In this document: one piece after another, positions 1 through 64,000 of the stretch
Layout of the letters: the number at the start of each line of letters is the position of its first letter
Numbering within the stretch: the stretch's first letter is position 1
Assembly (NCBI RefSeq): GCF_010093445.1
Contig: NZ_PDWW01000012.1
Location: 1 to 64,000, forward strand
From: Pseudoxanthomonas japonensis
GTDB lineage: Bacteria; Pseudomonadota; Gammaproteobacteria; Xanthomonadales; Xanthomonadaceae
Reading direction: 5' to 3'
DNA length: 64,000 bases
Translations under genes and position numbers: made by a program
The notes under the pieces: generated by a model
Told to the model about the DNA's origin: nothing
Databases searched by the model: none
The model's input: only the letters and a program-made list of their open reading frames with translations

Positions 1-74
1 TTTCGCGTGGTCGAGGGATGTATAAAAGGAGAGTGGGTGCAAGGTGCGGATGGGGGGCGTTTCTTGTTGTCGAC

Positions 75-87
75 GGGGGGGGGGGGG
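75..87. repeat. Poly-G tract of 13 residues
   Basis: An uninterrupted run of 13 G lies about 130 bases before the first gene, in a stretch with no convincing coding region. Long homopolymers are prone to slippage and to assembly error, so the exact length is uncertain. A TATAAA sequence stands at 21-26, but its -35 partner would lie at or beyond the window edge. Confidence 0.8.
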
Positions 88-166
88 CGTCAGTGCATCG
101 CGCGTTGCGCCTGTGCGGTGGCGCGAGGGGGGGCAGGCTCCGTTCGCCCCTCACCCGCCGTTGGCA

Positions 167-192
167 CCCTCTCCCCGCACGCGGGGAGAGGG
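167..192. repeat. GC-rich palindrome (CCCTCTCCCCGC type)
   Basis: A perfect 12-bp inverted repeat, CCCTCTCCCCGC at 167-178 and its complement at 181-192, with a two-base centre. Similar palindromes occur at 3974-3997 and 57049-57071, so this is a dispersed extragenic repeat and not a site specific to the next gene. It ends about 28 bases before the GTG of the DCC-family gene and could stop upstream transcription. Confidence 0.75.
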
Positions 193-220
193 GAATCATC
201 CTGTCTGATGGAGAGGTTGC

Positions 221-637
221 GTGACGACAAGGGATTCGTCCAGTCCGCGAGTGCCGGTCATCGTCTTCGATGGCATCTGCGTGCTGTGCAACGGCTGGGT
301 GCGGTTTCTGCTCAAGCACGACCGTGCCGGACGCTATCGCTTCGCCGCCATGCAGTCGGCGTCGGGACGCGCGCTGCTGGCGACGCACGGTCTGGACCCC
401 GACGATCCGGCCTCGTTCCTGCTCGTCGATGGCGACAACGCATGGACCGACAACGATGCGATCGGTCGCGTGCTGACCGGGTTGGGTGGCATGTGGCGGC
501 TTGCCGGCGTTATCGCGTGGGTGCCACGTGCCGTGCGTGATCCGCTGTACCGCTGGATCGCGCGCAACCGCTATCGCCTGTTCGGCACCACGGCCTGCCA
601 CGTGCCGACGGACGAGCAACGCGCGCGCTTCCTGTAG
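221..637 (+). CDS. DCC-family thiol-disulfide oxidoreductase (DUF393)
   Basis: A 138-residue protein of the DUF393/DCC family, whose members carry a thioredoxin-like CxxC pair and are predicted thiol-disulfide oxidoreductases; the substrate is unknown. The family signature is seen near the N-terminus as FDGICVLC, with the Cys pair at residues 20 and 23. The middle part (KHDRAGRYRFAAMQS) and the C-terminal segment (RDPLYRWIARNRYRLFG) are also typical of the family. The start is a GTG at 221 with GGAGAGG shortly before it. It has no signal peptide, so it is probably cytoplasmic. It stands alone and converges on the receptor gene that follows. Family assignment is firm; function is inferred from the family only. 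Confidence 0.88.
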   Translation: MTTRDSSSPRVPVIVFDGICVLCNGWVRFLLKHDRAGRYRFAAMQSASGRALLATHGLDPDDPASFLLVDGDNAWTDNDAIGRVLTGLGGMWRLAGVIAWVPRAVRDPLYRWIARNRYRLFGTTACHVPTDEQRARFL

Positions 638-701
638 CGTGCACAGTCCGCACGATGCGCGGTGTATGGATGCCGCTGTCGTGCGCATGGCGCACGCTAC
701 T

Positions 702-731
702 CCGTCATCCCGGCGCGGGCCGGGATGACGG
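702..731. repeat. Extragenic palindrome between convergent genes
   Basis: CCGTCATCCCGG at 702-713 pairs perfectly with CCGGGATGACGG at 720-731 across a 6-base loop. The CCGTCAT/ATGACGG ends match the outer arms of the fold-back units at 25.87-26.38 kb, so it belongs to the same family. It lies between two genes that converge and may act as a bidirectional terminator, although no T-run follows. Confidence 0.75.
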
Positions 732-740
732 TCGGGTCGA

Positions 741-3161
741 TCAGAACGTGTAGCGCAGCCGGGTGTAGTAGTACGCGCCGTTGCTGCCGATGGGCGACAG
801 CACGTCATAGGGCAGGTTGCCGAAGTACGAGATGTCCGCGCTCGACAGGTCCGGATATTCGTCGGTCAGGTTGAGGCCGCCGAGCGCCACGCTCCACTTC
901 GGCGAGAAGCGGTACTCCACTTCAGCGTCCAGCTGCCACTCGGCGCCATAGGTCTGCTCCGGCTCGAAGCCGCCGCCGAAGTTGAACACGCGCTTGGCGC
1001 TGCCGTGGCGGGTGACGCGTCCCAGCAGCGACCAGGCCGTGCTGTCCCAGCTGGCGGTGAAGATGCCGCGCGTGCGCGGTGCCGCATCGGTCAGGGTGTT
1101 GCTTTCCTCCACGCCGAACAGCACGTAGTCCGGATCGATGGCGAGCAGTTCGGCCGGCGTGGTGGCGATGTTCTTCAGCTCGGTCTTCGCATAACTGTAG
1201 GCGCCGGTCAGCAGCAGGTTGCCGTCGCCGAGTGGCTGGCGCCAGTTGGCGACCAGCTCGGCGCCCTCGGTGCGGGTGTCGGCGGCGTTGATGAAGAAGT
1301 TGGCGCTCTGCACGCCCGGCACGCCGAAGTTGTCCAGCACGAAATCGGTCAGCGCGTCGCCGCTGATGCGTTCGGTGATCGCCACGCGGTCATCGATGTC
1401 GATGCGGAACACGTCCAGCGACACGTCGAAGTGCTCACCGATGCGGCTGGTGAAGCCGAGGCTGAGGTTCAGCGTCTTTTCCGGGTCCAGGTCCTGCGCG
1501 CCCAACGCCCGCGCGATGGGATTGTTGACCGACAGCAGGCGGCCCTGGGTCAGCTGGCCGGACGCGTCGTAGCCGGTCGACGTCGACTCGAAGCCGATCT
1601 GGCTCAGCGACGGGGCGCGGAAGTTGTTGGACACCGAACCGCGCAGCGCGAACGCCGGCGCGAATTCGTAGCGCGCGGCGACCTTGCCGGTCAGTTCGCC
1701 GCCGAAGTCGTCGTAGTGCTCGTAGCGCGCGGCGAGGTCAGTGGTGAACTTCTCGCCCCACTGGCTGCTGAGACTGGCGTAGACGCTGGACACATCGCGG
1801 TCCAGGTCGGCGGTGTCCTGCGGCGTCAGCCCGCCGCCGGCCTGCGAGCCGGTCGGTCGGTCGGTGAACGGCCCGGCGGCGTACGAAGCCGGATCGCCGG
1901 CGCCGGTCTCGAAGGTCTCGTGGCGGAATTCGATACCGGTGGCGAACGTATGCGCGCCGAACACGCGGCTCAGATCGAGGTTCGCCAGCGTCTGCGTGCC
2001 CTGGTAATCGCCGGTCTTGAAGCGCGTCGGGCTGGTCGGGCCGAGCGAGGCATTGAGCGAGTTGCGCAGGCGGTAGGTGAACTCGTTGCGGCCGTGATTG
2101 AGGCTGGCGTCGTAGTCCCATTCGCCCCACTGGCCGCGCACACCGGCCACGCCGGCCACGTCGAGGTTCTCGCCTTCGGAGATCGGGCGATAGCCGTTCG
2201 GATAGACCTGCTTCCAGTTCGCCACGCCATCGGGGTAGCGGAAGTAGTTGGCGCCTTCGGTATCGCTCTGGTGATACGTGCCGAACGCGTAGAACTCCGC
2301 CGCGTCGCCCAGCGGCACCGCCGCGTTGAGCCAGGCGTTGATGGCCTTCGAGCTGCCGTCGCCGAGCACGTAGTTGCGCTGGCCGGCCAGGGCCAGGTTG
2401 TCCGGCGTCTGTTCCTCGAAGAACGGGATCTGGTCGAAGCCGGCGCGGTTGGTCGCGTCGCGCTGCTTGTACTCCAGGCCCAGCCGGAAGAAGCCGTCCT
2501 GGCCGATGCGGTCGCCCACCTGCGCGCTGAAGAAGCCGCTCTGCCCGTCGGTGACGGTCCGGCCGATCGGCTCGACGTCGGTGTGGTGCGCGCCATAGCT
2601 GGCTTCGAACGCACCGCCTTCCGGCGCGTCGTTGAGGATCACGTTGATCACCCCGGCCACCGCATCGGAGCCGTACTGGGCGCCGGCGCCGTCGCGCAGC
2701 ACCTCGATGCGCTTGATCGCGCTGACCGGAATGGCGTTGAAGTCCACCGGCGTGTTGCCCTTGCCGATCTTGCTGTCGGTGTTGACCAGCGCGCTGCTGT
2801 GGCGGCGCTTGCCGTTGACCAGCACCAGTACCTGGTTGGGGCTGAGGCCGCGCAGCTGGGCGGCGCGGATGTGGTCGGCACCGCCGGAGTTGGACTGGCG
2901 CGGGAAGTTCAGCGACGGCAACAGCGCCTGCAGCGCGCTGCCCAGTTCACCGTTGAGCACGCCGGCCTTGCGGATGTCCTCGGCCGTCAGCACGTCGATC
3001 GGCGAGGTGGATTCCAGCGCCGTGCGATCGCTCGCGCGGGTACCGGTGACGATGACGGCATCCAGGTCGGTCGCGCCGGCGGGCGCGGTCTGGGCGAAGG
3101 CGGGCAGGGCAAGCGCCAGGGTGATGGCGGCGGCCAGGGGAGCAAGAACAGCGTGGGGCAT
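741..3161 (-). CDS. TonB-dependent outer-membrane receptor
   Basis: An 806-residue TonB-dependent receptor, importing an unidentified ligand across the outer membrane with energy from TonB-ExbBD. It has a signal peptide (residues 1-23, cleavage after AFA), a TonB-box-like stretch (DAVIVTGTR), a plug domain to about residue 165 (LRGLSPNQVLVLVNGKRRH, RIEVLRDGAGAQYGSDAVAG) and a beta-barrel ending in the usual terminal aromatic (YTRLRYTF). It has no N-terminal STN domain, so it is not expected to signal to an anti-sigma factor. It is clearly related to the receptor at 12.7-15.1 kb. The start is the ATG at 3161, just ahead of a typical export signal. A palindrome at 3197-3222 lies in its promoter region. 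The ligand cannot be told from the sequence. Confidence 0.93.
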   Translation of the reverse strand: MPHAVLAPLAAAITLALALPAFAQTAPAGATDLDAVIVTGTRASDRTALESTSPIDVLTAEDIRKAGVLNGELGSALQALLPSLNFPRQSNSGGADHIRAAQLRGLSPNQVLVLVNGKRRHSSALVNTDSKIGKGNTPVDFNAIPVSAIKRIEVLRDGAGAQYGSDAVAGVINVILNDAPEGGAFEASYGAHHTDVEPIGRTVTDGQSGFFSAQVGDRIGQDGFFRLGLEYKQRDATNRAGFDQIPFFEEQTPDNLALAGQRNYVLGDGSSKAINAWLNAAVPLGDAAEFYAFGTYHQSDTEGANYFRYPDGVANWKQVYPNGYRPISEGENLDVAGVAGVRGQWGEWDYDASLNHGRNEFTYRLRNSLNASLGPTSPTRFKTGDYQGTQTLANLDLSRVFGAHTFATGIEFRHETFETGAGDPASYAAGPFTDRPTGSQAGGGLTPQDTADLDRDVSSVYASLSSQWGEKFTTDLAARYEHYDDFGGELTGKVAARYEFAPAFALRGSVSNNFRAPSLSQIGFESTSTGYDASGQLTQGRLLSVNNPIARALGAQDLDPEKTLNLSLGFTSRIGEHFDVSLDVFRIDIDDRVAITERISGDALTDFVLDNFGVPGVQSANFFINAADTRTEGAELVANWRQPLGDGNLLLTGAYSYAKTELKNIATTPAELLAIDPDYVLFGVEESNTLTDAAPRTRGIFTASWDSTAWSLLGRVTRHGSAKRVFNFGGGFEPEQTYGAEWQLDAEVEYRFSPKWSVALGGLNLTDEYPDLSSADISYFGNLPYDVLSPIGSNGAYYYTRLRYTF

Positions 3162-3196
3162 GGGGGGCTCGCAGGACAGGAAGAACGGACAAAGTC

Positions 3197-3222
3197 TATC
3201 GCTTTATTGCGATGAAGCGATA
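3197..3222. promoter_or_regulatory. Operator-like palindrome upstream of the TonB receptor
   Basis: Arms TATCGCTT (3197-3204) and AAGCGATA (3215-3222) are perfect complements separated by 10 bases, in a short AT-rich patch 36-61 bases before the receptor start. Size, symmetry and position fit a binding site for a dimeric regulator. The regulator is not identified, and no Fur-box pattern is visible here. Confidence 0.5.
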
Positions 3223-3338
3223 TATTAACCGCCCCTGCAGCCTGCCTGTCATCGCCGCTTCCCATCTCCTTATGCTCTCCGGTCATAAGGCAACCCGACG
3301 CCGGTAACGCATGCTGCCCGTCCCCCGTGAGGTTTCCC

Positions 3339-3812
3339 ATGTCGCATCGTGCCGTCTGGCTGCTCGTCCTTCTCGCCCTCGCCGGGTGCGCATCCGCCCC
3401 GCCGCAGGCCACGCCGTCGGCGACCACCGCCGCGCTGGAAGGCGACGCCCTGCGTCCGGCCAGCGCCACCGGTTGGGTGCGCAGCGAGCTGTATTTCGGC
3501 GTGGGCGAGGAGACCGGTCCTGCAGACCGCCCGCAGGCGGAGCCGATCACCGACGCGACCTGGCGCGCGTTCCTCGACAAGGAGGTGACCTCGCGCTTCC
3601 CGGATGGCCTCACGGTGTTCGACGCCTACGGCCAGTGGCTGTTCCGCGGCGCGAAGGAGCCGAACCGCCTGAAGACCAAGGTGCTGGTGGTGCTGCACGA
3701 GGACACCCCGCAACGCCGTGCCGACATCGAGGCGATCCGCCTGGCATGGAAGCAAGCCACCGGGCACCAGTCGGTGCTGTGGTCGCGGCACGCCGTGGAC
3801 GTGTCGTTCTGA
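3339..3812 (+). CDS. DUF3574 lipoprotein
   Basis: A 157-residue predicted lipoprotein of the DUF3574 family, function unknown. The signal sequence ends in a lipobox, LLALAGC, with the modified Cys at residue 17, so it should be anchored to a membrane on the periplasmic side. The DUF3574 core is recognisable in RSELYFG, SRFPDGLTVFDAYGQW and the KVLVVLHED strand. The ATG at 3339 is chosen over an in-frame GTG at 3327 because GTGAGG at 3327-3332 forms a Shine-Dalgarno sequence six bases before the ATG. The gene diverges from the receptor upstream. Confidence 0.85.
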   Translation: MSHRAVWLLVLLALAGCASAPPQATPSATTAALEGDALRPASATGWVRSELYFGVGEETGPADRPQAEPITDATWRAFLDKEVTSRFPDGLTVFDAYGQWLFRGAKEPNRLKTKVLVVLHEDTPQRRADIEAIRLAWKQATGHQSVLWSRHAVDVSF

Positions 3813-3973
3813 AGCGAGCTGCTCCTTCCTCCGCTGGCGGGGGAAGGGCGGGATGGGGGCGAGCGCATGCGCGTTGATGGTCAGTGTGGATCAGCCGCGC
3901 CGGATGCATGGGACGCAACCCGCGATGCTGCGTCCTGCGGACAGCGTGATCGGCTCCGTCGCCCCCACCCCAA

Positions 3974-3997
3974 CCCTCCCCCGTAAACGGGGGAGGG
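3974..3997. repeat. GC-rich palindrome (CCCTCCCCCG type)
   Basis: CCCTCCCCCG (3974-3983) and CGGGGGAGGG (3988-3997) form a 10-bp stem with a TAAA loop. It is a variant of the palindromes at 167-192 and 57049-57071. It lies in the 240-base gap between the DUF3574 lipoprotein and the permease, where nothing else was recognised, and may serve as a terminator of the lipoprotein gene. Confidence 0.7.
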
Positions 3998-4052
3998 GGC
4001 TTATCCTGTTTCACTCCAGTTCCGTCTTTTCCCCTTCTTTTTCCTCCCCCCT

Positions 4053-5636
4053 ATGACCGCATCGGCTTCTCCCGTGCGCCGCTGGTTCGTCCCCGGCGAC
4101 CTCAACGGTTTCTTCGGCCTGGTGGTGGACAACCTGTCCATCCTCGGCTTCATTGCCGCCGCGCTGATCGGCATCTTCCAGTTCCCGGCCGAGGTGGTGT
4201 TCACCCGCATGTTCCCCGGCACCGCGCTGGGGGTGCTGGTCGGCAACCTGATCTACACGTGGATGGCGCACCGGCTGGCGGCGAAGACCGGCCGCGACGA
4301 CGTCACCGCGATGCCGCTGGGGCTCGATGCGCCCACCAGCATCGGCATGGCGCTGCTGGTGCTGGGTCCGGCGTTCATCGGCTTCAAGCAGGCCGGCATG
4401 GACGAACAGGCCGCGGCCACCGCGACGTGGCAGCTCGGCATGGCGTCGCTGGTGGTGATGGGCGTGCTGAAGCTGGTGCTGTCGTTCTTCGGCGATGCGG
4501 TCACGCGGGCGGTGCCGCGCGCCGGCCTGCTCGGCTCCATCGGCGGCGCGGCGCTGACGCTGCTCGGCTTCCTGCCGCTGATCGAAACGCTGCGCCAGCC
4601 CATCGTCGGCTTCGTGACCTTCGGCCTGCTGCTGTACGTGCTGGTGGCGAAGGGCAAGCTGCCGGTGAAGATCCCCGGCGTGCTGCTGGCCTTCATCGTC
4701 GGCACCGCGCTGTACTACGCGCTCGGCCTGTCGGGCCTCGGCGCGCCCGGCTTCAAGGTGCCGGATGCGGTGCCGCTGGCGGTGACGCTGCCGCTGCCCA
4801 CACTGGGCTGGCTGGACGGCCTGGCCTACACCGTGCCCTACCTGCCGCTGCTGCTGCCGTTCGGCCTGCTGATGGTGGTCGGCGGCATCAATGTCAGCGA
4901 GAGCGCACGCGCAGCCGGCGACGACTACCGCACGCGCGACGTGCTGCTGGCCGAAGCGGTGTCCACCCTGGTCGCCGGTTTCTGCGGCGGCGTCGCGCAG
5001 ACCACGCCCTACATCGGCCAGCCCGCCTACAAGCACATGGGCGCGCGCAAGGGTTACACGCTGCTGACGGGCATTTTCATCGGCCTCGGTGGTGTGCTCG
5101 GCTACGTGTCGGGCCTGGTGCAGTGGCTGCCGGTCGCGGTGCTGGCGCCGATCATCGTCTACGTCGGCCTGGACATCACCGTGCAGGCGTTCACCGAAAC
5201 GCCGCGCAAGCACGCCATCGCCGTGGCGCTCGGCTTCCTGCCGTCGGTCGCCTATCTGCTGACGATCAAGTTCGGCAATCCGGCGTGGATCGCCCCCGAC
5301 CGTTTCGCCGGCCTGTACGAAGGCGTCGACGGCCACGGCCTGCCGGACCTGGCCACCATCGTCACCCTGGGCAACGGCTTCATCATCACCGCGATGATCT
5401 GGACCACCGCGCTGGTGGCGATGATCGACGGACGCAATGGACGTGCCGTCGGCGCGCTGCTGGTCGGTGCGGTGCTGACGCTGTTCGGCGTCATCCACTC
5501 GGTCGATCCGCGCGGCGGCATCTACCTGCCGTGGGATGAGGAGGGGCTGCGCGCGACCATCCTGTGGCAGTTCGCCGGGGCGTATGCCGCGCTGGCGGTG
5601 TTGCTGGGTTTGTTGTCCCTGCAGAAGAAGCCGTAG
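4053..5636 (+). CDS. NCS2-like xanthine/uracil-type permease
   Basis: A 527-residue polytopic membrane protein with about twelve hydrophobic segments and the look of the nucleobase:cation symporter-2 superfamily (AzgA/xanthine-uracil permease branch). Supporting stretches are TAMPLGLDAPTSIG in the first third, GGINVSESARAAG before residue 300, and GVAQTTPYIGQPAYKHMGAR, which resembles the conserved central motif of these carriers. It is probably an inner-membrane importer of a purine or pyrimidine base, but the substrate is inferred from the superfamily only. No nucleobase-metabolism gene is adjacent. A pair of inverted hairpins follows the stop. Confidence 0.8.
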   Translation: MTASASPVRRWFVPGDLNGFFGLVVDNLSILGFIAAALIGIFQFPAEVVFTRMFPGTALGVLVGNLIYTWMAHRLAAKTGRDDVTAMPLGLDAPTSIGMALLVLGPAFIGFKQAGMDEQAAATATWQLGMASLVVMGVLKLVLSFFGDAVTRAVPRAGLLGSIGGAALTLLGFLPLIETLRQPIVGFVTFGLLLYVLVAKGKLPVKIPGVLLAFIVGTALYYALGLSGLGAPGFKVPDAVPLAVTLPLPTLGWLDGLAYTVPYLPLLLPFGLLMVVGGINVSESARAAGDDYRTRDVLLAEAVSTLVAGFCGGVAQTTPYIGQPAYKHMGARKGYTLLTGIFIGLGGVLGYVSGLVQWLPVAVLAPIIVYVGLDITVQAFTETPRKHAIAVALGFLPSVAYLLTIKFGNPAWIAPDRFAGLYEGVDGHGLPDLATIVTLGNGFIITAMIWTTALVAMIDGRNGRAVGALLVGAVLTLFGVIHSVDPRGGIYLPWDEEGLRATILWQFAGAYAALAVLLGLLSLQKKP

Positions 5637-5693
5637 GGCGGGCCTTGGCCCGCCGTCTCCGGTACATGCGCGGATGGTGGGCCAAGGCCCACC
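5637..5693. repeat. Inverted pair of REP-like hairpins
   Basis: Two 8-bp hairpins with two-base centres, GGCGGGCC-TT-GGCCCGCC (5637-5654) and GGTGGGCC-AA-GGCCCACC (5676-5693). The second is close to the reverse complement of the first with its flanks, giving the head-to-head arrangement typical of REP pairs. They begin at the permease stop codon, so they could stabilise or end its mRNA before the clpB promoter. Confidence 0.75.
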
Positions 5694-5719
5694 CTGCGTG
5701 AATCCGGGTCTCAACAGCT

Positions 5720-5747
5720 CTTGAAACACCGGCGCTTAACCGCATCT
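5720..5747 (+). promoter_or_regulatory. Sigma-32 (RpoH) heat-shock promoter of clpB
   Basis: CTTGAAA at 5720-5726 is a perfect match to the RpoH -35 consensus. After 13 bases comes CCGCATCT at 5740-5747, which matches the -10 consensus CCCCATNT at every fixed position but one. The spacing is optimal. The site lies about 50 bases before the clpB start, leaving a short leader. clpB is a classical RpoH target in proteobacteria. Confidence 0.88.
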
Positions 5748-5798
5748 GGGTAGCATCGGCCGGGTTCGCCGGCCCCTGACTCCCTTGAGGTTCTCCCG

Positions 5799-8399
<2,601 letters not shown>

Positions 8400-8532
8400 C
8401 CGGCGGTCGGCGCGGCGTGTCCTGCTTTCGTCCGCCATCGCGTGGTAGTACGTTATGGGGCGGCCTGACGTAGGGGGCCGCGTCGTATCGTCTCCGCGCT
8501 GGCGGAGGGTGCAAAGGGGCAAGGACGGACCG

Positions 8533-10812
8533 ATGGCCGATCATGCAGGGCAACCGGTGCGTGGCCTGGGCGCGAGCATGCAGGTGCTCGTGCTCGGTGG
8601 CCTGTGCCTGCTGCTCCAGCAGGTGCCGATCCGCTACCGCATCGATTTCTTCGGCGAGATCGCCGACGCCTCGTTGATCCACCTGCACACCGGCATGCTG
8701 CTCGCCATCGCCATGCTGGTCCGCGACCGCCGCGTCGTGGCGGGCTGCTTCGCGCTGACGTTCGTCGGCTGGACGCTCCGCCAGCTTTACCTGTTCGACA
8801 ACGGGCAACCCACCTGGATGCTGGGATGGGGTGCCGTGACGTATCTGCTGCAGTTCGCCTGGACCCTGGCGTGCGTGCGCTGGATGGGCTGGCCGCGCCA
8901 TGCGGGCGCGCGCATGCAGCGCAGCGACCTGGTGCGGTTCGCGGCGATCGGCCTGCTGCTGTTCCCGCTGGTGATGGCGTTGCTGGGGCTCAGCATCGTG
9001 CTGCTGTCGTCGCCGGCGGACGCGTTGAGCGCGGCCTTCCAGATGTTCTTCGCCAAGCAGTTCGGCGTGGTGGTCGTGACCCTGCCGCTGGTGATCGGCT
9101 GGCTGGAGCGCAGCGAGCGGGCGCCGCGGTCCGGCGCCGGGACGCACTGGCTGTGGCCGGTGGCGCTGGGCGTGGGGCTGGCGGTCAGCCTGTGGGCGGG
9201 CGTGCAGGTGCGCCACGCGTTCAATGGCTTCACCACGCTGTTGTCCGGGCCTGTGCTGATGGATTACCGGTTCGCGGTGCTGGTCGTGCTGGCGTGGTGC
9301 ATGCTGAGGCTGCCGCCGCGCTGGGCCATGCTGTCGCTGGCGCTGACCCTGCTGCTGCTGGTCGGCATGGTGGCCGGCACGGCCGAGTACGCCAACACGC
9401 CCGTGGGCTTCTTCAACCTGCTGCACATCGCGTTGGAGATGAACATCCTGCTGCTGGCGATGCTCTACCTGTGGCTGACCAACCGCGACCGGTCCGCGCT
9501 GGCCGAACAGTTGTCGGAAGAGACGCTGCGCGACCAGGTGACGGGGCTGCCGAACCTCAAGGCCTTGCGGGAGCGCACGGGCCGCCCGATGCCGCGCGCC
9601 GAACTGGGCTATCTGCTGCTCGACCAGACCGACACGCTGGTCGCCGGCTTCGGCCTGGACACGCAGGCGCAGGCCATGAACGCGACGGCGCGCCGCCTGG
9701 ACGACCTGGTCGAGACCTATTACGTGGGCACCGGCCAGTTCGCGCTGCTGCCGCGCCCGGGGCGCGACGCCGACCTGTGGGAGCGGGTGATGGCGCGGGT
9801 GGAGCACGCCGAGATCGATGTCGGTGGCGAACCGATCCGCCTGCTGCCCTATCTGGGGGTGGCCGCGTTCAATGGCACGCATCCCAGCGTGATCGACGGG
9901 GCCGTGCTGGCGGCGTCGCACCTGGCGTTCGAAGCCCGCCAGCACGGCGAGCTGCGGCCGCGCTACAGCGAGGTCGGCGATACGCAGGTACGCCGCACCC
10001 ACCGTCGCCAGTTGCACGACGCCACCGAGGCCCTGGCCAGCCTGCGCAGCGAGCGCGTGGCCTTGTACTTCCAGCCGATCCGCGACCTCACTGCCGACAT
10101 GGGGGCCAGCGGCGAACCCCGCATGCTGTCCGGCGAGGTGCTCTGCCGCCTGCTGGACGAGCGGGGCGACATCATGTCGCCCGCGCGCTTCATGGCGCCG
10201 CTCGAGGCGGCGGGGCGCGGCGCCGAGCTCGACCTGGCGGTCATGCGCGCCTTGTTCCGGCTGCTGAGGAAGTCGCCCGAGGCGTTGCCCTACTGCCGCG
10301 AGATCGCGATCAACCTCACCGGCCAGAGCCTGGCGTCGATGAGCTTCCAGGTCGAACTGCGCACGCTGCTGGCCGGGTCGCCGCTGCCGATGAGCGCGCT
10401 GTGCTTCGAGGTCACCGAGACCGCTGCCATCTCCAACACGGCGGCCGCCAGCCACCTGCTCACCGACCTGCGCGCGCTGGGCTGCCACATCGCCATCGAC
10501 GACTTCGGTACCGGCATGCAGAGCTTCGCGCGCCTGCGCGAGCTGCCCGTGGACGTGATCAAGATCGACGGCTCGTTCGTGCGCAACGTCGCCCAGCTCG
10601 GCAAGGACTATGCCGTCGTGCAGGCCTCGGTCGCGGTGGCCAAGGCCTTCGGCGCGACCACCGTGGCCGAGTTCGTCGAGGACGAGGACACCGAGTTCTG
10701 CCTGCGGCGCCTCGGCGTGCATCGCGTGCAGGGTTACCTCTATGGCGCCCCGCGCCCGCTGGCCGAGGTGCTGGCGGACGTGGCGGCCGAAGCGCAGGCC
10801 GCGCGCGACTGA
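8533..10812 (+). CDS. Membrane EAL-domain protein with degenerate GGDEF
   Basis: A 759-residue signalling protein. The first 320 residues contain about eight hydrophobic segments, forming a membrane sensory domain of unknown ligand. A GGDEF-like domain follows, but the catalytic motif reads GTGQF near residue 399, so diguanylate cyclase activity is unlikely. The C-terminal EAL domain keeps the usual metal and catalytic residues: EVL in place of EAL near residue 534, the Asn of INLTGQS, the Glu of FEVTET, DDFGTG, the Lys of VIKIDG, the Glu of VAEFVED, and the Gln of VQGYLYG. It is therefore probably an active cyclic-di-GMP phosphodiesterase tuned by the membrane part. The ATG at 8533 follows AAGGACGG; in-frame codons upstream look non-coding. 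It stands alone and converges on the YbaL-type antiporter. Confidence 0.9.
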   Translation: MADHAGQPVRGLGASMQVLVLGGLCLLLQQVPIRYRIDFFGEIADASLIHLHTGMLLAIAMLVRDRRVVAGCFALTFVGWTLRQLYLFDNGQPTWMLGWGAVTYLLQFAWTLACVRWMGWPRHAGARMQRSDLVRFAAIGLLLFPLVMALLGLSIVLLSSPADALSAAFQMFFAKQFGVVVVTLPLVIGWLERSERAPRSGAGTHWLWPVALGVGLAVSLWAGVQVRHAFNGFTTLLSGPVLMDYRFAVLVVLAWCMLRLPPRWAMLSLALTLLLLVGMVAGTAEYANTPVGFFNLLHIALEMNILLLAMLYLWLTNRDRSALAEQLSEETLRDQVTGLPNLKALRERTGRPMPRAELGYLLLDQTDTLVAGFGLDTQAQAMNATARRLDDLVETYYVGTGQFALLPRPGRDADLWERVMARVEHAEIDVGGEPIRLLPYLGVAAFNGTHPSVIDGAVLAASHLAFEARQHGELRPRYSEVGDTQVRRTHRRQLHDATEALASLRSERVALYFQPIRDLTADMGASGEPRMLSGEVLCRLLDERGDIMSPARFMAPLEAAGRGAELDLAVMRALFRLLRKSPEALPYCREIAINLTGQSLASMSFQVELRTLLAGSPLPMSALCFEVTETAAISNTAAASHLLTDLRALGCHIAIDDFGTGMQSFARLRELPVDVIKIDGSFVRNVAQLGKDYAVVQASVAVAKAFGATTVAEFVEDEDTEFCLRRLGVHRVQGYLYGAPRPLAEVLADVAAEAQAARD

Positions 10813-10820
10813 GCCCGGGC

Positions 10821-12509
10821 TCAGACCGTCGCGCGTTGCCGGCGGTACGGAGGCGTGGACATCACCATTTCCGCCAGCGAGAACGCCAGCTCGCGTTCGG
10901 CCAGCACCGCGCCGTCGGCGCCGTGTTCCAGCAGGTGCTTCACTTCGCCCTCGCTGTGCGCGCGCGCCAGCAGGGTCAGCGAGGGATTGAGCGCGCGCAG
11001 CTTCGCGAGCGTCTCGCCGGCTTCGAGCGGTTGCGGGATGGCCAGCACGGCGATCTTGGCGCGCTCCGGATGGGCCTCCGCGAGCACGCGGTCGGCCGCC
11101 GCGCTGCCGCGGATGGCCGGAATGCCGGCGTCGTGCGCGCGAGCCACATGGTCGCCGTTGTCGTCGATCACGATGAGCGGCACGCCGCGGTCGCGCAGCA
11201 CGCGCGCCAGTTCGCTGCCCACCCGGCCGTAGCCGATGATGATGGCGTGGTCGGTGACGTCCAGCGACGGGCCGGGCGGTACGTCCGGCTCGGCCGGCAC
11301 GGGCGCCAGGGCTTCCTGCTTCTTCTGCCAGCGGTCCAGCCAGGTGAACAGGAATGGATTGGCGATGATCGACAGCAGCGAGCCGGCCAGGATCAGGTCG
11401 CGTCCTTCCGGCGGCAGGATCTTCAGCGCCACGCCGAGCGCGGCCAGGATGAAGGAGAACTCGCCGATCTGCGCCAGGCTGACGGAGATCGTCAGCGCCG
11501 TGCCGGTCGGGTGCTTGAACGCCTTGACGATGTAGTACGCCGCCACCGACTTGCCCAGCACGATGATGCCGAACGTGGCCAGCACCTGCCACGGATGCGC
11601 GACCAGGATGGCGGGATTGAACAGCATGCCCACCGACACGAAGAACAGCACCGCGAACGCGTCGCGCAGCGGCAGCGAATCGTTGGCGGCCTTGTGGCTC
11701 AGCTCGGATTCGTTGAGCAGCATGCCGGCGAAGAACGCGCCCAGCGCGAACGACACGCCGAACATCATCGCCGAGCCGAACGCCACGCCCAGCGCGATGG
11801 CCAGCACCGACAGGGTGAACAGCTCGCGCGAACCGGTGGCGGCGATCTTCTCCAGCGTCCACGGGATGACGCGGCGTCCGACCAGCAGCATGAAGGCGAC
11901 GAAGGCGCCCAGCTTGATGAAGGTCCAGGCGATCTCCACCACGAAGCGGCCGAACGTCGCCGGCTCGCCGCCGTTGTCCGGGCCGAACGTGGACGCCAGC
12001 ACCGGCAGCATCACCAGCGCCAGCACCATCACCAGGTCTTCCACGATCAGCCAGCCCACCGCGATGCGCCCGCGCGTGGTCTCCAGCAGGCGACGCTCTT
12101 CCATCGCACGCAGCAGCACCACTGTGCTGGCCACCGACAGCGCCAGGCCGAACACGAAACCGTTGAGCGGCGTCCAACCCATGCCCCAGGCCAGTGCCCA
12201 GCCCAGGCCGGTGGCGACCGCGATCTGCACGATGGCGCCGGGAATGGCGATCGCCTTCACTTCCAGCAGGTCTTCCAGCGAGAAATGCAGGCCCACGCCG
12301 AACATCAGCAGCATCACGCCGAGTTCGGACAGCTGGGTGGCGAGTTCCTGGTCGGCGACGAAGCCGGGCGTAAACGGGCCGACGAAGATGCCTGCAACCA
12401 GATAACCGACCAGCGGCGAGAACCGCAGCTTGTGGGCGACCGCGCCCAGCACGAAGGCCAGGGCAAGGCCCACCGCGATGATGTTGATCAGGTCGGTGTC
12501 ATGATGCAT
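10821..12509 (-). CDS. ybaL: YbaL-type Kef cation:proton antiporter
   Basis: A 562-residue CPA2-family antiporter very like Escherichia coli YbaL, including the opening MHH..LI, RFSPLVGYLVAGIFVGPFTP and LGVMLLMFGVGLHFSLEDLL stretches. About 12 membrane helices span residues 5-400. A cytoplasmic TrkA-N (RCK) nucleotide-binding domain begins near residue 430 with the Rossmann motif GYGRVG. It is predicted to exchange K+ or Na+ for protons under control of a nucleotide or thiol ligand. The start MHHDTDLIN is chosen by family alignment; the open frame continues upstream for 38 codons without similarity. It lies downstream of the second receptor on the same strand, separated by a terminator-like hairpin. 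Confidence 0.92.
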   Translation of the reverse strand: MHHDTDLINIIAVGLALAFVLGAVAHKLRFSPLVGYLVAGIFVGPFTPGFVADQELATQLSELGVMLLMFGVGLHFSLEDLLEVKAIAIPGAIVQIAVATGLGWALAWGMGWTPLNGFVFGLALSVASTVVLLRAMEERRLLETTRGRIAVGWLIVEDLVMVLALVMLPVLASTFGPDNGGEPATFGRFVVEIAWTFIKLGAFVAFMLLVGRRVIPWTLEKIAATGSRELFTLSVLAIALGVAFGSAMMFGVSFALGAFFAGMLLNESELSHKAANDSLPLRDAFAVLFFVSVGMLFNPAILVAHPWQVLATFGIIVLGKSVAAYYIVKAFKHPTGTALTISVSLAQIGEFSFILAALGVALKILPPEGRDLILAGSLLSIIANPFLFTWLDRWQKKQEALAPVPAEPDVPPGPSLDVTDHAIIIGYGRVGSELARVLRDRGVPLIVIDDNGDHVARAHDAGIPAIRGSAAADRVLAEAHPERAKIAVLAIPQPLEAGETLAKLRALNPSLTLLARAHSEGEVKHLLEHGADGAVLAERELAFSLAEMVMSTPPYRRQRATV

Positions 12510-12628
12510 CGATCGGCAGTGTTCCTCGGCATAGGGGTCGAGTGTCGCCGATGCGAGCGCCCTGCGGCAAACGAAAACTGACCGCGGGTGCACGCGCGCT
12601 CGTGCGCACCTCGCTGCGCGCAAACGGA

Positions 12629-12653
12629 AACGCCCCGCGCGGGGCGGGGCGTT
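12629..12653 (-). terminator. Hairpin terminator after the second TonB receptor
   Basis: A 10-bp stem, AACGCCCCGC (12629-12638) with GCGGGGCGTT (12644-12653) and a 5-base loop. On the minus strand it follows the receptor stop by about 27 bases and leads into TTCCGTTTG, a modest T-rich tail. It separates the receptor from the antiporter gene downstream. Confidence 0.6.
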
Positions 12654-12679
12654 CCGGATGGATCAGGCGATGACGCCCA

Positions 12680-15115
12680 TCACCACTTGTAGGCGATGCG
12701 CCCGTAGACATACGCGCCGTTGAAGCCGGCTGGCGAATAATTGCTGTAGGGGAGCATGCCGGAGGTCGAGTTGGCGAAGATGCTGCGGTCCGGATACGAG
12801 TCCAGCAGATTGTCCGCGCCAAGGGTCAATGTCCACTGCGTGGTTGGCTTGTAGCTGGCCGAGGCATCGAGGATCCATTGGTCGTCGAAGGTCTGGTCGT
12901 TGGCGGCGCCGCTGGAGGGGCGGTTGGTGAAGCTGCCATAGCGCGTGGCAGCCAGTGCGAAGGCCCAATGCCCAGTTTTCCAGGTGGCACCGAGAATGGC
13001 CTTGTCCTTGGGATACCCCTCCTCGATGCGGCCGATCTCATCACGGCCTATGCGCGAGGGCGACAGCGCGGCAAAAGTGGCCCATGCGGCTGGGTCGGCG
13101 GCGATCGAGGTGATCTCGGTCTCGCTGTAGCCGTAACTCGCGGTCAGCTCCAGCGAACTAGCGGCAAAGGGAACGGTGTAGCTGGCGACCACATCTACAC
13201 CGCGGGTACGGGTATCGACGGCATTGGTGAAGTAGTTGAACGACGTCACGCCGTTGATGCCTAGGCCTGCAAGCAGTGCCTGCGCTGCATTAGCCGCGGC
13301 GAGCCTGGACGGACTGCCGGCGTTGGCTGCGGCGGTCGGGTCGATGTTCAGCGGCGAGGACAGCACTATGCGATCGTCGATCTTGATCTGATAGGCGTCT
13401 ACCGTCACGTACAACCGTTCGCTGGGTTGCAGAACCAGGCCAAGGCTGTAGGACGTGGATTCTTCCTGCGTCAACGCCTCGGCACCGAGCGCGGCGGCCG
13501 CGGCGCTGGTCGCCGGGAAGGTGCCGCGCTGCGTGAACACGCCACTGCTATCCACCGAGCTGGTGATGACCTGGTAATTCTGCTGGGCCAGCGAAGGCGC
13601 GCGAAAGCCGGTGGACGCAGTGGCGCGAACGGCCAGCGTGTCCGTGAAGGCATAGCGTGCCGACAGCTTCCCAGTGACCGCATCGCCAAAGTCGGAGTAA
13701 TCCTCGTAGCGCCCTGCGATGCCGGCGGAGAATCTATCGGTGACGTCGGCTTCCAAGGCCACGTAGGCCGCGTAGTTGTCGCGATCCGAATGCACAGCGT
13801 TCTCGGCGGTAAAGCCGCCGAAGCCCTGAGCGCCCCCGCCGGTGTACGAATTCAGTTCGCCCGGCGACTGGTTCCACTTCTCCTGCCGGTATTCCGCGCC
13901 GAACGACAGTGTCGCCGGATAGGCCAGTCCGATCTCCAGTGGCTTGCTGACGTCGGCATTCAACACGTTCTGGGTGTACTCCAGCGCGCCGTCGTAAAAG
14001 CGTCGCGGGCTGCTCGTACCCAGGCTGTAGTTGATGCTGTTCTGGGTGTAGAACTTGAGGTGGTTGTAGCCGTAGTTGTAGCTGACGTCCCACTTCCAGC
14101 CGCTCTCGGTGTCGCCCTTGATGCCTGCGACCAGCGAACGGTCCTGCGACAGCTGGTTGATCTCGGGCACGTAGCCGTCCGGGTAGACCTGGGCCAGCAG
14201 CGCGCCCTGGCTGCTGTGGTTGCGCGAGCGATAGAAGGCGAAGGACACGATGTCGCGATTGCTGGCGATCGCGGTGGCGTACGCGCTGACGTTGTCGCTG
14301 AAGTCGAAACCGGCATTGGCCGAGACGGCGCCGGCATCGACCTGGGGATCGCCGTAGACGAAGGCGACCTGGCCCACCGCGGGATTGTTACCGGTGTTCG
14401 GTGCCGTGCCCTGGTACGGGCCGGCGCGGTTGGTTTCGTCCTGCTGGGTCAGCTGCCCGGCGACATGGACGAAGCCGCGGCCGTCGCCGAACGACACGCC
14501 GGTATCGCCGGAGAGTTGTGTATTGCCGCCGTCACCGGCGGAGTAGCCGCCCACGTCGACCGCCAGGCTGCCGCCCTTGCCGGCGCCCTTGAGCACGATG
14601 TTGACCACGCCGGCGATGGCGTCGGAACCGTACTGCGCGGATGCGCCGTCGCGCAGCACTTCCACGCGCTCGATGGCCGACACCGGGATCGCGTTGAGGT
14701 CCACCGCCGACGAGCCGCGGCCGATGCTGCCGTTGACGTTGACCAGCGCCGAGATGTGGCGGCGCTTGCCGTTGACCAGGATCAGCACCTGGTCGGGCGA
14801 CAGGCCGCGCAGCTGCGCCGGGCGCACGCCGCTGGTGCCGTCGGTGACGGCGGGACGCGGGAAATTCAGCGAGGGCAGCGCGCGGGCCAGCGCCGTGGCC
14901 AGCTCGGTGGTGCCGGTCGACTGCAGGACTTCCGGCGTGATGATGTCGATGGGCGACTGCGATTCGGCCACCGTACGGTCGGAGACGCGGGTGCCGGTGA
15001 CGATCAGGGTATCGAGCGTGCGGGCCTCGGCGGGGGCCGACTCCTGCGCGAACGTGGCGGGGGCGACCAGGGCCAGGCTGATGGCGAGGGTCAGGGGGGA
15101 CAGCGTACGGGTCAT
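12680..15115 (-). CDS. TonB-dependent outer-membrane receptor (second copy type)
   Basis: An 811-residue TonB-dependent receptor. Signal peptide residues 1-24 (ends TFA), TonB-box-like LDTLIVTGTR, plug domain to about residue 165 (LRGLSPDQVLILVNGKRRH, RVEVLRDGASAQYGSDAIAG) and a beta-barrel to the end (YVYGRIAYKW). The plug shares long near-identical stretches with the receptor at 741-3161, so the two are paralogs. The barrel is more divergent, suggesting different ligands. The ATG at 15115 follows GGAG on the minus strand; the in-frame codons upstream lack a signal peptide. It has no STN domain. The last residue is Trp, which is within the family norm of a terminal aromatic. Confidence 0.93.
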   Translation of the reverse strand: MTRTLSPLTLAISLALVAPATFAQESAPAEARTLDTLIVTGTRVSDRTVAESQSPIDIITPEVLQSTGTTELATALARALPSLNFPRPAVTDGTSGVRPAQLRGLSPDQVLILVNGKRRHISALVNVNGSIGRGSSAVDLNAIPVSAIERVEVLRDGASAQYGSDAIAGVVNIVLKGAGKGGSLAVDVGGYSAGDGGNTQLSGDTGVSFGDGRGFVHVAGQLTQQDETNRAGPYQGTAPNTGNNPAVGQVAFVYGDPQVDAGAVSANAGFDFSDNVSAYATAIASNRDIVSFAFYRSRNHSSQGALLAQVYPDGYVPEINQLSQDRSLVAGIKGDTESGWKWDVSYNYGYNHLKFYTQNSINYSLGTSSPRRFYDGALEYTQNVLNADVSKPLEIGLAYPATLSFGAEYRQEKWNQSPGELNSYTGGGAQGFGGFTAENAVHSDRDNYAAYVALEADVTDRFSAGIAGRYEDYSDFGDAVTGKLSARYAFTDTLAVRATASTGFRAPSLAQQNYQVITSSVDSSGVFTQRGTFPATSAAAAALGAEALTQEESTSYSLGLVLQPSERLYVTVDAYQIKIDDRIVLSSPLNIDPTAAANAGSPSRLAAANAAQALLAGLGINGVTSFNYFTNAVDTRTRGVDVVASYTVPFAASSLELTASYGYSETEITSIAADPAAWATFAALSPSRIGRDEIGRIEEGYPKDKAILGATWKTGHWAFALAATRYGSFTNRPSSGAANDQTFDDQWILDASASYKPTTQWTLTLGADNLLDSYPDRSIFANSTSGMLPYSNYSPAGFNGAYVYGRIAYKW

Positions 15116-15244
15116 GGGGGAAGCTCCGGGAAGGACAGCGAAGTACGACTTCAAGTGGATCAGGGCTTGCAAAGTTTCCTTTGAAACCATGGACTTAGGT
15201 GCTACCTGTTCTGGTTACAGGGGCGGGAAGGGCGTGTCAATGCT

Positions 15245-15254
15245 TTGTTAACAA
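15245..15254. promoter_or_regulatory. Short palindrome TTGTTAACAA in a divergent promoter region
   Basis: A perfect 10-bp palindrome in the 205-base gap between the receptor (minus) and the ABC-F gene (plus). Nearby at 15174-15190 is GTTTC-CTTT-GAAAC. Either could be an operator for the receptor promoter, but both are short and chance is possible. Confidence 0.25.
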
Positions 15255-15320
15255 GTGTGAGCGGGTGCGCTATCGATAAACTACGCGGCCGTTTCTCCCC
15301 AAATCCCCTTAGGTTGTTTC

Positions 15321-17165
<1,845 letters not shown>

Positions 17166-17189
17166 TCTGCACTACTCCCTGAGATCGCC

Positions 17190-18422
17190 ATGAGCCAGGA
17201 ACTCGTCTATCTGCTGCTGATTTTCGGCCTGCTGGTGGTGCCGCGCGCCCTGCAGCGCTTCAGGGTGCCTGCGCCGCTGACCTGCCTGGTCTTCGGCATC
17301 GCGGCCATGCTGTGGCTGGGCGACCGCACACACGATCCGGTGATCGCGCTGCTCGCCACGCTGGGCATCTCCTCGCTGTTCCTGTTCGCGGGGCTGGAAG
17401 TCGATCTGCATGCGCTGCGCCGTGGGCTGTGGCCGTTGCTCGCCCATCTGGTGATCCGCAGCGCCACGCTGGCCGGGGTCGCCTGGCTGGCATGGCGGTA
17501 CGCCGGACTGTCCTGGCAGGCGGCCGCCCTGCTGGCGTTGGCGCTGCTGACGCCTTCGACCGGTTTCATCATCGACACCCTGGGAAGGCTGGGGCTGGAC
17601 GAAGCGGAGCGCTTCTGGGTCACCAACAAGGCGATCGCCGGTGAGCTGCTGGCGCTGGCGGCGCTGTTCCTGATCCTGCAGGCTGGCGATCCGGCGCACA
17701 TGGCGCTGTCGTCGATGGCGCTGCTGGCGTTGCTGGTCGGGCTGCCGCTGCTGTTCGTCGCGCTCGGCCGCTGGGTCGCGCCGCAGGCGCCGGGCTCGGA
17801 GTTCTCGCTGCTGGTGATGGTGGGCCTGATCGCGGCCTTCGCGACCTACAAGCTGGGCGTGTACTACCTGGTCGGTGCGTTCATCGCCGGGCTGGTCGCG
17901 CGCCTGCTGCGGCAGCGCATGCCGGCGCTGGCCTCGGACGAGAACCTGCACGCCGTGCGCCTGTTCGCGACGTTCTTCGTGCCGTTCTATTTCTTCTACG
18001 CGGGCACCAAGGTGCCGGCCAGCGCGCTGAGCTGGACGGCACTGGGCATCGGTCTGCTGATCACCGCCGTGGTGCTGCCGCTGCGCATCGCCGTGGTCTG
18101 GGTGCAGCGCCGCGTGCTGTTCGGCGAGGACATGCGCAGCAGCCTGCGCGTGGCGCTGGCTCTGTCGCCGACGCTGATCTTTACCCTGGTGCTGGCCGCG
18201 ATCCTGCGCGACCGCTTCGCCATCGACGACGCCCTGTTCGGTGGCTTGCTGCTCTACGCCAGCCTCAGCACGCTGTTGCCGTCACTGGTGTTCCGCACGC
18301 CGTTCGACGTCGACCCGCTGAGCGACGCACTGCCGCCGATCGAACAGGACGGCGCCGCACCGTCCCTTGAACCTGCGGCCGCCGACCCCCACGTGATCGC
18401 CCCGGAATACCCTCGAGCCTGA
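17190..18422 (+). CDS. CPA2-family cation:proton antiporter
   Basis: A 410-residue membrane protein with about 12 helices and the fold signature of Na+/H+ exchangers (LFLFAGLEVDLHALRRGL in the fourth segment, LLTPSTGFIIDTLGRLGL, YLVGAFIAGLVARLL). Unlike the YbaL-type protein at 10.8 kb it has no TrkA-N domain; the C-terminus is a short hydrophilic tail rich in Pro and Ala. It probably exchanges Na+ or K+ for protons at the inner membrane; the ion is not determined. It starts 24 bases after the ABC-F gene and is followed four bases later by the FmdB-type gene, so the three may be co-transcribed. Confidence 0.85.
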   Translation: MSQELVYLLLIFGLLVVPRALQRFRVPAPLTCLVFGIAAMLWLGDRTHDPVIALLATLGISSLFLFAGLEVDLHALRRGLWPLLAHLVIRSATLAGVAWLAWRYAGLSWQAAALLALALLTPSTGFIIDTLGRLGLDEAERFWVTNKAIAGELLALAALFLILQAGDPAHMALSSMALLALLVGLPLLFVALGRWVAPQAPGSEFSLLVMVGLIAAFATYKLGVYYLVGAFIAGLVARLLRQRMPALASDENLHAVRLFATFFVPFYFFYAGTKVPASALSWTALGIGLLITAVVLPLRIAVVWVQRRVLFGEDMRSSLRVALALSPTLIFTLVLAAILRDRFAIDDALFGGLLLYASLSTLLPSLVFRTPFDVDPLSDALPPIEQDGAAPSLEPAAADPHVIAPEYPRA

Positions 18423-18426
18423 CGCC

Positions 18427-18759
18427 ATGCCCATCTATGCCTTCGAATGCACCCAGTGCGGCCACAGTTTCGACCGTCTGCAGAAGCTGTCCGATCCGGA
18501 TCCCGATACCTGCCCGGCGTGCAGCGCCCATGCGGTCAAGCGGCAGCTGACCGCGCCGTCGTTCCGCCTGGCCGGCAGCGGCTGGTACGAGACCGACTTC
18601 AAGAAGGACGGCGACAAGAAGCGCAACCTCGCCGACGGCGGTGAGGGCGCCAAGCCGTCGGGTGAGGCGAAGCCTGCCGGCGACACCTCGTCGGTACCCA
18701 AGAGCGACGCACCGAAGGCGGACGCCAAGCCCAGCGCGTCCAAGCCCGCCGCGGAGTAA
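18427..18759 (+). CDS. FmdB-family zinc-ribbon protein
   Basis: A 110-residue protein. The first 60 residues are the FmdB/CxxC-CxxC regulatory-like zinc ribbon, MPIYAFECTQCG then CPAC, with Cys at 8, 11, 29 and 32. The YETDF motif after the ribbon is typical. The C-terminal 45 residues are a low-complexity tail of Lys, Ala, Pro and Ser. Function in this family is unproven; some members are described as putative regulators. It begins four bases after the antiporter stop, so it is very probably in the same transcript. Confidence 0.87.
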   Translation: MPIYAFECTQCGHSFDRLQKLSDPDPDTCPACSAHAVKRQLTAPSFRLAGSGWYETDFKKDGDKKRNLADGGEGAKPSGEAKPAGDTSSVPKSDAPKADAKPSASKPAAE

Positions 18760-18769
18760 CGCCAGGCCG

Positions 18770-18792
18770 CCGCGCCGCCTTGCACGGCGCGG
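18770..18792. terminator. Bidirectional hairpin between convergent genes
   Basis: CCGCGCCG (18770-18777) pairs with CGGCGCGG (18785-18792) across a 7-base loop, within the 50 bases separating the FmdB-type gene from opgB. The location suits a shared terminator for converging transcripts. There is no T-run, so intrinsic strength is doubtful. Confidence 0.5.
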
Positions 18793-18809
18793 TCGTTGCC
18801 ATCAGGCCA

Positions 18810-20909
18810 TCAGGAACGCGGACGGCCCGAAACGCGGGTCATGGCGATGCCCTCCAGCGGCATCTCCTCGGTGTAGTCCAGCCACGCGCGGATCACCAGG
18901 TCGTCCACGGCGGTGTCCAGCCACATCGGCAGGCGGATCTGGTCGCCGGCGCCCGGCGCCACGTTCACCCATTCGCGCGCATGGATCACCTTGCCATCCG
19001 CGGACACGGCTTCCAGCCAGAACGGATGACTGGGCAACCGCTGCGGGCGCAACCGCACCTGGTACTGCCCGGCCAGCATCCGTCGCGATTCGATGCTCAG
19101 GGTCAACGGCCGGCGAGGGCGTGGACGCGGTTCGTTGCTGGCTTCCAGCGGCGTATCGATCTTCACGCCGCGCGCGAGGTCGGCATCGGCGTACAGCTTC
19201 AGGTCGTTGTTGCGGTCCACCAGCAGCGCGCACCATTCGCCCAGCGGCAGCGCATCCTCGAACGCCGTGCAGCGGTCGACATAGGCCAGCACGTTGTCGG
19301 GATCGCGCATGAACTGGCGCGGCGCGTCCTCCAGCACGATCGAGCTGATGTTCCAGGTCTTGTCGTACTCCAGCATCACCGGCGGGCGGATCTGCTGGTC
19401 GCCCACCACCACGTGGTCGCCGTCCATGCGCAGCGTGCCCGTGTCGCGCCCCATCCACAGCTGGCGTGCGTAGCCCAGGTAGGGACGATACCCGGACGCA
19501 TCGCCCTCGCGGGCGGCGAGGCTCGCACCATCCCTGGGCGGATCCGCCAGCAGCGAACGACCGAAGCCCAGCGCGGTCAGCTGCGGATGCAGCATCTGCA
19601 GGACCGTCGCGCCAGTGTCGAGCGTGCTGCCGCCACGATCGATCTGGCCCGCGGGCAGGTCGGGCGCCAGCATCAGCAACAGGTTCTCGCGCGGCATGTC
19701 CGCCAGCACGCCACTGAGATCGTTCGGCATGGCCAGGTGGTCCGAAGCGATCACGATGAGGGTGTCCTGCGCATACGGGCTGTTACGGATCCTGTCGACC
19801 AGCGAGGAAATCAGGCGGTCGGTGCACTTGAGTGCGTTGAGCAGGCCGACGTCGCCATGACGGCTCTCGTAGCGCTCACCCTTGCACGACACCGGCAGGT
19901 GGCCGGCGGGGTGGTGCGTATCCATCGTCAGCGTGGTCAGCATGAAGGGCGTGCCGCGCGCCGACAGGGTCAGGAAGTCCTCGAACACGTCATCGAGCAG
20001 GACATCGTCGTGAATGCCCCAGTCCGAGAAGTGCTCGCGCGCCACACCCGCCTGCTCGTAGTAGCCGCGTTCCTTGATCCGGTCGAAGCCGTGGCTGGCG
20101 AGGAAGCTGCCCTTCGCGGCGAACGAAGCATCCGCGCCGCCGCTGAAATGCAGGCGGTAGCCCTGCTGTTTCAGGTAGTCGCCCAGGCAGTACGCGCCGG
20201 GCAGGAAGCGGCCCATGCGGCCCATCGCGTTCTCGTCGCCGCGCGCGGTCGTCAACGGCACGCCGCACATCGACGACACCAGGCCGGCGATGGTCCAGCC
20301 GCTGCCTTCCGGCGACGCGATGCCGCGGAAGTCGGCGGCCTGTCCCGCCAGGCGCGACAGATGCGGCATCAGGTCCGGAAAGACCTGCTGGTCCAGGTAC
20401 GTGCGCTCGAGGCTCTCGCCGTAGATCCAGACGATGTTGCGTGCCCGCTCCACGGGGACGTGCGGGATGGCGTATTCGGCGGACACGGCGGTGACGTTGG
20501 TCGGCAGCGTGGCCCGGTAGAGCCGCAGTCCATCGGCGAAGAGCGGACTGCCCACGACCGCTGCGACGAAGGTGAAGGCGAATGCCGCCGACAGCCACCC
20601 GCCGTGCCGGTGCATCCGGAAGCGGCGCACGCGAAGCAGCAGCAGCGAGGCCAGGGCGAGCAGGGAGAACACGGAGAACACCGCGATCACGTTGCGGAAC
20701 TCGGCGATGCCCGCGCCCTTCAGGCCGGTCTGCAGGTGGTAGAGCGTGGCGGCATTGATGCCATCGCCACTCAGGCGATCCACCAGCCACCACAGCGCGA
20801 GCGACAGCAGCCATGCACAGAACACGGCCGCCTTGACGCGGCGCCAGCGGGGCGACGCCACCAGCAGGCAGGCGAGCAGCAGCGAGCACGGAACAAGCCA
20901 GAGGGACAT
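18810..20909 (-). CDS. opgB: Phosphoglycerol transferase I (OpgB/MdoB)
   Basis: A 699-residue membrane enzyme that transfers phosphoglycerol from phosphatidylglycerol to periplasmic glucans. Four hydrophobic segments lie in the first 130 residues, followed by a periplasmic alkaline-phosphatase/sulfatase-fold domain. Close agreement with Escherichia coli MdoB is visible: NIVWIYGESLERTYLD (metal ligand Glu), WTIAGLVSSMCG (region of the Thr nucleophile), LHFSGGADASFAAKGSFLASHGFD, TMDTHHPAGH and IASDHLAMPND. It is somewhat shorter than the 763-residue E. coli protein. The start has GGGAGG eight bases upstream on the minus strand. The glucan synthesis genes opgGH are not in this window. A general sulfatase is the only alternative, but MdoB-specific stretches argue against it. 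Confidence 0.88.
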   Translation of the reverse strand: MSLWLVPCSLLLACLLVASPRWRRVKAAVFCAWLLSLALWWLVDRLSGDGINAATLYHLQTGLKGAGIAEFRNVIAVFSVFSLLALASLLLLRVRRFRMHRHGGWLSAAFAFTFVAAVVGSPLFADGLRLYRATLPTNVTAVSAEYAIPHVPVERARNIVWIYGESLERTYLDQQVFPDLMPHLSRLAGQAADFRGIASPEGSGWTIAGLVSSMCGVPLTTARGDENAMGRMGRFLPGAYCLGDYLKQQGYRLHFSGGADASFAAKGSFLASHGFDRIKERGYYEQAGVAREHFSDWGIHDDVLLDDVFEDFLTLSARGTPFMLTTLTMDTHHPAGHLPVSCKGERYESRHGDVGLLNALKCTDRLISSLVDRIRNSPYAQDTLIVIASDHLAMPNDLSGVLADMPRENLLLMLAPDLPAGQIDRGGSTLDTGATVLQMLHPQLTALGFGRSLLADPPRDGASLAAREGDASGYRPYLGYARQLWMGRDTGTLRMDGDHVVVGDQQIRPPVMLEYDKTWNISSIVLEDAPRQFMRDPDNVLAYVDRCTAFEDALPLGEWCALLVDRNNDLKLYADADLARGVKIDTPLEASNEPRPRPRRPLTLSIESRRMLAGQYQVRLRPQRLPSHPFWLEAVSADGKVIHAREWVNVAPGAGDQIRLPMWLDTAVDDLVIRAWLDYTEEMPLEGIAMTRVSGRPRS

Positions 20910-21088
20910 CGTTCAGCCCTCCCGCATCGTTGCGCGGCTCCTTGCCCGCGATGGCGCGTGCGGTCGCAAGAATGTCATGAGTCGGTCAATCCCCTGCAAC
21001 ATGGATGTGCCGACGCTGCCATGCGCAAACTGAACATGATGTCGTCATGCGCGCATCGCGACCGCATGCGCCCTCATCATTCGCGCCT

Positions 21089-21116
21089 GTGACGTGCCTG
21101 CATTCCGCGGTATAAA
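21089..21116 (+). promoter_or_regulatory. Sigma-70-like promoter of the exported hypothetical gene
   Basis: GTGACG at 21089-21094 (4 of 6 matches to TTGACA) and TATAAA at 21111-21116 are separated by 16 bases. The -10 lies 29 bases before the ATG at 21146. The rest of the 236-base gap to opgB shows no other recognised feature. Confidence 0.45.
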
Positions 21117-21145
21117 GCAGCATTGCATCAGCGTGGGGAAAATGA

Positions 21146-21766
21146 ATGAAGCGGACCGTGTGGATGATGGGTGGATACGCGTTGCTGGCCCTGGGCGCAG
21201 CGGCCTCGGCGCATGGCAGGGAGGCGCCGCTGCCGGCGGACGCGTTCCTCGCGTCACTGGCCGAGCATTGCGGCAAGGCCTACTCCGGCCGCATCACCGC
21301 GAACCAGCCGGCATCGACAACGCCCGACCCGTTCGAAGGCAAGACGCTGGTCATGCACGTGCGTGGCTGCGACGCGCCGACCGAGGAGATCCGCGTGCCC
21401 TTCCATGTCGGCGACGATCATTCGCGCACCTGGGTGCTGACGCGCACGGAGAATGGTTTGCGGCTCAAGCACGACCATCGACATGAAGACGGCAGCCCGG
21501 ATCCGGTGACGATGTACGGCGGCGACACGGCGGTGGCGGGAACGCCGCAGCGCCAGGCGTTCCCGGTGGACGCCGAATCGGTGGCGATGTTCCAGCGCGA
21601 GGGCCTGTCGGCCTCGGTGACCAACACCTGGGCAATGGAAATGGTGCCGGCGAAGACCTTCGTTTACGAACTCAGCCGGCCGAACGGAAGGCTGTTCCGG
21701 GTGGAGTTCGACCTGGGCACGCCGGTTGAACTGCCGCCAGCGCCGTGGGGTACCGGCGAGGGCTGA
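21146..21766 (+). CDS. Exported hypothetical protein
   Basis: A 206-residue protein not assigned to a named family. Residues 1-24 form a signal peptide (KRTVWMM then a hydrophobic run ending SAHG), so it should be periplasmic or secreted. Only two Cys are present in the mature part, C42 and the one in VRGCDAP, which could form a disulfide. The chain is rich in His and Asp in KHDHRHEDGSPDP, a possible metal-binding stretch, and otherwise looks like a beta-rich soluble domain. The ATG follows GGGGAA. It stands alone: opgB diverges upstream and REP-like repeats follow. Confidence 0.75.
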   Translation: MKRTVWMMGGYALLALGAAASAHGREAPLPADAFLASLAEHCGKAYSGRITANQPASTTPDPFEGKTLVMHVRGCDAPTEEIRVPFHVGDDHSRTWVLTRTENGLRLKHDHRHEDGSPDPVTMYGGDTAVAGTPQRQAFPVDAESVAMFQREGLSASVTNTWAMEMVPAKTFVYELSRPNGRLFRVEFDLGTPVELPPAPWGTGEG

Positions 21767-21807
21767 AGCGCGCGTCTCGTCGCCAGGCAGGACCTGCAAG
21801 CGTCAAC

Positions 21808-21957
21808 ATGGGTCCCAGCTTTCGCTGGGACGACGAAAGCCAGAGATAACTCGACGCCGTCGTCCCAGCGAAAGCTGGGACCCAAATGGACGTTGGCTGC
21901 ACGTCATATCGCGCAACTCTGTTGAAGCACGTCGCTGGGTCCCGGCCTTCGCCGGGA
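21808..21957. repeat. Cluster of three REP-like hairpins
   Basis: Hairpin one (21808-21835) has stem GTCCCAGC with loop TTTC. Hairpin two (21858-21885) is its inverted copy, stem GTCCCAGC with loop GAAA, and the CGTCGTCCC/GGGACGACG flanks also match. Hairpin three (21940-21957) has stem TCCCGGC with loop CTTC, followed by GATGACGG. The first two form a head-to-head REP pair. The cluster fills the gap between the exported hypothetical gene and the DUF3011 gene, which converge. Confidence 0.8.
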
Positions 21958-21990
21958 TGACGGCTCTGGGAGGATCCAGCGCGACCGGAT

Positions 21991-22899
21991 TCAGCGCGGT
22001 CCGAAGCGGCCGCGGCAACCGCGGTCCACCCACACCTGGTTGCCGGCGTAGCCCCAGCTGTAGCCTTCGCGGCAGCTGTTGTTGGACAGCTGCTGCAACA
22101 GGATCGGCCGGCCCTGGCGGGCGTCGTAGGCGCAGGTCCTGCGGCGGTTGTCGTCGCTGCTGCAGGTGATGGTGTAGCCGCTGTTGCCGCCGATCGAGCC
22201 GCCGTCGCGCGCAGCGAACTCTGCGCGGCAGCCGTTGCCCACGTAGACTTGGCCCTGCTGCGACTGCCAGCTCCGGCCCTCCACGCAGGCGGCACTCGAC
22301 AGTTGCCGGGTCAGGCGCGAATGCCCCCGCCACGGCGTTCGGCAGGTCCTGCCGCGGCCATCGGAGCTTTCGCAGCGGATCGTGCCGGTGGACGAGGTGG
22401 TGGCGGCCGCGAATTCGCCACGACAGCCTTTCCACACGGTGATCAGGCCATCCTGCGAGCTCCAGGTCGTGCCTTCCTCGCAGCGGCTGTTGGACATCTG
22501 CCGCACCAGACGGGATGGGCCCCGCCACGGCGGCGTGCAGCGGCGCGCGTCGCCGCTCTTGCTCTCGCAGACGATGGTCCGCCCGCTGACCGGTGGCGGG
22601 TTGGGGTTCCAGCCGCCGTTGTTGCCACCCAGCGACTGGGCGATGTCCTGCTTGATGCGGCTGAAGGTCCAGTTGGAACGGTTGACCTGGTCCAGATAGA
22701 ACCGCAACTGGTCGTCGGGGATTCGGCGGCCCCGGGACTGCTCGGAGTATTCGAGGCTGATCACCCGGGTCTGGTCCTGCACGGACAGCGTGCGCAGGTT
22801 CTCCGGCGCATAGGCCTTGGGCGTGATCTGGGCGACGGCGCTGCCGGCCGCCAGGGCCAGCAACAGTACGAAAACGGACTGCAACAACGGCTTCTTCAT
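21991..22899 (-). CDS. Exported protein with three DUF3011 repeats
   Basis: A 302-residue protein with a signal peptide (MKKPLLQ then a hydrophobic run to SAVAQ). Residues 30-95 form a helical region of unknown type. Three copies of a DUF3011 module follow, near residues 105-162, 170-225 and 243-300. Each has the pattern C-x-S ... C-x-P ... RQ[LM]S ... C-x-E-G ... W ... GCR.[EGR]F with four Cys, likely two disulfides per module. DUF3011 proteins are exported and of unknown function. The start at 22899 is preceded by GGAGG; an in-frame ATG ten codons upstream has no signal-like sequence. The three modules differ from one another, so the triplication is old. Confidence 0.85.
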   Translation of the reverse strand: MKKPLLQSVFVLLLALAAGSAVAQITPKAYAPENLRTLSVQDQTRVISLEYSEQSRGRRIPDDQLRFYLDQVNRSNWTFSRIKQDIAQSLGGNNGGWNPNPPPVSGRTIVCESKSGDARRCTPPWRGPSRLVRQMSNSRCEEGTTWSSQDGLITVWKGCRGEFAAATTSSTGTIRCESSDGRGRTCRTPWRGHSRLTRQLSSAACVEGRSWQSQQGQVYVGNGCRAEFAARDGGSIGGNSGYTITCSSDDNRRRTCAYDARQGRPILLQQLSNNSCREGYSWGYAGNQVWVDRGCRGRFGPR

Positions 22900-23051
22900 G
22901 GCGGCACCCTCCTGGGGAGGCGCCAGCATACGCCGGGAATGTTAATCCGGAGCAGAGGCCGGCCGGGGGAGCGGGTAAACTAACCGGCTAGGACGGCCGA
23001 CGGCCGTTGCACCCCTTCCGGCCCCGGCCGGATGACCCCCTGGAGTTCCCC

Positions 23052-24803
23052 ATGCGTACCCATTTCTGCGGCCTCGTCGACGAGGCCATGATCGGCCAGA
23101 CCGTGACCCTGTGCGGCTGGACCGACGTCGCCCGCAACCTCGGCGGCGTCTGCTTCATCGACCTGCGCGACCACGAGGGCATCGTGCAGGTGACGGTGGA
23201 TCCGTCCAGCGCCGAGGTGTTCAAGGTCGCCGCATCGCTGGGCTACGAGGACGTGCTGCAGGTCGAGGGCATCGTGCGTGCGCGCGAAGCCGTCAACAGC
23301 AAGATCCGCACCGGCAAGGTGGAAGTGATCGCCACGAACATCACCGTGCTCAACAAGGCCGAGCCGCTGCCGTTCCATCACCACGAGAACCCGGGCGAGG
23401 ACATCCGCCTGAAGTATCGCTACCTGGACCTGCGCAGCGCCGACATGCAGCGCAAGCAGCGCACCCGCATCCGGCTGGTGCAGGCGCTGCGCCGCTGGCT
23501 GGACGCGCGCGGCTTCCAGGACATCGAAACGCCGATCCTGACCAAGGCCACGCCGGAAGGCGCGCGCGATTTCCTGGTGCCGGCGCGCATGCATCCGGGC
23601 GAGTTCTACGCACTGCCGCAGTCGCCACAGCTGTTCAAGCAGATCCTGATGGTGGCCGGCTTCGACCGCTACTACCAGATCGCGCGCTGCTTCCGCGATG
23701 AAGCGCTGCGCGCCGACCGCCAGCTGGAGTTCACCCAGCTCGACATGGAGTTCGCCTTCGTGCGCGAGCGCGACGTGCAGGACGCCGTCGAAGGCATGAT
23801 CCGCGACATCTTCAAGGAAGTGATGGACGTCGAGCTGGCCAATCCGTTCCCGCGCATGACCTGGGCCGAGGCGATGCGTCGCTACGGCTCGGACAAGCCG
23901 GACCTGCGCATCGCGCTGGAACTGGTCGATGTGGCCGAGCTGGTGAAGTCCAGCGAATTCGCCGTGTTCACCGGTGCGGCCAACGATCCGGACGGCCGCG
24001 TCGCCGCGCTGCGCATCCCCGGCGGCGCGTCGCTGAGCCGCAAGCAGATCGACGAGTACGCCGCGCATGCCGCCAAGTACGGCGCCAAGGGCCTGGCCTA
24101 CATCAAGATCGACGAGGCCGGCGCGGTCAGCTCGCCGATCCAGAAGTTCTTCGCGGAAGACGCGTTCGCCGCACTGCTGAAGCATGTGGGCGCCGGCAAT
24201 GGCGACATCGTGTTCTTCGGTGCCGGTGGCTACAACAAGGTCTCCGACTTCATGGGCGCGCTGCGCCTGAAGGCCGGCAAGGACTTCGGCCTGGTGCAGG
24301 ACGGCTGGACGCCGCTGTGGGTCACCGACTTCCCGATGTTCGAGTACGACGACGAAGCGCAGCGCTACGTCGCCCTGCATCACCCCTTCACCGCGCCCGC
24401 GGTCGACGACATCGGCGACCTGCGCGCGAACGCGAAGACGGCGGTGTCGCGCGGCTACGACATGGTGCTGAACGGCAACGAGATCGGCGGCGGCTCGATC
24501 CGTATCCATCGCCCCGACATGCAGAGCGCGGTGTTCGAGCTGCTCGGCATCGGCGCGGAAGAGGCGGAGGCCAAGTTCGGCTTCCTGCTGGATGCGTTGC
24601 GCTTCGGCGCGCCGCCGCACGGCGGCATCGCGTTCGGCATCGACCGCATCGCGGCGCTGATGGCCGGCACCGAGTCGATCCGCGACGTCATCCCGTTCCC
24701 CAAGACCACCAGCGCCCAGTGCCTGATGACCGGCGCGCCGTCGCCGATCCCGGACGAGCAGCTGGCGGAAGTCCACATCCAGGTTCGCCCCAAGAAGGAC
24801 TGA
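23052..24803 (+). CDS. aspS: Aspartyl-tRNA synthetase
   Basis: A 583-residue class II synthetase that charges tRNA-Asp. It has the N-terminal OB-fold anticodon-binding domain ([19 protein letters not shown] to about 105), the catalytic core with class II motif 2 ([20 protein letters not shown] near 215), the bacterial GAD insertion (about 290-420), and motif 3 ([15 protein letters not shown] near 530). Length is typical. The start MRTHFCG is used because it matches the family and the in-frame codons upstream are Pro/Arg-rich without similarity. Two small genes follow in tight spacing, forming a probable operon: the acidic protein 14 bases later and the acetyltransferase 2 bases after that. 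Confidence 0.97.
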
Positions 24804-24817
24804 GAGAGAAACACGCA

Positions 24818-25111
24818 ATGACGGAATACGCTTTTTCGCTGGAGTGGGAACGCCTGGGCAATGAAGGCGCCGATGCGGGCCTGGTGACGGAACGCGCGCG
24901 CGTGTTCGGCGGCTGGCTGGTGCGCGTCGGCACGTCGCCTGCAGCGATGGCGGTGACCTTCGTGCCGGACGGCCAGGGCCGCTGGGACGGCGAGGACTTC
25001 GGCGAAGACGACTACGAAGAAGACGAAGAAGAGTACGAAGAGGAAGACGAGGACGCCGACGAAGAAGACGAGTCGGACGAGGAAGACGACGAGGAAGAAG
25101 AGGACGTGTAA
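24818..25111 (+). CDS. Small protein with a poly-acidic C-terminal tail
   Basis: A 97-residue protein I do not recognise. The first 55 residues form an ordinary soluble segment (TEYAFSLEWERLG, ARVFGGWLVRVG, MAVTFVPDGQGRW) that looks like a small beta-rich domain. From about residue 57 to the end nearly every residue is Asp or Glu, broken only by a few Tyr, Gly, Ser and Ala, giving an extremely negative tail. The gene starts 14 bases after aspS, with GAGAGAA before the ATG, and ends 2 bases before the acetyltransferase GTG. Such a tail could mimic nucleic acid or bind basic proteins, but that is inference. The tight operon spacing and clear start support a real gene. Confidence 0.8.
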   Translation: MTEYAFSLEWERLGNEGADAGLVTERARVFGGWLVRVGTSPAAMAVTFVPDGQGRWDGEDFGEDDYEEDEEEYEEEDEDADEEDESDEEDDEEEEDV

Positions 25112-25113
25112 GC

Positions 25114-25629
25114 GTGCAGATCCGTCGCGCCACCGTGGATGATGCGCAGTTCGTCTCCGACCTGGCATCGCGCAGCTTTACCGAGACCTTCGGCCATCTG
25201 TATCCGGCCGAAGATCTGGCGGCGTTCCTCGCCTATGCGTACGACGTCGAGAAACAGCGCGTCATCCTGTCTCACCCGGACTACGCGGTGTGGCTGCTGG
25301 AGGACGACGGCGTTGCGGTGGGACACGCGGCCGCCGGTCCTTGCGGCTTGCCGCATCCGGACGTGCAGGCGGGCGATGGCGAGCTGAAGCGGCTGTATGT
25401 GCTGGCGTCGCATCAGAATGGCGGCTGGGGCGGGAAGCTGTTCGCCGAGGTGGAGCGCTGGCTGTTGAGGGACGGGCCGCGGACCTTGTGGATCGGGGTG
25501 TGGTCGGAGAATTTCGGCGCGCAACGGTTCTATGAGCGGCAGGGGTTCGTGCGAGTGGGGGAGTACAAGTTTCCGGTGGGGAAGACGTTGGATGATGAGT
25601 TCATCCTGCGGCGGGGTGCTTTCGTTTGA
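25114..25629 (+). CDS. GNAT-family N-acetyltransferase
   Basis: A 171-residue acetyltransferase of the GNAT superfamily, using acetyl-CoA to modify an unknown amine. The fold is recognisable from IRRATVDDAQFV at the N-terminus, the beta4 strand ELKRLYVLASHQ, the acetyl-CoA loop NGGWGGKLF (a variant of Q/RxxGxG/A, near residue 103), and WSENFGAQRFYERQGFVRVGEY near the end. The start is a GTG two bases after the acidic protein stop, which points to coupled translation. Its position downstream of aspS and the acidic protein may be regulatory convenience only. Confidence 0.85.
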   Translation: MQIRRATVDDAQFVSDLASRSFTETFGHLYPAEDLAAFLAYAYDVEKQRVILSHPDYAVWLLEDDGVAVGHAAAGPCGLPHPDVQAGDGELKRLYVLASHQNGGWGGKLFAEVERWLLRDGPRTLWIGVWSENFGAQRFYERQGFVRVGEYKFPVGKTLDDEFILRRGAFV

Positions 25630-25642
25630 CTGAAAGAGCGTT

Positions 25643-25826
25643 CCGCTAGCCCTTCGGGCCAGCGGGTGACTTTTCTTTGTTGGCGCAAAGAAAAGTCACC
25701 AAAAGAAAGCGCCCTCCCCGACGAAGCAATCCCATCGTAGTGCTGCCATCGGGATTTTCCGACTCGCCATCCTGGCGAGGCCGAAAACGGCAGACATCCT
25801 TGTCCGCCGCCCTTCGGGTCTGGTGG
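25643..25826 (+). repeat. Structured repeat, copy C of the TTTTCTTTG family
   Basis: A run of hairpins after the acetyltransferase. First CCGCTAGCCC/GGGCCAGCGG (25643-25665). Then a perfect 15-bp stem, GGTGACTTTTCTTTG (25665-25679) with CAAAGAAAAGTCACC (25686-25700). Then a nested hairpin: outer TTTTC/GAAAA around CTCGCCA-TCC-TGGCGAG (25763-25779). Then GGCAGACA-TCCT-TGTCCGCC (25789-25808, one mismatch), ending in GCCCTTCGGGT. The same order of stems occurs twice at 57.2-57.65 kb with different stem sequences but the same loop type. Confidence 0.85.
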
Positions 25827-25870
25827 GTTCGCGGGAGCGGCGGTGTGGTCAAGCAAGGTCCGAATAGCTG

Positions 25871-25956
25871 CCGTCATCCCCGCGCAGGCGGGGACCCAGC
25901 GACTTCCGGCCATGGAAAGCAAAGGCACTGGGTTCCCGCTTTCTCAGGAATGACGG
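25871..25956. repeat. Fold-back element, unit 1
   Basis: Ends CCGTCAT and ATGACGG pair. Inside are an arm CCCCGC-GCAG-GCGGGG and a central stem ACCCAG/CTGGGT. A second side arm is imperfect in this copy. Equivalent elements lie at 26085-26170 and 26292-26378. Confidence 0.8.
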
Positions 25957-26084
25957 GCAGATGCTGCGTTGTTCAGAGAATCCAAGACGATCAGTGCCAG
26001 ACGGCGGACGTCCTTGTCCGCCGCCCTTCGGGTCTGGTGGGATCGCTGGTGCATCGATGCGGTCAAGCGAAGTCCGAATAACCT

Positions 26085-26170
26085 CCGTCATCCCCGCGAA
26101 GGCGGGGACCCAGCGACTTCCGGCTATGGAAAGCAAAGACACTGGGTTCCCGCTCTCGCGGGAATGATGG
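26085..26170. repeat. Fold-back element, unit 2
   Basis: Same layout as unit 1, with ends CCGTCAT and ATGATGG (one G-T pair). Here the second side arm is intact: CCCGC-TCTC-GCGGG. The first arm is CCCCGC-GAAG-GCGGGG. Confidence 0.8.
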
Positions 26171-26291
26171 GCAGACGCTGCGTTGTTCAGAGAATTCCAG
26201 ACGATCAGTGCCAGACGGCGGACATCCTTGTCCGCCGCCCTTCGGGTCTGGTGGGATCGCGGGAGCGGCGGTGTGGCTATTTGAGTAACCG

Positions 26292-26378
26292 CCGTCATCC
26301 CCGCGCAGGCGGGGACCCAGCGACTTCCGGCCACGGAAAGCAAAGGCACCGGGTTCCCGCTTGTCGCGGGAATGACGG
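26292..26378. repeat. Fold-back element, unit 3
   Basis: Same layout, with ends CCGTCAT and ATGACGG. The second side arm is CCCGC-TTGTC-GCGGG, again intact with a different loop from unit 2. The stretch just before this unit is 7 bases shorter than in the other two repeats. Confidence 0.8.
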
Positions 26379-26421
26379 GCAGACGGTGCGTTGTTCAGAG
26401 AATCACTGAAGATCAAAAGCG

Positions 26422-26443
26422 AACGGCCGCGTATGCGGCCGTT
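26422..26443 (-). terminator. Intrinsic terminator of the ohr-hydrolase operon
   Basis: AACGGCCGC (26422-26430), loop GTAT, and GCGGCCGTT (26435-26443) give a perfect 9-bp stem. On the minus strand it follows the hydrolase stop by 22 bases and runs into CGCTTTTGATC, a short T-rich tail. Confidence 0.75.
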
Positions 26444-26465
26444 GCTGTTTGCGGAGGCTTGTTCC

Positions 26466-27401
26466 TTACTTCTGCAGGAAGTCGAGCAGGTCCTGGTTGA
26501 CGCGATCCTTGTGGGTGTCGGTCAGGCCGTGCGGGGCGCCTGCGTAGACGATCAGCTTGGCGTTCTTGATCAGCGCGGCGGAGGCCTTGCCGGCGGCGTC
26601 GATGGGAACGATCTGGTCGTCGTCGCCGTGGATCACCAGGGTGGGGATGTCGAACTTCTTCAGGTCGGCGCGGAAGTCGGTGGCGGAGAACGCGGCGATG
26701 GAGTCGTACGTGTTCTTGTGGCCGCCTTGCATGCCCTGCGCCCACCAGCTGTCGATCAGGCCCTGCGAGACCTTCGCGCCGGGGCGGTTGAAGCCGTAGA
26801 ACGGACCCGAGGCGATGTCCTTGTACAGCTGCGCACGGTTGTCCAGCGAGCCCTTGCGGAGGCCGTCGAACACCTCGATCGGCAGGCCGCCCGGGTTGTC
26901 GGCGGTCTTCAGCATCAGCGGCGGCACGGCGCTGATCAGCACGGCCTTTTTGACCCGGCCGGTGCCATGGCGGCCGATGTAGCGCGCCACTTCGCCGCCG
27001 CCGGTGGAGAAGCCCACTAGGGTCACGTCCTTCAGGTCCAGCGTGTTGATCACGGTGGCCAGGTCGTCGGCGTAATGGTCCATGTCGTTGCCGTCCCACG
27101 GCTGGCTGGAGCGGCCGTGGCCGCGACGGTCGTGGGCGACCACGCGGTAACCCTTGGAAGCCAGGAAGATCATCTGCGATTCCCAGCTGTCCGAGGACAG
27201 CGGCCAGCCGTGGCTGAAGGTGACGACCGGGCCGTTCTTCGGGCCCCAGTCCTTGTAGTAGAGCTGCACGCCGTCGGCGGTGGTGAGCGTGCTGGCAGTG
27301 CGTTCGACGGCGACCGGCGCGGTGGCAGGCTGGGCGGCGAAGCTGGCCTGGGTGGCGACGGCCAGCAGCGTGGCGGCCATGGTGCGGGTGAATACATTCA
27401 T
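26466..27401 (-). CDS. Exported alpha/beta hydrolase (non-heme haloperoxidase/esterase type)
   Basis: A 311-residue alpha/beta-hydrolase with a signal peptide (residues 1-23, ending SFAAQ), so probably periplasmic. The catalytic triad is visible: Ser132 in the nucleophile elbow GFSTGGGE, an Asp of HGDDDQIVP near 262, and His291 in GAPHG. The oxyanion region is FSHGWPLSS, and HDRRGHGRS is typical of the cofactor-free haloperoxidase/arylesterase branch. Members hydrolyse esters and often show perhydrolase side activity; the natural substrate is unknown. It starts 40 bases after ohr on the same strand, so the two are probably one operon, linking it to hydroperoxide stress. Confidence 0.87.
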
Positions 27402-27441
27402 GGGTTCGGTTCCTGCAAGGGGTGGTGGGTCAGGAAAGCGT

Positions 27442-27870
27442 TCAGGCGGCGAGTACCAGCGTCACGTCGATGTTGCCGCGCGTGGCGTTGGAGTACGGGC
27501 AAACGATGTGGGCGGCGTCGACGAGGGCCTGCAGCTGCTCGCGGTCCACGCCCGGGGCGGCGATGGTCAGTTCGGCCTGGATGCCGAAGCCGGTGGGGAT
27601 CTGGCCGATGCCGACCTTGCCGGTGACGGTGGTGGAGGCGGGAAGGGCGACCTTCTGCTTGCCGGCGACGAACTTCAGCGCGCCCAGGAAGCAGGCCGAG
27701 TAGCCTGCGGCGAACAGCTGTTCCGGATTGGTGCCGTCGCCGCCGGCGCCGCCCAGCTCGCGCGGGGTGATCAGCTTGACGTCGAGTACGCCGTCGGACG
27801 AGGTGGCTTGGCCTTCGCGGCCCCCCGAGGCGGTGGCGGTGGCGGTGTAGAGGATCTTTTCGATGGACAT
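27442..27870 (-). CDS. ohr: Organic hydroperoxide resistance protein Ohr
   Basis: A 142-residue OsmC/Ohr-family peroxidase that reduces organic hydroperoxides with a lipoylated reductant. The two catalytic Cys are present, Cys60 in [12 protein letters not shown] and Cys124 in [13 protein letters not shown]. The opening [17 protein letters not shown] and the [12 protein letters not shown] stretch mark Ohr and not OsmC. Length is typical. It is the first gene of a probable two-gene operon with the exported hydrolase. No ohrR (MarR-type repressor) lies beside it; the divergent neighbour is an AraC-type regulator, which is an unusual arrangement. Confidence 0.95.
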
Positions 27871-27992
27871 GGCGGTTTCCTTGGTGGGTTGGGAAGCGGG
27901 AGGCGGGTGGCCGTCCGGTGAGGTGTACTTTGCGCGCCATTCCTGTACGAAAGGTGATATAGAATCCTGAAAACTTGATCTGGAGTTCCGAC

Positions 27993-28820
27993 ATGGTCGA
28001 TCGGCTGGCGGTCCTGCTGGACCGGTTCTCGGTCAGCGCGCAGGTGTTCAATGCCGGTGCGCTGTGCGGCATCAATACGCTGGAGGCGGAAACGGGCGTG
28101 GGGCAGCTGCACCTGATCCGGCAGGGGCCGCTGGAGGTGGTCTACGGCACCACGTCGCTGCGCATCGACGAGCCCAGCCTGCTGCTGTTCCCGCGCGCGC
28201 TGACGCACCGCTTCATCAGCGACGCGGTACGCGGTGCCGACATGACCTGCGCGACGTTGCGGTTCGAGGGCGGCGACCAGAATCCGATCTGTGCGGCGTT
28301 GCCCGACGCGGTCTGCCTGCCCTTGTCGGGCATCCATGGCGCCGGGGACGTGCTGGCGCTGCTGTTCGAGGAGGCTTTCACCCAGCGCTGCGGACGCACG
28401 GCGCTGGTCAACCGCCTGTTCGAAGTGGTGATGATCCAGGTGTTGCGCCAACTGATGGAAAGCGGCGAAGTGAAGGGCGGCATGCTTGCCGGGCTGGGAC
28501 ATCCGCGCCTGCGCAATGCCATTGTCGCGATGCACGAGGCGCCGGCGAAGGACTGGTCGCTGGAGGATCTGGCGCGCGTGGCGGGCATGTCGCGCACGGT
28601 GTTCGCGTCGAGCTTCCGCGAGTCGCTGGGCATCACGCCCGGGCAATACCTGCAGGGGTGGCGCGTCGGCCTGGCGCAGCAGGCGCTGCGGCATGGCAAG
28701 CCGTTGAAGGTGGTGGCGTCGGACGTGGGCTACGGCAGCGAAGCCGCGCTGTCGCGCGCGTTCAAGGCGCACAGCGGCGTGTCGCCGCGGGAATGGAAGC
28801 GGCAGCAGGTCGCCGCCTGA
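27993..28820 (+). CDS. AraC-family transcriptional regulator
   Basis: A 275-residue regulator. Residues 1-170 resemble the cupin-type AraC N-terminal domain ([46 protein letters not shown]). The AraC DNA-binding domain covers about 180-272 with two helix-turn-helix motifs: [23 protein letters not shown] and [31 protein letters not shown]. The ATG at 27993 is preceded by GGAG; a TTG 18 bases upstream is possible but less likely. It diverges from ohr across a 122-base gap that includes an AT-rich TATAGAAT, so it probably controls ohr and the hydrolase. The N-terminal domain has several Cys that might sense oxidants, which is inference. Confidence 0.87.
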
Positions 28821-28824
28821 ACAT

Positions 28825-29946
28825 TCAGTCCTTGTCGGGCGGCGCAACCTGGCGCTCGGGTAGCGCCTCGCGCGTGCCGTCCAGCAGGCCGCGACTCAGC
28901 TGTCCCTTGTCGATGAAGAGCAGCTGCCCGGATTCGCCGCGCTTGATGCCGCTGTCGATGGCGATGATGCGGCCACCGTGGAAGCTCACTACTTCGTCCA
29001 TCGTGGTGTGCCCGACCACGATCCGCGCCAGGCCAAGCCGGTCGACGACGCGGCCCACGGCCGGGGTATCGAGCTCGCCATTGAAATAGCCGCGGTACCA
29101 GATCGGGCTGCGCTTGCCGTCGTACAGGCGCGCGGTCGCCGGATCGGCCTTCACCGTGTCCTTGGCGACGCCCAGCGAACCGCGGTACGTCGCGTTGGTG
29201 GCATCGATGCCGGTGACCAGGTCCAGGTTTTCCGGTGCGATGCCGCCATGCAGGAACAGCGTGTCGCCCAGCTTCAGCATCACCGGACGCGTGCGCAGCC
29301 AGCCGCCGATCACCGTGTCGGCGCCATACAGCGCGGAATAGGGACGGCCGAGCAGGCGCGCGACCTCGACATACTTCGGATTGATGTAGCGCAGGTCGTC
29401 GTAGAGCACCATGGTTTCATGGTTGCCCAGCAGGAAGTGCACCGCGCCGCCGGCGGCATGCGCTTGCTGCTGCAACTGGAACAGCAGCCAGAACACCTCG
29501 TTGACCTTGTCGCCGCGATCGAACACGTCGCCGGTGATGACCAGGTGGTCGCGACCGAGCGCCCAGTTGTCGTTGCCGTCGATCACGCGATGCGCGCGCA
29601 GCAGCTTCACCATCAGGTCGTACTGCCCGTGGATGTCGGACAGTGCGACGATGCGGCCGCCGGTGTACGGCACGGATTCCGGGTCCGCGACGTGGTTCGG
29701 AATCACCGCCGGTCGACCGTAGCCGCAACGCGGTGCGATCACGGTGTCCTTGCGTCGCTTGCGTTGCACGTCATGTTCGACCTTGCCGTCGCAGACCCAC
29801 CAGGCGTCATAGCGGCGCGCGGTCGTCTGGAACACGTACGGACCATCGTCTAGCGTCGCTGCGGGCTGTCCGGTGACCTCTTCTGCCACGACCGGCGACA
29901 GCCAGGCGAGGGCGAGACCGGCCGCAAGAAGGCGTCTGCGCATCAT
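28825..29946 (-). CDS. Exported calcineurin-like metallophosphatase
   Basis: A 373-residue phosphoesterase with a signal peptide (residues 1-21), so probably periplasmic. All PPP-type metal motifs are in order: DIHG (104-107), GDVFDRG (139-145), GNHE (174-177), HGG (233-235) and GHT (312-314), with SPIWYRGY near 280-287. This resembles the bacterial Shewanella-like group of protein/phospho-monoester phosphatases. The substrate is unknown. Its start overlaps the stop of the FecR gene (ATGATGA, four shared bases), so it is translated from the sigma-FecR operon. A phosphatase as third member of a FecI/FecR signalling operon is uncommon and may mark the function of the locus. Confidence 0.88.
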   Translation of the reverse strand: MMRRRLLAAGLALAWLSPVVAEEVTGQPAATLDDGPYVFQTTARRYDAWWVCDGKVEHDVQRKRRKDTVIAPRCGYGRPAVIPNHVADPESVPYTGGRIVALSDIHGQYDLMVKLLRAHRVIDGNDNWALGRDHLVITGDVFDRGDKVNEVFWLLFQLQQQAHAAGGAVHFLLGNHETMVLYDDLRYINPKYVEVARLLGRPYSALYGADTVIGGWLRTRPVMLKLGDTLFLHGGIAPENLDLVTGIDATNATYRGSLGVAKDTVKADPATARLYDGKRSPIWYRGYFNGELDTPAVGRVVDRLGLARIVVGHTTMDEVVSFHGGRIIAIDSGIKRGESGQLLFIDKGQLSRGLLDGTREALPERQVAPPDKD

Positions 29947-30962
29947 GGCGATTTACCCAGCACATGCGTGCCGTTGGCGGTGTGGTGTTCCGGGATGCCG
30001 TAGACCTCGCCCAGCGCGCCGATGAAGCCGTCGACGTCGTCGCCGCGGAAAACGCCGCTGACGCGCTGGGCGCCGAGTGCGGGGTCCGCCAGCACCACGC
30101 GGTTCGTGCTGTAGCGATTGAACTCGGCCACGGCCTCGGCGAGCGGCGTGTCGCTGAAGACCAGGCGTCCACTCAGCCATGCCGGGCGCGCCCCGGCGGC
30201 GACGGTCGTCGCGCGCATCTGCATGCGGCCTGCGGACAGGCGCGCCTGCTGGCCCGGCACCAGCACGCCCAGGCGCTGCACCGGCGCCTCGGCAGCCGCG
30301 CGTGCGCGCAGTTCCACGCTGCCTTCGTACAGGGCGACATCAGCCGCGCCGGCAACATGGGAAACCTCGAATTGCGTACCGAGGGCGCGGACGCTGCCGG
30401 CGTCGGTGACCACGTCGAACGGACGCGCGGCGTCCTTGGCCACCTGGAAGAAGGCGCGGCCCTGCTCCAGCACGATATGCCGGCCGCCACGGTCGTAGCG
30501 CACGCTGAGGTGCGTGCCCGCGTCCAGATCGACGCGGGAACCATCGTCCAACTGCACCGAGCGGCGTTCGCCCACCGCAGTCCGGTAGGCGGCTTCCGTG
30601 GGCGCCGTCAGGCGCAGCGCCGCAAAGGTGCCGACGGCCAGCAGCGCGAGCGTCGCGGCCATCGCGGCGGGCCAGCGTCGCCGCGCGGTGCGCGCCTGCA
30701 CCGGTGCGGCCTGCGGCGCACGCGAAGCCCCGGCGATGCGCCTGCCGATCTCCGGCGACGTCGCAAAGTCGCCGAACGAAGACCACAAGGCCTCCACGCG
30801 CGCATAGGCATCGCGGTGGTCGCGGCTGGCCTCCAGCCACTGCTGCCACGCCCGGCGGTCGCCTTCGCTGGCATCGTCGGCGCGCAGCCGCACGAACCAG
30901 CGGGTCGCCTGCTGGTCGACGCCGTCACCGCCATCGATGAGGGTAAGGTCCGGTCTGCTCAT
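29943..30962 (-). CDS. FecR-family anti-sigma factor
   Basis: A 339-residue membrane regulator of cell-surface signalling. Residues 19-60 are the cytoplasmic N-terminal domain that holds the sigma factor (WFVRLRADDASEGDRRAWQQWL, DHRDAYARVEALW). One membrane helix lies near 97-118. The periplasmic FecR domain (about 125-230: GERRSVQLDDGSRVDLDAGTHL, FFQVAKDAARPFDVVTDAGSVRALGTQFEV) follows. The C-terminal STN-like part (FSDTPLAEAVAEFNRYS) contacts the receptor. It overlaps the sigma-factor stop by four bases and the phosphatase start by four, so all three are coupled. Its partner receptor is probably the STN-domain TonB receptor transcribed divergently. Confidence 0.92.
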   Translation of the reverse strand: MSRPDLTLIDGGDGVDQQATRWFVRLRADDASEGDRRAWQQWLEASRDHRDAYARVEALWSSFGDFATSPEIGRRIAGASRAPQAAPVQARTARRRWPAAMAATLALLAVGTFAALRLTAPTEAAYRTAVGERRSVQLDDGSRVDLDAGTHLSVRYDRGGRHIVLEQGRAFFQVAKDAARPFDVVTDAGSVRALGTQFEVSHVAGAADVALYEGSVELRARAAAEAPVQRLGVLVPGQQARLSAGRMQMRATTVAAGARPAWLSGRLVFSDTPLAEAVAEFNRYSTNRVVLADPALGAQRVSGVFRGDDVDGFIGALGEVYGIPEHHTANGTHVLGKSP

Positions 30963-31507
30963 GGCTCCGCCAGGCGTGCCTGCAGGTGGAGCAGCGCGCG
31001 CATCATGTGTTTTTCCACCGCACTCACGCTGACCTGCAGCTGCCGCGCGATGGCGGTGTAGGTCATGCCTTCGTAGCGTTGCAGCAGGAACACCTGCCGG
31101 CAGCGCGGCGACAGTTCGTCCAGCGCCGACAGCAGGCGTTCCAGCCGCTCCCTGCTTGCGTAGACGTCGTCGGTGGCGGGTTCCTCACTGGGCAATTCGT
31201 GCAGGGTGTCGTCGAGCGGGTCGTGCAGCCCGGTGTGGTGGCTGCGTTCGCGCCGGAAACGGTCGCGCAGCAGGTTGGCCGCGATCCGCACCACGTAAGC
31301 CTCGGCGTGGTCCACCTGCGTAGGCGAGCGCACCAGGCGCATGAGGGCTTCCTGGGCCAGGTCCTCGGCATCCGCCTCGTGTTGCAGGTGCCGGCGGAAG
31401 TAGCGCACCAGCATCGGCCGGAAGCGCTGGGTATCGGCCGTCGCGGTGTCGTGGCCGGCTGCGGTGGCGGCGTCGCCACCGGCGGTGCGTTGTGGAATCG
31501 GATTCAC
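30959..31507 (-). CDS. ECF sigma factor, FecI type
   Basis: A 182-residue extracytoplasmic-function sigma factor. Region 2 is seen in YFRRHLQHEADAEDLAQEALMRLVRS, region 4 in YEGMTYTAIARQLQVSVSAVEKHMMRALLHL. It directs RNA polymerase to the divergent receptor gene when FecR releases it. I place the start at the GTG at 31507, because this gives a family-like length and leaves a divergent promoter region. The frame stays open to an ATG at 31696, but that start would overlap the receptor gene and add 63 residues without similarity. The start is therefore uncertain. The stop overlaps the FecR start (ATGA). Confidence 0.85.
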   Translation of the reverse strand: MNPIPQRTAGGDAATAAGHDTATADTQRFRPMLVRYFRRHLQHEADAEDLAQEALMRLVRSPTQVDHAEAYVVRIAANLLRDRFRRERSHHTGLHDPLDDTLHELPSEEPATDDVYASRERLERLLSALDELSPRCRQVFLLQRYEGMTYTAIARQLQVSVSAVEKHMMRALLHLQARLAEP

Positions 31508-31614
31508 GCGACGGGTGTCCGGAGGCTGCGGTGCGCAGAGAAAAGTAAGCGGAGGCACCGCGCGACGCAACCGCACGCGACGCAGTGAGGAATCGCCGAT
31601 GCGCTGCGTCTGCC

Positions 31615-31642
31615 TTGAAAGGGGAGCGCCATCCGATATCTC
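31615..31642 (+). promoter_or_regulatory. Candidate promoter of the STN-domain TonB receptor
   Basis: TTGAAA (31615-31620), 16 bases, then TATCTC (31637-31642), 33 bases before the ATG at 31676. The -35 is good for sigma-70 and the -10 poor; a FecI-type promoter is equally possible. No Fur-box pattern is visible in 31508-31675. Confidence 0.3.
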
Positions 31643-31675
31643 ACATTTCCCAGCACGTCCAAGGGGGACGACTTG

Positions 31676-34600
31676 ATGAAGACCACCACGCCGCACCGCC
31701 GCACCGTCATGTCACTGGCTCTGGCCACCGCCCTCGGCGCATCGCTGATGGCCGCGGCCCCGGTGTCGGCGGCGCAGACATCGTCCACCCACCAGTTCGC
31801 GGTCGGCAGCCAGCCGCTCGGCGATGCGCTCAACCGCGTCGCGCAGACGGCCGGCGTGCAGATCATGGTGCCGCCCGACCTGGTGCGCGGACGCACCGCA
31901 CCCACGCTGTCGGGGCAGTACACCGTCAACCAGGCGCTGGACAAAGTGCTGGACGGCAGCGGCCTGACCCATCGCAGCACGCGTGGCGGCGTCATCACGG
32001 TGGCGCGCGCGCAGGAGACCACGACACCCGCGAAAGCCCCGGCACCGGCACCGAAGCCCGTCCCGGCGGCCGCGGACAATCCTCCCGACACGCAGGACCT
32101 GGCCGCCGTGCAGGTGACCGGCTCGCGCATCAAGCGCGCGGAGATCGAAGGCCCGTCGCCGGTCACCATCATCACCGCGCAGCAGATCGAGGCCGAAGGC
32201 CATGCCACGGTGTTCGAGGCGCTCGACTCGCTGGTCATGGCCGGCGGCGCCGTCGAGACGGAATTGTCGGGTGGCTTTTCCGCCAATGCCCACCCGCTCA
32301 ATCTGCGTGGCCTGGGACCCGGGCGCTCGCTGCTGCTCATCGACGGGCGCCGCGCCGCCGACTATCCGTTTCCCTACGGTGGACGGAGCAATTTCCAGAA
32401 TTTCGGCAACATTCCCTCGGGTGCGGTGGAACGGATCGAAGTGCTGGCGGGCGGTGCGTCCGCGATCTACGGCGCCGATGCCGTGTCCGGCGTAGTGAAC
32501 ATCGTCCTGAAGAAGGGTTATGAAGGCGACGAGGTCAAGCTGCGCGGCGGTACCAGCACGATGGGCGGGCGGGATCGCGTGGACCTGCAATGGACGGGCG
32601 GGAAAACGGGAGAGCAGTGGGGGCTGACCTACGCGTTCCAGTACTACGCGCAGGAGCTCCTGTACGGAACGCAGCGAGACGACTGGGATGCCCGCCTCGA
32701 TCCCACCGCTGATCCGCGCACCGGCGTGGTGCCGCCGACGGGCCTGCGCATCCGCCTCGGCGCGGACAGCAGCAGTCGGCCGCTGTGGCAGTTTCCGGAG
32801 GGCACGTGCGAGCAGTGGGGCGGCGACTTCCATGACACGCCCTACCTGCGCATCAGCGGCGGCCAGGTGCGGGACATGGGCAATTTCTGCGGGTACTGGG
32901 GCGATGCACGCAACCAGAGCCTGAGCAAGGGCAAGAACGAACTGGCCGGCTACCTGTTCGGCACGTGGACGTTCTCGCCCGACCTGGAGGGCTGGGCGTC
33001 GTTGCAGGCGTGGCACGCGAAAGCGACGTCGAACGGCGGCTTCGAAAGCATCACCGGTCCGCACACCAATGGGGTGGGTCGCATCGGCGCCTTCTACGAT
33101 CCGCAGTTCGGCACCGTGATCGGCCTGGACCGTTATCTGACCCCGTACGAACTGGGCGGCGTCTCGGCAATGGACCAGCACTACAAGGAATTCTCCGTGG
33201 ACGTGGCCGCGGGGCTGCGCGGGCGCGTTGGCCGGTTCGATTGGGAAGCGACGCTGAGCCATGCGGAGTACTACTTCGAACGCAACCGCCGCCGCATGGT
33301 GGGTGACCGGGTGAACGAATGGTTCTTCAGCGAGCAGCAGGGCGTCACCGGTAGCGGCGATCCGATCTACCAGTTGAACCTGGATCACTGGCTGAGGCCA
33401 CTCACTGCCGCAGAGTACGCGTCACTGTCGACCATCGCCCATTACGAGGCCGAGTCGTGGGTGGACACGGCCAGTTTCGTGATGACGGGCGATCTGTTCG
33501 ACCTGCCTGCGGGCCCGGTCGGTTCGGCCTTCATCGTCGAGGCCAGTCGGCAGGGCTACGACATGGACAGCGATCCGCGCGTGCAGCCCGATGTGGCGGA
33601 GCTGTACAACCTCACCGGCACGAATGGCGGCGGCGACCGCGAGCGCTATGCCCTGGGTGTCGAGTTCAGCATCCCGCTGCACGAAACGCTCAAGGCGAGC
33701 CTGGCCGGGCGCTATGACAAGTACAACGACATCACCGACCTGGGGGATGCGAAGACGTGGAATGCCGGCCTGGAGTGGCGTCCCGTGGACTCCCTGCTGG
33801 TCAGGGGCAGCTACGCGACCAGCTTCAAGGCGCCGGACATGCACTGGGTGTTCAGCGAAGGCAGCGGCAGCTTCGGTTCGCACACCGATGCCCTGCGCTG
33901 CATTTCCGCGGGCGACAATCCGGATTGCGAGGGTTACGACTTCTCGATGATGACCATCTCGCGCGGCGACGCGGCGCTGGAAGAGGAGACCGGGAAGTCG
34001 TGGGGCATCGGCTTCGTCTGGGACGTCACCGACGGCATGTCCGTCAACGTGGATTACTGGAACATCGAACTGGACGGCGCCATCGACCTGCTCGAGGCGG
34101 ACAACGTGCTGGCCGACGAGGCGGGCTGCCGCACCGGTCTCCGGCTGGACGGATCGCCGTTCGGGTTCGCCGCCGATTCCGGCTACTGCCAGACGATCCT
34201 GTCGCGCGTGACCCGCGTAGCGGATCCTGGCGATCCGAACGGTCGGGTCACCCAGGTCCTGTCCGGACCGATCAACCAGTCCTATCTGCGCGTGGCGGGC
34301 ATCGATGCCGGCTTCCGCTGGAGGATGCCGACGGATCGCTTCGGCCGCTTCACGTTTGGGCTGGACTGGTCGCACACGCTGGCGTCCGAGCGCCAGTTGT
34401 ACGCGGGTGATCCGGTGGATCGCGACTGGCGCGACGACCCGGAAAACCTGGACTTCCGCAGCAAGGCCAAGGCATCGGTGAGCTGGCGCGGCGGCGACTG
34501 GAGCGCCAACCTGTCGAGTACGCGCTACGGCAGCCTGCCCAAGCTGGACAGCGAGGCGGGCAGGACCGGAGTCCACTTCCTGTGGAACGCCAATCTCGGC

Positions 34601-34762
34601 AAGCAGATCACCGACAAGGCGAAGGTCACGTTCTACGTGAACAACCTGTTCAACAACCTGCATCCGGAAGACGAAACGAACGGCGACTTCCCGTTCTTCT
34701 ACGATGCCTACAACCCGATCGGCCGCGAGGTCGCCGTGCAGTTCGAGTACACGTTCCACTGA
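31676..34762 (+). CDS. TonB-dependent receptor with STN signalling domain
   Basis: A 1028-residue outer-membrane transducer. After the signal peptide (to about residue 33, VSAAQ) comes an STN domain (about 38-110: HQFAVGSQPLGDALNRVAQTAGVQI, LSGQYTVNQALDKVLDGSGL) that contacts a FecR-type anti-sigma factor. A Pro/Ala linker leads to the TonB box and plug (VQVTGSRIKRAEIEGPSPVTIIT to about 290, with RIEVLAGGASAIYGADAVSG) and a long beta-barrel ending VQFEYTFH. The terminal His after Phe is a slight departure from the usual last aromatic. The ATG at 31676 has AAGGGGG upstream; a TTG one codon earlier is rejected. It diverges from the sigma-FecR-phosphatase operon and is its likely partner. The ligand is unknown. 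Confidence 0.93.
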   Translation: MKTTTPHRRTVMSLALATALGASLMAAAPVSAAQTSSTHQFAVGSQPLGDALNRVAQTAGVQIMVPPDLVRGRTAPTLSGQYTVNQALDKVLDGSGLTHRSTRGGVITVARAQETTTPAKAPAPAPKPVPAAADNPPDTQDLAAVQVTGSRIKRAEIEGPSPVTIITAQQIEAEGHATVFEALDSLVMAGGAVETELSGGFSANAHPLNLRGLGPGRSLLLIDGRRAADYPFPYGGRSNFQNFGNIPSGAVERIEVLAGGASAIYGADAVSGVVNIVLKKGYEGDEVKLRGGTSTMGGRDRVDLQWTGGKTGEQWGLTYAFQYYAQELLYGTQRDDWDARLDPTADPRTGVVPPTGLRIRLGADSSSRPLWQFPEGTCEQWGGDFHDTPYLRISGGQVRDMGNFCGYWGDARNQSLSKGKNELAGYLFGTWTFSPDLEGWASLQAWHAKATSNGGFESITGPHTNGVGRIGAFYDPQFGTVIGLDRYLTPYELGGVSAMDQHYKEFSVDVAAGLRGRVGRFDWEATLSHAEYYFERNRRRMVGDRVNEWFFSEQQGVTGSGDPIYQLNLDHWLRPLTAAEYASLSTIAHYEAESWVDTASFVMTGDLFDLPAGPVGSAFIVEASRQGYDMDSDPRVQPDVAELYNLTGTNGGGDRERYALGVEFSIPLHETLKASLAGRYDKYNDITDLGDAKTWNAGLEWRPVDSLLVRGSYATSFKAPDMHWVFSEGSGSFGSHTDALRCISAGDNPDCEGYDFSMMTISRGDAALEEETGKSWGIGFVWDVTDGMSVNVDYWNIELDGAIDLLEADNVLADEAGCRTGLRLDGSPFGFAADSGYCQTILSRVTRVADPGDPNGRVTQVLSGPINQSYLRVAGIDAGFRWRMPTDRFGRFTFGLDWSHTLASERQLYAGDPVDRDWRDDPENLDFRSKAKASVSWRGGDWSANLSSTRYGSLPKLDSEAGRTGVHFLWNANLGKQITDKAKVTFYVNNLFNNLHPEDETNGDFPFFYDAYNPIGREVAVQFEYTFH

Positions 34763-34787
34763 TCCCGGCCGACGCTGCAGCTGTCCG

Positions 34788-34813
34788 ACGGCGCCGGGGG
34801 AACCCGGCGCCGT
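34788..34813 (+). terminator. Intrinsic terminator of the STN receptor gene
   Basis: ACGGCGCCGGG (34788-34798), a GGAA tetraloop, and CCCGGCGCCGT (34803-34813) make a perfect 11-bp stem, followed by TTCCATTCC. It lies 26 bases after the receptor stop. Confidence 0.8.
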
Positions 34814-34869
34814 TTCCATTCCCGCTTGGCCGACTGGTCAGCCCATCCGAGTTGGCCGACACTGGCGGC

Positions 34870-35508
34870 ATGGAAGAATCCCGCTCGTCCACGACGCGCG
34901 TCGTGCTGGTGCATGGCATCTGGAATGCGAAATCCTGGCTCGCCCCGCTGGCGCGGCGCCTGCGTGGGGACGGGTTCGAGGTGGAGGTGTTCGGCTACCC
35001 CAGCATCCTGGGCGGTCCGGAGCCGGCCATCGCCGCGCTCATCGAAAAGCTCAAGGACGGCCCGCCCGTCCACCTGGTCGGGCACAGCCTGGGCGGGCTG
35101 ATCGGCATGGAGGCGCTGCGGCGCGCACCGGCGCTTCCGGTGCAACGGATGGTCTGCCTGGGCTCGCCCCTCTGCGGCAGCCAGGCGGCGCGCAGCCTGG
35201 GACAACGTCGCTGGACGGCGCCCGTGCTGGGCCGCAGCGGCAGGTTGCTGCAGGCCGGGTGTGCGCCGTGGGCGGGGTCCGTGCCCGTCGGCATGGTGGC
35301 CGGCAACGTGGCGCGCGGCATCGGTCGCCTGATCGCACGCTTCGATGGCGAATCGGACGGCACGGTGGGCCTGTCGGAAACCCGCCTGCCGGGGCTGGCC
35401 GCGCACTGCGTGGTCCCCGCCAGCCACACGGGACTGGTGTTCTCCGCGGACGCTGCGCGCCAGGCCGCCCGCTTCCTGCGTGAGGGCCGGTTCGACGGGC
35501 AGGACTGA
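34870..35508 (+). CDS. Lipase-like alpha/beta hydrolase
   Basis: A 212-residue alpha/beta-hydrolase of the PGAP1/lipase type. VVLVHGIWNAKSW holds the oxyanion HG motif, and the nucleophile elbow is GHSLGG with Ser73. A candidate Asp lies in DGESDGTVG and a candidate His in PASHTGL near residue 190, both in the usual order. There is no signal peptide, so it is probably cytoplasmic. The substrate is unknown; short or acyl esters are likely. The ATG at 34870 is used because it begins the recognisable domain. It lies between the receptor terminator and the yebC promoter and appears to be monocistronic. Confidence 0.8.
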   Translation: MEESRSSTTRVVLVHGIWNAKSWLAPLARRLRGDGFEVEVFGYPSILGGPEPAIAALIEKLKDGPPVHLVGHSLGGLIGMEALRRAPALPVQRMVCLGSPLCGSQAARSLGQRRWTAPVLGRSGRLLQAGCAPWAGSVPVGMVAGNVARGIGRLIARFDGESDGTVGLSETRLPGLAAHCVVPASHTGLVFSADAARQAARFLREGRFDGQD

Positions 35509-35532
35509 CGGCTGCACGGGGGCGCGTATAAT
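35505..35532 (+). promoter_or_regulatory. Sigma-70 promoter of yebC
   Basis: CTGACG (35505-35510, 4 of 6 matches) and a perfect TATAAT (35527-35532) are separated by 16 bases. The -10 is embedded in GGGCGCG...CGCGCCC, a 7-bp inverted repeat that could bind a regulator or form structure. It lies 33 bases before the yebC ATG. Confidence 0.65.
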
Positions 35533-35565
35533 CCGCGCCCTTGTCAGTGCACTCCGGAATCCACC

Positions 35566-36297
35566 ATGGGCAGAGGCCCGTCGATCGAAGCCCGCAAGAA
35601 CGCCACCGACGCCAAGCGCGGCAAGATCTTCACCAAGATCATCCGCGAGATCGGGGTGGCAGCCCGCGCCGGCGGTGGCGACCCCGCCAACAACCCGCGC
35701 CTGCGCGCGGCGGTGGACAAGGGCCTGTCGGCCAACATGTCGAAGGACGTCATCGAACGCGCCATCAAGAAGGCGACCGGTGAGCTGGAAGGCGTGGTCT
35801 TCGAGGAGATCCGCTACGAAGGCTATGCGCCGGGCGGCGTCGCGGTGATCGTCGACTGCCTGACCGACAACCGCGTGCGCACTGTGGCCGAAGTGCGCCA
35901 CGCCTTCGGCAAGCACGGCGGCAACATGGGCACCGAGGGCTCGGTGGCCTTCATGTTCAAGCGCCTGGGCGTGCTGAGCTACGCGCCCGGCGCCGACGAA
36001 GAGAAGATCACCGAAGCCGCGATCGAAGCAGGGGCCGACGACATCGTCGTCTACCCGGACGACGGGTCCATCGACGTGGTCACCACGCCGGATGCGTTCC
36101 AGTCCGTGAAGGATGCGATGACGGCCGCCGGCCTGGCCCCGGACCATGCCGAGACCACCTACCGCGCCGACAACGACATCCGCGTGGAAGGCGAAACCGC
36201 TCTGCAGGTGAAGAAGCTGCTCGACATGCTGGAAGACCTGGACGACGTGCAGGACGTTTATTCCAATGCCGACCTGGGCGCGGACGTGTATGCGTAG
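35566..36297 (+). CDS. yebC: YebC/TACO1-family protein
   Basis: A 243-residue member of the YebC family, long annotated as a transcriptional regulator and more recently linked to relief of ribosome stalling on proline-rich sequences. Family hallmarks are the opening [39 protein letters not shown], the [19 protein letters not shown] strand and [18 protein letters not shown]. Length is typical. Its place directly before ruvC is widely conserved in gammaproteobacteria. It has its own TATAAT promoter and probably leads the ruvCA transcript. Confidence 0.95.
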
Positions 36298-36310
36298 GAG
36301 CAGTGAATGG

Positions 36311-36399
36311 GGATTCGTGATTCGTGATTCGCGAGTGCGCGTTTCCTCGATCATCTTCCCCGCTGCTTCTTCCCATCACGAATCACCCATCACGAATCA
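36311..36399. repeat. 7-bp repeat unit in inverted arrangement before ruvC
   Basis: TGATTCG occurs twice in tandem (36318-36331) after a GGATTCG, and its complement CGAATCA occurs at 36379-36385 and 36393-36399 with a CCCATCA between them. The two sets could pair as an RNA stem enclosing about 50 bases and ending 6 bases before the ruvC GTG. The same unit forms a longer array before queC. Confidence 0.85.
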
Positions 36400-36405
36400 C
36401 GTTCC

Positions 36406-36927
36406 GTGACCCGCATCCTCGGCATCGACCCCGGCTCGCAGCGCACCGGCATCGGCATCATCGATGTCGATGCGGCGGGCAAGGTCACGCATGTCCACCA
36501 CGCGCCGCTGGTGCTGCTGGGCGCGGACGATTTTCCGCAGCGCCTGCGCCGGCTGCTGGACGGCCTGGGCGAAGCGATCTCGACCTGGCAACCCGACGAG
36601 GTCGCCATCGAGCGCGTCTTCATGGCGCGCAATCCTGATTCCGCCTTGAAGCTGGGCCAGGCGCGCGGCGCCGCCATCAGTGCGGTGGTGCTGCGCGACC
36701 TGCCGGTGCACGAGTACGCCGCCACCGAAGTAAAGCTGGCCGTGGTCGGCCGCGGCAGCGCCGAGAAGGCGCAGATCCAGCACATGGTCGGCCTGATGCT
36801 CAACCTGCACGGCAAGCTGCAGGCCGACGCTGCCGACGCGCTGGCCGTCGCCATCACCCACGCACACGTACGCGCCACGGCAAAGCGGCTGGGCGTGAGT
36901 TCGCAACTGGCCTGGAGCAGGAAATGA
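36406..36927 (+). CDS. ruvC: Holliday-junction endonuclease RuvC
   Basis: A 173-residue resolvase that cuts Holliday junctions within the RuvABC complex. The RNase-H-like acidic residues are present: Asp8 in [12 protein letters not shown], Glu in [12 protein letters not shown] near 70, and the paired Asp of [14 protein letters not shown] near 140. The start is a GTG at 36406, fixed by the family N-terminus (TRILGIDPG). No Shine-Dalgarno sequence is visible, since the preceding bases belong to the 7-bp repeat array. The stop overlaps the ruvA start (ATGA). Confidence 0.96.
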
Positions 36928-37511
36928 TCGGACGTCTGCGCGGCATCCTGGCGTACAAGTCGCCGCCCTGGCTGGTGATCGATGTCGGCGGCGTGGGCTA
37001 CGAGCTGGAGGCGCCGATGAGCACGTTCTACGACCTGCCGGACGTGGGGCGAGAGGTGCTGCTGTTCACCCACTACGCGCAGAAGGAAGACAGCGTGTCG
37101 CTGTACGGCTTCCTGCGCGAGGGCGAGCGGCGGCTGTTCCGCGACGTGCAGAAGGTCACGGGCATCGGCGCGAAGATCGCGCTGGCCGTGCTGTCCGGCG
37201 CCAGCGTGGACGAGTTCGCGCGCATGGTGCAGGCCGGCGACATCACCGCGCTGACGCGCATCCCCGGCATCGGCAAGAAGACCGCCGAGCGCATGGTGGT
37301 GGAGCTGCGCGACCGCGCGGCGGACCTGATGGGTACCGGCGTCGGCGGCATCACCGCGCTGCCGGTGGATCCGCAGTCCGAAGCCACCATCGCCCTGCAG
37401 CAACTGGGCTACAAGCCGGCCGAAGCCACGCGGATGGCGCGCGACGCCACCGCCGCCGGCGACGATGCCGCGACGATCATCCGCAAGGCCCTGCAGGCCG
37501 CGCTGCGCTGA
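36924..37511 (+). CDS. ruvA: Holliday-junction DNA-binding subunit RuvA
   Basis: A 195-residue protein that forms the tetramer gripping the four-way junction and loading RuvB. Domain I is an OB fold ([34 protein letters not shown]). Domain II has tandem helix-hairpin-helix motifs ([31 protein letters not shown]). The C-terminal RuvB-binding domain covers about 150-195. The start overlaps ruvC by four bases, indicating translational coupling. Confidence 0.97.
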
Positions 37512-37563
37512 TCGCCGTTCTAGAGCATCCCTTCACTTCCACAGCGCTACCCTGCCGGCCGCC

Positions 37564-39492
37564 ATGTCCACCCCATCTTCTTCTCACGCCGATGCCGGCA
37601 ACAGCGGGCAGCACGGTCATTCGCGGGCAGGCATGGTCGCCCTGGTCGCCGGTGCGGTCGGTGTGGTGTTCGGCGACATCGGCACCAGTCCGCTGTACAC
37701 GATCAAGGAGATGTTCCACCCGCACTTCGGGCTGACGCCGGACCCGAACACGGTACGCGGGCTGCTCTCGCTCGGGTTCTGGTCGCTGCTGCTGGTGGTG
37801 ACCCTGAAGTACGTCATCGTCATCATGCGCGCCGACAACGACGGCGAAGGCGGCATCATGGCGCTGACCGCACTGGCGCAGCGAAGCCTGGCGAAAGGCT
37901 CGCGCATGAGCTACACGGTCGGCATCCTCGGCATCTTCGGTGCGGCGCTGTTCTTCGGCGACGGCATGATTACCCCGCCGATCACTGTGCTGGGCGCGGT
38001 GGAAGGTCTGGAAGTGGTATCGCCGGTGTTCCGGCAATGGGTGGTGCCGATCAGCCTGGTCATCCTGACCGGCCTGTTCGCCATGCAGCGTTTCGGCACG
38101 GCGAAGGTCGGCAAGGCGTTCGGCCCGGTGATGATCACCTGGTTCATCGTGCTGGCCGGCTTCGGCATCTACAACATCGCGCACAACCCGTCGGTGCTGG
38201 CGGCGCTGAATCCGTACTGGGCCTGGCATTTCTTCACGACCCACGACTGGCACGCGGTGTTGATCCTCGGCGCGGTCGTGCTGACCGTGACGGGCGGCGA
38301 AGCGCTGTACGCCGACATGGGGCACTTCGGCAAGAAGCCTATCCGCTGGGGCTGGTTCGGTTTCGTGTTGCCGGCGCTGGTGCTGAACTACTACGGACAG
38401 GGCGCTGTGCTGCTGCGCCATCCCGAGGCCGTGGCGAACCCGTTCTACATGTCGATCCCGGGCTGGGCCCAGGTCCCGATGCTGGTGCTGGCGACGACCG
38501 CGGCGGCGGTCGCGTCGCAGGCCGTCATCACCGGTGCGTTTTCGGTGACGCGCCAGGCGATCCAGCTGGGCTACCTGCCGCGCCTGCACATCAAATACAC
38601 CTCCAAGGACACGATCGGCCAGATCTACGTGCCGTCGATCAACTGGATGCTGTACTTCGCGGTGATCGTGCTGGTGCTGAGCTTCCAGAGCTCCGGTGCG
38701 CTCGCCACCGCCTATGGCCTGTCGGTGACCGGCACGATGTTGATCGATACGCTGCTGCTGGCGATCGTGGCGTACACGCGCTGGCCGGATTCGCGCAAGT
38801 GGGTGCTGCCGCTGTGCGGCGTGTTCCTGGTCATCGACCTGGCCTTCCTGTTCGCCAACGGTGCCAAGCTGGTCACCGGTATCGGCGCCTGGGTGCCGCT
38901 GTTCATCGGCATCTCCGCCTTCACCATGATGCGCACCTGGCGCCGTGGTCGCGAACTGCTGCATGGCGAAGTGCAGAAGGAAGGCATCCGGCTGGATACG
39001 TTCCTGCCGGGCCTGATGCTGGCGCCGCCGGTGCGCGTGCCGGGTACGGCGATCTTCCTGACCGCCGACAAGGGCGTGGTGCCGCACGCGATGCTGCACA
39101 ACCTCAAGCACAACAAGGTGCTGCACGAGCGCAACGTGTTCCTCACTGTGGAGACCCTGACGGTCCCCTACGCGCCGAAGAAGAAGCGGTTGAAGATCGA
39201 GCCGATCGGCGACGATTTCTACCGCGTGGTGATCAGCTACGGCTTCGCCGAAACGCCCGACGTGCCGCAGGCGCTGATGAGTTCTTGCGACCAGGGTGGC
39301 GTGTACTTCGATCCGATGGAAACCACGTATTTCGCCAGCCGCGAAACCATCGTCGCCGCACGTCACGGCGGCATGCCCATGTGGCGCGACAAGCTGTTCG
39401 CGGCCATGCATCGCAACGCGGCGCCGGCGACCGGCTTCTTCCGCATTCCCGGCAACCGGCTGGTCGAACTGGGCGCACAGGTCGAGATCTGA
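37564..39492 (+). CDS. kup: Kup-type potassium transporter
   Basis: A 642-residue low-affinity K+ uptake protein with about 12 membrane helices and a C-terminal cytoplasmic domain. Typical stretches are [58 protein letters not shown] and [17 protein letters not shown]. The C-terminal part from about 480 ([36 protein letters not shown]) is also conserved. The ATG at 37564 precedes a short Ser/His-rich segment; the open frame upstream overlaps ruvA and lacks similarity. It separates ruvA from ruvB, a gene order seen in Xanthomonadaceae. Confidence 0.96.
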
Positions 39493-39528
39493 CGGGGAAC
39501 CGGCCGGCATTTCGGCCATAATCCCGCC

Positions 39529-40569
39529 ATGACCGCCGACCGCATCATCGACTCCTCCGCCACCCGCGAAGACGACGCCATCGAAGCCAGCATCCGCCCC
39601 AAGCGGCTGGACGAATACCTGGGCCAGAAGCCGGTCCGCGAGCAGCTGGACATCTACATCCAGGCGGCGAAGGGACGCGGCGAGGCACTCGACCACGTGC
39701 TGATCTTCGGGCCGCCGGGGCTGGGCAAGACCACGCTGAGTCACGTGATCGCCAACGAGCTGGGCGTGAACCTGCGCGTGACCTCGGGCCCGGTGATCGA
39801 GAAGGCCGGCGACCTCGCCGCGCTGCTGACCAACCTGCAGCCGCACGACGTGCTGTTCGTCGACGAGATCCATCGCCTGTCGCCCGTGGTCGAGGAAGTG
39901 CTTTATCCGGCGATGGAAGACTTCCAGATCGACATCATGATCGGCGAAGGCCCGGCTGCGCGTTCGATCAAGCTGGACCTGCCGCCGTTCACCCTGATCG
40001 GCGCCACCACGCGCGCCGGCCTGCTGACCGCGCCGCTGCGCGACCGCTTCGGCATCGTGCAGCGCCTGGAGTTCTACTCGCCCGAGGAGCTCACCCGTAT
40101 CGTGCAGCGCTCGGCCCGCATCCTCGGCATGGACTGCGTGCCGGAAGGCGCCGCCGAAGTGGCGCGCCGCGCGCGCGGCACGCCTCGCATCGCCAACCGC
40201 CTGCTGCGGCGCGTGCGCGACTATGCCCAGGTCAAGGCCAACGGCCACATCGATGTCGACGTGGCGCGTGCCGCCATGCAGATGCTCAAGGTGGACCCGG
40301 AGGGCTTCGATGAGCTCGACCGCCGCATGCTGCGCACCATCATCGACAGCTTCGACGGCGGCCCGGTCGGCGTGGAGTCGCTGGCCGCGGCGCTCAGCGA
40401 AGAGCGCGGCACGCTGGAGGACGTGATCGAGCCCTACCTGATCCAGCAGGGCTTCCTGATCCGCACCGCGCGCGGACGCATGGCGACCCGCAAGGCCTAC
40501 CTGCACCTGGGGCTGACGCCGAAGGGCAGGGTGCCGGAATCGGGCGATGCATCGGGTGAGCTGTTCTGA
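39529..40569 (+). CDS. ruvB: Holliday-junction helicase RuvB
   Basis: A 346-residue AAA+ motor that drives branch migration with RuvA. Walker A is GPPGLGKTT near residue 61, Walker B is [10 protein letters not shown] near 108, sensor 1 is IGATTRAG and the arginine finger region is [10 protein letters not shown]-terminal winged helix covers about 260-335 ([31 protein letters not shown]). The start ATG at 39529 begins 36 bases after the kup stop. Length is typical (about 335-350). Confidence 0.98.
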
Positions 40570-40647
40570 GCTCCACTGGTTACAGGTTGGTATGCACGAC
40601 ACCGTGCGGGAGCGCATGCTTTGACGACTGATTCGACGAGGATCGCC

Positions 40648-41076
40648 GTGGATACGGCTCCGTTCATCTTTCCGACACGCGTCTATTGGGAAGATACCGA
40701 CGCCGGTGGCGTGGTGTACCACGCGCAATACGTCGCTTTCCTGGAACGGACCCGTACCGAATGGTTGCGGGCCCGTGGCCACGCCCAGGAACGACTGCGC
40801 CAGACCCACGACCTGGTGTTCGCCGTCCGTTCGATGCGCCTGGATTTCCTGCGCCCCGCCCGGCTCGACGATCTGCTGCAGGTCAGTGCGCGCATCCACC
40901 AGTGCAAGCGGGCCAGCGTGGTCTTCGCCCAGTCCATCGAACGGGACGGCGAGGTCCTGCTGACGGCGGAGGTGAAGGTCGCAGCGCTCCGCGCGTCGAC
41001 GTTCAAACCCGTTGGGCTGCCCGACGCGTTGTACGAAGAGTTCCGCCGGCTCGAGTCCCCGGGCCAGCCGCTTTAA
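40648..41076 (+). CDS. ybgC: Acyl-CoA thioesterase YbgC (Tol-Pal cluster)
   Basis: A 142-residue hot-dog-fold thioesterase, first gene of the tol-pal cluster. The 4-hydroxybenzoyl-CoA thioesterase signature is clear: TRVYWEDTDAGGVVYHAQYVAFLERTRTEWLR, with the catalytic Asp of DTDAGG near residue 18. It hydrolyses acyl-CoA or acyl-ACP and is thought to touch phospholipid metabolism. The GTG at 40648 is chosen because GAGGA lies five bases before it and the length then fits the family; a TTG at 40621 would add nine residues. Its stop is 39 bases before tolQ. Confidence 0.93.
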   Translation: MDTAPFIFPTRVYWEDTDAGGVVYHAQYVAFLERTRTEWLRARGHAQERLRQTHDLVFAVRSMRLDFLRPARLDDLLQVSARIHQCKRASVVFAQSIERDGEVLLTAEVKVAALRASTFKPVGLPDALYEEFRRLESPGQPL

Positions 41077-41115
41077 CCCGACAAGCAACACGAACCGAGA
41101 TACGAGGAACGACGG

Positions 41116-41889
41116 ATGATCGCAACGCTGCTGGCCTTCCAGGAAGTCGTGACCGAGGCGCTGCCGCCCGAAGCGACGGCCACTGCGGCAGAGGCGGCCG
41201 CCGCCACCACGCACAGCGGAATCAACTACATCGACCTGATGCTCAAGGCCAGCCTGCCGGTGCAGCTGATCGTGCTGCTGCTGCTGGTTGGCTCGGTGAT
41301 CAGCTGGGTGATCATTTTCCGCAAGGGGCGCGTGTTCAAGACCGCGAACCGCGACGCCGACGAGTTCGAGGGTCGGTTCTGGTCCGGCGCCGAACTGCAC
41401 AAGCTGTATGCCGGTGCCGCCGACCGCAACCGCGTGGTTACCGGCCTGGAGGCGATCTTCGAAGCGGGCTTCCGCGAATTCACCCGCCTGCGCGACAAGC
41501 GTGGCCTCGATGGGCGTGCCCAGCTCGAAGGCGCGCAGCGCGCCATGCGCGTGACCTATACGCGCGAAGTCGATCAGCTGGAGCGCAACCTGGAACTGCT
41601 CGCCAACATCGGCTCGACCGCGCCTTACGTGGGCCTGGTCGGCACCGTGTTCGGCATCATGGTGACCATGCACGACATGCTCAACAGCGGCGAGCAGGCG
41701 GGCATCGCCGCCGTCGCGCCGGGCATCTCGGAAGCATTGTTCGCCACCGCCATCGGCCTGTTCGTCGCGATCCCGGCGGTGTGGGCCTACAACCGCTTCA
41801 CCACCCGCGTCGAGCGGCTGGCCGTGCGCTACGAGAGCTTCGCCGAAGAATTCAGCTCCATCCTGCAGCGCCAGAACGCGGCCGAGTAA
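41116..41889 (+). CDS. tolQ: Tol-Pal system proton channel subunit TolQ
   Basis: A 257-residue inner-membrane protein, homologous to ExbB and MotA, that forms the proton-driven motor with TolR. Three membrane helices are visible: about 48-70 (VQLIVLLLLVGSVISWVIIF), 160-185 (IGSTAPYVGLVGTVFGIM) and 195-220 (APGISEALFATAIGLFVAIPAVWAYN). The GLVGTVFGIM and ISEALFATAIGL stretches are family hallmarks. A GAGGA sequence precedes the ATG. The motor energises TolA during envelope constriction and outer-membrane lipid homeostasis. Confidence 0.96.
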   Translation: MIATLLAFQEVVTEALPPEATATAAEAAAATTHSGINYIDLMLKASLPVQLIVLLLLVGSVISWVIIFRKGRVFKTANRDADEFEGRFWSGAELHKLYAGAADRNRVVTGLEAIFEAGFREFTRLRDKRGLDGRAQLEGAQRAMRVTYTREVDQLERNLELLANIGSTAPYVGLVGTVFGIMVTMHDMLNSGEQAGIAAVAPGISEALFATAIGLFVAIPAVWAYNRFTTRVERLAVRYESFAEEFSSILQRQNAAE

Positions 41890-41901
41890 GCGGAGTTCCC
41901 C

Positions 41902-42345
41902 ATGGCCGGAAGCATCTTCCATCGCAAGCGGCGCAAGCTGAAGTCCGAGATCAACGTCGTGCCCTACATCGACGTGATGCTGGTGCTGCTGATCATCTTC
42001 ATGGTGACCGCGCCGCTGCTCACGCTGAGCGTGGACGTGAAGCTGCCGTCGTCCAACGCGAAGGCAGTGGAGACGCGCAACGAACCGGTCATCGTGGTCG
42101 CGTATCCGGACGGGCGCTTCGGCTTGAAGCTACCCGAAGCCAAGCAGCCTGAAGTGCTGGATGCGGCGACGCTGGAATCCCGCGTCGCGGCGATCCGTGC
42201 CGAGCAGGGCGACGAGCTGCGCATCATGGTGGCCGCCGAGGGATCCGCGCCCTACCAGAAGGTACTGGATGCGATGGACGTGCTGCGGCGGGCCAAGGTC
42301 GGCAATGTCAGCCTGATGACCAACGCGGGCGGCAATGCACGCTGA
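41902..42345 (+). CDS. tolR: Tol-Pal system subunit TolR
   Basis: A 147-residue inner-membrane protein with one N-terminal membrane helix (INVVPYIDVMLVLLIIFMVTAPLL, about 18-40), homologous to ExbD. The proton-carrying Asp of PYIDVMLVLL is present near residue 24. The periplasmic domain (about 45-147) is typical and ends in the dimerisation region. It starts 12 bases after tolQ and its last 11 bases overlap the tolA start. Confidence 0.95.
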   Translation: MAGSIFHRKRRKLKSEINVVPYIDVMLVLLIIFMVTAPLLTLSVDVKLPSSNAKAVETRNEPVIVVAYPDGRFGLKLPEAKQPEVLDAATLESRVAAIRAEQGDELRIMVAAEGSAPYQKVLDAMDVLRRAKVGNVSLMTNAGGNAR

Positions 42346-43372
42346 GGTGCTCCAGCGCCAGCGCCCCCCTGAAGAGGAAGGGCTTGGCCGGTCGGTGGGG
42401 TGGGCCATCGGCCTGCACCTGCTGCTGCTTGCGATCCTGCTGCTGTCGCCGTACTTCAAGTGGGACCGCGAGCGGCTGAATGCGGCTGGCTCGCAGTCGA
42501 TGGAGGCCACGCTCGATGTGTCCGCCGCCGACCAGCGCGCGGTCGAGCGCGCGCTCGATTTCCAGCCGGCGCCGATGCCCGAGCCCGTGCAGGAGCCGGC
42601 GCCCGAGGACACCATTCCGCCGCCGCAGCCGATCCCCGAGCCGAGGCCGCAGGATGCACCGGTCGAGCGGCAGGCGCAGGCCCAGGAACGCATCCCCGTG
42701 CCCGATACCGTGGATCAGGATGAAGCGCGCCGCGATGCGATTTCGCAGGAGAAGGCACGCCAGGAGCAGGAGGCCAAGCGGCGCCAGGAACAGATCGACC
42801 TGACCGAACGCAAGCGCCAGGAGCAGGCCGAGCAGCAGCGACGGCTGGCCGCCCAGCAGGAAGAGGACCGGCAGAAGCGCATCGCTGCCGAAGCCGCGCA
42901 GAAGGCCGAGGCCGACAAGAAGCGACTGGAGGAAATCCGTCGCCAGCGCGCCCAGGCGCAGCGGGAGCAGCAATTGGCCGAGCAGAAGCTGCGGCAACTG
43001 GCGGACGCACGTGCCCGGCAGGCGGCCAGCGCGGCGGCTTCCACATCGGCGCCCGCGACCGGCCCGGTCGGCAATGGCGGCACCGATGAAGACCTGCGCG
43101 GCCGCTATGCCGCCGCCATCCAGGAAGCGGTGCTGCGCCAGTGGACCCGCCCCGAATCGGTCGCCGTAGGTACCCGTTGCCGGGTGGTGATCCGCCAGTT
43201 GCCCGGTGGCGACGTGGTCAGCGCCGAAGTCCAGCCCGGCTGCGCCATGGACGCGGCGGGCCAGGATTCCATCGAGCGCGCGGTACTCAAGGCGCGGCCG
43301 CTGCCGTACCGCGGCTTCGAGTCGGTTTTCGCGCGGACCCTGACCCTCAATTTCGAGGCCAGGGACCGTTGA
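42335..43372 (+). CDS. tolA: Tol-Pal system spanning protein TolA
   Basis: A 345-residue protein that links the TolQR motor to TolB/Pal at the outer membrane. An N-terminal membrane helix lies near 25-45 (WAIGLHLLLLAILLLSPYF). A Pro-rich stretch (85-120) and a long charged helical region rich in Glu, Gln, Ala, Lys and Arg (about 130-225) form the periplasm-spanning stalk. A C-terminal globular domain (about 245-345: DLRGRYAAAIQEAVLRQWTRPESV, GTRCRVVIRQLPGGDV) has the two Cys usual in TolA-III. It overlaps tolR by 11 bases, so expression is coupled. Confidence 0.94.
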   Translation: MHAEVLQRQRPPEEEGLGRSVGWAIGLHLLLLAILLLSPYFKWDRERLNAAGSQSMEATLDVSAADQRAVERALDFQPAPMPEPVQEPAPEDTIPPPQPIPEPRPQDAPVERQAQAQERIPVPDTVDQDEARRDAISQEKARQEQEAKRRQEQIDLTERKRQEQAEQQRRLAAQQEEDRQKRIAAEAAQKAEADKKRLEEIRRQRAQAQREQQLAEQKLRQLADARARQAASAAASTSAPATGPVGNGGTDEDLRGRYAAAIQEAVLRQWTRPESVAVGTRCRVVIRQLPGGDVVSAEVQPGCAMDAAGQDSIERAVLKARPLPYRGFESVFARTLTLNFEARDR

Positions 43373-43473
43373 CTTCACGCGGCGTTTCGCTCCATTCCGT
43401 TCACAATTGTTAAAACGTTCACGCGGGGACTGGTATCCCTTTGCCGCCCCGCACAACCGCAGAGTCGTTGCCC

Positions 43474-44793
43474 ATGAAGAAACCGCTGCGCTGGTTCGCA
43501 TTGCTCCTGTTCACCCTCGTTCCGGCGCTGGCCTCCGCCCAGCAGCAGGGTCTGGAGATCGACATCATCGGCGGCAACGCCTCCGCCCTGCCGATCACGG
43601 TGGTGCCCATGCCCTACCAGGGCAGCGCCGCCGCGCCGCCGACCGACGTATCGGCCGTGGTGCGTGCCGATCTGGAGCGCTCGGGTGCTTTCCGTACGCT
43701 GCCGGAGGCCCGCATCACCGAACGTCCCACCCGCGGGGGCGAGATCCAGTACCCGACCTGGCAGGCCCTGCGCCAGGACTACATCGTGGTCGGCCGCGTG
43801 GTCGATGCTGGTGATGGCGGCTATCGCGTCGAGTACGAACTGTTCGACGTGGCGAAGCAGGAGCGCTTGCTCGGCCTGGCCATGACCGCACGCTCCAATG
43901 CGCTGCGTGACGTCGCCCACCAGATGGCCGACGCCATCTACGAGAAGATCCTCGGCGTACGCGGCGCTTTCTGGACCCGCATCGCGTACATCACTGCCGC
44001 CGGCACCGGCAAGGCGACGCGCTACGCGCTGATGGTGGCCGACTCCGATGGCTTCAACCCGCAGACCGTGGTGCGCTCGGCCGAGCCGCTGCTGTCGCCG
44101 TCGTGGAGCCCGGATGGTCGCAAGCTGGCCTACGTGAGCTTCGAAAGTGGCAATTCGGCGATCTACATCCAGGACATCTCCACCGGTGCACGCGAGAAGA
44201 TCGCCAGCTTCCGTGGCATCAATGGCGCGCCCTCGTTCTCGCCCGACGGTCGCCAGCTGGCGCTGACCCTGTCGCGCAGCGGCAACCCGGAGATCTACGT
44301 GATGGACCTGGGCAGCCGTTCGCTGCGCCAGCTGACCACCACGTCCGCCATCGACACCGAGCCGGTGTGGAGCCCGGACGGTGGCAGCATCTACTTCACC
44401 TCGGATCGTGGCGGTCGCCCGCAGATCTACCGCGTGCCGGCCAGCGGGGGCAGCGCCAGCCGGGTGACCTTCGAAGGCAACTACAACGCCACTGCCAGCA
44501 TCGGCTTTGACGGCAAGAAGATCGCGGTGGTGCAGGGCAGCGGCAACAACTACCGGATCGCGCTGATGGACACCAGCCTGGGCGGCGCACGCTGGACCTC
44601 GTTGTCGCCGGGCTCGCTGGACGAGTCCCCCAGCTTCGCGCCGAACGCCAGCATGGTGCTGTATGCCGCGCGGGAAGGCGGAAGGGGCGTGCTGTACGCC
44701 ATTTCCGCAGACGCGCGCGTGCGCCAGCGCCTGGTCGTGGCCAATGCGGACGTGCGCGAGCCGGCGTGGTCGCCCTACCGCACCCAGCGTTAA
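43474..44793 (+). CDS. tolB: Tol-Pal periplasmic protein TolB
   Basis: A 439-residue periplasmic protein with a signal peptide (MKKPLRWFALLLFTLVPALASAQ). The N-terminal domain (about 30-165) contacts TolA, and the C-terminal six-bladed beta-propeller binds Pal. Propeller repeats show as PSWSPDGRKLAYVS, PSFSPDGRQLALTLS, PVWSPDGGSIYFTSD and later variants. The ATG at 43474 begins the export signal; a TTG 33 bases upstream is in frame but not needed. It follows tolA by about 100 bases. Confidence 0.96.
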   Translation: MKKPLRWFALLLFTLVPALASAQQQGLEIDIIGGNASALPITVVPMPYQGSAAAPPTDVSAVVRADLERSGAFRTLPEARITERPTRGGEIQYPTWQALRQDYIVVGRVVDAGDGGYRVEYELFDVAKQERLLGLAMTARSNALRDVAHQMADAIYEKILGVRGAFWTRIAYITAAGTGKATRYALMVADSDGFNPQTVVRSAEPLLSPSWSPDGRKLAYVSFESGNSAIYIQDISTGAREKIASFRGINGAPSFSPDGRQLALTLSRSGNPEIYVMDLGSRSLRQLTTTSAIDTEPVWSPDGGSIYFTSDRGGRPQIYRVPASGGSASRVTFEGNYNATASIGFDGKKIAVVQGSGNNYRIALMDTSLGGARWTSLSPGSLDESPSFAPNASMVLYAAREGGRGVLYAISADARVRQRLVVANADVREPAWSPYRTQR

Positions 44794-44858
44794 TTTTGTG
44801 TCTACAATGTGACTCCCGGTTCCACCGATCCCCCGTTCAAACGACGCAAGGAATGACC

Positions 44859-45374
44859 ATGAACAACACCACCCGTGTTCTGCTGCTCTCCATGATGTCC
44901 GTGGCCGTGCTGGCTGGCTGCAAAAAGGCCGTCAAGCCCGAAGCTCCGGCCGACACCACGACGACCACCCCGACCACCCCGACGGGCCCGACCACGTCCG
45001 GCGTGTACGGTCCGAACGATCTGGACACCGATGCCTGCCTGCGCCAGCGCGTGGTGTACTTCGACCTGGACCAGGACGCCCTGAAGCCGGAGTTCCAGGC
45101 CATCATGGGATGCCACGCCAAGTACCTGCGTGACCGTCCGTCCTCGCGCATCACGCTGGAAGGCCACGCAGACGAGCGCGGCAGCCGCGAGTACAACCTG
45201 GGCCTGGGCGAGCGCCGCGGCAACGCCGTGAATTCGGCCCTGCAGGCCAGCGGTGGTTCGGCCAGCCAGCTGACCGTGGTCAGCTACGGCGAAGAGCGTC
45301 CGGTCTGCACCGATTCCAGCGAGTCCTGCTGGTCGCAGAACCGTCGCGTCGAGATCGTCTACACGGCCAAGTAA
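44859..45374 (+). CDS. pal: Peptidoglycan-associated lipoprotein Pal
   Basis: A 171-residue outer-membrane lipoprotein. The lipobox AVLAGC puts the lipidated Cys at residue 21. A Thr/Pro linker follows (35-55), then an OmpA-type peptidoglycan-binding domain (about 65-171) with YFDLDQDALKPEF, LEGHADERGSREYNLGLGERR and SYGEERPVC. The second of two nearby ATG codons (44859) is preferred because AAGGA lies six bases before it and directly abuts the first (44853). A TACAAT at 44803-44808, inside the gap after tolB, may be a -10 for pal alone, without a convincing -35. Confidence 0.96.
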   Translation: MNNTTRVLLLSMMSVAVLAGCKKAVKPEAPADTTTTTPTTPTGPTTSGVYGPNDLDTDACLRQRVVYFDLDQDALKPEFQAIMGCHAKYLRDRPSSRITLEGHADERGSREYNLGLGERRGNAVNSALQASGGSASQLTVVSYGEERPVCTDSSESCWSQNRRVEIVYTAK

Positions 45375-45386
45375 GCCGTCGTCACG

Positions 45387-46208
45387 ATGATCGCGAAGAA
45401 GACGTACCTGCTGGTCCTGGCGGCGGCCCTCGTGGCCGCCGCTCCCGCGCATGCGCAACGCGTCAGCCTGGCCGATCGCGTGGCCGCGCTGGAGGCGAAG
45501 GCCAACAACCCGCAGCAGAACCTGGATCTGCTCAACCGCGTCACTCAACAGGAAGCCGAACTGCGCAACCTGCGTGCGCAGGTCGAGCAACTGCAGCACG
45601 AGAACGAGCAGCTCAAGCAGCGCGGTCGCGACCAGTACCTCGATCTGGACGGTCGCCTCAACCGTCTGGAAGGCGGTGCCGTACCGGCCCCGGCCGGCAC
45701 GCCGGCCACTGCTCCCCCGCTGGGCAATGCGCCGGCCACTGCACCGGCGCCAGTCGACGCCGCGATGGCTGAGGCAGCGCCCAGCGTCCATGGCGACATG
45801 GGCGCGCTGTCCGCCGCCGGCGACGAACGCACCGCCTACAACGTCGCCTTCGACCGGCTGAAGGCCGGCGAATACGCCGATGCGGCACAGCTGTTCACCA
45901 GCTTCCTGCAGCTCTATCCCGGCGGCGTGTATGCGCCCAACGCGCTGTATTGGCTGGGCGAGAGCTATTACGTCACCCAGAATTACGCGCTGGCCGCGGA
46001 CCAGTTCCGCGCATTGCTGGCGCAGTACCCGACCCACGACAAGGCGTCCGGCGCCCTGCTGAAGATCGGCCTGTGCGACTACGGACTGGGCAAGCTGCCC
46101 GAGGCCGAGCGCACCCTGGGCGAAGTCATTGCCAAGTACCCGGGCACCGACGTTGCCCGCACGGCCGACGACCGCCTGCGCGCCATCCAGCTCGGCCGCC
46201 TGCGCTGA
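45387..46208 (+). CDS. cpoB: Tol-Pal coordinator CpoB (YbgF)
   Basis: A 273-residue periplasmic protein that coordinates peptidoglycan synthesis with Tol-Pal constriction. A signal peptide (IAKKTYLLVLAAALVAAAPAHAQ) is followed by a coiled coil (about 25-85, VAALEAKANNPQQNLDLLNRVTQQEAEL) that mediates trimerisation, an Ala/Pro linker, and a TPR domain (about 145-270: AYNVAFDRLKAGEYADAAQLFTSFLQLYPGG and two further repeats). It starts 12 bases after pal. This completes the ybgC-tolQRAB-pal-cpoB cluster. Confidence 0.94.
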   Translation: MIAKKTYLLVLAAALVAAAPAHAQRVSLADRVAALEAKANNPQQNLDLLNRVTQQEAELRNLRAQVEQLQHENEQLKQRGRDQYLDLDGRLNRLEGGAVPAPAGTPATAPPLGNAPATAPAPVDAAMAEAAPSVHGDMGALSAAGDERTAYNVAFDRLKAGEYADAAQLFTSFLQLYPGGVYAPNALYWLGESYYVTQNYALAADQFRALLAQYPTHDKASGALLKIGLCDYGLGKLPEAERTLGEVIAKYPGTDVARTADDRLRAIQLGRLR

Positions 46209-46270
46209 GCCGCCTTCGTCCGGCCCCCATGGCCGGATGACGGGTCGCCAGGGCGTATCATGCGCACCCC

Positions 46271-46954
46271 ATGAATGACGCCGCCCGCCCCAGCGAAATC
46301 GTCCAGTCCCCGCTGGAACGTCTCAAGATCACCGAGATCTTCCTGTCCTTGCAGGGCGAGGCGAATGCGGTCGGCTGGCCCACGGTCTTCGTCCGCCTGA
46401 CCGGCTGCCCGCTGCGCTGCCAGTACTGCGACACCGCCTACGCCTTCCATGGCGGCGAGTGGCGCGAGATCGACGACCTCGTGGCCGAGGTCGTCGCCTA
46501 CGGCGTCCGCCACGTCTGCGTCACCGGTGGCGAACCGCTGTCGCAGAAGCGTTGCCTGCTGCTGCTGCGAAAGCTGTGCGATGCCGGCCTCGATGTGTCG
46601 CTGGAGACCTCGGGCGCGATCGACATCGCCGATGTCGATCCGCGCGTGTCGCGCGTGGTCGACCTGAAGACACCGGGCTCCAACGAGATGGCGCGCAACC
46701 GGCTGGAGAACCTGCCCCTGCTCACCGCGCGCGACCAGGTGAAGTTCGTGCTGTGTGGGCGCGCCGACTACGAATGGGCACGCGACATGCTCGCCGAGCA
46801 TAGGTTGGCCGAGCGTTGCGACGTGCTGTTCTCGCCCAGCAAGTCCGAACTGTCGCCACGCGAGCTGGCCGACTGGATCGTCGAGGACCGCCTGCCGGTG
46901 CGCTTCCAGATGCAGTTGCACAAGCTGTTGTGGAACGACGAGCCGGGGAGGTGA
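46271..46954 (+). CDS. queE: 7-carboxy-7-deazaguanine synthase QueE
   Basis: A 227-residue radical-SAM enzyme that makes 7-carboxy-7-deazaguanine, the second pterin-to-deazaguanine step of queuosine biosynthesis. The [4Fe-4S] ligands are Cys46, Cys50 and Cys53 in LTGCPLRCQYCDT. VTGGEPLSQ and LETSGAIDI are the usual SAM-binding stretches. Length is typical. It lies 62 bases after cpoB and 112 before queC, its next partner in the pathway, which takes its product. Confidence 0.95.
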   Translation: MNDAARPSEIVQSPLERLKITEIFLSLQGEANAVGWPTVFVRLTGCPLRCQYCDTAYAFHGGEWREIDDLVAEVVAYGVRHVCVTGGEPLSQKRCLLLLRKLCDAGLDVSLETSGAIDIADVDPRVSRVVDLKTPGSNEMARNRLENLPLLTARDQVKFVLCGRADYEWARDMLAEHRLAERCDVLFSPSKSELSPRELADWIVEDRLPVRFQMQLHKLLWNDEPGR

Positions 46955-46973
46955 GGCAGTGATTGGTCATTGG

Positions 46974-47056
46974 TGATTCGTGATTCGGAGAATCGGTCTT
47001 CATTGGCCGAATCACGAATCACGAATCACGAATCACGAATCACGAATCACGAATCA
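46974..47056. repeat. 7-bp tandem array (CGAATCA) between queE and queC
   Basis: Seven perfect tandem copies of CGAATCA fill 47008-47056. Two copies of the complement TGATTCG stand at 46974-46987, so a stem can form across about 20 bases. The array ends 10 bases before the queC ATG and displaces any Shine-Dalgarno sequence. Seven is not a multiple of three, so a change in copy number would shift any frame read across it. Confidence 0.93.
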
Positions 47057-47066
47057 CGACTATCCA

Positions 47067-47732
47067 ATGAAAAACGCTGTCGTCCTCCTGTCCGGAGGCA
47101 TGGACTCCGCCGTCGTCGTCGCCATCGCCCGCGAGCAGGGCTTCGCCGTGCATGCGCTCAGCGTGCGCTACGGCCAGCGGCACACCTCCGAGCTCGATGC
47201 CGCCGCGCGCGTCGCCACCACGCTGGGTGCTGCCGCGCACAAGACCGTGCACGTGGACCTGCGCAGCATCGGCGGCTCCGCGCTGACCGACGACATCGAC
47301 GTGCCGGAAGCCGGTGGGCCGGGCATCCCGGTGACCTACGTGCCGGCGCGCAACACCATCATGCTGTCGGTGGCGCTCGGCTGGGCCGAGGTGCTGGGCG
47401 CGAACGACATCTTCTGCGGCGTCAACGCGGTGGACTACTCGGGGTATCCGGATTGCCGGCCCGAGTTCATCGAAGCGTTCGAGAAACTCGCCAACGTGGC
47501 GACCAAGGCCGGCGTGGAAGGCGCGGGCCTGCGCATCCAGGCGCCGCTGCTGCACATGAGCAAGGCCGACATCGTGCGTGAGGGCGTGCGCCTGGGCGTC
47601 GATTTCGCGCAGACCGTCTCCTGCTACCAGGCCGACGCGGAAGGCCGCGCCTGCGGCCACTGCGATGCCTGCCGCCTGCGCGCGGCCGGCTTCGCCGACG
47701 CCGGCGTGCCGGACCCCACGCACTACGTGTGA
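47067..47732 (+). CDS. queC: 7-cyano-7-deazaguanine synthase QueC
   Basis: A 221-residue ATP-dependent enzyme that turns 7-carboxy-7-deazaguanine into preQ0. The PP-loop SGGMDS lies at residues 9-14. [10 protein letters not shown] and [17 protein letters not shown] are typical, and the zinc ligands are the Cys of CYQ...CGHCDAC near 190-207. The ATG at 47067 is set by the family N-terminus ([13 protein letters not shown]). No Shine-Dalgarno sequence precedes it; instead a 7-bp array ends 10 bases upstream. An in-frame GTG at 46980 would read through the repeats. Confidence 0.95.
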
Positions 47733-47767
47733 GCCGGTCGGATTTCGCCCCTTTGCGGACGATGCGC

Positions 47768-47773
47768 TAGAAT
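47768..47773 (+). promoter_or_regulatory. Candidate -10 box of the tRNA-Lys gene
   Basis: TAGAAT lies 33 bases before the tRNA and is followed by a GC-rich discriminator (GCGCGTCCCGG), as in stable-RNA promoters under stringent control. The -35 partner is unclear; TTTCGC at 47743-47748 would have 19-base spacing. Confidence 0.35.
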
Positions 47774-47806
47774 GCGCGTCCCGGTGCAAGGCCGGGATGC
47801 GTTTCC

Positions 47807-47882
47807 GGGCCGTTAGCTCAGTCGGTAGAGCAGAAGACTTTTAATCTTTTGGTCGAAGGTTCGAATCCTTCACGGCCCACCA
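47807..47882 (+). tRNA. tRNA-Lys (anticodon TTT)
   Basis: A complete 76-base tRNA. The acceptor stem GGGCCGT pairs with ACGGCCC, followed by discriminator A and an encoded CCA (47880-47882). The D arm is GCTC...GAGC, the anticodon stem GAAGA/TCTTT encloses loop CTTTTAA with anticodon TTT, and the T arm GAAGG-TTCGAAT-CCTTC is regular. A TTT anticodon with A37 fits lysine. It follows queC, as in related genomes. Confidence 0.98.
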
Positions 47883-47949
47883 CGCACATCCCGCCGACGC
47901 GCCATGACTGCGCTGCGTTCGCGTCGGCGCCCGGCAGGGAATCCCACGA

Positions 47950-49062
47950 GTGACCACGGCAGCGCGTGACTGGACGGCGCAGGCGATCCAGCGCATCGAG
48001 GCGGACTACAACCGGTCCGCCGACACCCACCTGATCCCGCTGCCGCTGCCCGGCTTTCCCGGCATCGACGTCTATCTGAAGGACGAATCCAGCCACCCGA
48101 CCGGCAGCCTGAAGCACCGGCTGGCGCGCTCGCTGTTCCTGTATTCGCTGGCCAACGGCTGGCTGCGCGAGGGTGCGCCGGTGATCGAGGCGTCCAGTGG
48201 TTCGACGGCGGTGTCCGAAGCCTACTTCGCGCGTCTGCTCGGCCTGCCCTTCATCGCCGTGATGCCGTCGTCGACGTCGCCCGACAAGATCGCCGCGATC
48301 CAGTTCCAGGGTGGGCGCTGCCATCTCGTCGAGCAGGCGGCCGAGATCAACGAAGTTTCCCGGCGACTGGCGCAGGAGAGCGGGGGCCATTTCATGGACC
48401 AGTTCACCTACGCCGAGCGCGCCACCGACTGGCGGGCGAACAACAACATCGCCGAGTCCATCTTCAAGCAGATGGAGGCCGAGCCGCATCCGGTGCCGGC
48501 GTGGATCGTCTGCAGTCCGGGGACCGGCGGCACCAGCGCCACGCTGGGGCGCTATGTGCGTTACCGCCGGCATCCGACGCGCGTGCTGTGCGCGGATCCA
48601 GAGCATTCGGTGTTCTTCGACCAGTATCGCGGCGCCTGCGCCGGTGGCGACGATACGACGCTGACCTGTGCGCGCGGTTCCGGCATCGAGGGCATCGGCC
48701 GCCCGCACTGCGAGCCCAGTTTCATCCCCGCCTGCATCGACGCCATGGTGAAGGTGCCGGATGCCCTCAGCCTGGCGGGCATGCGCCACGTCAGCGCGGT
48801 GCTGGGGCGGCGTGTCGGCGGGTCGACCGGCACCAATTTCGTCGGCATCCTGGCAGCCGCGGCGCGCATGCGCGAGGCGTGCGAAGCCGGCTCCATCGTC
48901 AGCATCCTGTGCGACAGCGGCGAGCGCTACGCGCACAGCTACTACAACCGGGACTGGTATCTCGAGCGCGGCATCCCCATCGTGGACAGCGACGATGCGA
49001 TCGCCACCGCCGTGGCCGGGCGCGGGCTGCCTTCGCTTGCGCAGGCCGACTGGCCGGACTGA
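47950..49062 (+). CDS. PLP-dependent cysteine synthase/desulfhydrase-like enzyme
   Basis: A 370-residue fold-type II PLP enzyme. The Schiff-base lysine is Lys55 in [13 protein letters not shown], the substrate-binding loop is [10 protein letters not shown] near 83-92, and a phosphate-binding loop is seen in [14 protein letters not shown] near 187. It resembles the CysK/CysM relatives annotated as L-cysteine desulfhydrase (Cds1 type), which release sulfide from cysteine. It could equally be a cysteine synthase-like protein of other specificity. The GTG start at 47950 precedes the conserved domain. It is followed 27 bases later by the oligopeptidase gene. Confidence 0.82.
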
Positions 49063-49089
49063 ATCCCTTTTGTTGAACGAGGCATCCCC

Positions 49090-51117
49090 ATGACCAACCC
49101 GTTGCTCGACTTCTCCGGCCTGCCGCATTTCGACGCGATCCGTCCCGAGCACATCGCACCGGCCATCGACCAGTTGCTGGCCGAGGCCGAGGCGGCGGTG
49201 AAAGCGGCGGAAGCCGTCGCCCCGGTGACCTGGGACGCGTTCGTCGTGCCGCTGGATGACGCCACCGAACGTCTGGCGCGGGGCTGGAACCAGGTCACTC
49301 ACCTGGAAGCCGTGGTGAACACACCGGCGCTGCGCGCCGCCTACAACGCGCAACTGCCTAAGGTGACGCGCTTCTGGAGCGCGCTGGGGCAGAACCTCGC
49401 GCTGTACCGCCAGTACCGCACGCTGGCCGATGCACCCGAAACGGCGCAGTACGACGACGCGCGCCGCAAGGTGCTGGACAACGCGCTGCGTGATTTCCGC
49501 CTTGGCGGCGCCGAGCTGCCGGACGAACAGAAGGCGCGCTTCGCCGCGGTGAAGGAGGAACTCGCCGGCCTGTCGGCGAAGTTCTCGCAGAACGTGCTCG
49601 ATGCGACCGACGAGTACGAGTTCTGGATCAAGGACAAGCAGCACCTCGGTGGCCTGCCGCCCGACGTGGTGTCGGCGGCACGCGCCGCGGCCAAGGCCGA
49701 CGACGAGCCGGGCTGGAAATTCACCCTGCAGATGCCGTGCTACCTGCCGGTGCAAACGTATGCGGACGATCGCGCGCTGCGCGAGACGCTGTACCACGCG
49801 AATGCGGTGCGCGCGTCGGAACTGGCCGACAACGAGGCGCTGGACAACTCCGCGCTGATTGATCGCATCCTCGCACTGCGCACCGAACTCGCTGCACTGC
49901 TCGGCTTCGCCAGCTACGCGGAGTATTCGCTGGCCACCAAGATGGCCGACACGCCGGATGACGTGCTGGCGTTCCTGCGCGATCTCGCCGCGCGCGCCAG
50001 GCCGCATGCGCAGCGCGACCGCGAGGAACTGGACACCTTCGCCCGAGAGCAGCTCGGCCTGGACACACTCGAAGCCTGGGATCTGGCCTATGCAAGCGAG
50101 AAGCTGAAGCAGGCGCGCTACAGCTTCTCCGCGCTGGAGGTGAAGCAGTACTTCACCGAGCCCGCGGTGCTGGCCGGGCTGTTCGGCGTGATCAGCGATC
50201 TCTACGGCCTACGCGTGGAGCAGGACGAAGCGCCCACCTGGCATCCCGACGTCCGCTTCTACCGGCTGGTGGATGGCGACGGCGCGCTGGTCGGCCAGTT
50301 CTACCTCGACCTATACGCGCGCGAAGGCAAGCGCGGCGGTGCGTGGATGGACGACTGCCGCAACCGCCGCGACACCGCGCGCGGTGCGCAAACGCCCCTG
50401 GTCTATCTGGTGTGCAACTTCGGCAAGGGCATGGACGGCACGCCGGCCACCTTCAGCCACAACGACGTGACCACGCTGTTCCACGAAATGGGCCACGGCC
50501 TGCACCAGCTGCTGACACAGGTCGGCGAACTGGGCGTGGCCGGGATCAACGGCGTCGAGTGGGACGCGGTGGAACTGCCCAGCCAGTTCATGGAGAACTT
50601 CTGCTGGGAATGGGAGCGCGTGCAGGCGATGACCGCGCACGTGGACACCAGCGAACCGCTGCCGCGCGCCCTGTTCGACCGGATGGTCGCGGCGAAGAAC
50701 TACCAGAGCGGCATGGCCACCGTGCGCCAGCTCGAATTCGGCCTGTTCGACATGCAGCTGCACAGCGGCTTCGATCCCGCCGACGACAGCGTGCTTGCGT
50801 TGCTGGATCGCGTGCGCGCCGAGGTGGCGGTGAACCTCCCGCCGGACTGGAACCGCTTCCCGCACCAGTTCAGCCATATCTTCGCTGGCGGCTACGGGGC
50901 GGGGTACTACAGCTACAAGTGGGCCGAGGTGCTCAGTGCCGACGCCTACGCCGCCTTCGAGGAGGCGCCGGCGCAGGTCGCCGACACCGGCGCGCGCTTC
51001 CGCCGCGAGGTGCTGGCGCGTGGTGGCAGCCGGTCCGCCGCCGACAATTTCCGCGCTTTCCGCGGCCGCGCGCCCCGGATCGATGCGCTGCTGCGGCATT
51101 CCGGCATGGCCGGCTGA
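49090..51117 (+). CDS. prlC: Oligopeptidase A (M3 family)
   Basis: A 675-residue zinc metallopeptidase that degrades cytoplasmic peptides, including cleaved signal peptides. The zinc motif HEMGHGLHQ lies near residue 466, with the third ligand Glu in VELPSQFMENF about 30 residues later. The N-terminal helical lid, the GRGGAWMDDCRNR-like segment (here GKRGGAWMDDCRNRRD) and the C-terminal HIFAGGYGAGYYSYKWAEVLSADAYAAFEE are diagnostic of the M3A family. It has no signal peptide. Length matches OpdA/PrlC (about 680). Confidence 0.95.
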   Translation: MTNPLLDFSGLPHFDAIRPEHIAPAIDQLLAEAEAAVKAAEAVAPVTWDAFVVPLDDATERLARGWNQVTHLEAVVNTPALRAAYNAQLPKVTRFWSALGQNLALYRQYRTLADAPETAQYDDARRKVLDNALRDFRLGGAELPDEQKARFAAVKEELAGLSAKFSQNVLDATDEYEFWIKDKQHLGGLPPDVVSAARAAAKADDEPGWKFTLQMPCYLPVQTYADDRALRETLYHANAVRASELADNEALDNSALIDRILALRTELAALLGFASYAEYSLATKMADTPDDVLAFLRDLAARARPHAQRDREELDTFAREQLGLDTLEAWDLAYASEKLKQARYSFSALEVKQYFTEPAVLAGLFGVISDLYGLRVEQDEAPTWHPDVRFYRLVDGDGALVGQFYLDLYAREGKRGGAWMDDCRNRRDTARGAQTPLVYLVCNFGKGMDGTPATFSHNDVTTLFHEMGHGLHQLLTQVGELGVAGINGVEWDAVELPSQFMENFCWEWERVQAMTAHVDTSEPLPRALFDRMVAAKNYQSGMATVRQLEFGLFDMQLHSGFDPADDSVLALLDRVRAEVAVNLPPDWNRFPHQFSHIFAGGYGAGYYSYKWAEVLSADAYAAFEEAPAQVADTGARFRREVLARGGSRSAADNFRAFRGRAPRIDALLRHSGMAG

Positions 51118-51177
51118 GCGTCGCGGCGGATCCCGGAGGGTAGGGCGGACCCCGTTTCCAGCCGGTTTGACCCCGCC

Positions 51178-51191
51178 TGTAAACGTTTTCA
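51178..51191. promoter_or_regulatory. LacI-family operator upstream of the GH3 gene
   Basis: TGTAAACGTTTTCA is an almost perfect palindrome centred on CG, matching the TGNAANCGNTNNCA pattern bound by LacI/GalR-type repressors. It lies 46 bases before the GH3 start, where a repressor would block transcription. The regulator gene is not in the window. Confidence 0.75.
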
Positions 51192-51236
51192 TAATGGCTC
51201 CCCCGTTACACCGGCGTTCCCGGGAGGACCGCTTAC

Positions 51237-53417
51237 ATGCCGCATCAGCGAAGGATCGAAGGCCTGATCGCCGGGATGACGCTGGAGGAGAAGATCGGCC
51301 AGCTCGGCGCCTTCGCCGATGCGCTGCGGCCGTTCGCCTTCGAGGTCAATCCGGAGACCTTCGCGCGCGATGCCGAGCAGGTACGCGAGCAGATACGCAA
51401 CGGCCGTGTCGGTGCGCTGTTCAACGGCGTGGGCGCGGCGGAAGGCCGCGAGGCACAACGCATCGCGGTGGAGGAGAGCCGGCTCGGCATTCCGCTGCTG
51501 CTGGGCGCCGATGTCATCCACGGCATGCGCACGGTATTCCCGATCCCGCTGGGCGAAGCGGCCAGCTTCGAACCCTACCTCGCCGAACGCACCGCGCGCG
51601 CTACGGCCAAGGAAGCCACCGCCGCGGGCATCCACTGGACCTTCGCGCCGATGGTCGATGTCGCACGCGACCAGCGCTGGGGCCGCGTGGCGGAAACCTC
51701 GGGCGAGGACGTGTACCTGTCCTGCGAGTTCGCCACCGCCCGCGTGCGCGGCTTCCAGGGCGATGATCTGACCGCTCCCGATTCGCTGCTGACCACGCCG
51801 AAGCACTTCGCCGCCTATGGCGCGATCTCGGCGGGCCTGGACTACAACTTCGTCGACATGGCGCCGCAGACGCTGCGCGACGTGCACCTGCCGCCGTTCA
51901 AGGCCGCGATCGACGCCGGCGCGCTGACGCTGATGAGTTCTTTCAACGACATCAACGGCGTGCCGGCCTCGGCCAACCGCGAACTGCTGACCGACATCCT
52001 GCGCGGCGAGTGGAAGTTCGAGGGTTTCGTCGTTTCCGACTACACCTCCGACCTCGAACTGATCGCGCACGGCTACGCCAGCGACGAGGCCGACGCGGCA
52101 CAGAAGGCGCTGTCGGCCGGTCTGGACATGAGCCTGCAGAGCGGCATCTACGCCGGCCACGTCGCCACGCTGGTGGCCGAAGGTCGGCTGAGCATGGACG
52201 AGGTCGATGAGGCCGTGCGCCGCGTGCTGCACGTGAAGGCCGCCGTCGGCCTGTTCGACGATCCCTACCGCTGCCTCGATGCCGAGCGCGAAGCCGACCA
52301 GTCGCACATCGCCGCGCACGACGCGCTGGCGCGCGACTGCGCGCGCCGCTCGATCGTGCTGCTGAAGAACGACGGCGACCTGCTGCCGCTGAAGAAGACC
52401 GGCCAGCGCATTGCGCTGATCGGACCGTTCGCGCAGGACACCGCCAACCTCGGTGGGTGCTGGAACATCTTCGGCGACGCCTCGCGCATGGTGGACGTGG
52501 AAACCGGCGTGCGCGCCGCGCTGGACGATCCGTCCGCGCTGGTCGTGGTGCCGGGCAGTGGCATCGAAGACGCGCTCGACGGCGGCCTCGACGCCGCGGT
52601 CGCCGCCGCGCGCGATGCCGACGTCGTGCTGCTGGCCGTGGGCGAGCCGCACGAGTTCTCCGGCGAAGCGCAGTCGCGCACGCAGATCGTGCTGCCCGCC
52701 GCGCAGCAGGCGCTGGCCGAGGCGGTCGCCGCCACCGGCACGCAGCTAGTCATAGTGCTGCGCAATGGGCGCGCGCTGGCGCTGGAGGGCGCGGTGCGCG
52801 ATGCGCAGGCGATCCTGGTGGGCTGGTTCCTCGGTACGCAGACCGGTCCGGCCATCGCCGACGTCGTGTTCGGCGACTACAGCCCGTCCGCGCGCCTGCC
52901 GGTGAGTTTCCCGCAGGACGCCGGCCAGCAGCCGTACTTCTACAACCACCCCGCCACCGGTCGGCCCAACGTGCCTGGCACGCCGCGCTTCTTCCAGACG
53001 CGCTGGCGCGAAGTTACCCACGCCGCGCTGTATCCGTTCGGCCATGGCCTCTCGTACACCCGCTTCGACTACGGCGTGCCGCAGCTCGATACGCAGACGC
53101 TGGGCTGGGATGACACGCTGACCATCCGCACGCGCATCGCCAATAGCGGTACCCGCGACGGTGAAGAAGTCGTTCAGCTGTACCTGCGCGACCGCACCGC
53201 CAGCCGCGTGCGGCCGGTGCGCGAGCTGAAGCGCTTCCGCAAGATCGCGCTGGCTGCGGGCGAGTCGCAGGACGTCGAATTCACGCTGACGCGCGCTGAT
53301 CTGGAGTTCCATGGCGTCGACAATCGCCCTGTCGCCGAGCCCGGCCTGTTCGACCTGTGGGTCGCGCCGTCCAGCGCGGTCGGCGAAGCGGTGCCGTTCG
53401 AACTGCTGGCGCCCTGA
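51237..53417 (+). CDS. Glycoside hydrolase family 3 beta-glucosidase-like enzyme
   Basis: A 726-residue GH3 enzyme that hydrolyses beta-linked sugars. The N-terminal (beta/alpha)8 domain carries the nucleophile Asp268 in FVVSDYTSD (Tyr replaces the common Trp). The alpha/beta sandwich domain (about 380-560: SIVLLKNDGDLLPL, ADVVLLAVGEPHEFSGEAQSRT) and a C-terminal fibronectin III-like domain (about 620-725) complete the BglX-type layout. There is no signal peptide, so it acts in the cytoplasm on sugars brought in by a transporter. A LacI-type operator lies 46 bases upstream, and an MFS transporter gene follows after five bases. Confidence 0.92.
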   Translation: MPHQRRIEGLIAGMTLEEKIGQLGAFADALRPFAFEVNPETFARDAEQVREQIRNGRVGALFNGVGAAEGREAQRIAVEESRLGIPLLLGADVIHGMRTVFPIPLGEAASFEPYLAERTARATAKEATAAGIHWTFAPMVDVARDQRWGRVAETSGEDVYLSCEFATARVRGFQGDDLTAPDSLLTTPKHFAAYGAISAGLDYNFVDMAPQTLRDVHLPPFKAAIDAGALTLMSSFNDINGVPASANRELLTDILRGEWKFEGFVVSDYTSDLELIAHGYASDEADAAQKALSAGLDMSLQSGIYAGHVATLVAEGRLSMDEVDEAVRRVLHVKAAVGLFDDPYRCLDAEREADQSHIAAHDALARDCARRSIVLLKNDGDLLPLKKTGQRIALIGPFAQDTANLGGCWNIFGDASRMVDVETGVRAALDDPSALVVVPGSGIEDALDGGLDAAVAAARDADVVLLAVGEPHEFSGEAQSRTQIVLPAAQQALAEAVAATGTQLVIVLRNGRALALEGAVRDAQAILVGWFLGTQTGPAIADVVFGDYSPSARLPVSFPQDAGQQPYFYNHPATGRPNVPGTPRFFQTRWREVTHAALYPFGHGLSYTRFDYGVPQLDTQTLGWDDTLTIRTRIANSGTRDGEEVVQLYLRDRTASRVRPVRELKRFRKIALAAGESQDVEFTLTRADLEFHGVDNRPVAEPGLFDLWVAPSSAVGEAVPFELLAP

Positions 53418-53422
53418 GCCGC

Positions 53423-54574
53423 ATGTCCGTGGGTGACGCCGCGATGCCGGCCCCCGGCGCGCGCGAACGCATCGCCACCCGCATCGTCTTCTTCATCGGC
53501 GGCTTCGCCATCTCGACGTGGGCGCCGCTGATCCCGTTCGCCAAGCACAAGCTGGCGCTGGACGACGGCCAGCTCGGCCTGATGCTGCTGTGCCTGGGCG
53601 TGGGCTCGGTATTGATGATGCCGCTGGCGGGCGGGTTGGCCGCGCGCTTCGGCTGCCGCCGCTCGATTCTCGCCGCAGGTGCGATGATCTGCCTGTGCAT
53701 GCCGGCGCTGATGCTGGCGCCCAGCATTCCCATGCTCGCGCTGGTGCTGGCCGTGTTCGGCGCCAGCATGGGCGTGCTCGACGTGGTGATGAACGTGCAG
53801 GCGGTGATCGTCGAACGCGCCAGCGGGCGCGCGATGATGTCCGGCTTCCACGGCATGTACAGCGTCGGCGGCATCGCCGGCGCCGGTGGCGTGGCCGGCA
53901 CGCTGGCACTGGGCGCGTCGCCGCTGCTGGCGATCGGCGGCATGGCGGTGATCGCCGCGGTGTTGCTGGCCAGCGCACGGCGTGGCCTGCTCGTCGACGG
54001 TGGCGACGGCGATCATCCGGCCTTTGTGCTGCCGCGCGGGCGCGTGCTGCTGGTCGGCGCGGTGTGCTTCGCGATGTTCCTGTCGGAAGGCGCGGTGCTG
54101 GACTGGAGCGCGGTCTTCCTCACCTCCGTGCGCAACGCCGATCCGGCCACGGCAGGTTTCGGCTACGTGGCCTTCGCGGTGACGATGACGATAGGCCGCC
54201 TGACCGGCGACCGCATCGTGCAGGCGCTGGGCGCGTTCCGTGTGGTGCTGTGCGGTGCGCTGGTCGCGGCGGCGGGCTTCACGCTGGCGATCCTGGCGCC
54301 GTCGCCGCTGGCCGGGCTGGCGGGCTTTGCGCTGGTCGGTGCCGGTGCGGCAAACGTGGTGCCGGTGATGTTCTCCGCCGCCGGGCGCCAGCGCAGCATG
54401 CCCACGCACCTTGCGGTCGCTGCGGTCACCACGATGGGCTATGCGGGCGTGCTGCTGGGACCGGCCGCGCTCGGCTTCATCGCCAAGCTCACCTCGCTGG
54501 CGGCAGCGCTGGGCCTGCTGGTCGTGCTGCTGGTCGCGGTGGCGTCGGTCGCGCGCTTCGCCACGCGCGACTGA
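53423..54574 (+). CDS. MFS transporter linked to the GH3 glycosidase
   Basis: A 383-residue major facilitator with about 12 membrane helices. TWAPLIPFAKHKLALDDGQLGLMLLCLGVGSVLMMPLAG resembles the first helices of the FucP/YbjJ-like branch, and GRLTGDRIVQALGAF matches the loop motif between helices 8 and 9. It starts five bases after the GH3 stop, so the pair is an operon under the LacI-type operator. It is probably a sugar importer feeding the cytoplasmic glycosidase. The substrate is not known; a beta-linked disaccharide is the simplest inference. Confidence 0.87.
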   Translation: MSVGDAAMPAPGARERIATRIVFFIGGFAISTWAPLIPFAKHKLALDDGQLGLMLLCLGVGSVLMMPLAGGLAARFGCRRSILAAGAMICLCMPALMLAPSIPMLALVLAVFGASMGVLDVVMNVQAVIVERASGRAMMSGFHGMYSVGGIAGAGGVAGTLALGASPLLAIGGMAVIAAVLLASARRGLLVDGGDGDHPAFVLPRGRVLLVGAVCFAMFLSEGAVLDWSAVFLTSVRNADPATAGFGYVAFAVTMTIGRLTGDRIVQALGAFRVVLCGALVAAAGFTLAILAPSPLAGLAGFALVGAGAANVVPVMFSAAGRQRSMPTHLAVAAVTTMGYAGVLLGPAALGFIAKLTSLAAALGLLVVLLVAVASVARFATRD

Positions 54575-54579
54575 GCGGT

Positions 54580-55035
54580 TTACGGGCGCGGTGCGCCGCG
54601 CATCATCGGGCCGCCGGGGTAGCCGCCATACGGGCCGCCGTAATAGCCGCCGGGACCGTCGTAGCGGTCCACGTTGATGTTGAGGTTGAACGTACGAGGC
54701 TTGCCTTCGTCGTCGTACGTGGTCTTGCAGAGGTTGAGGTTGGCCGCGTTGTAGGTGCTGCGGCCATGGCCCTTGCTGTAGCCGATGCCGGTGGTGACGC
54801 TGCCCGACACGCCATCGCCGTCGTCGTCGCCGTAGTAGACGCAGGGATCGACCGGGGTCGTGGACGCGGCCTTCTTCGGACGTGCTGGCTGCGTGTCGCC
54901 GTACCAGGTCCCGGGCGGGTCCTTTGCGTAGGTCGCCTCCCGGGGCACGCTCAGGTCGAGTGCTTCCGCCGTCGGCTGCGCGAGCGCAGGCCCGGTGGTC
55001 AGCAAGGCCAGCAATGCGATGGGCAAGGTCTTCAT
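54580..55035 (-). CDS. Exported Gly/Pro/Tyr-rich hypothetical protein
   Basis: A 151-residue protein with a signal peptide (MKTLPIALLALLTTGPALAQ). The middle part has two Cys (DPCVYYG and NLCKTTY), an acidic Asp/Gly run (DDDGDGVSG), and KPRTFNLNINVDRYDG that reads like a beta hairpin. The last 20 residues are a Gly/Pro/Tyr-rich tail (GGYYGGPYGGYPGGP). It does not match a family I recognise. It lies between the convergent MFS gene and divergent-free recQ region on the minus strand, with GGGATG-like but no strong ribosome site. Confidence 0.65.
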   Translation of the reverse strand: MKTLPIALLALLTTGPALAQPTAEALDLSVPREATYAKDPPGTWYGDTQPARPKKAASTTPVDPCVYYGDDDGDGVSGSVTTGIGYSKGHGRSTYNAANLNLCKTTYDDEGKPRTFNLNINVDRYDGPGGYYGGPYGGYPGGPMMRGAPRP

Positions 55036-55138
55036 GGGACATCCCGGAAGGAGGGCGCGCCGGCTGGCGGACCTGAAAGGCAACCTAACAGCCGGGAATT
55101 GAACGTCGGCTGAGATCGACGTCCGGATGCCGGGAACT

Positions 55139-56932
<1,794 letters not shown>

Positions 56933-57048
56933 GGGTGCAAGGATAGCGCGATGACGCGTGTCGGCCTGCTTGGTGGACACCGGGGGCTATCGGAAATCCC
57001 TCTGGCTAGAGGTAGGAGTTCATCCTGGTGCGAGCGTAGCGGCTGAAG

Positions 57049-57071
57049 CCCCTCTCCCCGCGGGAGAGGGG
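57049..57071. repeat. GC-rich palindrome (CCCCTCTCCC type)
   Basis: CCCCTCTCCC (57049-57058) and GGGAGAGGGG (57062-57071) form a 10-bp stem. It is the third copy of the palindrome seen at 167-192 and 3974-3997. It lies at the recQ side of the 963-base gene-free stretch 56933-57895. Confidence 0.75.
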
Positions 57072-57206
57072 TTGGGGTGAGGGGCAACGGAGTCCGTGTC
57101 TTCGTCTCGAGTTGGTAGTGGCCACATCCGCGATGGGCTCTGCTCTTGATGGCCTGCCGGGAGGCACTTCCCATTTCTTAAATATGGCGCCGCTGACCGC
57201 GGAGGC

Positions 57207-57378
57207 CCTACTTTTCTTTGCTTGTGCAAAGAAAAGTAGGCAAAAGAAACACACCCCGGCGGTCCGCCCGCCGCTGTGCGGCGGGTTCGCAGTCCCGGCG
57301 GGAATTTTCGTACGGGGCATCCTGCCCCGGCCGAAAACGGCGCACATCCCTGTGCGCCGCCCTGCGGGTTTTACCCGT
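57207..57378 (+). repeat. Structured repeat, copy A of the TTTTCTTTG family
   Basis: A perfect 15-bp stem, CCTACTTTTCTTTGC (57207-57221) and GCAAAGAAAAGTAGG (57226-57240), loop TTGT. Then a nested hairpin: outer TTTTCG/CGAAAA around CGGGGCA-TCC-TGCCCCG (57313-57329). Then GGCGCACA-TCCC-TGTGCGCC (57339-57358), then GCCCTGCGGGTTTT. Stem order, lengths and the TCC loops match copy C at 25.6 kb, although the stem sequences differ. No gene is present; open frames here only translate the repeat. Confidence 0.88.
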
Positions 57379-57486
57379 CGTGACTGCCGGACCTCAGGGG
57401 GCCCAAGAGCCACGCCTGATACATCCGAGGCTGCAGCTTTGCTTTTGCTTGCCTTCGGGTCCCCATGAGGCACGGCGAGTGGGCTG

Positions 57487-57650
57487 GGTACAACCCGAAG
57501 GGCGCCGTCATGGATGACGGCGTTTCCGTATGGCGCATGGATGTGCCTTACGGAAATTCCCGGACCGCTCGCGGACCCTGCGCGCAGCGCAGGGCGTGCC
57601 GCCTGGGGTGTGTTTCTTTGATTCTTTCTTTGCACAAGCAAAGAAGTGCT
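57487..57650 (-). repeat. Structured repeat, copy B (inverted) of the TTTTCTTTG family
   Basis: Reverse-oriented copy facing copy A across about 108 bases. Reading the plus strand: ACCCGAAGGGC, then CGCCGTCA-TGGA-TGACGGCG (57513-57532), then the nested hairpin TTTCCGTA/TACGGAAA around GGCGCA-TGGA-TGTGCC (57534-57565), then the remnant of the A/T-rich stem, TTCTTTGC-ACAA-GCAAAGAA (57626-57645). The long stem is degraded but the two inner hairpins are intact. Confidence 0.82.
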
Positions 57651-57852
57651 CTTCAACAGCCGGATGGCTGGTCAAGAATGCCCCCCGCGGCGAGCGGCAC
57701 CATGCCTCCATAGAGGCGATCCATCCGCACGTCCACAAACAAAAAGCGCCCGCTTTCCTTTCACAAGCAAAGAAGCGCTCATCAACAGCCGAATGGCTGG
57801 TCAAGCAAGGCCCCGCGGCGAGATCCATCCGCACGTCCAGAAACGAAAACGC
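57633..57852. repeat. Direct duplication downstream of copy B
   Basis: The stretch from CACAAGCAAAGAAG (57633) through CAACAGCCGRATGGCTGGTC to ATCCATCCGCACGTCCA (57735) recurs from 57762 to 57839, with scattered changes and about 25 bases missing from the second copy. The offset is 129 bases at the left and 104 at the right. It extends the repeat block up to the dps terminator. Confidence 0.75.
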
Positions 57853-57872
57853 CCGGACCAGGCCGGGCGTTT
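57847..57872 (-). terminator. Intrinsic terminator of dps
   Basis: AAACGCCCGG (57847-57856), a 6-base loop, and CCGGGCGTTT (57863-57872) give a perfect 10-bp stem. On the minus strand it follows the dps stop by 23 bases and runs into TCGTTTCTGG. Confidence 0.82.
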
Positions 57873-57895
57873 CCAGGAAGCCGAGAACGACGCGA

Positions 57896-58450
57896 TTACT
57901 GCAACAGCGAGCGCAGCATCCACGCGTACTTCTCGTGCGTCTGCAGACGCTGCGTCAGCAGGTCCTCCGTCGGCGCATCGTCCGCATCATCCGCGATGTC
58001 CAGCACCTTGCGGGCCGTCCGGCAGACCGCCTCGTTGCCGATCACCAGCTGGCGTACCATTTCCCGCCAGTCGGCGCTGTCGGTCAGGCCCGGCTCCTCG
58101 GGGATCGAGGTCAGGCTGACGAACTCGCGGTACGAGCCGGGTGCATTGAAGCCCAGCGCGCGGATGCGCTCGGCGATCTCGTCCAGCGCCGTCCACTGCT
58201 CCGTGTACTGCGTCTCGAACATCGTATGCAGCGAATTGAACATCGCGCCGGTGATGTTCCAGTGGAAGTTGTGGGTCTTCAGGTAGAGCGTGTAGCTGTC
58301 GGCCAGGAAGCGCGACAGGCCGTCGGCGATCTTCTTGCGTTCGCCGCTGCTGATCCCGATATCGATGTTGGGTGCCGACGGGGCGGCCGCGAGCGGCGCG
58401 GCCACGGAGGCGGGCTTGGTCTTGGCGGGCTTGGTCTTCGGCTTGGCCAT
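57896..58450 (-). CDS. dps: Dps-family DNA-binding ferritin
   Basis: A 184-residue mini-ferritin that oxidises Fe(II) with hydrogen peroxide, stores iron and protects DNA under stress. The dinuclear ferroxidase ligands keep the exact Dps spacing: His63 (THNFHWN), His75 (SLHTMF), Asp90 and Glu94 (ALDEIAERI). The N-terminus (residues 1-25) is Lys/Ala/Pro-rich and positively charged, as in Dps proteins that bind DNA. Length is slightly above the E. coli protein. It is monocistronic with a strong terminator. The 88-base gap to hrpA holds the divergent promoters. Confidence 0.95.
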   Translation of the reverse strand: MAKPKTKPAKTKPASVAAPLAAAPSAPNIDIGISSGERKKIADGLSRFLADSYTLYLKTHNFHWNITGAMFNSLHTMFETQYTEQWTALDEIAERIRALGFNAPGSYREFVSLTSIPEEPGLTDSADWREMVRQLVIGNEAVCRTARKVLDIADDADDAPTEDLLTQRLQTHEKYAWMLRSLLQ

Positions 58451-58538
58451 GCGGATGCTCCTGTAGGTGGGTTGAGACGGCACAATGGACACACTAGAAC
58501 ATGTGGCGTGAGCAAAAAGTTTCAAGCGCGTGCTGAAG

Positions 58539-61500
58539 ATGAGTACTCCCCGTAACCCTTCCCCCCGTCCCGACCGCGCCGCCCTCGACCAGGGCCGGCA
58601 GTCGCTCGACCGCGCGCTAAGCCGCGACCGCGGCCGCCTGCACGGGCTGTGGTCGCGCTGGCAGGGCAAGCCGGCCGATGCCGGTGCGCGCCAGGCCTTC
58701 GAACAGGCATTGACCGCCTCTATCGCCACCCGCGAACGGCGTCTGGCGACCGTGCCGGTGGTGACGCTGGACGAGGCGCTGCCGATCGCCCGGGAGGGCG
58801 AGCGCATCGTCGAGCTGATCCGGAACCACCAGGTCGTCGTGATCGCCGGCGAGACCGGCTCCGGCAAGACCACCCAGCTGCCCAAGCTGTGCCTGGCCGC
58901 CGGCCGCGGCGTGGCCGGCATGATCGGCTGCACGCAGCCACGCCGCATCGCCGCGCGCGCGGTCGCACGCCGCGTGGCCGACGAACTGAAGACCGAACTC
59001 GGCCGCGGCGTCGGCTTCCAGGTGCGCTTCAACGACCAGGTCGGCGAAGACACCCACATCAAGTTCATGACCGACGGCATCCTGCTGGCGGAGATCGCCA
59101 GCGACCGCTGGCTGTCGGCCTACGACACGATCGTCGTCGACGAGGCGCACGAACGCAGCCTCAACATCGACTTCCTGCTCGGCTACCTGAAGCAGCTGCT
59201 GCGCAAGCGCCGCGACCTGAAGGTCATCGTCACTTCGGCCACCATCGACACCGCGCGTTTCGCCAGACACTTCGACGACGCGCCGGTGATCAGCGTGGAA
59301 GGCCGCACCTACCCGGTCGAGGTGCGCTACCGCGCGCCCGAAAGCGAGAGAGACGGCGAGGGCGAGCAGGAAGGCGACCGCACCGTCAACGACGCCATCG
59401 TGGCGGCGGTGGACGAGATCACCCGGCTGGACGCGCGCGGCGACGTGCTGATCTTCCTGCCCGGCGAGCGCGAGATCCGCGACGCGCACCAGTCGCTGGA
59501 GCGCCGCAAGTACCGCAACACCGAGGTATTGCCGCTGTATGCGCGGCTGTCCAACCAGGACCAGGACCGGGTGTTCAACCCCGGCCCGAACCGGCGCATC
59601 GTGCTGGCCACCAACGTGGCCGAGACCTCGCTGACGGTGCCGCGCATCCGCTACGTGGTCGATCCCGGGTTCGCGCGCGTCAAGCGCTACAGCCCGCGCA
59701 GCAAGCTCGACCGTCTGCACATCGAACCGGTGTCGCAGGCCAGCGCCAACCAGCGCAAGGGCCGCTGCGGACGCATCGCCGAAGGCATCTGCTACCGGCT
59801 GTACTCGGAAGCGGATTTCCAGGCGCGCGCGGAATTCACCGATCCCGAGATCCGCCGTTCCAGCCTGGCCGGCGTGATCCTGCGCATGCTGCAACTGGGC
59901 CTGGGCCGGATCGAAGACTTCCCGTTCCTGGAAGCGCCGGACGAGCGGGCCGTCGCCGACGGCTGGCAGCAGCTGACCGAGCTCGGCGCCATCGACGGCG
60001 AGCGCCGCATGACCGCGATCGGCCGGCAGATGGCACGCCTGCCGGTGGACGTGAAGCTGGCGCGGATGCTGGTGGCCGCGCAGGCGGCGGGCTGCCTGCG
60101 GCCGATGCTGGTGATCGCCTCGTTCCTCGGTATCCAGGATCCGCGCGAACGCCCGGCCGACGCGCGCGGCGCGGCGGACACCGCGCATGCGCAGTTCGCC
60201 GACGCCCGCTCCGAGTTCGTCGGCGTGCTGCGGCTGTGGGATGCCTACCGCCAGGCGCATGAGGACCTGACCCAGTCGAAGCTGCGCGACTGGTGCGGCC
60301 GCCATTTCCTTGGCTTCCTGCGCATGCGCGAATGGCGCGAGCTGCATCGCCAACTGCGCCTGCTGTGCGAGGAACTGGGCTGGAAGGAAGAAGCCAGCGA
60401 AGCGTCGCTGGCGCCGCTGCTCGCCGGCAGCAGCGCACCGCCGGCCGCGCGCGAGGACAGCGCCGCGGCGGTGAAGGCCACGCGTGGCCAGCTGCATCGC
60501 GCCGCACGCCTGGCGCGCGAAGGCAAGGCCGAGCCCGCGCCGGCACCGGTGGCCGTGCGTGCGCAGCAGGACCAGGCGCCTGCCGGTGGTGGCTTCAGTG
60601 AGCGCGTGCGCGCCAGCGCCTACCAGACGCTGCATCGCGCGCTGGTGGCCGGCCTGCCCACGCAGATCGGCCATCGCACCGACAAGGGCGACTACCAGGC
60701 GCCGCGCCAGCGCCGCTTCCTGCCATTCCCGGGGTCGCCGCTGTCCAAGCGGCCGCCGCCGTGGCTGCTGGCGGCCAACCTGCTGGACACGCAGAAGGTG
60801 TGGGGCATGACCCTGGCCACGATCGAGCCGGACTGGGTGATCGCCGAACTGCCGCACCTGCTGCTGCGCAAACATTTCGATCCGCACTGGTCGCGCGCGC
60901 AGGGCCAGGTGCTGGCGTCGGAGCAGATCAGCCTGTTCGGGCTGGTGCTGGCGCCGAAGAAGCCGGTGCACTACGGCCGCATCGCCCCGGGCGAAGCGCA
61001 CGACCTGTTCGTGCGCCAGGGCCTGGTGACCGGCGAGATCAACACGCGCGCGTCCTTCGTCGCCGACAACCTGAAGACGCTGGAGCAGGCGCGCGAAGAA
61101 GAAGCCAAGCTGCGCCGCGCCGGCCTGGTCGCCGACGAGGACTGGCAGGCACGCTGGTACCTGGACCGCATCCCGTCCGAGATTCATTCCGCCGCCAGCC
61201 TGGATACGTGGTGGAAGGCGCTTCCGCCGGACAAGCGTCGTGCGCTGCACTGGTCGCTGGCCGACCTGTTGCCGGGCGAAGGCAGCGAGGAAGACCGCTA
61301 TCCGAAGTACTTCGCGCTCGGCGATGCGCGGTTGCCGCTGCACTACCGGTTCGAGCCGGGTTCGGTTGACGATGGCGTGACGCTGGAGGTGCCGCTGCAC
61401 CTGCTCAACGCGCTGGATCCCGCACGCCTGTCGTGGTTGGCGCCGGGGTTCGTCGCCGACAAGGCGGCCGGGCTGATCCGCAGCCTGCCCAAGGCGATGC

Positions 61501-62660
61501 GGCGCAACTATGTGCCGGCACCGGATTTCGGTCGCGCGTTCTTCGAAGCGTTCGCGAAACCGACCGCCGACGACATCCGGGGCGAACTGGCGCGGTTCCT
61601 GTCGCGTGCGACCGGCGTGGCGGTCAGCGCGCTCGACTTCGACGACGCGGCGCTGGAGCCGCACCTGCGCATGAACCTGCGGCTGCGCGAGGATCCGCGC
61701 GGTGGCGGCGAAGGAAAAGTGCTGGCCGAGTCACGCGATCTCGATGCACTGCGTGCGCGCTTCGGTGCGAAGGCGGGACAGGCGTTCGCGGCGCGTGCCG
61801 GTCGCGAGATGGCGGCGACGGGATTGCGCGAGTTCCCTGCGCAGCCGATCCCGCGCGAGGTGCCCGGCGAGGCCGGCGTGCCGGCCTATCCGGCGTTGCG
61901 CGACGAGGGCGAGACGGTGGCATTGCAGGTATTCGCCGACCGTGCCGAAGCCGATGCCGCGCATCCGCGCGGCGTGCGCCGCCTGCTGGAGATCGCGCTG
62001 GCCGACAAGGTGAAGCAAGCACGCAAGCAGCTGCCCGTGTCGCCGAAGACTGGCCTGCTGTATGCGGCGATCGAATCGCAGGAGCGCCTGCGGGGCGACA
62101 TCGTCGATGCGGCGATGAATGCCGTGCTGGCGGGCGGGCTGGACGCGATCCGCGACCGTGCCGCATTCGAGCACCGGCGCGACGACGCCGGCAAGCGCCT
62201 GTTCGGCGAAGCGATGGAGCGGCTGAAACTCGCCGAGGCGATCCTGTCCGCGGTGGCGGAGCTGAAGCCGCAACTCGACGCACCGCTGATGGGCTGGGCG
62301 CGCGGCAACCTCGACGACCTTCGCGCGCAACTGGCGGCGCTGGTGCATCCCGGCTTCCTGCGCGACACGCCCGCCGACGCGCTGGCGCAGTTGCCGCGCT
62401 ACCTGAAGGCGATGACGCTGCGCGCCGAGCGCGCCAAGCGCGATCCGGCGAAGGACCAGGCGCGCATGCTGGAACTCAAGCCGTTCGCCGACGCACTGGC
62501 GCAGGCGAACGAGGACGGCATCGCGCAGGCGGCGGACTGGCAGGCGCTGCGCTGGGACCTGGAGGAACTGCGGGTATCGGTGTTCGCGCAGGAACTGGGC
62601 GCGAAGAGCGGCGTGTCGCCGAAGAAACTCGCGCAGCGCCTGCAGGCGCTGCGCGGGTGA
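58539..62660 (+). CDS. hrpA: DEAH-box RNA helicase HrpA
   Basis: A 1373-residue DEAH/RHA-type ATP-dependent RNA helicase linked to translation quality control. Walker A is GETGSGKTTQLPK near residue 106, the DEAH box is in VVDEAHERSLNIDFLLGYLK near 204, motif III is SATIDT, and motif VI is QRKGRCGR near 410. An HA2/winged-helix region and OB fold follow (about 480-850), then the long C-terminal DUF3418 domain specific to HrpA (about 890-1360). The ATG at 58539 is preferred; a GTG three codons upstream is in frame. Length is close to the E. coli protein (about 1300). Confidence 0.95.
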   Translation: MSTPRNPSPRPDRAALDQGRQSLDRALSRDRGRLHGLWSRWQGKPADAGARQAFEQALTASIATRERRLATVPVVTLDEALPIAREGERIVELIRNHQVVVIAGETGSGKTTQLPKLCLAAGRGVAGMIGCTQPRRIAARAVARRVADELKTELGRGVGFQVRFNDQVGEDTHIKFMTDGILLAEIASDRWLSAYDTIVVDEAHERSLNIDFLLGYLKQLLRKRRDLKVIVTSATIDTARFARHFDDAPVISVEGRTYPVEVRYRAPESERDGEGEQEGDRTVNDAIVAAVDEITRLDARGDVLIFLPGEREIRDAHQSLERRKYRNTEVLPLYARLSNQDQDRVFNPGPNRRIVLATNVAETSLTVPRIRYVVDPGFARVKRYSPRSKLDRLHIEPVSQASANQRKGRCGRIAEGICYRLYSEADFQARAEFTDPEIRRSSLAGVILRMLQLGLGRIEDFPFLEAPDERAVADGWQQLTELGAIDGERRMTAIGRQMARLPVDVKLARMLVAAQAAGCLRPMLVIASFLGIQDPRERPADARGAADTAHAQFADARSEFVGVLRLWDAYRQAHEDLTQSKLRDWCGRHFLGFLRMREWRELHRQLRLLCEELGWKEEASEASLAPLLAGSSAPPAAREDSAAAVKATRGQLHRAARLAREGKAEPAPAPVAVRAQQDQAPAGGGFSERVRASAYQTLHRALVAGLPTQIGHRTDKGDYQAPRQRRFLPFPGSPLSKRPPPWLLAANLLDTQKVWGMTLATIEPDWVIAELPHLLLRKHFDPHWSRAQGQVLASEQISLFGLVLAPKKPVHYGRIAPGEAHDLFVRQGLVTGEINTRASFVADNLKTLEQAREEEAKLRRAGLVADEDWQARWYLDRIPSEIHSAASLDTWWKALPPDKRRALHWSLADLLPGEGSEEDRYPKYFALGDARLPLHYRFEPGSVDDGVTLEVPLHLLNALDPARLSWLAPGFVADKAAGLIRSLPKAMRRNYVPAPDFGRAFFEAFAKPTADDIRGELARFLSRATGVAVSALDFDDAALEPHLRMNLRLREDPRGGGEGKVLAESRDLDALRARFGAKAGQAFAARAGREMAATGLREFPAQPIPREVPGEAGVPAYPALRDEGETVALQVFADRAEADAAHPRGVRRLLEIALADKVKQARKQLPVSPKTGLLYAAIESQERLRGDIVDAAMNAVLAGGLDAIRDRAAFEHRRDDAGKRLFGEAMERLKLAEAILSAVAELKPQLDAPLMGWARGNLDDLRAQLAALVHPGFLRDTPADALAQLPRYLKAMTLRAERAKRDPAKDQARMLELKPFADALAQANEDGIAQAADWQALRWDLEELRVSVFAQELGAKSGVSPKKLAQRLQALRG

Positions 62661-62666
62661 GGCGGC

Positions 62667-63215
62667 TTACTTGATGCGACGGACCTTGGCGGGCGTGTTG
62701 TAGCCGTCGATGCGCAGGAACCAGTTGTTGAACAAGCCCGGCTTGATGGTGACGGCAGGGTTCGTCTTGCGCACGCCGTTGAGGCTTGCAGCCTCGATCT
62801 GTTCCCAGACCTGGCCGTTGGCAAGCGTATAGCGGTTGCCCTTGGAGAAGCCCTTGAATTCGCCGGCCAGCGTGCTCTTGATGGGCTCATCCGAGCCGAA
62901 ATCGAAGAACCCGCGGTTCTCCTGCTCGACCTGCTTTCGCGTGTCATCCTTGGCTTGCGTGATGGCGGTCTGCGTTTCCTGGCGCACTTGTTCCACTGCG
63001 CGCGCGGTCTCCGCGCCGACCTTGCGGGTGAGCCAGCCACTCAGAGCGGCGAGTTCAGCATCGCTGAGCTTGTCGAGGCCGGCGGCCTTGAACTCGTCGG
63101 CGGTCATCGACTCGCGCAGGTTGGCGAAGCGCGCGTCGTTGGCGTTGTCCTGTGCGAAGGCGAGCACCGGTGCGGTCGCCAATGCGATGGATAGAAACAA
63201 GCGGCTCATCTTCAT
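62667..63215 (-). CDS. Exported hypothetical protein
   Basis: A 182-residue protein with a signal peptide (MKMSRLFLSIALATAPVLAFAQ). The first half of the mature chain is helical and charged (FANLRESMTADEFKAAGLDKLSDAELAALSGWL), with a possible short coiled coil. The second half looks like a small beta domain (FKGFSKGNRYTLANGQVWEQIEAASLNGVRKTNPAVTIKPGLFNNWFLRIDGYN). I recognise no named family. It contains no Cys. It converges on hrpA with only six bases between the stops and diverges from relA. Confidence 0.72.
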   Translation of the reverse strand: MKMSRLFLSIALATAPVLAFAQDNANDARFANLRESMTADEFKAAGLDKLSDAELAALSGWLTRKVGAETARAVEQVRQETQTAITQAKDDTRKQVEQENRGFFDFGSDEPIKSTLAGEFKGFSKGNRYTLANGQVWEQIEAASLNGVRKTNPAVTIKPGLFNNWFLRIDGYNTPAKVRRIK

Positions 63216-63286
63216 GGGTGTTCCTATGGTCGGCTGGCCGGTAGTGTAGTCATTCCTGCGGCCCTTGGTCGCACGTCCACATTGCC

Positions 63287-64000
63287 ATGAATCCCCCCGT
63301 TCACGACATCGCCACCCTGCTGCAGCGGCCCGCCCTTGGGGTGGTGCCGGACCCTGCGCGGCGAGCGCTGACCGAAGCCGCGACGGCAACGGACGCGCGG
63401 ATCGGCATGCCCGATGCGGCCGAGGTGCTGGCCGATACGCTGGACACGCTGGTGACGCTGGGTGCGGACGCCGACGTCATCCTGGCCGCCCTCCTGCATG
63501 GGCTGCCGGCGCTTCAACCCGCCCTGGGACGCATCATGGCAGGCAAGCAGGTGCCCGGACTGGCGGATCTGCTGGAGGGCCAGGTCGCGGCCGCGCAGGT
63601 CTGGGCGCTGCACGCGGAGCAGGCGCGCAGCGGCAACACGGAAGGCCTGCGCCGGCTGCTGCTGGCGATCGTGCGCGACCTGCGCGTGGTCACCATCCTG
63701 CTGGCCCGACAGCTCGCGCGCATGCGCGCCGCGGGCGCCTTGCCGGAATCGGAGCGCCAGGCGTTGGCGCGCCTCACCCGCGACATCCATGCGCCGCTGG
63801 CCAACCGGCTGGGCATCTGGCAGCTGAAATGGGAACTGGAAGACCTCGCGTTCCGCTACCTGCAGCCGCAGGTGTACAAGCAGATCGCCACGCAACTCGA
63901 TGAAAAGCGCCTCGGTCGCGAGCGCTACATCGGCGAGGTCATCGACGCGCTGCGGGCGGCACTGGCCGAGAACGGGATCCACGCGGACGTCAGTGGTCGG
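63287..64000 (+). CDS. relA: (p)ppGpp synthetase RelA, partial (cut by window end)
   Basis: The first 238 codons of a RelA/SpoT-family alarmone synthetase, continuing past the window end. The N-terminal pseudo-hydrolase domain is present but the metal-binding HD pair is missing: the usual LLHD is LLHGLPA near residue 72, as in monofunctional RelA. The stretch HAPLANRLGIWQLKWELEDLAFRYLQPQVYKQI near 172-205 is the conserved link to the synthetase domain. It is ribosome-associated and responds to uncharged tRNA. The synthetase, TGS and ACT domains lie outside the window. Confidence 0.92.
   Translation, partial: MNPPVHDIATLLQRPALGVVPDPARRALTEAATATDARIGMPDAAEVLADTLDTLVTLGADADVILAALLHGLPALQPALGRIMAGKQVPGLADLLEGQVAAAQVWALHAEQARSGNTEGLRRLLLAIVRDLRVVTILLARQLARMRAAGALPESERQALARLTRDIHAPLANRLGIWQLKWELEDLAFRYLQPQVYKQIATQLDEKRLGRERYIGEVIDALRAALAENGIHADVSGR

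Follow-up and report, generated by a model that had tools for sequence, protein, structure and literature searches.

A FecIRA-type cell-surface signalling locus carrying a predicted periplasmic Shewanella-like phosphatase

Cell-surface signalling of the FecIRA and PupIRB type joins an ECF sigma factor, a FecR anti-sigma factor and an STN transducer, and a review presents FecIR–STN signalling as control over iron carriers (PMC9249621). The FecIRA-like HemI-HemR-HemAD of Stenotrophomonas maltophilia is a haemin system with a predicted Fur box, and the main text that describes it never uses the term 'phosphatase' (PMC12772443). In Citromicrobium, a TonB receptor lies beside a phosphate-releasing enzyme, a phytase, which belongs to another family than the enzyme treated here, and FecR goes unmentioned in the main text of that paper (PMC3400609). 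The Shewanella-like phosphatases (Shelphs) are named as such in PMC535813, where plant and parasite enzymes take their name from the bacterial ones; we found no description of a physiological role of a bacterial Shelph enzyme in those parts of the open-access literature that were covered. Among the open-access matches listed, as judged by title and the start of the abstract, none describes a locus like the one below, and the only paper among them to contain metallophosphoesterase alongside FecR, TonB-dependent and sigma factor has iron in Bacteroidetes as its topic (PMC10434189).

Here we describe a locus in the window, by which we mean the whole 64,000-nt stretch of Pseudoxanthomonas japonensis DNA that was analysed. 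Like FecIRA and PupIRB it has the ECF sigma factor, the FecR anti-sigma factor and the STN transducer, each with its domains; unlike them it has a phosphatase as a fixed fourth member and a sensor operon that diverges from the receptor gene. The operon lies on the reverse strand and comprises genes for a FecI-type ECF sigma factor (30959..31507, 182 aa), a FecR-type transmembrane anti-sigma factor (29943..30962, 339 aa) and, third, a predicted exported metallophosphatase of the Shelph/CAPTPase type (28825..29946, 373 aa; called from ORF, homology, domain and fold). The initial annotation had described these genes as overlapping by four bases, with an STN receptor diverging from them, and the ORFs, the junctions and the domains agree: both ATGA overlaps (sigma/FecR at 30959..30962, FecR/phosphatase at 29943..29946, reverse strand) read GCCATGA, and the TonB-dependent transducer/receptor (1028 aa) occupies 31676..34762 on the forward strand. 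The full sigma ORF spans 30959-31696(-). Its most likely start, GTG 31507, was chosen by a coding-score gene caller that set some starts too early in L081 and L090; this start leaves the sigma gene clear of the receptor gene. The receptor starts at ATG 31676 after an AAGGGGG stretch, and 168 bp separate the two divergent genes. As judged by domain content, the locus has every part of a FecIRA-type signalling set and, in addition, a predicted calcineurin-like phosphoesterase. Other genera have the same four genes together, which takes the locus beyond chance. No inner-membrane transporter belongs to it.

The phosphatase has Metallophos as its only Pfam domain above cut-off, and its closest relatives of known structure are 1v73, 2z72 and 2zbm, entries of the Shewanella cold-active protein-tyrosine phosphatase (CAPTPase). 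The match to 1v73 covers residues 30-366 (phmmer E 6e-90), and the predicted model (mean pLDDT 89.6) superposes on 1v73 with a Z of 44.8 over 327 residues at an rmsd of 1.8; after 1v73 and two sister entries, the next fold matches are PP1/PP2A-type at Z of about 20. In both sequence and predicted fold the relation is full-length and includes the N-terminal beta part, which places the enzyme with the Shelphs. The likeness extends to the PPP metal motifs (SDIHGQ, GDVFDRG, GNHE, HGG and GHT), whose metal-site residues are either invariant or conserved to 90% or more across 23 aligned rows; the window enzyme differs in its linkage to a TonB receptor and to a regulator of the surface-signalling type. 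C52 and C74 are invariant in an 11-row alignment and are not among the conserved positions of the 23-row alignment. For CAPTPase, PMC5454105 ascribes the phosphotyrosine preference to Tyr161 and reports WipA as active without an equivalent residue; counted by hand on the alignment, Tyr161 corresponds to Y187 of the window enzyme, which is invariant in the 23 rows. By inspection the N-terminus is typical of export, being Arg-rich at its start and hydrophobic over residues 6-24, and the putative signal (about residues 1-21, 29884..29946, reverse strand) was placed from inspection and hydropathy. Identity with the ApaH diadenosine tetraphosphatase was rejected on equivalog scores of 28.9 vs 176 and 22.7 vs 222.85 bits, and phytase identity was dropped because no phytase domain rose above the Pfam cut-off.

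The sigma factor has Sigma70 r2 and r4_2 above cut-off (Pfam) and scores 92.7 bits against a cut-off of 42.9 on the ECF superfamily model TIGR02937, and it stays below the FecI equivalog model (75.8 vs 260 bits required). FecR carries DUF4880 and FecR above cut-off and FecR_C below it (18.4 vs 24.4 bits), matches PDB entry 6ovk (E 8e-21) and has a hydrophobic, putatively transmembrane stretch at residues 98-116 (30615..30671, reverse strand). In the receptor we found an STN domain (PF07660, 47.5 bits vs a cut-off of 28.4, residues 63-112; 31859..32008, forward strand), a plug (32147..32494, forward strand) and a barrel. STN and plug match the FecA, FoxA and CntO entries of the PDB, as an ordinary iron-carrier system would have it, and the FecIR–STN systems described in PMC9249621 and PMC12772443 mostly serve iron carriers. 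On that account the phosphatase would act on a phosphate-bearing iron chelate such as ferric phytate, or on something unrelated. We consider it rather unlikely: PDB sequence matches of the receptor stop by residue 373, which leaves the barrel without a close solved siderophore receptor, and the domain search recognised no gene for iron making, reduction or import among the four. Naming the ligand from the nearest PDB receptors was dropped, as no match extends past residue 373.

The promoter region says little on iron. The initial annotation had noted that no Fur box was visible, and the E. coli and Xanthomonas consensuses indeed score no better at the locus than on shuffled sequence. It had further suggested, from the phosphatase as third gene, that the system handles something other than an iron carrier. 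The missing box does not speak to this: L238-L240, three FecI loci tested as controls from elsewhere in the genome, show no Fur box either, so the test is without power, the missing box is uninformative and iron may still be involved. No convincing Pho box was seen, the best match at the locus being 12/18, a score reached by 27/300 shuffles.

To follow the gene set we searched 395 genomes of the family with the window receptor as query and scored the two best candidates per genome. An orthologue (at least 65% identity, alignment from residues 1-9) occurs in 9/395 genomes (G000, G098, G052, G568, G633, G700, G711, G731 and G758); the next-best matches reach at most 54% identity and start at residues 82-139. 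STN is above cut-off in all nine orthologues and missing from 10/10 scanned receptors of the 54% group, and in a tree with eight receptors of that group the nine form one clade (100/100). FecI, FecR and phosphatase are all present in 8/8 orthologous receptor loci that lie on a single contig. The survey of homologous loci had been set beforehand as a possible refuter of the phosphate link through absence of the enzyme, and it turned up the phosphatase in every one of these loci. In the ninth genome (G633) the locus is broken between two contigs. One carries the receptor together with FecI-like and FecR-like ORFs, with 112 nt left between the end of the receptor and that of the contig; on the other, the phosphatase starts 200-320 nt from the contig end in the orientation expected for receptor-then-phosphatase. 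By comparison the phosphatase family is patchy. With a separate E threshold for each survey, it was found in 73/395 family genomes (E 1e-70), 5/369 class genomes (E 1e-40) and 1/109 genomes of the order of G547, and in the window's genome no such phosphatase is present in the 16-kb stretches that cover each of the four further FecR loci.

The order of the genes varies among these loci. The window arrangement, with the receptor divergent from FecI-FecR-phosphatase, recurs in L081 (G098), which keeps both overlaps, and in L168 (G568), with 12 nt between FecR and phosphatase. In L090, L159, L160, L162 and L165 (G052, G700, G711, G731 and G758), that is, in 5/8 single-contig orthologous loci, the phosphatase follows the receptor and the pair diverges from FecI-FecR, with a gap of 90-129 nt in four loci and 939 nt in L165. 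A third order, FecI-FecR-receptor-phosphatase with an ankyrin-bearing phosphatase, was seen in L092 (G156), which belongs to another family. L169 (G663) has a full-length phosphatase ORF beside C-terminal remnants of receptor and FecR and is apparently a decayed copy of the locus.

The FecR tree joins the window with L081 (98/100), with L168 next (92/89). In the phosphatase tree, the window and L081 enzymes group with those of Thermomonas, Stenotrophomonas and Xanthomonas (100/98 and 99/96), the G568 and G663 enzymes with two unlinked ones (94/91), and the enzymes of the receptor-phosphatase layout in a separate group (100/99) together with enzymes paired to another receptor class. A single clade for the linked phosphatases was rejected (AU p 1.7e-4, with groups set by gene order after a quick tree had been viewed). 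The unlinked enzyme L036 branches between the window and L081 phosphatases, so that one loss of linkage, or a separate gain, has to be assumed, and hidden paralogy with loss may account for this tree instead. Whichever history holds, a phosphatase has been retained at the locus, or acquired again, by replacement. For tree building, spuriously long N-termini were cut back to the model envelope, and the rows left out were L037 and L173 (which duplicate L190 and L042), the truncated L052, L054 and L074, and L076-L080. These results bear on the view that a mobile housekeeping phosphatase gene landed in the locus by chance and has no functional link to it. The family does occur in many contexts, for example in Thermomonas-like genomes between genes sized like yebC-ruvC-ruvA and a GNAT gene, a setting that the window locus shares, the names yebC-ruvC-ruvA being carried over from its own neighbours. 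However, chance is a poor explanation for distinct phosphatase lineages in the loci of one receptor clade in two gene orders, and for the enzyme in 8/8 single-contig orthologous loci, and this already disfavoured explanation appears highly improbable.

Outside the orthologous loci, the phosphatase also keeps company with receptors. A receptor directly adjoins it, with no FecI-FecR, in 11 loci: Rheinheimera L043, Glaciecola L053, two gammaproteobacterial MAGs (L045, L068) and seven loci of the family (L082, L158, with a gap of 813 nt, L161, L163, L164, L166 and L188). None of the nine receptors scanned from these pairs, that is, all except L164 and L166, has an STN domain. Over L036-L075, L081-L100 and L155-L194, minus L037 and L173, a receptor is the immediate neighbour in 17/98 phosphatase loci, vs 14/601 genes at least 4 places away (Fisher p 1.6e-4, overstated because rows are related, and a guide only). 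Together with the pairs that exist without FecI-FecR, these counts make the receptor the steadier partner of the phosphatase. Such pairs have various regulators nearby, among them FecI-FecR with STN and, beside the pair in L045 and L053, a wHTH-PD40 regulator. The remaining 81/98 loci have no receptor next door (within the family, 12/47 have one directly beside), which indicates other uses for the enzyme. Neighbours of Bacteroidota phosphatases were considered as pointers to a ligand and set aside: a bile-acid symporter, a deformylase, a short-chain fatty-acid transporter and an amidohydrolase share no common theme.

The same comparison weighs on the idea that the phosphatase is a periplasmic regulator, which would dephosphorylate a protein (for instance FecR, the receptor or an envelope protein phosphorylated on tyrosine) and tune signalling, the imported ligand being unphosphorylated. 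The nearest solved relative is a protein-tyrosine phosphatase whose Tyr161 has an invariant counterpart here, the gene is joined to the sensor genes in the window, and relatives adjoin signalling genes elsewhere (a response regulator and histidine kinase in L177, an ECF sigma factor in L155, and the regulators of L045 and L053). Yet the linkage survives where FecI-FecR and STN are missing, and in most single-contig orthologous loci the phosphatase is found next to the receptor and apart from the sensor pair. We therefore regard such a regulatory role as unlikely.

A promoter-like element, TGAGG-N15-GCGTCT, lies upstream of the receptor gene (31586..31611, forward strand) and is conserved in that place and at constant spacing in 9/9 orthologous loci, with two copies in L081; we take it to resemble ECF promoters. 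About 5 per 100,000 intergenic strands of this size would contain it by base composition, so its presence in all nine is not chance; the loci are related, though. Genome-wide, the 11-base element has 3 exact copies in the window's genome vs 2.8 expected by base composition, a chance-like count, which leaves only the constant position in the nine loci to carry weight. Two of the three copies lie elsewhere (L219 and L222, the only occurrences among 136 other loci, 1.41 Mb), and one copy is left if GC is added 3′. The element is missing from L092, and no clear gene follows the extra copies found several kb off in L090, L159 and L160. A second exact copy lies on the coding strand inside the sigma gene in 7/9 orthologous loci, with one mismatch in L081 and in the window (ACGTCT; 31162..31187, reverse strand); it could reflect conservation of the coding sequence, or serve as an internal promoter for FecR and the genes downstream.

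The reading that we prefer, with about as much doubt as confidence, is ligand-induced import of a phosphorylated compound and its dephosphorylation in the periplasm, by a FecIRA-type cell-surface signalling set with a periplasmic phosphatase as its fixed fourth member. An extracellular ligand would bind the STN receptor, which would signal to FecR; FecR would free or activate the FecI-type sigma factor, and this would start transcription of the receptor gene at the TGAGG-N15-GCGTCT element. Much importer would then be made only in cells that meet the ligand. The receptor would then carry the phosphorylated ligand into the periplasm, where the Shelph phosphatase would strip the phosphate and free both it and the dephosphorylated product for inner-membrane uptake. 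Relatives keep the phosphatase despite changed gene order and phosphatase lineage, hence the import may well be of something phosphorylated, and its joining to the sensor genes in the window and to the receptor elsewhere both fit an enzyme that acts on receptor cargo. The initial annotation had proposed that the locus senses a phosphorylated ligand and dephosphorylates it in the periplasm: enzyme class and predicted export signal fit this proposal, and the part that does not carry over is the tie to FecI-FecR, as the phosphatase tracks the receptor instead. If correct, a conserved phosphate-releasing fourth member would extend FecIR–STN signalling to organic phosphorus, and the locus would give bacterial Shelph phosphatases a testable natural context.

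Against the preferred reading, nothing at the locus names the cargo, an inner-membrane transporter and a convincing Pho box are both missing from it, the promoter-like element is not rare, and most of the phosphatases have no receptor next door. The nearest characterised relative of the enzyme is a protein-tyrosine phosphatase, which makes a phosphoprotein or phosphopeptide as likely a substrate as phytate or nucleotides. A bolder version would make the locus a dedicated, self-inducing system for uptake of phosphopeptides or phosphoprotein fragments, with FecIR serving organic phosphate and peptide scavenging and a bacterial Shelph tyrosine phosphatase in its natural role; we think this distinctly unlikely. 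A weak hint in its direction is that the characterised relative dephosphorylates phosphotyrosine (PMC5454105). S9 peptidase genes near some of the receptors give another weak hint, of a peptide-like cargo. In Rheinheimera (L043), a prolyl-oligopeptidase gene comes after the phosphatase-receptor pair. Among 12 loci of the nearest STN-less receptors, whose neighbours were partly scanned, two cases and no further one were seen: the prolyl-oligopeptidase gene adjoins the receptor in L234 and lies past a second receptor in L235.

The receptor-promoter element, TGAGG-N15-GCGTCT, recurs within the gene for the FecI-type sigma factor, on its coding strand. In the window this copy lies at 31162–31187 on the minus strand and carries one mismatch, as does the copy in the sigma gene of comparison locus L081, and exact copies occupy the sigma genes of seven orthologous loci (L168:6357, L090:12846, L159:3732, L160:4093, L162:12246, L165:3655 and L214:1472; positions are within each locus). 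This copy may act as a promoter inside the operon, serving FecR (and the metallophosphatase), or may be no more than conserved coding sequence. Additional copies of the element were found several kilobases away from the receptor at L090:5324, L159:11332 and L160:11612, with no clear gene following them in these three loci.

The module is apparently decayed in L169 (7339–9168), where the C-terminal ends of the receptor and FecR adjoin a full-length phosphatase ORF. In L177 (7677–11002), genes for a response regulator of OmpR type and a histidine kinase with a 2CSK_N domain come after the phosphatase, and genes of matching size come after it in L083, L178 and L182. In L045 (9702–11789) and L053 (2257–4446), a regulator that combines a wHTH with a PD40 propeller lies beside the receptor–phosphatase pair, and by eye L043 and L047 contain look-alikes. 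An ECF sigma gene diverges from the phosphatase in L155, L156 and L167 and overlaps a 162-aa ORF; that of L155, the one scanned, had no Pfam match. The phosphatase of L092 (6475–8055) bears N-terminal ankyrin repeats, and its start appears lipoprotein-like by eye.

Elsewhere in the window, at 25677–26416, similar peptide motifs recur in overlapping ORFs of both strands, suggesting that short, dispersed intergenic repeats are clustered there.
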